This document shows, in pieces, positions 1 to 25,088 of a stretch of 25,088 nucleotides of DNA. The stretch is from a virus, in IMG/VR virus record IMGVR_UViG_3300030333_001525, positions 1,022 through 26,109 of that record. One strand, given 5' to 3'. A program made the translations under genes and the position numbers. The notes below the pieces were generated by a model that saw only the letters and a program-made list of their open reading frames with translations, ran no database searches and was not told the DNA's origin. Every line of letters starts with the position of its first letter. Position 1 is the stretch's first letter.

Positions 1-2
1 GT

Positions 3-314
3 AAAAAAAGATTTACACGACAAGAGTTTTTAGACGGTACTTACACATATTCATGGGACAAAAACCGTTGGGAAAGACTACGAAGAGATGGTTGGATAGA
101 AGTGTGGAGATATAGAAACAGAACAACTATAAAATACTCTGTATTTAAAATATCTTTTAAATGTAGTCAAATGATAAGTAGAATATACAGAATACTTCTA
201 GGCGAAGAAGATCTACCAACATCCGAAAGAAGTATTTTTTACAATAACAAATCATATACAGATAAAGTTTACAACAAAGCTATTGACGATATGATAAAAG
301 ATAAAGATAGATGA
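3..314 (+). CDS. C-terminal part of a putative winged-helix DNA-binding phage protein
   Basis: The reading frame is open to the left window edge, so the true start lies outside; a GTG at 102 is only an internal candidate. The visible 103 residues are strongly basic. A stretch 'RWERLRRDGWIEVW' followed by 'KYSVFKIS' looks like the recognition helix and beta-wing of a MarR-type winged helix. Next come a helical segment ('MISRIYRILLGEE') and a C-terminal 'YTDKVYNKAIDDM'. This C-terminal pattern recurs, as I remember it, in small wHTH-like proteins of uncultured marine phages. Those sit just before the structural module, as here. It could regulate late genes or bind DNA in another role; neither is shown. 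It overlaps the next gene by ATGA. Family assignment is from pattern memory only. Confidence 0.55.
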   Translation, partial: KKRFTRQEFLDGTYTYSWDKNRWERLRRDGWIEVWRYRNRTTIKYSVFKISFKCSQMISRIYRILLGEEDLPTSERSIFYNNKSYTDKVYNKAIDDMIKDKDR

Positions 315-784
315 AAAAAGGACCATTTAAAATGAAAGGCATGACTTTTAAAGAGTCGCCAGCTAAAATAAGTGAAAGTGATTTGTTGAAAGCAGCAAAA
401 GATGAAGCTGAAGCAAGAACTAGTGCTAAAATACAAAAAGGTATGGCTGACTCAAGAAAAACATATTTGTTTGGATTACAAGCTGGTCTAAAAGGACTTC
501 AATCATACATGGGTGCTGGAGGTGACTTTGGAAGTAAAAAAAGAAAAAAGAAAAAAGAAGAAAAAGAAGAAGCAGAATATAAAAAAGCTATGGAAAATCC
601 TGTTGGAGATACAGAACCAGTTTATGATAGTTTTAGAGAAAAACAACTTGCCGAAGGAGATATTACTGAAGGCACTGAGTTAAATATTATAGAAACTGAA
701 ATGCCAGAAGGTTCAGCTATATCTATGAGAAAACAAGATACAGTTTTTCCAATGAAGTACGGTAGACGTAAAAAGAAAAAATAA
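311..784 (+). CDS. Small highly charged phage protein with FKMKG and FPMKYG motifs
   Basis: A 157-residue protein of unknown function, started by an ATG that overlaps the previous stop (ATGA). Residues 4-19 carry 'GPFKMKGMTFKESPAK', a motif I recall near the N-termini of many small proteins in Bacteroidota marine phages. The middle (about 75-92) is a block of alternating Lys/Arg and Glu runs likely to be a helix or coiled coil. A Gly-rich 'MGAGGDFG' patch precedes it. The C-terminus is 'VFPMKYGRRKKKK', very basic. No signal peptide or membrane segment is visible. Its composition suits a nucleic-acid-binding or internal virion protein, but that is inference. The stop lies one base before the next ATG. 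Confidence 0.7.
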   Translation: MKKGPFKMKGMTFKESPAKISESDLLKAAKDEAEARTSAKIQKGMADSRKTYLFGLQAGLKGLQSYMGAGGDFGSKKRKKKKEEKEEAEYKKAMENPVGDTEPVYDSFREKQLAEGDITEGTELNIIETEMPEGSAISMRKQDTVFPMKYGRRKKKK

Positions 785-785
785 T

Positions 786-1220
786 ATGGCTTATAAACTA
801 GGTAGTTCAAAAGGTACTCGTATTACGCGTGGTGAAATTAGAAACAAGTTTCGCTTTAAAAAAGAAAGTGGTGATAGCGATATATCTGTGCCTGGTACAC
901 CTATAATAAGAAAAGATTTAGGAGAAGGTATTATGGGTGAAGCTAATATGGACGGTAGTATATATATAAACAAAGATATAGTACCTGGTAGTAAAGAAGA
1001 AAAACAAGTTATAAATCATGAGATGCGCCACGCTACTGACATGAAAATAGGTAAACTAGCGTATGGTGATGACTTTGTTAAATGGAACGGTAATACATAT
1101 CCAAGAGTAACTATTGACGGTAGAGATATGATTATAGTAGACGGTGTAGCAAAAGAAGCTGGAGCGCATGATTTTCCTTGGGAACAAGAAGCAAATAATG
1201 GTAACGGTAATATAGAATAA
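786..1220 (+). CDS. Small HExxH putative zinc metallopeptidase
   Basis: A 144-residue protein. Residues 76-89 read 'INHEMRHATDMKIG', a hydrophobically preceded HExxH zinc-binding helix (His78, Glu79, His82). Downstream, 'PWEQEAN' at 131-137 provides a Glu (133 or 135) in the right position for the third zinc ligand of a gluzincin-like minimal peptidase. The N-terminal half is beta-rich, with 'GSIYINKDIV' just before the active helix. No signal peptide is seen, so it would act in the host cytoplasm or from the virion. Possible roles are prohead processing, lysis, or cleavage of host wall or envelope protein during entry. Position beside the holin makes a lysis or entry role plausible but unproven. 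The motif is clear; substrate is unknown. Confidence 0.65.
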   Translation: MAYKLGSSKGTRITRGEIRNKFRFKKESGDSDISVPGTPIIRKDLGEGIMGEANMDGSIYINKDIVPGSKEEKQVINHEMRHATDMKIGKLAYGDDFVKWNGNTYPRVTIDGRDMIIVDGVAKEAGAHDFPWEQEANNGNGNIE

Positions 1221-1222
1221 TT

Positions 1223-1513
1223 ATGGCAATACTAACTTACATTAATAACATACCACTATATTCAACTATAAACGAAGCTTTAGATTATGCACAAGTAGAA
1301 AATTTACAAGGTTATCATGTTCATAAGTATAAAGGTGTTGCTGGATATATGGGTGGAAGAACACATCCAAAAGGTATGACTAGCGTAACATATACTTCTA
1401 CAAATCAAATGCAAACAAATACTCCTACAGCGAGCATGGTTACTACAACAACATCTGCCGCACCATCTAGTACATCTTATAGCGGAGGTATGAGTGGAAG
1501 TGGAGGATATTAA
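1223..1513 (+). CDS. Small phage protein with GYHxH...GYMxGxxH motif and Ser/Thr/Gly-rich tail
   Basis: A 96-residue protein of unknown function, beginning three bases after the previous stop. The N-terminal half holds 'TINEALDYAQ' (a helix) and then 'GYHVHKYKGVAGYMGG' ending in Arg-Thr-His, so His32, His34 and His48 are evenly placed and could bind metal. I recall this kind of short 'EAL.YA...GL.GYHTH...G...YM.G..H' domain as a free-standing or appended unit in phage structural proteins. The second half (about 55-96) is low-complexity Ser/Thr/Gly with no predicted fold, ending 'GGMSGSGGY'. A virion accessory role is inference from context only. Confidence 0.6.
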   Translation: MAILTYINNIPLYSTINEALDYAQVENLQGYHVHKYKGVAGYMGGRTHPKGMTSVTYTSTNQMQTNTPTASMVTTTTSAAPSSTSYSGGMSGSGGY

Positions 1514-1523
1514 AAATTAAATT

Positions 1524-1910
1524 ATGATAGGAAATTTATTATCAAAAGGAACAGCAGAGCTAGTTAAAAACGTAGGTGGAGTTATAGATAACTTACACAC
1601 ATCTGCAGAAGAAAAACTAGATGCTGAAAGAAAAATTAAAGATATGATTATGAGTTACGAAGCTGAGATGCAAAAGCAAGTAACAGAGAGATGGAAGTTA
1701 GACATGAACAGTGATTCATGGTTAAGTAAAAATATAAGACCATTAGTTTTAGTGTTTTTAGTAGTAGCAACAGTATTATTAATATTTATAGATGCTGGTG
1801 TTATTTCTTTTCAGGTACAAGACAAATGGACAGACTTATTACAATTAGTATTAATAACAGTGATTGGTGCTTACTTTGGCGGTAGATCACTAGAAAAAGT
1901 AAAAAAATAA
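1524..1910 (+). CDS. Holin, 3TM type
   Basis: A 128-residue membrane protein. An amphipathic, charged N-terminal region (about 10-55) leads into 'RWKLDMNSDSWLSKNIRPL' (56-74), the signature I associate with the phage/GTA holin family called Holin_3TMs. It is followed by a clear transmembrane segment (about 72-90), a short polar turn, a second membrane segment (about 103-120) ending in 'GAYFGGRSLEKVKK', and a basic tail. It would form holes in the inner membrane at the end of infection to release or activate the endolysin. No endolysin with a recognisable lysozyme or amidase domain is seen next to it; the HExxH protein two genes upstream is the nearest enzyme. The stop overlaps the next start in a TAATG. 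Confidence 0.8.
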   Translation: MIGNLLSKGTAELVKNVGGVIDNLHTSAEEKLDAERKIKDMIMSYEAEMQKQVTERWKLDMNSDSWLSKNIRPLVLVFLVVATVLLIFIDAGVISFQVQDKWTDLLQLVLITVIGAYFGGRSLEKVKK

Positions 1911-2299
1911 TGGGACAAAATTCAACAGAAGTAGCGTACGGCTTTGGACAACTAGGTAGTGCATTTAACGATGGTAATGCAGCTATGGCTCCTCCAACTG
2001 GAAAAGTATTTGTAGCTATAACAATGTTAACAGATGTAACTTTTGACACATCAAATGGTTTAGTAGCGGATAATGATAGTGGTAATGGTTTAGAATATAT
2101 AGGTACTATATTTGCTAGAGATGCAGACGGTAATGCAGACGACGCAGCTCATGACGAATCTTCGCCAACAGCTACACTTGGTTCTGGAGGTGTTGTAGTT
2201 GATGTTAGTAATACTTTTCCAAAAGGACTTACTATTTACGGTAGGTGGACAAGTATTAATCCAGACTCTGGTAGTTTTATAGCTTACATAGGTGTATAA
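1910..2299 (+). CDS. Small beta-rich putative virion protein
   Basis: A 129-residue acidic protein with no Cys. It starts 'MGQNSTEVAYGFGQLGSAF' and contains 'KVFVAITMLTDVTFD', then 'NTFPKGLTIYGRW', then 'SGSFIAYIGV' at the end. The alternating hydrophobic pattern and Gly turns indicate a compact beta-sandwich or jelly roll. I recall this arrangement (VAYGFGQ... FPKG.TIYGRW ... IAYIG) in capsid- or tail-associated small proteins of uncultured marine phages, so a decoration or fibre role is likely but not established. It is coupled by TAATG to the holin before it and to the LamG-like gene after it, forming a tight three-gene unit. Confidence 0.6.
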   Translation: MGQNSTEVAYGFGQLGSAFNDGNAAMAPPTGKVFVAITMLTDVTFDTSNGLVADNDSGNGLEYIGTIFARDADGNADDAAHDESSPTATLGSGGVVVDVSNTFPKGLTIYGRWTSINPDSGSFIAYIGV

Positions 2300-3123
2300 T
2301 GTTAGGATTAGGCGTAGGATTTTACAAGATAGCAGGTAATGAATATCCAATTGGTGGATTTTTACCTGATCAAATAGCAAACTTAGCCTTGTGGTTACCT
2401 TATAATACTGGTATAACATCTGATCAAGACAATACTGTAGATTCTCCTGTTAGTCATGATCACTCTACAGCCGCAGGAAACATGGCTGACGAAGATAGAA
2501 TTAACGCTTGGAACGACGCTTCTGGTAACGCTGTGCACGCAGAACAAGACACTTATGCAGATAAACCACTATGGGAAACAGACGCGGCTGACATTGGTGG
2601 TTGTAATTTTACTGGTACAAAGTTTTTTGATCTTGCTCGAACTATAACTATACCAGCAAACACTGATTTTACTATGATTATGAGACTTAAAAGTACGCTG
2701 GCAAGCTTACCACATGGTCTTCTCGGTTCTACTGACGATCAAGAGTTTCTTAGAATACATACTACTTCAAAGTTTAGATTAAAAGTTAACAATCAAAACC
2801 ATAACTTTACCTCTCCATCTGGTACTTTAGCTAACGATACTTATTATACAATAATATTAACAAGATCTAACGGTAGCACAGGTACTTTTAATTTTTATAT
2901 TAAAGGTGGATCTTACACCACAGACACTGGTGTAGAGTGGACTGGTGGTGGTGCAAGACCAGACGGACCTATAACCATAGTCAATGTAGGTTGTCAAGAT
3001 GATGATAGTAACCCGTTTCGTGGTGTTTTAAAAGATGTTTTAATTTACAACGGAACAGCTGTAACATCTGACGAAAGAAAACAATTGTTTGATTATATAG
3101 AAGGACAAACAAACCCGTATTAA
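2299..3123 (+). CDS. LamG/concanavalin A-like lectin-fold virion protein
   Basis: A 274-residue protein. The N-terminal part has 'NLALWLPYNTGI' and 'RINAWNDASGNAVHAEQ', the usual entry to LamG-like phage and bacterial proteins ('LALWLDAS... W.DASGN..HA.Q'). Residues about 105-265 form the beta-sandwich: 'TITIPANTDFTMIMRL', 'DTYYTIILTRSNGSTGTFNFYI' (in two strands), and 'GVLKDVLIYNGTAVTSDER', which is the characteristic last strand and helix. The fold usually binds carbohydrate or surface polymers, so it probably helps attach the virion to the host envelope. It begins with no signal peptide and is coupled by TAATG to the previous gene. The fold is fairly certain; its position in the virion is inferred. 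Confidence 0.75.
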   Translation: MLGLGVGFYKIAGNEYPIGGFLPDQIANLALWLPYNTGITSDQDNTVDSPVSHDHSTAAGNMADEDRINAWNDASGNAVHAEQDTYADKPLWETDAADIGGCNFTGTKFFDLARTITIPANTDFTMIMRLKSTLASLPHGLLGSTDDQEFLRIHTTSKFRLKVNNQNHNFTSPSGTLANDTYYTIILTRSNGSTGTFNFYIKGGSYTTDTGVEWTGGGARPDGPITIVNVGCQDDDSNPFRGVLKDVLIYNGTAVTSDERKQLFDYIEGQTNPY

Positions 3124-3155
3124 TAAAATAAATAATAATAATTAAATTAAATAAA
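3124..3155 (+). promoter_or_regulatory. A/T-only leader before the coiled-coil gene
   Basis: The 32 bases between the LamG-like stop and the next ATG contain only A and T apart from the codon context, with repeated TAATAA/AAATAA units. No Shine-Dalgarno sequence is present. Such unstructured A/T leaders are the norm for Bacteroidota translation starts. A promoter here is possible because it is one of the few real gaps in the region, but I see no Bacteroidota TAnnTTTG box. Confidence 0.3.
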
Positions 3156-3464
3156 ATGGCAAAAAATACAAGTAAAAAAATTAAAGAACTAAAAGGTGTA
3201 AAACCTGAAACTATAAACGAACAACAACTAGCTGCAATGCAAGCTTCAGTTAGAACTGTAGATCAATTAACATCTGAAGTAGGTAGTATAGAAGTTAGAA
3301 AACACGCGTTAATGAAAGCTATGGAGCAAGTTCAACAAAGGATAGAGCAATTAAGAGTTAGTCTTAAAAAAGAATATGGTACTGATAATATAAATATAGC
3401 TGACGGTAAAATAAATTATCCTGAAAATACAGAAGAAAATGGCGAAGCTAATAAGAAAGATTAG
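3156..3464 (+). CDS. Coiled-coil small phage protein
   Basis: A 102-residue, helical, charged protein. Residues about 20-75 ('QLAAMQASVRTVDQLTSEVG', 'VRKHALMKAMEQVQQRIEQL') show a heptad-like spacing of Leu/Met/Val typical of a coiled coil. They are followed by 'LKKEYGTDNINIADGKINYP', which I recall as a conserved C-terminal signature in small proteins of many marine phages. The last residues are acidic and disordered. Function is unknown; a chaperone or assembly-factor role is possible. Its 3' end overlaps the next gene by 26 bases in another frame. Confidence 0.65.
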   Translation: MAKNTSKKIKELKGVKPETINEQQLAAMQASVRTVDQLTSEVGSIEVRKHALMKAMEQVQQRIEQLRVSLKKEYGTDNINIADGKINYPENTEENGEANKKD

Positions 3465-3660
3465 TATAGGTAAAGACTATAAGAACGACGCCATGCACTA
3501 TGCTGTTGGTCAAGAAGTTTACGGAGGTCATACTATTTGCGATATATTAGAAGAAGAAGATAAATATTCTATTTATATTAAAAAAAATAAAGACGTATTA
3601 CCTTGGAAAGACTTCAATAAAAACATGGCTGTATCTGTAGAATATAACTTAGAATACTAA
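3439..3660 (+). CDS. 73-residue conserved phage protein of unknown function
   Basis: This small protein begins inside the preceding gene (26-base overlap). It reads 'MAKLIRKISIGKDYKNDAMH' and then 'YAVGQEVYGGHTICDILEEE', followed by a short beta strand 'YSIYIKKNKDVLPW'. The 'KISIGKDYK..AMHY.VGQ.V.GG..I..I' pattern is one I recall from short proteins placed just before packaging genes in Bacteroidota phages. It looks like a small SH3-like or beta-barrel domain. No catalytic motif is visible. It is coupled by TAATG to the following GroES-like gene. Confidence 0.6.
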   Translation: MAKLIRKISIGKDYKNDAMHYAVGQEVYGGHTICDILEEEDKYSIYIKKNKDVLPWKDFNKNMAVSVEYNLEY

Positions 3661-4241
3661 TGAAAAGTGTTTACAACTATGTTGTAAAACCAAAAGGCGG
3701 TAGATATAATAATAGTAAAAAAGTTGGTGATAAAGAGTTAATAATTAATACTGAAATATTTAATCACAAACACGTTAATAGAAAAGCAACAGTTTTATCT
3801 ACGCCTATAATTGGTAATACAATTATTGAGCCAGGCGATGACGTTATAGTACATCATAATATATTTCGTAGATGGCACGATATGAAAGGAGTAGAACGTA
3901 ATAGTAAAAGCTATTTTAACGAAAATACTTATGTTATATCAGAAGATCAAATATTTTTATATAAAAAATTTTGGGAGTGGAAAACAGTACCTGGTTATTG
4001 TTTTGTAAAACCTATAAAAAACTTTGATAAGTTTAACATAAACAAAGAACAACCCTTAATGGGTATTATAGAATACGCTGATAAAGGTTTTAACAAAGGC
4101 GATTTAGTTGGCTTTAGACCAAGCAGTGAATATGAGTTCGTAATAGACGGACAAAAATTATATAGAGTTTTATCTAAATTTATTACAATTAAATATGAAT
4201 ATCAAGGAAACGAAGAAACTTATAATCCAAGCTGGGCATAA
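3660..4241 (+). CDS. Putative tandem GroES-like (Cpn10) co-chaperonin
   Basis: A 193-residue protein that can be read as two successive GroES-type beta-barrels. The first (about 4-102) has a start strand 'YNYVVKP', a loop with a hydrophobic 'ELIINTEIF' where GroES has its mobile loop, then 'RKATVLSTP', 'IIEPGDDVIVHHN', and the closing 'VISEDQIFLYK', which matches the GroES order 'RGEVLAVG / VGDIVIF / MSESDILAIVE'. The second (about 110-181) repeats it: 'GYCFVKPI', 'LMGIIEYAD', 'FNKGDLVGFRP', 'YRVLSKFITIKYE', with no mobile-loop equivalent. Phage co-chaperonins such as T4 gp31 work with host GroEL to fold the capsid protein; its place upstream of the head genes fits. Identity at residue level is low, so the fold call is an inference. 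The 3' end overlaps the next gene by 47 bases. Confidence 0.5.
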   Translation: MKSVYNYVVKPKGGRYNNSKKVGDKELIINTEIFNHKHVNRKATVLSTPIIGNTIIEPGDDVIVHHNIFRRWHDMKGVERNSKSYFNENTYVISEDQIFLYKKFWEWKTVPGYCFVKPIKNFDKFNINKEQPLMGIIEYADKGFNKGDLVGFRPSSEYEFVIDGQKLYRVLSKFITIKYEYQGNEETYNPSWA

Positions 4242-4473
4242 AGCAGTTGAAGAACTTATTAATGTAGCTAGAGAAAAAATTATTACTAATACAGAAGATG
4301 ATGTTTCTGCTGATAGACTAAAAAATGCTGCAGCTACTAAAAAACTAGCTATATTTGACGCGTTTGAAATACTTAACAGAATACAAGAAGAAGAAAACTT
4401 GCTTGAGGGCAAAGCACCTGAAGAGAGAAAGGAAAAAGTCTTTAAAGGATTCGCAGAAGGTAGATCTAAGTAA
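4195..4473 (+). CDS. Probable small terminase subunit
   Basis: A 92-residue mostly helical protein directly upstream of, and overlapping (TAATG), the large terminase gene. It contains a helix 'AVEELINVAREKIIT', a spacer, 'SADRLKNAAATKKLAIFDAF' and 'EILNRIQEEENLLEG', with a basic C-terminus. Small terminases are short helical oligomers that recognise the packaging site; size, composition and position fit, though I see no clear HTH. The start at 4195 lies 47 bases inside the preceding gene. The reading is continuous and well formed, so both genes look real. It might instead be another small helical assembly protein. Confidence 0.5.
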   Translation: MNIKETKKLIIQAGHKAVEELINVAREKIITNTEDDVSADRLKNAAATKKLAIFDAFEILNRIQEEENLLEGKAPEERKEKVFKGFAEGRSK

Positions 4474-6689
4474 TGTACGAGCAAAGTTTAGTTAAGGTTA
4501 TAGAGCCTGTAAAAAAAACTACAATTAGTAGACTTAATAAATCTAAAAAATGGAAATATGGATATAATAAAGAACACGATATTATCGTTATATCAAAAAC
4601 TGGTAGAATCGGTGAAATACTTGAGATACAAAATCTGCGTATTGCGTTGCCAAAACGACCAATGCAACTGCAAGCACATAAGCTAAATAAATGGGTAAAA
4701 CAAGAACAACCAAAAGAATTAAAACGTCTTAAAAATATATTTGATTGGAGAGTATATCCAGAAGAACAAAAAGACAAGTGGTTTGATTATATTGATCAAG
4801 AATTTAAACGTAGAGAAGAAGGTTTTTGGTTTATAAATAACGGTAAGCCAACATACATAACAGGTACACACTATATGTATTTACAATGGAGTAAAATAGA
4901 TGTAGGTGCGCCAGACTTTAGAGAAGCTAATAGACTATTTTATATATTTTGGGAAGCTTGTAAAGCAGACAAACGATGTTATGGCATGTGTTATTTAAAG
5001 AACAGAAGATCAGGCTTTTCGTTTATGTCATCTGCAGAAACAGTTAATTTAGCTACATTAGCGAGTGATAGTAGATATGGTATATTATCTAAAACAGGTG
5101 CTGATGCTAAAAAAATGTTTACAGACAAAGTTGTACCAATTAGTATTAACTATCCGTTTTTCTTTAAACCAATACAAGACGGTATGGACAGGCCAAAATC
5201 AGAGCTTGCTTATAGAGTACCAGCTAGTAAGTTTACAAGAAAAAAAATAACAGCTAACGAACAAGTTGAGCACTTAGAAGGTTTAGATACAACTATTGAC
5301 TGGAAGAATACAGGTGACAATAGTTATGATGGTGAAAAGCTAAATCTGCTAGTACACGATGAAAGTGGTAAGTGGGAAAGACCTGATAACATATTAAATA
5401 ACTGGCGAGTAACAAAAACATGTTTACGATTAGGTAGTAGAATAGTTGGTAAATGTATGATGGGCTCGACTTCAAACGCATTAGATAAAGGTGGAGACAA
5501 TTTTAAAAAACTATATAACGCATCAGATGTCACTAAGAGAAATAGAAATGGCCAAACAAAGTCTGGTTTATACTCTTTGTTTATCCCAATGGAATGGAAC
5601 TACGAAGGATTTATTGATGAGTACGGAGTTCCAGTATTTAATACACCTGACACAGATGTCTTCGCCCCAGATGGTGAACTAATAGATGTAGGTGTAATTG
5701 ATAACTGGCAAAACGAAGCTGATGGTTTAAAAGATGATCAAGATGCTTTAAATGAATTTTATCGTCAGTTTCCACGTACTGAAGAACATGCATTTAGAGA
5801 TGAAACAAAAAACAGTATATTTAACTTAGTAAAGATATACGAACAAATAGATTACAATGAAGAGTTAGGTAGTAGTTTAGGTATAACTCAAGGTAATTTT
5901 CAATGGATAGGTGGTAAAAAAGATACAAGTGTTATATTTTACCCAGATCAAAAAGGTAGGTTTAAATTAAGCTGGGTTCCACCTCAACACTTGCAAAATA
6001 AAGTAATAATTAAAAATGGTATAAGATATCCTGGTAATGAGCATATGGGTGCTTTTGGATGTGACTCATATGATATATCCGGGACCGTAGATGGTGAAGG
6101 TTCAAAAGGAGCGCTTCACGGACTTACTAAGTTCAGTATGGAGGACGCTCCAGCTAACAGCTTCTTTTTAGAATACTTATCAAGACCACCTACGGCTGAG
6201 ATATTTTTTGAAGACGTGTTAATGGCATTAGTGTTTTATGGCATGCCAATACTAGCAGAGAATAATAAACCTAGATTATTATACTATTTAAGACGTAGAG
6301 GTTACAGAGGTTTTAGTATGAACAGACCAGATAAAGTTTGGAATAAATTATCTGTAGCAGAAAAAGAAATAGGTGGTATACCTAACTCAAGTGAAGATAT
6401 AAAACAAGCCCACGCAGCAGCGATTGAAATGTATATACAAGATCACGTGGGTATAAAACGAGATGGCACGTTTGGAAGCTTATATTTTAATAGTTTATTA
6501 AGTGATTGGGCTAAGTTTGATATAACTAAACGTACAAAGTTTGATGCAACAATAAGTAGTGGTTTGGCTATAATGGCTTGCAATAGACATTTATATGCAC
6601 CAAACGCTAAAGTAGAAAAACCAAAATTAAATATACATATTTCTAAATATTCTAATAGAGGAAATATGTCTCAAATAATTAAAGAATAA
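4473..6689 (+). CDS. terL: Terminase large subunit
   Basis: A 738-residue ATPase-nuclease that packages DNA through the portal. The ATPase half shows 'CYLKNRRSGFSFMSSAE' (about 173-189), a variant P-loop 'LKNRRSGFS' of the type seen in crAss-like and related Bacteroidota phages in place of GxxGxGKS. The Walker B strand is 'LNLLVHDE' (290-297). 'FYRQFPRTEEHAF' (429-441) is the well known 'YP.T.EEAF' motif preceding the nuclease domain. The RNase H-like nuclease starts with 'GAFGCDSYDIS' (Asp531), and 'FEDVLMALVFYG' plus 'RTKFDATISSGLAIMA' (Asp691) supply further acidic residues. It is longer than many TerL proteins, with an extra N-terminal region of about 100 residues. ATG overlaps the small subunit's stop. 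Confidence 0.88.
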   Translation: MYEQSLVKVIEPVKKTTISRLNKSKKWKYGYNKEHDIIVISKTGRIGEILEIQNLRIALPKRPMQLQAHKLNKWVKQEQPKELKRLKNIFDWRVYPEEQKDKWFDYIDQEFKRREEGFWFINNGKPTYITGTHYMYLQWSKIDVGAPDFREANRLFYIFWEACKADKRCYGMCYLKNRRSGFSFMSSAETVNLATLASDSRYGILSKTGADAKKMFTDKVVPISINYPFFFKPIQDGMDRPKSELAYRVPASKFTRKKITANEQVEHLEGLDTTIDWKNTGDNSYDGEKLNLLVHDESGKWERPDNILNNWRVTKTCLRLGSRIVGKCMMGSTSNALDKGGDNFKKLYNASDVTKRNRNGQTKSGLYSLFIPMEWNYEGFIDEYGVPVFNTPDTDVFAPDGELIDVGVIDNWQNEADGLKDDQDALNEFYRQFPRTEEHAFRDETKNSIFNLVKIYEQIDYNEELGSSLGITQGNFQWIGGKKDTSVIFYPDQKGRFKLSWVPPQHLQNKVIIKNGIRYPGNEHMGAFGCDSYDISGTVDGEGSKGALHGLTKFSMEDAPANSFFLEYLSRPPTAEIFFEDVLMALVFYGMPILAENNKPRLLYYLRRRGYRGFSMNRPDKVWNKLSVAEKEIGGIPNSSEDIKQAHAAAIEMYIQDHVGIKRDGTFGSLYFNSLLSDWAKFDITKRTKFDATISSGLAIMACNRHLYAPNAKVEKPKLNIHISKYSNRGNMSQIIKE

Positions 6690-6691
6690 GT

Positions 6692-9112
6692 ATGGCAGAG
6701 TCTGTTATAAAAAATTATTTTCCTAGCCAAGTTGTTAGTGATGCTGAAAAATTAAGCTATGATTATGGCTTGAAAGTAGGTAAAGCTATTGAACAAGAGT
6801 GGTTTAATAAAGAAAGAGGTTCTAATAGAAATAGATATAGAACTAACTATAATAACTTTCGTAATTTAAGATTATACGCTAGAGGTGAACAATCAATACA
6901 AAAATACAAAGATGAACTATCTATAAACGGTGATTTATCTTATTTAAATTTAGACTGGACACCTGTACCTATAATACCTAAGTTTGTAGATATAGTTGTT
7001 AATGGTATTGCTGAAAGAACTTATGATATAAAAGCTTATTCTCAAGATCCATATGGTATGGCCAAGAGAACTAAGTATATGGAGAATATTATGTCAGATA
7101 TGCAATCAAAAGGTTTTAATGATTTCGCATTGCAAAACATGGCTATAGATCTTAGAAAAAGTGACCCAGCAACTTTACCAGAAACTCAAGAAGAGTTAGA
7201 TTTACACATGCAGCTTGGTTATAAACAAGCAGTTGAACTAGCAGAAGAGCAAGCACTAAGAACATTGTTTGAGGGTAGTAGATACGAGCTAACCAAAAAA
7301 CGTTTTTATTATGATTTAACAGTGTTAGGTATTGGCGCTGTAAAAACTACTTTTAACACTTCACAAGGTGCTATTGTAGAATATGTTGATCCTGCTGACT
7401 TAGTTTATTCACATAGTGACTCGCCTTATTTTGATGATATATATTATGTTGGTGAAGTAAAAGATATACCTGTAAACGAGTTAGTAAAACAATTTCCACA
7501 CTTAGAGCAAGAAGATTTAGAAGATATTATAAAAAATAAATCTTACGCAAAACAAAATAGTAACTCATATAATCACAAAGAAGATACAAATACAGTTCAA
7601 GTTTTATATTTTAATTATAAAACTTATATGAACGAAGTATATAAAATAAAAGAAACAGGTACAGGTGCAGATAAAATAATACCTAAAGATGATCAATTTA
7701 ATCCCCCAGAAGGTAAAGAAGGTGAATATAGTAAATTAATAAGATCTATAGAAACTCTTTATGAAGGAGCTTTAATATTAGGTACAGATAAATTACTTAA
7801 ATGGGAGATGGCTAGTAATATGATGCGTCCTAAAAGTGATTTTACAAAAGTTAAAATGAACTACAGTATTGTAGCTCCACGTATGTATGAAGGTAGAATT
7901 GAGTCGTTAGTTGGTAGAATAACTGGTTTTGCTGATATGATACAGCTTACACATTTAAAGCTACAACAAGTAATGTCTAGATTAGTACCAGATGGTGTTT
8001 ATTTAGATGCTGATGGTTTAGCTGAAATAGATTTAGGTAACGGTACAAACTATAATCCACAAGAAGCTTTAAACATGTTCTTCCAAACAGGTAGTGTTAT
8101 TGGTAGATCGTTTACTCAAGATGGTGATATGAATCCTGGCAAAATACCAATACAAGAGATACAGTCTAGTAATGGTGGCGCTAAAATGCAAAGCTTAATA
8201 CAAACATACAACTATTACTTACAAATGATTAGAGATACTACCGGGCTTAACGAAGCTAGAGACGGTAGCATGCCAGATAAAAACGCTTTAGTTGGTGTAC
8301 AAAAATTAGCAGCTGCTAATAGTAATACAGCAACAAGACATATACTGCAAGCTGGTTTATTTTTAACAGCTGATATAGCAGAACAACTATCACTTAGAAT
8401 ATCTGATATTATAGAATACTCACCAACTAAAGATGCTTTTATACATAGTATAGGTGTTCACAATGTTGCTACGTTAGAAGAGATGTCAGAACTACATTTA
8501 TATGACTTTGGTATATTTATAGAGCTTTTGCCAGACGAAGAAGAAAAAGCCGTATTAGAAAACAATATACAAATGGCTTTACAGCAACAAACTATAGATT
8601 TAGAGGATGCTATTGATCTTAGAGAAATAAGAAACGTTAAATTAGCTAATCAAGTTTTAAAAATACGTAGGAAAAGAAAAATGGCTAAAGATCAGCAAAT
8701 GCAACAAGAAAACATGGCTATGCAGTCACAAGCTAACCAAGCTGCAACACAAGCAGCCGCACAAGCTGAAATACAAAAAAACCAAGCTATTAACGATGGT
8801 AAAGCTCAACTAGAACAAGTTAAAGCACAACTTGATTCTCAACGTATGATGCAAGAGGTTGAGCACAAAAAAGAGTTAATGCAGCTAGAGTTTCAAATGA
8901 ACATGCAGCTTAAAGGTATGGAAGTAGAAAATAAAAGAGCTATAGAAAAAGAAAAAGAAGATCGTAAAGACGAAAGAACTAGGATTCAAGCTACACAACA
9001 AAGCGAAATGATTGATCAAAGAAATGCTGGTAAACCACCTAAAAACTTTGAGTCTGCAGGTAATGATATACTAGGAGGTGGCTTTGATTTAGGTGTGTTT
9101 GATCCTAAGTAA
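6692..9112 (+). CDS. Portal protein
   Basis: An 806-residue portal-type protein immediately after terL. Residues about 62-108 contain 'LYARGEQSIQKYKDEL' and 'NLDWTPVPIIPKFVDIVVNG', a block I recognise from portals of crAss-like and related phages. The body holds a stem/wing region including 'VLGIGAVKTTF' and 'EYVDPADLVYS', both typical of P22-type portals. From about residue 640 onward the chain becomes a long Gln/Met/Glu-rich coiled coil ('QQENMAMQSQANQAATQAAA'), corresponding to a barrel-like extension into the capsid. The C-terminus is 'GGGFDLGVFDPK'. It should form the dodecameric ring at one vertex through which DNA passes. Codon use is like its neighbours and there is no sign of damage. 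Confidence 0.85.
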   Translation: MAESVIKNYFPSQVVSDAEKLSYDYGLKVGKAIEQEWFNKERGSNRNRYRTNYNNFRNLRLYARGEQSIQKYKDELSINGDLSYLNLDWTPVPIIPKFVDIVVNGIAERTYDIKAYSQDPYGMAKRTKYMENIMSDMQSKGFNDFALQNMAIDLRKSDPATLPETQEELDLHMQLGYKQAVELAEEQALRTLFEGSRYELTKKRFYYDLTVLGIGAVKTTFNTSQGAIVEYVDPADLVYSHSDSPYFDDIYYVGEVKDIPVNELVKQFPHLEQEDLEDIIKNKSYAKQNSNSYNHKEDTNTVQVLYFNYKTYMNEVYKIKETGTGADKIIPKDDQFNPPEGKEGEYSKLIRSIETLYEGALILGTDKLLKWEMASNMMRPKSDFTKVKMNYSIVAPRMYEGRIESLVGRITGFADMIQLTHLKLQQVMSRLVPDGVYLDADGLAEIDLGNGTNYNPQEALNMFFQTGSVIGRSFTQDGDMNPGKIPIQEIQSSNGGAKMQSLIQTYNYYLQMIRDTTGLNEARDGSMPDKNALVGVQKLAAANSNTATRHILQAGLFLTADIAEQLSLRISDIIEYSPTKDAFIHSIGVHNVATLEEMSELHLYDFGIFIELLPDEEEKAVLENNIQMALQQQTIDLEDAIDLREIRNVKLANQVLKIRRKRKMAKDQQMQQENMAMQSQANQAATQAAAQAEIQKNQAINDGKAQLEQVKAQLDSQRMMQEVEHKKELMQLEFQMNMQLKGMEVENKRAIEKEKEDRKDERTRIQATQQSEMIDQRNAGKPPKNFESAGNDILGGGFDLGVFDPK

Positions 9113-9139
9113 ATTTATTAATTATTATTATATTATATT
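9113..9139 (+). promoter_or_regulatory. A/T-only leader before the scaffold-like gene
   Basis: A 27-base A/T-only gap ending in tatattatatt directly before the ATG. The same 11 bases precede the ATG at 11918. There is no Shine-Dalgarno sequence. It is probably a low-structure ribosome landing region; a phage promoter cannot be excluded. Confidence 0.3.
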
Positions 9140-10324
9140 ATGGAAGAAAATAAAGAAAACGTAGTTGAAGAAACTACACAAGAAACAACTCAACAAGTTG
9201 AAGAAACTATAAAACCAAATATTAATGAAGACGGCGATTATGTCGTTAATTTAGATAAACCAACTGAAAATGAAACTAAAGAAGATAACACTGACGACAG
9301 CGGAGTGGCTACAGAGCCTGAAAATGCCGAGTCCACACAAGAACAAAAAGAAATACAACCGGAAGCAGAAACACAAGAGCAAGTACCAGCACTAGAAGAA
9401 GTAACTGAAGAAACAACCGAAGAAGAAGTTGCTAAAGTTGAAGAGCAAGTTGAAGAAGCTGTTGCAGAAGCTCAAGCTACTGGTAAACCACTACCAGAAA
9501 ATATACAGAAGTTAATTGACTTTATGGAAGATACTGGTGGTGATATACAAGATTATGTAAAGCTTAATCAAGATTATAGCAAGTTAAATGACAACGATGT
9601 TTTACACGAATACTATAGACAAACAAAACCACATTTAACTAATGAAGAAATAAATTTCTTAATGGAAGATACTTTTAAGATAGATGAAGAAGAAGATACT
9701 GACAGAGAAATAAGAAGAAAAAAATTAGCGTTAAAAGAGCAAGTTGCCAGCGCTAGAAGCCACTTGGACGGGCAAAAGTCCAAATACTATGAAGAAATCA
9801 AAGCTGGTTCAAAGCTTACGCCTGAACAACAAAAAGCTGTAGATTTTTTTAATAGATACAACAAGGAGTCTGAAGCAAATGAAAAAATAGCACAAAAACA
9901 AAAATCTACTTTTTTAAATAAAACAGAAAACGTATTCAATAATAATTTTAAAGGTTTTGATTACAATGTTGGAGATAAAAAATATAGATTTAATATTAAA
10001 AATGTAGATGAGGTTAAAGAAACTCAAAGCGATATTAATAATTTTATAAGAAAGTTTCTTGATAAAAATAATATGATATCTGATGCTAAGAGTTATCACA
10101 AATCTTTATACACTGCTATGAACGCTGATGCTATTGCTAAACATTTTTATGAACAAGGCAAAGCAGACGCTATGAAATCAAGCGTTGCTAAAGCTAAGAA
10201 TATAGATATGAATCCAAGGCAAAACTTAGGAAACGTTGCGCCTGATGGGTTAAAAGTAAAAGTACTAGGTGATACTGCTTCTGATTTTAAGTTTAAAATT
10301 AAAAACAACAAATTTAAAAAATAA
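9140..10324 (+). CDS. Acidic scaffold-like head assembly protein
   Basis: A 394-residue protein lying between portal and major capsid protein, the usual scaffold position. Residues 1-125 are extremely rich in Glu, Thr, Gln and Val, low in complexity and probably disordered. Then 'NIQKLIDFMEDTGGDIQDYV' and 'TNEEINFLMEDTFKI' introduce a helical region with many Lys/Glu (about 125-270). The C-terminal 120 residues carry 'FNRYNKESEANEKI', 'KSYHKSLYTAMNADAIAKHF' and a strongly basic end 'DFKFKIKNNKFKK', a feature by which many scaffolds bind the coat protein. No protease motif is seen. It would guide capsid assembly inside the prohead and leave or be cleaved afterwards. Function is assigned by composition and synteny, not sequence homology. 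Confidence 0.7.
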   Translation: MEENKENVVEETTQETTQQVEETIKPNINEDGDYVVNLDKPTENETKEDNTDDSGVATEPENAESTQEQKEIQPEAETQEQVPALEEVTEETTEEEVAKVEEQVEEAVAEAQATGKPLPENIQKLIDFMEDTGGDIQDYVKLNQDYSKLNDNDVLHEYYRQTKPHLTNEEINFLMEDTFKIDEEEDTDREIRRKKLALKEQVASARSHLDGQKSKYYEEIKAGSKLTPEQQKAVDFFNRYNKESEANEKIAQKQKSTFLNKTENVFNNNFKGFDYNVGDKKYRFNIKNVDEVKETQSDINNFIRKFLDKNNMISDAKSYHKSLYTAMNADAIAKHFYEQGKADAMKSSVAKAKNIDMNPRQNLGNVAPDGLKVKVLGDTASDFKFKIKNNKFKK

Positions 10325-10344
10325 CAATTTAAAAATTATTAATT

Positions 10345-11856
10345 ATGGCAATTTCAAATCCTGGAGGTTTGTTAAATAGTGTTCCAGCTCCACAAAAGCA
10401 AACACTAGATTCAAACTATATAGATTTTACGAGCGCTGACACTAAAGGTTGGGCGCAACAATACCTGCCAGACTTGATGGAAAAAGAAGCTGAAGTTTTT
10501 GGTAACAGAACTATTTCAGGTTTTTTATCTCAAGTTGGTGCAGAAGAGTCTATGACTTCTGACCAAGTTATTTGGACAGAGCAAGGTAGATTACATATAT
10601 CAGTTAAAGGTACGTTAAATACAGGTAATTCTGTATTTACTGTAACTTCTGATATTGATGGAAACAATGCTGGTACTACTAACGTGTTTACTTTAGCTAA
10701 CCATGGTGTTAGATTAAATGATATCGTTTTAGTAGCTGTAGCTGGTAGAGTAATAAGAGCTCACGTGACTAAAGTTGATGGTGTAGAAATTACAGCTCAA
10801 CCATTTAACGTTGAACATTTTGATGATGATTCATCAATCGCAACTGCTTCAGCTACTGCTGCAACTTTATTAGTTATTGGTTCTGAATTTAAGAAAGGTG
10901 TTACTGGTCAAAACTCTTATGGATCAGGTACTGGTTCTACAAGAACTGTTAAACCAACTCACGTTTCTTTCACTAATAAGCCTATCATAATGAAAGATGC
11001 TTATGAGATCTCTGGATCTGATGCTTCTCAAATTGGTTGGGTTGAAATTAGTGGTGAAGCTGGTCAATCAGGTTACTTATGGTACTTAAAAGCTGAAGGT
11101 GATACTAGATCACGTTTTACTGATTACTTAGAGATGACAATGGTTGAAGCTGAGAAAACTGCAGCTACATCTCATATTGTTGACGCTGGTGGTACTAACG
11201 ATACTGACTATGCTGCTTTAGGTGCTAATTCTGGTACTGAAGGTTTATTCGCGGCTATTGAGTCAAGAGGTAATGTAACTACTGGTATTACTGGTGTTAA
11301 CGCTGCTACTGATTTAGCTGAGTTTGATGCTATCTTAGCTGAGTTTGATAATCAAGGTGCTATTGAAGAAAACATGTTATTTGTAAATAGAGCTACTAGT
11401 TTAGCTATTGATGACATGTTAGCTTCAATGAACTCTTACGGAGCTGGTGGTACTTCTTACGGAGTATTTGACAACTCTGAAGATATGGCATTAAATTTAG
11501 GTTTCTCTGGTTTCAGAAGAGGTTCTTATGACTTCTACAAGTCTGACTTTAGATACTTAAACGACAAAGCTACAAGAGGTGGTATAAACGAAAGAGGTAC
11601 TACTGATGCTGTTAGAGGTGTTATTATACCAGCTGGTGTATCTTCTGTTTATGATCAAACGTTAGGTAAGAACTTAAAGCGTCCTTTCTTACACGTTAGA
11701 TTTAGAGCTTCACAAACTGATGATAGACGAATGAAAACTTGGACTACTGGTTCGGTTGGCGCTGTAACATCTGATTTAGATGCAATGCAGATTCACTATT
11801 TATCAGAAAGATGTTTAGTTACTCAAGGTGCTAACAACTTTATGTTAATGAAGTAA
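10345..11856 (+). CDS. Major capsid protein
   Basis: A 503-residue protein with no Cys, following the scaffold-like gene. Its N-terminal arm ('SNPGGLLNSVPAPQKQTLDS') leads to 'WAQQYLPDLMEKEAEVFGNR' and 'ESMTSDQVIWTEQGRLH', a pattern I recall from HK97-fold coat proteins of Bacteroidota podoviruses. A beta insertion (about 95-165, including 'NHGVRLNDIVLVAV') interrupts the fold. The rest contains 'YLEMTMVEAEKTAATSHIVD' (a long spine-helix candidate) and a C-terminal 'RPFLHVRFRASQTDDRRMKT'. Codon use favours GGT, GCT, ACT and TCT more heavily than its neighbours, as expected for the most abundant product. A strong terminator follows 10 bases downstream. Family is assigned by position, length and composition. 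Confidence 0.85.
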   Translation: MAISNPGGLLNSVPAPQKQTLDSNYIDFTSADTKGWAQQYLPDLMEKEAEVFGNRTISGFLSQVGAEESMTSDQVIWTEQGRLHISVKGTLNTGNSVFTVTSDIDGNNAGTTNVFTLANHGVRLNDIVLVAVAGRVIRAHVTKVDGVEITAQPFNVEHFDDDSSIATASATAATLLVIGSEFKKGVTGQNSYGSGTGSTRTVKPTHVSFTNKPIIMKDAYEISGSDASQIGWVEISGEAGQSGYLWYLKAEGDTRSRFTDYLEMTMVEAEKTAATSHIVDAGGTNDTDYAALGANSGTEGLFAAIESRGNVTTGITGVNAATDLAEFDAILAEFDNQGAIEENMLFVNRATSLAIDDMLASMNSYGAGGTSYGVFDNSEDMALNLGFSGFRRGSYDFYKSDFRYLNDKATRGGINERGTTDAVRGVIIPAGVSSVYDQTLGKNLKRPFLHVRFRASQTDDRRMKTWTTGSVGAVTSDLDAMQIHYLSERCLVTQGANNFMLMK

Positions 11857-11866
11857 ATCATTATTA

Positions 11867-11893
11867 AGTCGAGGCTTCGGCCTCGGCTTTTTT
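11867..11893 (+). terminator. Intrinsic terminator after the major capsid gene
   Basis: A 9-bp stem (one G-T pair) with core CGAGGC/GCCTCG closes a TTCG tetraloop at 11876-11879. A run of six T follows (11888-11893). This is a textbook Rho-independent terminator and the most GC-rich short stretch in the area. It begins 10 bases after the capsid stop, so capsid transcripts probably end or are reduced here. Confidence 0.92.
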
Positions 11894-11917
11894 ATTAATT
11901 TTATTATATATTATATT
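11894..11917 (+). promoter_or_regulatory. A/T-only leader between the capsid terminator and the next gene
   Basis: This 24-base A/T stretch directly follows the terminator T-run and shares its last 11 bases (tatattatatt) with the leader at 9113-9139. A gene after a strong terminator needs read-through or its own promoter, but I see no recognised consensus here. Confidence 0.3.
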
Positions 11918-12724
11918 ATGGCAAAAAAACAAAAAACTGAAAAGGTAGAGGTACCTGTTGTTGAAACACCAGTTGTTGAAACACCAAAACCTAAAAAAGA
12001 TACTTGGGAAATAAAAGATAGAATATACTATTTATTAAGAGATAGAAAGCCTTTGAGCTACACTATAAAGTCTTCAGGTATATATTATTTTGATGAAGAA
12101 AAAGGTTACGAAAGAGAATTAAAATATTGTGAAAATCAAAAAACTCCTTTTGTTGATGAAATGAAAGGTGATCAAAGATTAGAACATATAGTATTTAGAA
12201 ACGGACACCTTCATGTTCCAAAAGAAAAAACAACTTTACAAAAACTATTAAGCTTATATCATCCAAACAGAGATAGTTTGTTTTATGAATATAAAGCAGA
12301 AGAAGAAGCAAAAGATGAACTTGCTTTGATAGAGTACGAAATAAAAGCTTTAAATCTTGCTAATACTTTAGATATAGATATGGCTGAAGCTATTATGCGT
12401 GCAGAAATTGGATCTGAAGTATCTAACATGAGTTCTAAGGAACTTAAACGTGATTTACTTATATTTGCTAAGAAAGATCCTTATTTGTTCTTAGAGCTAG
12501 CTACAGATGAAAACGTTCAGCTTAGAAACTTTGGTATTAAAGCTACAGAGATGGGTATATTAACTTTATCAGGAGATCAAAGAACTTTTACTTGGACTTC
12601 TAATGGTAGAAAATTAATGAACGTGCCTTTCGATGAACATCCTTATTCAGCTTTAGCTGCTTGGTTTAAAACTGACGAAGGTATGGAGATTTATTCTAAT
12701 ATAGAAAAAAGATTAAATCAATAA
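11918..12724 (+). CDS. Terminator-bounded phage protein of unknown function (probable virion or assembly protein)
   Basis: A 268-residue protein. The N-terminus has low-complexity 'VEVPVVETPVVETPKPKK', including a perfect tandem 15-base repeat at the DNA level. A conserved-looking block then begins 'KDRIYYLLRDRKPLSYTIKS' and runs through 'FDEEKGYERELKYCENQ' to 'DQRLEHIVFRNGHLHVPKEK', continuing to 'LQKLLSLYHP'; this looks like a small alpha/beta domain. I recall similar blocks in hypothetical proteins next to capsid genes of marine Bacteroidota phages. The C-terminal half is helical ('MAEAIMRAEIGSEVSNMSSK', 'LRNFGIKATEMGIL') and ends 'DEGMEIYSNIEKRLNQ'. It sits between two intrinsic terminators, so its expression is separated from the capsid gene and from the ring genes. 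No enzyme motif is visible. Confidence 0.65.
   Translation: MAKKQKTEKVEVPVVETPVVETPKPKKDTWEIKDRIYYLLRDRKPLSYTIKSSGIYYFDEEKGYERELKYCENQKTPFVDEMKGDQRLEHIVFRNGHLHVPKEKTTLQKLLSLYHPNRDSLFYEYKAEEEAKDELALIEYEIKALNLANTLDIDMAEAIMRAEIGSEVSNMSSKELKRDLLIFAKKDPYLFLELATDENVQLRNFGIKATEMGILTLSGDQRTFTWTSNGRKLMNVPFDEHPYSALAAWFKTDEGMEIYSNIEKRLNQ
11957..11986 (+). repeat. Perfect tandem 15-bp repeat (two copies)
   Basis: Two identical copies of gttgttgaaacacca encode the doubled 'VVETP' in the N-terminal linker of the 268-residue protein. Identity at every base, including third positions, points to a recent slippage duplication that keeps frame. Confidence 0.9.
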
Positions 12725-12731
12725 TAATTAT

Positions 12732-12756
12732 GGTTACCCTTCGGGGTAACCTTTTT
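12732..12756 (+). terminator. Intrinsic terminator after the 268-residue gene
   Basis: A perfect 8-bp stem GGTTACCC/GGGTAACC closes a TTCG tetraloop at 12740-12743 and is followed by five T (12752-12756). It starts 7 bases after the stop codon. Its stem sequence differs from the one after the capsid gene, so the two are not a simple duplication, but both use the extra-stable TTCG loop. Confidence 0.9.
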
Positions 12757-12767
12757 AAAAATTTAAT

Positions 12768-12956
12768 ATGGATAGAAATTTAAGAAATTATAGTCAAAGA
12801 TCTAGAGGTTTAGGCGATACCATAGCAAAGTTTACTCATGCTACTGGTATTCATAGTTTAGCACAAATAGGTGCTAGAGTAGTAGGTAAAAAAGATTGTG
12901 GATGTAAAAAAAGACAAGAAGCTTTAAACAAAGCTTTCCCATATAAAAATAAGTAA
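12768..12956 (+). CDS. CGC-motif mini-protein
   Basis: A 62-residue basic protein. It reads 'GLGDTIAKFTHATGIHSLAQ', a short hydrophobic/Ala-Gly stretch, then 'KKDCGCKKRQEALNKAFPYK'. The pairing of 'GLGDT...FT.ATGI' with a terminal 'CGC..RQE.LN..FPY' is one I recall as a recurring unit in Bacteroidota phages, alone or at the ends of larger proteins. The two closely spaced Cys could bind metal as a dimer or be lipid- or redox-active; nothing in the sequence decides this. It starts 11 bases after a terminator, so its transcription probably depends on read-through. It is spaced by one base from the next gene. Confidence 0.6.
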   Translation: MDRNLRNYSQRSRGLGDTIAKFTHATGIHSLAQIGARVVGKKDCGCKKRQEALNKAFPYKNK

Positions 12957-12957
12957 T

Positions 12958-13650
12958 ATGATATTTATAGATACTGTACATCAAAGAGTTTTAGCTTTAG
13001 CTAATAAAGAAAATAGAGGTTATATAACTCCTTTAGAGTTTAATCTTATGGCTAATCAAGCTCAGATGGCTATATTCGAACAATATTTTTATGATTTAAA
13101 TCAATTTAAAAGAGATCCTAATAACTTAACAGATGTAGGTAGTTTTTCAGATTTACCAGAAATGATAAGAATGAAGCTACGACCATTTACTGGTTACGGT
13201 GTTCCAACAGCAGACACATATCAAGTAGGTAAAATATTTTATGAACCTAACAATAATACAGCAACAGCTCTTGAAGCTAGAAAAGTTGATGATAACGAAG
13301 CTAGGTTTCTTTTAACATCTGCTTTTCATAGAAGAGGTTTAAGAAGACATCCTATTTATATAGAAAGAGGTGGTGAGTTTATAGTATATAACCATGAAGG
13401 CCCGCAAACAGCTGGGGTTTTTGCTGAAGTAATTAGAAGGCCTAATAGAGCGGAGTGGGGCTATAATGTTGTTGCTGAAAAAGCTTTATATAACGCTAGC
13501 TCTTCTACTGACTTTGAACTTCACGAATCAGAAGAAAATAATCTTGTTATGCGTATATTAGGTTTAGCAGGTGTAATTATAAATAAACCAGAGCTAGTAG
13601 CTATATCAGCGCAAACAGATTCAAAAGATATTCAACAACAAAAAATGTAA
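12958..13650 (+). CDS. Portal-vertex connector/ring protein 1
   Basis: A 230-residue protein with 'VLALANKENRGYITPLEF' (about 11-28) and 'NQAQMAIFEQYFYDLNQF' (about 36-53), helices that I recall as the conserved start of head-tail connector (ring) proteins in crAss-like and other Bacteroidota podoviruses. A middle beta region ('YQVGKIFYEP', 'HPIYIERGGEFIVYN', 'GVFAEVIRRPNRAEWGY') precedes a C-terminal helix 'EENNLVMRILGLAGVIINKP' and 'DSKDIQQQKM'. It probably binds under the portal to extend the DNA channel. The role rests on remembered synteny and fold pattern. The next gene begins four bases after its stop. Confidence 0.6.
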   Translation: MIFIDTVHQRVLALANKENRGYITPLEFNLMANQAQMAIFEQYFYDLNQFKRDPNNLTDVGSFSDLPEMIRMKLRPFTGYGVPTADTYQVGKIFYEPNNNTATALEARKVDDNEARFLLTSAFHRRGLRRHPIYIERGGEFIVYNHEGPQTAGVFAEVIRRPNRAEWGYNVVAEKALYNASSSTDFELHESEENNLVMRILGLAGVIINKPELVAISAQTDSKDIQQQKM

Positions 13651-13654
13651 ATAA

Positions 13655-15010
13655 ATGACTAATTATTATAATAGATTTTTTCCTAGTAATTTTGGAGCAT
13701 ATCAATATGTAAACATGGAAGATGTAATTGATAACTTTATGGCTACTTACGTTGGAGAAGGTAAACTATTAGAAAGAACTTTACGTGCTGACGCTAGTTT
13801 TCACGGCCATAGGGCTTTACAAGAATTATCTTATGACACGTTAAGATCTCATAAGTCGCAAGAAATAGAAATACCGCCATCGCTAAGTATGATACTACCT
13901 GAAGATTATGTTAACTATGTTAAGTTAACTTGGAGTGATGAATCAGGTATACAGCATATTATTTATCCTACTGATAAAACATCAAATCCTACAGCAATAA
14001 AACAAAACGATGATGGTGATTATAGAATTACAGCTACAGCTACAGTAACAGAAGGATCTGCAGAAATAGTTTTAAATGAACAAAGACTAGACATAAGATA
14101 CGGTATGTTTGTTCAAAGCGAAGGTACTTTAAACAACTCTAATTGTACTATTCACGAAATAGAATATGGTACTTCTACAACTACTATAACTTTAGCTGAA
14201 GCAGGTGATACAACTGTTTGTCAATGTCTTTGGGGTACTGGGGCTTCAACAAATTCTCAAGCAACTTTTCATTTTACTAGTAACCCAGCAACTTTTTCAC
14301 AACAAGAAGAAACTCCAGTACTTTTAGAAGGTACTTCTTGGCCTTCTAGTGCTTCTCAGGAAATAGTAATTACAGCAGCTAGCGCTGATGATGCTTCTAA
14401 AGTAAGTGTTGGTATGATAGCTGCTAATGAAAATTTACCAGTAGGAGTTAGAGTTCATAGTGTACAAGGTGATAAAATAATATTAACAGCAGACTCTGCA
14501 GTAAGTGCTGCAACAGGACAAGACGTAGTTTTTTATAGCTCAAATACAAACTCAGATACTAGCTCTAAATATAAACTTGCAACTCCAGCAGAAAACAATA
14601 ACGATGATTATGAAGATGATTCGTATTGGCCTAATCATGGCGAAAGATATGGATTAGAACCTTCACACGCTCAAATAAACGGTAGCTTTTATATAGATTA
14701 TAAAGGTGGAAAAATACATTTTAGTTCTAATTTATCTGGAAAAACTGTGATACTTAAGTATATAAGTGATGGTATTGACACGTCTTCTTTTGAAAGCATG
14801 TTAATACCTAAACTAGCAGAAGAGGCGGTTTACAAATGGATGGCTTATGGTTGCGCTTCAGCTAGAACAGATATACCAGAATACATAATAAGAAGATTAA
14901 AAAAAGAAAGATTTGCTGAAACTAGAAAAGCAAAGCTAAGATTATCTAATATTAAATTAGAAGAAATAAGCCAGATATTAAGAGGTAAGTCAAAACAAAT
15001 TAAACACTAA
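13655..15010 (+). CDS. Connector/ring protein 2 with inserted beta-repeats
   Basis: A 451-residue protein. Residues 1-105 are a helical N-terminal domain ('NMEDVIDNFMATYVGEGKLL', 'HRALQELSYDTLRS', 'LPEDYVNYVKLTW'). Residues about 125-300 are an insertion of two beta-repeats of the type 'GSAEIVL...YGMFVQSEG... TTTITLAEAG' and 'KVSVGMIAANENLPVGVRV... DKIILTADSAV'. The conserved body resumes at 'DSYWPNHGERYGLEPSHAQ' and 'YKGGKIHFSSN'. It ends in the helical 'GCASARTDIPEYIIRRLKKE', 'RKAKLRLSNIKLEEISQI' and 'RGKSKQIKH'. I recall that C-terminal block from tail-ring proteins of Bacteroidota podoviruses. It likely joins the portal/ring stack to the giant protein encoded next. The insertion could be a surface-exposed decoration. 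Confidence 0.6.
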   Translation: MTNYYNRFFPSNFGAYQYVNMEDVIDNFMATYVGEGKLLERTLRADASFHGHRALQELSYDTLRSHKSQEIEIPPSLSMILPEDYVNYVKLTWSDESGIQHIIYPTDKTSNPTAIKQNDDGDYRITATATVTEGSAEIVLNEQRLDIRYGMFVQSEGTLNNSNCTIHEIEYGTSTTTITLAEAGDTTVCQCLWGTGASTNSQATFHFTSNPATFSQQEETPVLLEGTSWPSSASQEIVITAASADDASKVSVGMIAANENLPVGVRVHSVQGDKIILTADSAVSAATGQDVVFYSSNTNSDTSSKYKLATPAENNNDDYEDDSYWPNHGERYGLEPSHAQINGSFYIDYKGGKIHFSSNLSGKTVILKYISDGIDTSSFESMLIPKLAEEAVYKWMAYGCASARTDIPEYIIRRLKKERFAETRKAKLRLSNIKLEEISQILRGKSKQIKH

Positions 15011-15016
15011 TAAAAT

Positions 15017-18000
15017 ATGCCGGATCTTAATCATAGATTTTCATCAGGTAAAATGAACAAAGACCTTGATGAAAGGTTAGTGCCTAATGGTGAATATAGA
15101 GATGCTTTAAATGTAGAAGTTGCTACTTCTGAAGGATCTGACATGGGTACTGTGCAAACTCTTAAAGGTAACGTAAATGCTTCAGCAATACTAGAAACAA
15201 TTGATCCTAACGGTAATGAAAACTTTTATTGCGTAGGTAGTATTGTAAACGAAAAAAACGATAAAATATATTGGTTAGTATCTGGTGTTACAAAAGATTT
15301 AATTGTTGAATATGATTATACAACAAAAACTACTGTACCTGTCGTTGTAGATATATTTACAGCAGGTGTTTTACCAGGTAATGACAGTGGTAGAGCTTTA
15401 AACTTTGATAGATCATTGTATATTACTGGTATAAATATTATAGATGATTTGTTGTTTTGGACAGACAATTACACAGAGCCAAAAAGAATACATATAGAAA
15501 GATGTAAATTAGGTTCTGTTGATTTTAACACGCAAACTCAATTTTACGTAAGAGATGCGGCTGATATAAATCCAAATAACGAATACATACCTATAGGTCC
15601 TATTATACAAGAACATATTACCGTTATAAAAAAAGGACCTCCTAACGCTCCAGTTCTGGAGATGAGAAATACATTAAGACAAGAAACAGATGCAAGTACA
15701 ACATACGGTAGTTTTGTACCTGAAGCTTTTTTGCAAATATTTGGACAAATAGATTTAAGCGCTGCTACAAACCAAGATCCTTTTATAGATAGTGATGGTA
15801 ATTTAATAACTGATACTACAGTAGTTATTGACTTTGCTCCTTATGCTTTAACAGGTCAATACCCAGACTTTCATAATGGTGATTACATAAGAATATATCC
15901 TGGCGAAGGAGAACCAGAGGGTGATGATTATATTAGAGCTCAAATAGTAAACGGTATTGATCATTCTGTAGGTTGGAACGGTACTGTTGAAATACAAATT
16001 TTAGCCGGTACACGCATACACTCTGACGATAACATGTATTATGTAATGTTAGAAGACGGTGAAACTTTATTTAAGTTTAAATTTCCAAGATTTGGTTTAA
16101 GATATAAATATGAAGATGGTGAGTACTCTGCTTTTTCACCTTTTTCACAAGTAGCATTTTTACCAACTAGTTTTGATTATAGACATAAAGAAGGTTATAA
16201 CTTAGGTATGGTTAATAACTTAAGATTTTTAGCTATAAAAGATTTTGTTCATGGTAGGCAAATACCAGACGACGTTATATCTATCGATATACTTTACAAA
16301 GAATCTAACTCTCCTCTTGTTTATACCGTAAAAACAGTTAAAAGATTTACTAATGACTGGAAGCCTGGTTGGGCGCCTGGTCAAGTTGCACCTGATGATT
16401 CAATACAAAGATATAGTGAGTGGAACGCAATAGGTCCTAATCAAGGGCCAGGCACAGATGCTGGTGTAAACAACATTTCTTCTAACCAAAGAACTAGAGG
16501 TTGGACTAGAATAACATCAGAAATGATACACGCTGTTTTGCCTTCAAATCAATTATTAAGACCCTGGGATAACGTGCCGAGAGTTGCTTTGGCGCAAGAA
16601 GTTACTGGTAATAGAATAGTATACGCTAATTATTTACAAAACTTTAATTTATTTAATACTCAAAGTACAGTTTCTTCTGCTTTGCTTAACTCTTCAGAAC
16701 ATAACTACGGTGAACTGGAGGCTAGTAAAGATATAGATATTGATATAAAAATAGGTTATAAAGCTAAAAAAATAAATGAAACTATACTTTTACCTGAACA
16801 GAAAAATGCTTATTTAGAAAGTGGTGATACTAGTAGTTATAATCCTGCTAAATCAATTAAAACACTAAGAACGTATCAATTAGGAGTTGTTTATATAGAT
16901 GAGTTTGGTAGAGAAACACCTGTTTTTTCTGACAATAAAAAAGGTGAAAATACAGTGTATTTAGAAAAAGATGTAGCTAATAGATCTAATTATTTAACAG
17001 GTCAACTGTTTAATATAGCTCCTGAGTGGGCTAAATATTTTAAGTTTTTTATAAAAGAAACTTCAGGTGAATATTACAATTTAGCAATGGATCGTTGGTA
17101 CGATGCTGAAGATGGTAACATATGGTTGTCTTTTGCATCATCAGAAAGAAACAAGGTTGACGAAGAAACATTTTTAATACTTAAAAAAGCTCATGATAGC
17201 GACAGAGCTATATATGAAGATCCAGCTGCAGATAATTATCAAGGTTTTATAAAAACAAAAGCTAGATATAAAATAATAGCAATATCTAATGAAGCACCTA
17301 TATTTGTAAAAACAACTAAAACAAATAAACCAACTTTTTTAGATAATAGTGGTGATCTTATAGCAACAGCTAGTGGTGTTGGTTTTCCTCAAGTAGGTAC
17401 TAATAATATTTATATAGATAGAACTAATGCTGATGCACAAGGTTGGGGTAGTATATTAGGTGTAGCTGAAGACGCAGAACGTGTAGATATATCAAAGTTT
17501 GAACTTAGAGTAAAAGGTCCTGAAGGTATTAGCGCTTGGTATAAAGTTAAAAACGTATCACTTGTAAATATTGGTAGTGGTTTTTATAATATAGTTGTAC
17601 AAAAATTATTTAAAGCAGATATAGAAGTATTATCTTTAGACGGTCAATACACTAGCTATACTGGTGGTGGGGAAATAGAATTAGTAGAAAATATTGTTGA
17701 AAACAAACCAGAGTTTGACGGTAGATTTTTTGTTAAAATTAAAAAAGATATAAATCTTATAGAAAATATAATACAAGAGTCTAGTCAATCAAAAAACTAT
17801 GTAGTTTCACAAGCTTTACAATCACAATATATTAATCCAGATTCTGTAGATTCAGGTGGTAATAGTCAAGCTTTTAATGAAGAGTGGTATAATATACCTG
17901 GTAGCTCAGGTGGTGTATTAGATCTTCACGAAATATCTGTTTCTGAAGAAAATGATATAACATACTTTAGCCCAGGTGATCAAGGCGTAGGTGAAGAATA

Positions 18001-21000
18001 TTGGGATAAAGCTAGTAGATCAGAAGCGGCTTCTACAGAAACTAATGCAGATTCTAATGGTTGGTTTATAGATAAAGTAGAAGGTTTTAGACCTTTTAAA
18101 TACGTTAATTACTTTTTTGATATTGATGATCAATTTGGTGTTAACGATAGAACTCATATAGATGGAGCTTCAGATATCCACAATCATATGACTCTTGGTA
18201 GTGTAACTACACAACATGATTATTTTGGACAATACGAAGATAGAGGGGGTTTACAAGTATTAGGCACAAACACGTATGAAAGAGGAAATTTTGATGATTA
18301 CTTATTACAGTTTACTAATGGTAACATGCCTGTTTATAGACCACAACTTTATACAGATGGAACACCTATTGGTATTGGAAATTATAGCCCTGGAGTTACT
18401 GGTAAAGAAATAATAAGTGAATTAAGAAACGCTCCAGGTACTCAAAACGGTAAAATTGTACCTTCTGTGGGTATAGATACAGACGATAATGTTATACATT
18501 TATCTTACTCTGGTATTGGTGATGAAGGCAGTCCAACAGATGTGCCAGAAAATTTATCTGAATTACGCTTAGATTTTTCTGATTATTCAAGTTTTAATCA
18601 ATATGTTTCTGATCAATTATTTATAAATTCAATATGCACTCCTGGTACTATATGGAGATGGAGAGAAGATCCAGATAAAATTCTTTACGTAACTAAAACT
18701 CCTAACTATGATGATATTGATCAAGATGCTCTTGAGTGGGGATATAATACTAGAGATTATATAAATGGCGGCGCTTATTATGGTGTTGCTTTATATAACT
18801 ACGTAATATTTCAAGATTATTATAGACCAAACACGCATGAGGCTAGTGGAGTTAGCGCAACGCACTTAAGCTGGGCTTCTCAAGGTTTTCCAGATACATT
18901 TGAAAATGATGACTTTGAGTTTCCAGAAGAAAATCCTTCTGGTAGTGGAAACTGGGTTTTAAGTATGTCTGATAACTCTGGTGTTGCAGTTCCTGCTGCT
19001 GGGGCTGGTGCTGCTATAGATCAAATAAGTGAGTTTTTAATGAGTTACGGTACGGCTTGGGCAGATTTTTATCAAAATGCTGATGGTGTTGAACAAGGTG
19101 GTGATAATCCTTTAAGATTTGGTAGAACATCTGGTGAGTGGACTTGGAATAACGCAGGTCCTGAAATAACAGGAAACTGTCATTACTATCATCCGCAAAG
19201 AGTTAAAGAGTTTTGGAGAGGTATAGCAAAAAGAAGAAGGTATCAGTTTCACGCTGTAACTTTTGAAGACGATGGTAGCGCGCCACAAGGTTTAGGCGTT
19301 AAAGGTGATTCAAAATATTTACCTACAAATCCAACTGATCTTCCACCGCATTATGATCTTGATAGTTCAACGCTTGCAATTACTGTTAAAAGTACAGTGC
19401 CAGCAACACCGGCTCCGGGTATACGTTCTGATGGTATGTATTCTGGTTCTGAACTTTCTAGCGGTGATACAGTTCCTTTCTTTAAAACAGAAGATGAAAG
19501 TGGTAATATTTCTTTAGCACCAGGTACTTGTACTTGGCAAATATTAGAATCATATTCTGAATATGAAGAATTAAATTATTCAAGCTCTAATCCAGCTATA
19601 TGGGAAACAGAACCAAAAGAGCAAGTTGATTTAAATATATACCAAGAAGTAGGACAGATATATCCAATAGAACTTAACGATGAAACTAACGAGCAGTTAG
19701 TTGGGCCAGTGCATCCTAGAACATTTGAATATTATAATAGCTTTGTTAGATGTTATAGATCTAACGCAACGATAAGACTTCTTGACAGTGATAGCGGTTT
19801 ATTTAGCAGCAGTGATATAAGAGTACAAAGAATAGAAGATAATGTACTTTATTTATGCGATGTTGAAGGTGTTGATTTAAACAATGTTGTTAACAATCCA
19901 ACTCTTCCAGTTGAAGGAGATACTTTAGAGTTTATTAGAGCCGATAGAGGTACAACAAGAGCTTATGTTATTGCTGTAGACGAAACTACTGGCGCTATAA
20001 CTTTAGCTAGAGATTTACATAATCATCAAGTTAGATTACCTTGGCATAATTGTTATTCGTTTGGTAATGGTGTTGAATCTGATAGAATACGTGATGACTT
20101 TAATCAAGTTACTATAGATAATGGACCTAAAGCTTCAGCTACATTAGAAGAACCATATAAAGAAGAAAGAAGAGGTAGTGGTTTAATTTATTCTGGTATA
20201 TACAACTCAAGAAGCGGTATAAATAATTTAAATCAGTTTATACAAGCAGAAAAAATTACAAAAGATTTAAATCCTATATACGGTACAATACAAAAACTAT
20301 ATAGTAGAGATACTAACTTAGTAACTTTTTGTGAAGACAAAGTATTTCAAATATTAGCCAATAAAGACGCTTTGTTTAATGCTGATGGTAGTTCTAATGT
20401 AACATCAACAGATAGAGTTCTTGGTTTTGCAAAAGACTTTAGAGGTGATTTTGGTATATCTAAAAATCCTGAATCATTTGTTGCTGAGTCTTATAGGATG
20501 TATTTTACAGACAAAACAAGAGGTTCTGTTATAAGATTATCTGCAGATGGTATGACGCCTATATCTGACTATGGTATGCAAGATTATTTTGCTGATAATT
20601 TAAAACATGCTAATAGATTAATAGGTACATTTGACGAAAAGAAACAAGAATATAATTTAACGTTAGATCACAAAGATTATCCAATACCTATTGATCCTAT
20701 AGTTATGGCTACAGCCAACGTAGAAATAGAAGCTGAACTAGTAGGTAATGATTATTTTCCTACTAATAGATTAAAAGTTGCTACAAACGTACCTATTATA
20801 GCAGGGCAAATAGTAAGAGGCCCAGGTTTACAACCTAACACTGTTGTTACTGGAACAAGTATACAGTTTGGTATTTTATATGTAGAAATAAGTCCTGCGC
20901 CAGATTTAGCAGAAGTATCACCATTATTAGGCCCTAGTGTTCTTGGTGATTGGTCTGGTTGGTTTACACCTATTACAATATCTCAACCTTCTTCGTACGC

Positions 21001-24000
21001 TTCTATATTTTCAAATACAACTAATGCTTTAGATAGAACTGTATCTTTTTCTGAAAGAGTTAAAGGTTGGGTAAGTTTTAAATCATTTATACCTGAGGGT
21101 GGTGTTAGTTTAAACAATACATACTACACGTTTAAAAAAGGTATATTATGGGAGCATCATGCTAACGAAACTAGAAATAATTTTTATAATGATCAGTATG
21201 ACTCTAGCGTTGAAGTGCTTTTTAACGATGCGCCTAATGTAGTTAAAAGTTTTCAAACGCTTAATTACGAAGGTACTCAATCAAGAGTAACTCCCGATAC
21301 AGTAAATGATGGTGAATATTGGGACAACTATGAAAAAGCTGGCTGGTATGTAGATAATATGATAACAGACTTGCAAGAAGCAGGGCAGCAAGAGTTTAGA
21401 GATAAAGAAAACAAATGGTTTTCGCAAATAAAAGGTGTGACTACGCAATGGTTGGATGACGGTAAAGCTGGTAATATAGATACAAGAGAGTTTTCATATC
21501 AAGGTATAGATAATAATTATGAAAAATTTGTTATTGATGGCGGTTATACTTCTTATGATTGCGCACCTTGTCCTGGTTGGAACGGTGTTTATGGAATAAT
21601 GGAGCTAGGGCCTGGAACATCGAGAACTCTTGATTTTAGCGGTCAAACTTTTGGACCAATAACTAGTACACCACATAGTACAATACTTGCTGCCTTTACT
21701 GGATTTAGACAGGCTAGAGCTGAAATGTATGAATGGTTTTTTGATAATCCAACTTTTAAATTCAGAAATTATTATCATTTAACGTATCAATATCGACCAT
21801 TGATACCGAACTATTATTATATAAACGGTGGAACAGATCCAGCTGATCATATAGGAGGCATGTACATGGGTGCTGCTAATTTTGTGCATACAGCAGGATA
21901 TGGCGGACATGCGCCAGGCGCAGGGCAGTATATTTTACCTTCAACTCTTAACGTAGGACAACGCACTGAGCTTACTACAGCAGAAGAGGCTATAAATTAT
22001 TTTGCAACTCATTACAATACTGCTACGTATGGAAATCCTAATTTCCGTATTGGTATGAGTTATGCTGAATTTAAAGATAAAGCGTTTAGCTTATCGCCAA
22101 CACCAGGCACAAATTTTACTGGCGGGCATCAATATATTCAACCATTAGACGCTGCTCCATACGCAGGTAATTTGCATAGAATTAGTTGTGGTAATGGTGG
22201 TTTTGCATGCCGAGAAGTACCAGGTAAAGTTGGTGAGCCAGGAGCTGGTCAATATGCTACTTTATCACAATGTGAAAACGATCCAACAAATAATTGTGGT
22301 ATAATAGGTACTTCTTTTGATTGTGATCCTGTGCTTGGCTGTCATGAAGTCACAGGTTCTTCAGGGCCTTATTCTAGCTGGTGTGAGTGTATACAAAATA
22401 GTAGTTGTTGTGCTAATATAGGTGTTGACGTAGTTGGTTTAGATGGTATAGGCGTAGTAAGTAATTCTGCAACTCAATATTATACAGATAACTGCGATCC
22501 TAATGCTGTTTATGGCTGTATGGATGTTGATGGTACAAGCACTATAATTAACAATGTAGATGTAACAGAAGACAGACCTACTGGTTGGACTGGTTCTGCT
22601 TCTAACTATAATCCTTTAGCTACGGTACATACTTGTGACTGTACTTATACTACAGCGCCAGTTTCTTTTAATTGTTTATCTGATGGTATAGGTGGATTTA
22701 GCTGTGTTGATCCAGGCGATGGTAGTGGTTATTATGCAAGTTTAAACGACTGTATAAACGATCCAAATAGTAATTGTTTAGTAACAATACCTTGTGATCC
22801 AAATATGCCTTATCAATTTATAACATCAGTGTTAGATGCTACTGGTGTTGTTGGCGCAGCAGATCCTTGTGATCCAACAAACTCTGATGGTCAGATTATT
22901 CTTGGTATAGATAATTTAGGGCCTAATGCTGCAAATATAACAGTTGAATTATATTATGATGATGGTTCTGGTGGTTTAGGTAGCCTTGTGTTTGGTAATC
23001 AAACAACACAGTATTTTGTAAACGATAATATTACTATTCCAAATCTTGAAGCTGAAAATTATATATTTAGATTTGAAGATGATAATAATTGTGTTTATAC
23101 AATGCCTATAACAGTTAATTGTAATTTTACTCAACCACCAGTTTGCGATCCTAATAATTTTGGTATTTCAAGTACAGTTACACGAAGTTTTCTTTCTACC
23201 GACTGTACTGTAGTTGGTGATTATACTATAACAGGTCAAGCAGAAATAACAGTTCCATTTAACGGTTATGGAACAACAAGTGGAAGCTTTAGACTAAATA
23301 TAAAAGCCTTTTTAAATCCTGGTACTCTTGGCACAGATATAACTAATCTTGTTTCGTTTAACGGTGTAGTTGGTACTGCTAATACTTCACAAAACTTTAC
23401 TTTTGGAACTATAGTTACTATTGATGGTATTTTAGCAGTAGCAGCTTCTAACTATAATAATTTTACAAATGGATTACAGTTCCAAATTACAATTACTGAT
23501 AGCGATGGTTGTCGTACTACAGAAATAATAGAAATACCTTGTAGTGAAATACAAATACCAGCAACAATTGATTGTACTTCTAGTGGTTGTATAGACCCAG
23601 GTGACGGAAGTGGCTATTATACAGGCGCTAATGCTTTAGCTAATTGCGTAAATGATTTTGCAAATGGTGTTTCACCTTGTCCTCCTATAGCATCAAATTG
23701 TCCATCGCAAGAACCTTTTGGTTCGAGTCTAGGTTCTACTGGTTTATCAGCTGTTTTAAGCGACGCTTTTAACGATGATTGTAACAATGGAGCTTTTCAA
23801 GTATACTTTACATCTAATACAAATGCTAGTACATACACGCTTGAGTTGTTAAGAGCTGAACCAGGTAATACTTTTTCTGTTGTTGCTCATCCTAATAATA
23901 ACACTAATATGGTTCTTGATACTAACAACCAAATGATACCAACAAACTTTATTGGTAACTTTATTACAGATACTATTGTGTTTAATAATTTAGAGGGTGG

Positions 24001-24148
24001 TTATGGTAATCCAATCGATGGTTTTAATAACGCTGGTGTTCCAGTAGTTGGAGATTCAACTCATTATTATGTACGTATAACTGATAATTTTGGATGTCAA
24101 GAAGAATTTGGTCCAGTACCTATAGCTTGCACTAGACCTTTAGCATAA
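15017..24148 (+). CDS. Giant tail-tip (muzzle/stabilisation-like) protein with host-like Cys-rich C-terminus
   Basis: A 3043-residue protein taking up over a third of the window in one uninterrupted frame. The N-terminus has 'GKMNKDLDERLVPNGEYRDA' (11-30), a signature I recall from the large structural protein that closes the tail of Bacteroidota podoviruses. 'NDKIYWLV' and 'LLFWTDNYTEPKRIHI' (145-160) resemble YWTD-type beta-propeller blades. Other conserved-looking blocks are 'FPRFGLRYKYEDGEYSAFSP' near 355-375, 'FDGRFFVKIKKD' near 900, and the stretch 1772-1858 with 'FCEDKVFQILANKDALFNAD' and 'DFGISKNPESFVAESYRMYF'. A stretch of roughly 870 residues (about 900-1770) and a C-terminal extension (about 2165-3043) look like additions. 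The last 650 residues are Cys-rich with SprB-like repeats. It should seal the portal channel and contact the host surface. No protease or lysozyme motif is seen. Confidence 0.75.
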   Translation: MPDLNHRFSSGKMNKDLDERLVPNGEYRDALNVEVATSEGSDMGTVQTLKGNVNASAILETIDPNGNENFYCVGSIVNEKNDKIYWLVSGVTKDLIVEYDYTTKTTVPVVVDIFTAGVLPGNDSGRALNFDRSLYITGINIIDDLLFWTDNYTEPKRIHIERCKLGSVDFNTQTQFYVRDAADINPNNEYIPIGPIIQEHITVIKKGPPNAPVLEMRNTLRQETDASTTYGSFVPEAFLQIFGQIDLSAATNQDPFIDSDGNLITDTTVVIDFAPYALTGQYPDFHNGDYIRIYPGEGEPEGDDYIRAQIVNGIDHSVGWNGTVEIQILAGTRIHSDDNMYYVMLEDGETLFKFKFPRFGLRYKYEDGEYSAFSPFSQVAFLPTSFDYRHKEGYNLGMVNNLRFLAIKDFVHGRQIPDDVISIDILYKESNSPLVYTVKTVKRFTNDWKPGWAPGQVAPDDSIQRYSEWNAIGPNQGPGTDAGVNNISSNQRTRGWTRITSEMIHAVLPSNQLLRPWDNVPRVALAQEVTGNRIVYANYLQNFNLFNTQSTVSSALLNSSEHNYGELEASKDIDIDIKIGYKAKKINETILLPEQKNAYLESGDTSSYNPAKSIKTLRTYQLGVVYIDEFGRETPVFSDNKKGENTVYLEKDVANRSNYLTGQLFNIAPEWAKYFKFFIKETSGEYYNLAMDRWYDAEDGNIWLSFASSERNKVDEETFLILKKAHDSDRAIYEDPAADNYQGFIKTKARYKIIAISNEAPIFVKTTKTNKPTFLDNSGDLIATASGVGFPQVGTNNIYIDRTNADAQGWGSILGVAEDAERVDISKFELRVKGPEGISAWYKVKNVSLVNIGSGFYNIVVQKLFKADIEVLSLDGQYTSYTGGGEIELVENIVENKPEFDGRFFVKIKKDINLIENIIQESSQSKNYVVSQALQSQYINPDSVDSGGNSQAFNEEWYNIPGSSGGVLDLHEISVSEENDITYFSPGDQGVGEEYWDKASRSEAASTETNADSNGWFIDKVEGFRPFKYVNYFFDIDDQFGVNDRTHIDGASDIHNHMTLGSVTTQHDYFGQYEDRGGLQVLGTNTYERGNFDDYLLQFTNGNMPVYRPQLYTDGTPIGIGNYSPGVTGKEIISELRNAPGTQNGKIVPSVGIDTDDNVIHLSYSGIGDEGSPTDVPENLSELRLDFSDYSSFNQYVSDQLFINSICTPGTIWRWREDPDKILYVTKTPNYDDIDQDALEWGYNTRDYINGGAYYGVALYNYVIFQDYYRPNTHEASGVSATHLSWASQGFPDTFENDDFEFPEENPSGSGNWVLSMSDNSGVAVPAAGAGAAIDQISEFLMSYGTAWADFYQNADGVEQGGDNPLRFGRTSGEWTWNNAGPEITGNCHYYHPQRVKEFWRGIAKRRRYQFHAVTFEDDGSAPQGLGVKGDSKYLPTNPTDLPPHYDLDSSTLAITVKSTVPATPAPGIRSDGMYSGSELSSGDTVPFFKTEDESGNISLAPGTCTWQILESYSEYEELNYSSSNPAIWETEPKEQVDLNIYQEVGQIYPIELNDETNEQLVGPVHPRTFEYYNSFVRCYRSNATIRLLDSDSGLFSSSDIRVQRIEDNVLYLCDVEGVDLNNVVNNPTLPVEGDTLEFIRADRGTTRAYVIAVDETTGAITLARDLHNHQVRLPWHNCYSFGNGVESDRIRDDFNQVTIDNGPKASATLEEPYKEERRGSGLIYSGIYNSRSGINNLNQFIQAEKITKDLNPIYGTIQKLYSRDTNLVTFCEDKVFQILANKDALFNADGSSNVTSTDRVLGFAKDFRGDFGISKNPESFVAESYRMYFTDKTRGSVIRLSADGMTPISDYGMQDYFADNLKHANRLIGTFDEKKQEYNLTLDHKDYPIPIDPIVMATANVEIEAELVGNDYFPTNRLKVATNVPIIAGQIVRGPGLQPNTVVTGTSIQFGILYVEISPAPDLAEVSPLLGPSVLGDWSGWFTPITISQPSSYASIFSNTTNALDRTVSFSERVKGWVSFKSFIPEGGVSLNNTYYTFKKGILWEHHANETRNNFYNDQYDSSVEVLFNDAPNVVKSFQTLNYEGTQSRVTPDTVNDGEYWDNYEKAGWYVDNMITDLQEAGQQEFRDKENKWFSQIKGVTTQWLDDGKAGNIDTREFSYQGIDNNYEKFVIDGGYTSYDCAPCPGWNGVYGIMELGPGTSRTLDFSGQTFGPITSTPHSTILAAFTGFRQARAEMYEWFFDNPTFKFRNYYHLTYQYRPLIPNYYYINGGTDPADHIGGMYMGAANFVHTAGYGGHAPGAGQYILPSTLNVGQRTELTTAEEAINYFATHYNTATYGNPNFRIGMSYAEFKDKAFSLSPTPGTNFTGGHQYIQPLDAAPYAGNLHRISCGNGGFACREVPGKVGEPGAGQYATLSQCENDPTNNCGIIGTSFDCDPVLGCHEVTGSSGPYSSWCECIQNSSCCANIGVDVVGLDGIGVVSNSATQYYTDNCDPNAVYGCMDVDGTSTIINNVDVTEDRPTGWTGSASNYNPLATVHTCDCTYTTAPVSFNCLSDGIGGFSCVDPGDGSGYYASLNDCINDPNSNCLVTIPCDPNMPYQFITSVLDATGVVGAADPCDPTNSDGQIILGIDNLGPNAANITVELYYDDGSGGLGSLVFGNQTTQYFVNDNITIPNLEAENYIFRFEDDNNCVYTMPITVNCNFTQPPVCDPNNFGISSTVTRSFLSTDCTVVGDYTITGQAEITVPFNGYGTTSGSFRLNIKAFLNPGTLGTDITNLVSFNGVVGTANTSQNFTFGTIVTIDGILAVAASNYNNFTNGLQFQITITDSDGCRTTEIIEIPCSEIQIPATIDCTSSGCIDPGDGSGYYTGANALANCVNDFANGVSPCPPIASNCPSQEPFGSSLGSTGLSAVLSDAFNDDCNNGAFQVYFTSNTNASTYTLELLRAEPGNTFSVVAHPNNNTNMVLDTNNQMIPTNFIGNFITDTIVFNNLEGGYGNPIDGFNNAGVPVVGDSTHYYVRITDNFGCQEEFGPVPIACTRPLA
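20712..20930 (+). other. Beta-repeat unit inside the giant protein
   Basis: Residues about 1900-1971 read 'NRLKVATNVPIIAGQIVRGP', then 'GLQPNTVVTGTSI' and 'LYVEISPAPDLAEVSP'. The order (strand, aGqxVxGpGl, nTxV, strand, xISpaxdL) matches the two repeats inserted in the ring protein at 14025-14545. I recall it as a common short beta module in marine phage virion proteins. It interrupts the block leading to 'VLGDWSGWFTPITI'. Confidence 0.5.
22181..24142 (+). repeat. Cys-rich repeats alternating with SprB-like domains (protein level)
   Basis: This is the region encoding the last 650 residues of the giant protein. Cys-rich units lie at about 22181-22305 ('FACREVPGKVGEPGAGQYAT'), 22315-22416 ('FDCDPVLGCHEVTGSSGPYS'), 22667-22778 ('FSCVDPGDGSGYYASLNDC') and 23566-23680 ('SGCIDPGDGSGYYTGANAL'). 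All follow C(x)nCx(E/D)xxxxxGxYxxxxxC. Between the second and third, 'YGCMDVDGTS' and 'ASNYNPLATVHTCDC' (about 22491-22650) resemble the Bacteroidota 'GCTD..A.NYNP.A..DDGSC' motif. Three larger domains at about 22790-23125, 23143-23550 and 23695-24140 each start with Cys-Asp-Pro or Cys-Pro. They run through beta strands to 'FRFEDDNNCVYTMPITVNC', 'TITDSDGCRTTEIIEIPC' or 'VRITDNFGCQEEFGPVPIAC', the ending of SprB/PKD-like adhesin repeats. Confidence 0.7.
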
Positions 24149-24166
24149 TTTATAAAACTTTTTAAT

Positions 24167-25088
24167 ATGATATTAAGTATATACAATTTTAAACTATATT
24201 ATCCTGGTCATAGATATGATGGTCGAACACCATCTGAAGGAGGTAGAGAAGAAGCAAGAGAAACTGAAAGAGAAGAAAGAGCTGAAGACGATACTTCAAG
24301 AACTACTGAAGATGAAGCTGCTTATGCTGCTGAATATGGCGTTAGTTTAGAAGAAGCAAAAGATAGACTTCGGTCAATAAATAAAACTGGTGGTGCTTCT
24401 TGGACTAAAGCTTCTACTAGTACGTATGACTTTGATACACCTCAAGGAGTTGGACCTGTTACTAACACCAAAGTAGATATAGAAAAAAGAGCTGAATCTA
24501 GAGGTGATACATTAAAACGTAAAAAAAGATTAAGAGACTATGGTGATGAGTATTCAGGTGATGGTGACGTTAGGGGTGAAGAAAAAAGAAAAACACCTAA
24601 TAGAAAATTATATGGCCAACCAGAAGAACCATCTGTTGCTAAAACAAAATACGATAAAGTAATAAGCACTTATTCAATACAAGGTATTGATCACGGTAGA
24701 TCAAGACCTATAAAACAAACAGGTGAAACTAGAAAAATTGAATTATCTGGAACACCAGGCTCTGTGTTTACTATAACTATTAAAGATAGTGAAGGTTGTA
24801 ATATATTAGATAAAGATTTAAATAATGTTGAAATACCAAGAAATGGTAAATTTATTTTAAAACAAAAATTTCCTTCTATTTATTCTAGTGAGGGTGTTTC
24901 TAGAACTGAACAATATTACAATATTAATTTAACAGTAGCCGCTGATGTTTATGTTAGTAATTCTATAGAAAGAAGTACAACTATATATCAATATAAAGAT
25001 CCTATAGTTACTTTTAGTAAAACTTATGATACTAGCGGTGATTTACCAACTTTAACTTTAGCTGGTAATGATGTTTCTGTTTCAGGCA
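24167..25088 (+). CDS. N-terminal part of a further structural protein (runs off the window)
   Basis: A frame opens at ATG 24167, 18 bases after the giant gene's stop, and stays open for 307 codons to the window edge. Residues 1-160 are low-complexity and charged ('EGGREEARETEREERAEDD', 'KRAESRGDTLKRKKRLRDYG'), probably disordered. From about 165 the sequence becomes beta-rich: 'KVISTYSIQGIDHGRSR', 'TRKIELSGTPGSVFTITIKD', 'NNVEIPRNGKFILKQKFPSI', 'YYNINLTVAADVYVSN', 'TTIYQYKDPIVTF'. The 'I.GTPGS.FTITI.DS.GC' block is one I recall from virion proteins of marine phages. It is likely a tail or fibre component acting with the giant protein. No Shine-Dalgarno precedes it; the leader is A/T-rich (tataaaactttttaat). 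Confidence 0.65.
   Translation, partial: MILSIYNFKLYYPGHRYDGRTPSEGGREEARETEREERAEDDTSRTTEDEAAYAAEYGVSLEEAKDRLRSINKTGGASWTKASTSTYDFDTPQGVGPVTNTKVDIEKRAESRGDTLKRKKRLRDYGDEYSGDGDVRGEEKRKTPNRKLYGQPEEPSVAKTKYDKVISTYSIQGIDHGRSRPIKQTGETRKIELSGTPGSVFTITIKDSEGCNILDKDLNNVEIPRNGKFILKQKFPSIYSSEGVSRTEQYYNINLTVAADVYVSNSIERSTTIYQYKDPIVTFSKTYDTSGDLPTLTLAGNDVSVSG

Follow-up and report, generated by a model that had tools for sequence, protein, structure and literature searches.

Which protein of a virus ends in a long, cysteine-rich stretch resembling Bacteroidota surface adhesins, and what does that stretch do? The question is raised by the window analysed here, 25,088 nucleotides of DNA forming a fragment (about 25-26 kb) of IMG/VR record IMGVR_UViG_3300030333_001525. 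The original prediction had described a host-adhesin-like tail on a giant phage structural protein, and suggested that this tail may mimic or compete with host adhesins, or may have been captured to bind the same polysaccharide. The region concerned is covered by one uninterrupted plus-strand ORF of 3,043 aa, and both the ORF and its last 655 residues (2389-3043) were as described.

Parent gene and layout of the C-terminal arm

The parent of the Cys-rich tail, which the original prediction had left unnamed, is a crAss-like muzzle (tail-tip) protein. Pfam model PF25729 (crAss_MUZ_C) matched the window protein with 38.5 bits, compared with a gathering cut-off of 27, and matched 14 of the 15 members of a core alignment (A6) in which the window was 26-78% identical to its 14 relatives. 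The crAss_MUZ model PF25731 gave no match to the window protein and matched only two of the 15 aligned cores; this model apparently covers a narrower group, so that the poorer fit is to the model and not to the muzzle family. A tblastn search along the ORF detected relatives only among flavobacterial crAss-like phages, namely Cellulophaga phi38:1 and Calle, Tenacibaculum Gundel, the Flavobacterium elemo phages and an uncultured spring phage, and an identical set was obtained by a terminase search. The gene order of portal, structural genes and muzzle was common to the window and cultured crAss-like phages, and terminase and portal were both matched by PHROGs. Judged by sequence, the nearest cultured relatives of the window muzzle are flavobacterial phages, and the virus, a crAssphage relative, probably infects marine flavobacteria. 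The structural gene region also contains a 193-aa ORF (3660-4241) matching the PHROG co-chaperonin GroES family (E = 1e-14). Immediately 3' of the muzzle gene is a highly charged ORF (24167-25087), continuing past the window edge; it matched no PHROG, and its Pfam match was below the threshold.

PhicrAss001 is the only phage for which a hexameric muzzle is known (gp44; Bayfield 2023). This hexamer is at the tail tip and has a gate whose opening is required for ejection; muzzles of this type likely contact the cell surface (PMC10172136). The window protein is like gp44 in having crAss_MUZ_C, in its place after other structural genes and in being a giant tail-tip protein. Length variation of the muzzle has been noted before in crassviruses, where insertions within two domains, crass and IG2, were given as its cause (PMC10172136); the window, in contrast, has an 860-aa extension after the MUZ_C core containing Cys units and SprB-like domains. 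Three attempts at a sequence link between the window muzzle and the solved chain, which would have placed the C-terminus on the hexamer, gave none. The sole match in the solved-chain search, a fatty-acid-binding protein (E = 0.02), was attributed to chance.

The muzzle core ends at about residue 2183, and residues 2184-3043 are referred to here as the arm. Its parts follow one another in the order given below.

15017-24148, plus strand: muzzle (tail-tip) protein gene, 3,043 aa (ORF; Pfam crAss_MUZ_C, E = 1.6e-9; tblastn)
19817-21565, plus strand: conserved muzzle core, residues 1601-2183 (alignment A6; crAss_MUZ_C matches)
20675-21031, plus strand: insertion site 1 within the conserved core, residues 1887-2005 (gap separating the two core halves; alignment A6)
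21170-21433, plus strand: crAss_MUZ_C domain, residues 2052-2139 (Pfam PF25729)
21566-22177, plus strand: swapped cassette, residues 2184-2387, 204 aa, no Cys (50% aa identity and dS 1.28 to L005, between flanks with dS 0.14 and 0.20)
22187-22297, plus strand: Cys unit 1, residues 2391-2427 (alignment A8, conserved Cys)
22322-22411, plus strand: Cys unit 2, residues 2436-2465 (in alignment A8, where most relatives have the DPGDGSG form)
22514-22648, plus strand: degenerate NYNP/DDGSC-like motif, residues 2500-2544 (GCMD...RP.GW.G.ASNYNPLATVHTCDCTY, kept in 13 relatives)
22673-22777, plus strand: Cys unit 3, residues 2553-2587, CVDPGDGSGYY (pattern and profile match to the cellular unit)
22793-23122, plus strand: SprB-like predicted Ig-fold domain D1, residues 2593-2702 (AlphaFold2 pLDDT 91, seven strands; hhalign 95.5%)
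23144-23542, plus strand: marginally SprB-like domain D2, residues 2710-2842 (E = 0.11 to the D1 profile; dN/dS 1.03 [0.63-1.93])
23573-23680, plus strand: Cys unit 4, residues 2853-2888, CIDPGDGSGYY (sequence; alignment A4)
23699-24130, plus strand: terminal domain D3, residues 2895-3038 (weak last-strand similarity; another domain in L003 and L004)

Cysteine made up 5.2% of residues 2388-3043 (34/656) compared with 0.5% of residues 1-2187 (Fisher p = 8e-14). No direct library match for the tail was detected in Pfam (E < 1), NCBIfam (E < 1) or the PHROGs (E < 0.1), nor any match in PDB sequences or 50,697 phage records, and a search of 85,000 species genomes found neither a relative of the whole tail nor a host adhesin like the whole arm. 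The protein starts with MPDLNHRFSSGKMNK, which is not a Sec signal, and the T9SS sorting domain TIGR04183 was not found in the tail. BACON domains were not matched by Pfam in the 3,043-aa protein or in any of 16 tails.

Relatives of the arm modules in phages and Flavobacteriales

Four Cys-rich units had been predicted and four were found, with the form Y/W-x-C..G-x-C-x-DPGDGSG-x-Y..C..C. In alignment A8, made with 13 phage homologues at 35-89% identity, Cys was kept in 90.3% of cells compared with 34.9% for other residues, and disulfides are therefore implied. As the whole-tail search of species genomes had found nothing, a DNA pattern for CxDPGDG[ST]Gx[YF] was used to find the unit. Viral contigs had 117 stretches matching this pattern, and the 85,000 species genomes had 45. 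All but one of the 162 viral pattern matches (161/162) lay inside ORFs of >120 aa. The cellular matches in long ORFs were nearly all from marine Flavobacteriales, Crocinitomicaceae and Saprospirales, while about 13 of the 45 species-genome matches (Pseudomonas and others) were discarded as chance because they lay in short frames. The full Cys set, that is the first Cys and the later Cys pair, both of which lie outside the pattern, was present in 146 of 162 viral copies and 44 of 47 cellular copies in long ORFs. Phage and cellular unit profiles matched with a probability of 98.8%, the cellular DPGDG core having been pre-selected by the pattern.

A T9SS type A sorting domain was present in every cellular Cys-unit protein scanned (8/8), in most cases immediately following the unit, and the cellular units were placed between this domain and a functional domain or lipid anchor; these modules occur beside many different functional domains in cells. 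A MAG labelled 'Euryarchaeota' with Cys units and a T9SS-like end (L169) was probably misbinned. By alignment and profile, the Cys unit is a real four-cysteine module common to phages and secreted Flavobacteriales proteins. The phage unit has the four-Cys form of the marine Flavobacteriales units found beside T9SS type A sorting domains; those units are exported by Sec and T9SS, whereas the protein that bears the phage copies has no export signals. Though common in marine phages and flavobacteria, the module defined by this analysis was not matched when Pfam, NCBIfam and PHROGs were scanned. A Cys-knot (knottin) with interlaced disulfides was considered for it; the AlphaFold model of the Cys array (pLDDT 58) had only strand-strand-helix units and was too poor for a fold search.

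The near-copy of the NYNP/DDGSC motif in the original prediction corresponds to a motif-like stretch at residues 2500-2544 (...SNYNPLATVHTCDC), which is degenerate; the exact motif is absent from the window. Three relatives (L014, L015 and L020) do have exact copies, as did every one of the 12 Flavobacteriales genomes searched, with a reversed-pattern control giving 0 everywhere.

SprB repeats (Pfam PF13573) come from the Flavobacterium gliding adhesin. The Pfam model detected none in 11 phage records at E <= 1, and the relationship was visible only with a profile built from 11 phage domains (A2). All 12 Flavobacteriales genomes tested were matched by this profile, mostly within large SprB-positive ORFs, as judged by ORF length and place; two proteobacterial genomes had no match. 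When the phage domain profile was compared with cellular SprB repeats, hhalign gave a probability of 95.5% (E = 1.5e-8). An AlphaFold2 model of D1 (pLDDT 91) was a seven-stranded Ig-like sandwich for which Foldseek retrieved Ig, FN3 and PKD-type domains, including PKD 4xed (TM 0.41-0.45), none with E < 0.001. In the model the fold class is clearly Ig-like, with no close structural homologue found. The D1 profile matched D2 marginally (E = 0.11) and D3 with an E value of 4, the similarity being confined to the last strand; D3 was also locally similar to the final domain in L017 and L007.

Three SprB/PKD-like domains had been predicted: by profile comparison this assignment is firm for D1, marginal for D2 and limited to the last strand for D3. 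D1 is like the SprB repeat in its predicted Ig/PKD-like fold, its ..GxY.v.v.D..GC.. ending and its profile similarity, and unlike it in being missed by the Pfam model, longer (~110 aa) and closed by a C-terminal Cys. In contrast to the SprB adhesin, the phage domain is in a virion protein with no signal peptide and no T9SS domain. Both outcomes that would have told against the original prediction, phage-only homologues and folds unlike Ig/PKD, were looked for; instead, the pattern, profile and T9SS-domain data relate the Cys unit and the SprB-like domain to secreted Bacteroidota proteins, and the model of D1 bears out the expected fold. As far as these comparisons go, the host phylum has the modules of the arm in secreted proteins, most of which are exported by T9SS. 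It was not borne out that the arm had been captured recently from a host adhesin: phage D1-like domains clustered apart from cellular SprB repeats, in a tree with low support built on 103 columns, and the 85,000 genomes held no whole-tail relative.

The closest precedent for the arm is the BACON repeats on crAssphage tails, tandem copies of a Bacteroidota surface-linker domain recruited into tail proteins (PMC6949934). Common to both cases are a Bacteroidota surface Ig-like module on crAss-like tails, horizontal exchange and a distinct phage cluster. The window differs in its modules (four-Cys DPGDGSG, DDGSC and SprB-like), which are on the muzzle itself and in aquatic flavobacterial phages.

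Variation of the tail and the split muzzle

The C-terminus was compared across related phages, as the original prediction had proposed, and proved to be exchanged between them: the tail is absent or different in relatives while the muzzle core is conserved. Behind the core there were 16 aa in L023 and L024, 74-80 aa without Cys in Gundel and phi38:1, 165-173 aa with canonical NYNPLATxDDGSC repeats in L015 and L020, and 357 aa of cadherin/Ig type in L021; other relatives had tails of 573-1,490 aa with Cys-rich and other domains. The muzzle tail of L018 (13802-14968) has a leucine-rich-repeat-like end, as judged by eye (..LTTLDLSNNPNMNYI..), without a Pfam match. In L003, the muzzle is followed by a 688-aa ORF (12464-14530) with a bacterial Ig (Big_9)/cadherin-like domain, an adhesion-type protein of the tail region.

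Segments are exchanged between close relatives. Residues 1-2160 of the window protein were 97-98% identical to those of its closest relative (L005, 3300030389_003250), with a dS of 0.14; the cassette (compared over residues 2181-2387) had 50% aa identity and a dS of 1.28; and over residues 2401-2593 identity was back to 94%, with a dS of 0.20. This tenfold jump in dS, which then reverts, indicates recombination of the cassette, a replaceable segment that the original prediction had not recognised. In the same pair, omega increased along the protein from 0.07 in the core to 0.15 in the Cys array, 0.36 in D1 and 1.03 [0.63-1.93] in D2, with dS at the core level; the D2 value of ~1 rests on one sequence pair, and two further close pairs exhibited the same trend toward the C-terminus. 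L003 and L004 had a common terminal domain unrelated to D3, and their BLAST matches to the window ended at D3. The Cys array, made up of the four-Cys units and the NYNP/DDGSC-like unit, is strongly constrained, and the Ig/PKD-like SprB-type domains after it are variable.

At least 56 of the 117 viral pattern stretches (60 counting duplicate contigs) had a muzzle homologue. Unlike gp44 of PhicrAss001, the muzzles of some window relatives are split around Cys-unit genes, the split point corresponding to window residues ~1887-2005. This subgroup has a part of 1,400-1,630 aa, an insert gene of 169-570 aa with 4-10% Cys and up to six units, and a part of 257-269 aa with MUZ_C. Contigs with a Cys-unit insert gene are L065, L106, L072, L033, L064, L048, L031 and L087; a split muzzle was also seen in L211 (phi13:2) and L027. 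The muzzle of cultured phi13:2 (L211; gp120/gp121) is interrupted at this position too but has no Cys units there; the muzzle of MW202828 is likewise split at this point. In split-muzzle phages, the Cys unit was either N-terminal to a terminal domain of ~110 aa or in a separate gene between the muzzle halves. As Cys units are present in both fused tails and insert genes, the module can be either fused or supplied as its own gene.

Proposed role of the arm and phage-encoded adhesins

We propose, with a probability of about 0.6, that residues 2184-3043 are a modular, exchangeable receptor-binding arm on the muzzle of a crAss-like Flavobacteriales phage, comprising stalk Cys modules and variable Ig-like domains. 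Such an arm most likely grips the host surface. In cells the Cys units precede T9SS domains; by analogy, those of the arm may be small disulfide-stapled stalk modules, and would be oxidised once the virion is out of the reducing cytoplasm, after lysis. The original prediction had asked when disulfides could form; these are documented in crassvirus tails (PMC10172136), so cysteines in a virion protein are no paradox and oxidation after release is plausible. On such a stalk the Ig-like domains would stand off from the tail tip. They may bind a variable host-surface ligand (a glycan or outer-membrane protein) during docking, and binding could contribute to triggering the gate of the muzzle. Each virion would have six arms if this muzzle is a hexamer like that of PhicrAss001. 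The arm is not essential for tail-tip function, as phi38:1 and similar cultured relatives have no such arm.

The arm might instead be a structural spacer that stabilises or lengthens the tail tip or packs on tail fibres, with no host ligand and with neutral variation. The spacer-like position of the cellular units, which separate the T9SS domain from a functional domain or lipid anchor, is compatible with this, very short tails are enough in L023, L024 and phi38:1, and the omega near 1 of D2 could equally reflect relaxed constraint as an alternative to receptor-driven change. A pure spacer is nevertheless unlikely, as terminal domains were replaced by unrelated ones (Ig/cadherin-like in L021, and others) over a conserved core, and cassettes were exchanged with divergent donors, as is typical of receptor-binding regions. 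That the modules belong to families common to secreted proteins of the host phylum would also suit an arm that imitates gliding or surface adhesins of the host, competes with them or engages the host adhesin machinery, as the original prediction had in part envisaged. This appears improbable: the modules are generic surface building blocks found beside many functional domains, the phage SprB-like domains cluster on their own, the arm has no T9SS signal, and among the 85,000 species genomes no specific host adhesin resembled the whole arm.

It is very improbable that the terminal domains are enzymes degrading capsule or exopolysaccharide. The gene between the muzzle halves of MW202828 is annotated 'putative glycosidase' and the top Foldseek matches of D1 were Ig-like regions of GH3 glucosidases; however, the 183-aa MW202828 gene had no Pfam match, so that its glycosidase reading was set aside, D1 is modelled as a 110-aa all-beta sandwich with a poor GH3 match (TM 0.3), and the Pfam, NCBIfam and PHROG scans detected no enzyme family on any tail of the window or its relatives. 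Diversification by a diversity-generating retroelement has been reported for crassvirus tail spikes (review PMC10136315), and the tail is variable. A retroelement target was rejected as extremely improbable, since no reverse transcriptase was found in 14 related records (incomplete contigs, in which absence is not proof) and D1/D2 substitutions were not adenine-specific.

A receptor-binding arm would bear on the muzzle, the least understood part of crassviruses and the gate by which the cell has to be sensed. With an arm that is exchangeable, fast-evolving and disulfide-rich on the muzzle of aquatic relatives, tail-tip recognition would become testable with small soluble domains. The arm would also add to BACON a second, independent example in which crAss-like tails are built from Bacteroidota surface modules.

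Proteins with a Sec signal and DDGSC repeats were encoded by three crAss-like contigs, two of the three with a T9SS domain above the NCBI cut-off.

L219, 8271-11513, plus strand: Sec-signal DDGSC-repeat protein gene
L220, 9605-11569, minus strand: Sec-signal DDGSC-repeat protein gene
L214, 11293-14052, plus strand: Sec-signal DDGSC-repeat protein gene

Relatives of these proteins were encoded in 171 viral stretches from crAss-like and other viruses, 80 of which were kept (L221-L300). All 65 complete ORFs among those kept had a signal-like start by a simple heuristic, and 30 of 40 C-termini scanned matched TIGR04183 (T9SS type A). These proteins were read as host-exported adhesins encoded by phages, with superinfection exclusion as a possible function. 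Earlier papers report T9SS cargo encoded by Cryophage (PMC7468147) and by one BACON phage cluster (PMC6949934); no report of a family this large was found in the literature searched. We tentatively suggest, as somewhat short of an even chance, that a shared library of disulfide-stapled modules (DPGDGSG, DDGSC and SprB-like Ig) circulates between host T9SS proteins, phage-encoded T9SS adhesins and the muzzle, entering the latter at two hot spots, one of which splits the gene so that the module becomes an interchangeable separate gene.

Two further arrangements were observed. The muzzle tail of L014 (11492-13417) has seven NYNPxATxDDGSC-type repeats, and the same contig encodes a T9SS-type DDGSC adhesin. 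Near-identical ORFs of 198-200 aa with one terminal Cys unit were present in many virus contigs (L036, L037, L045, L054 and others), with no muzzle in the stretch examined.
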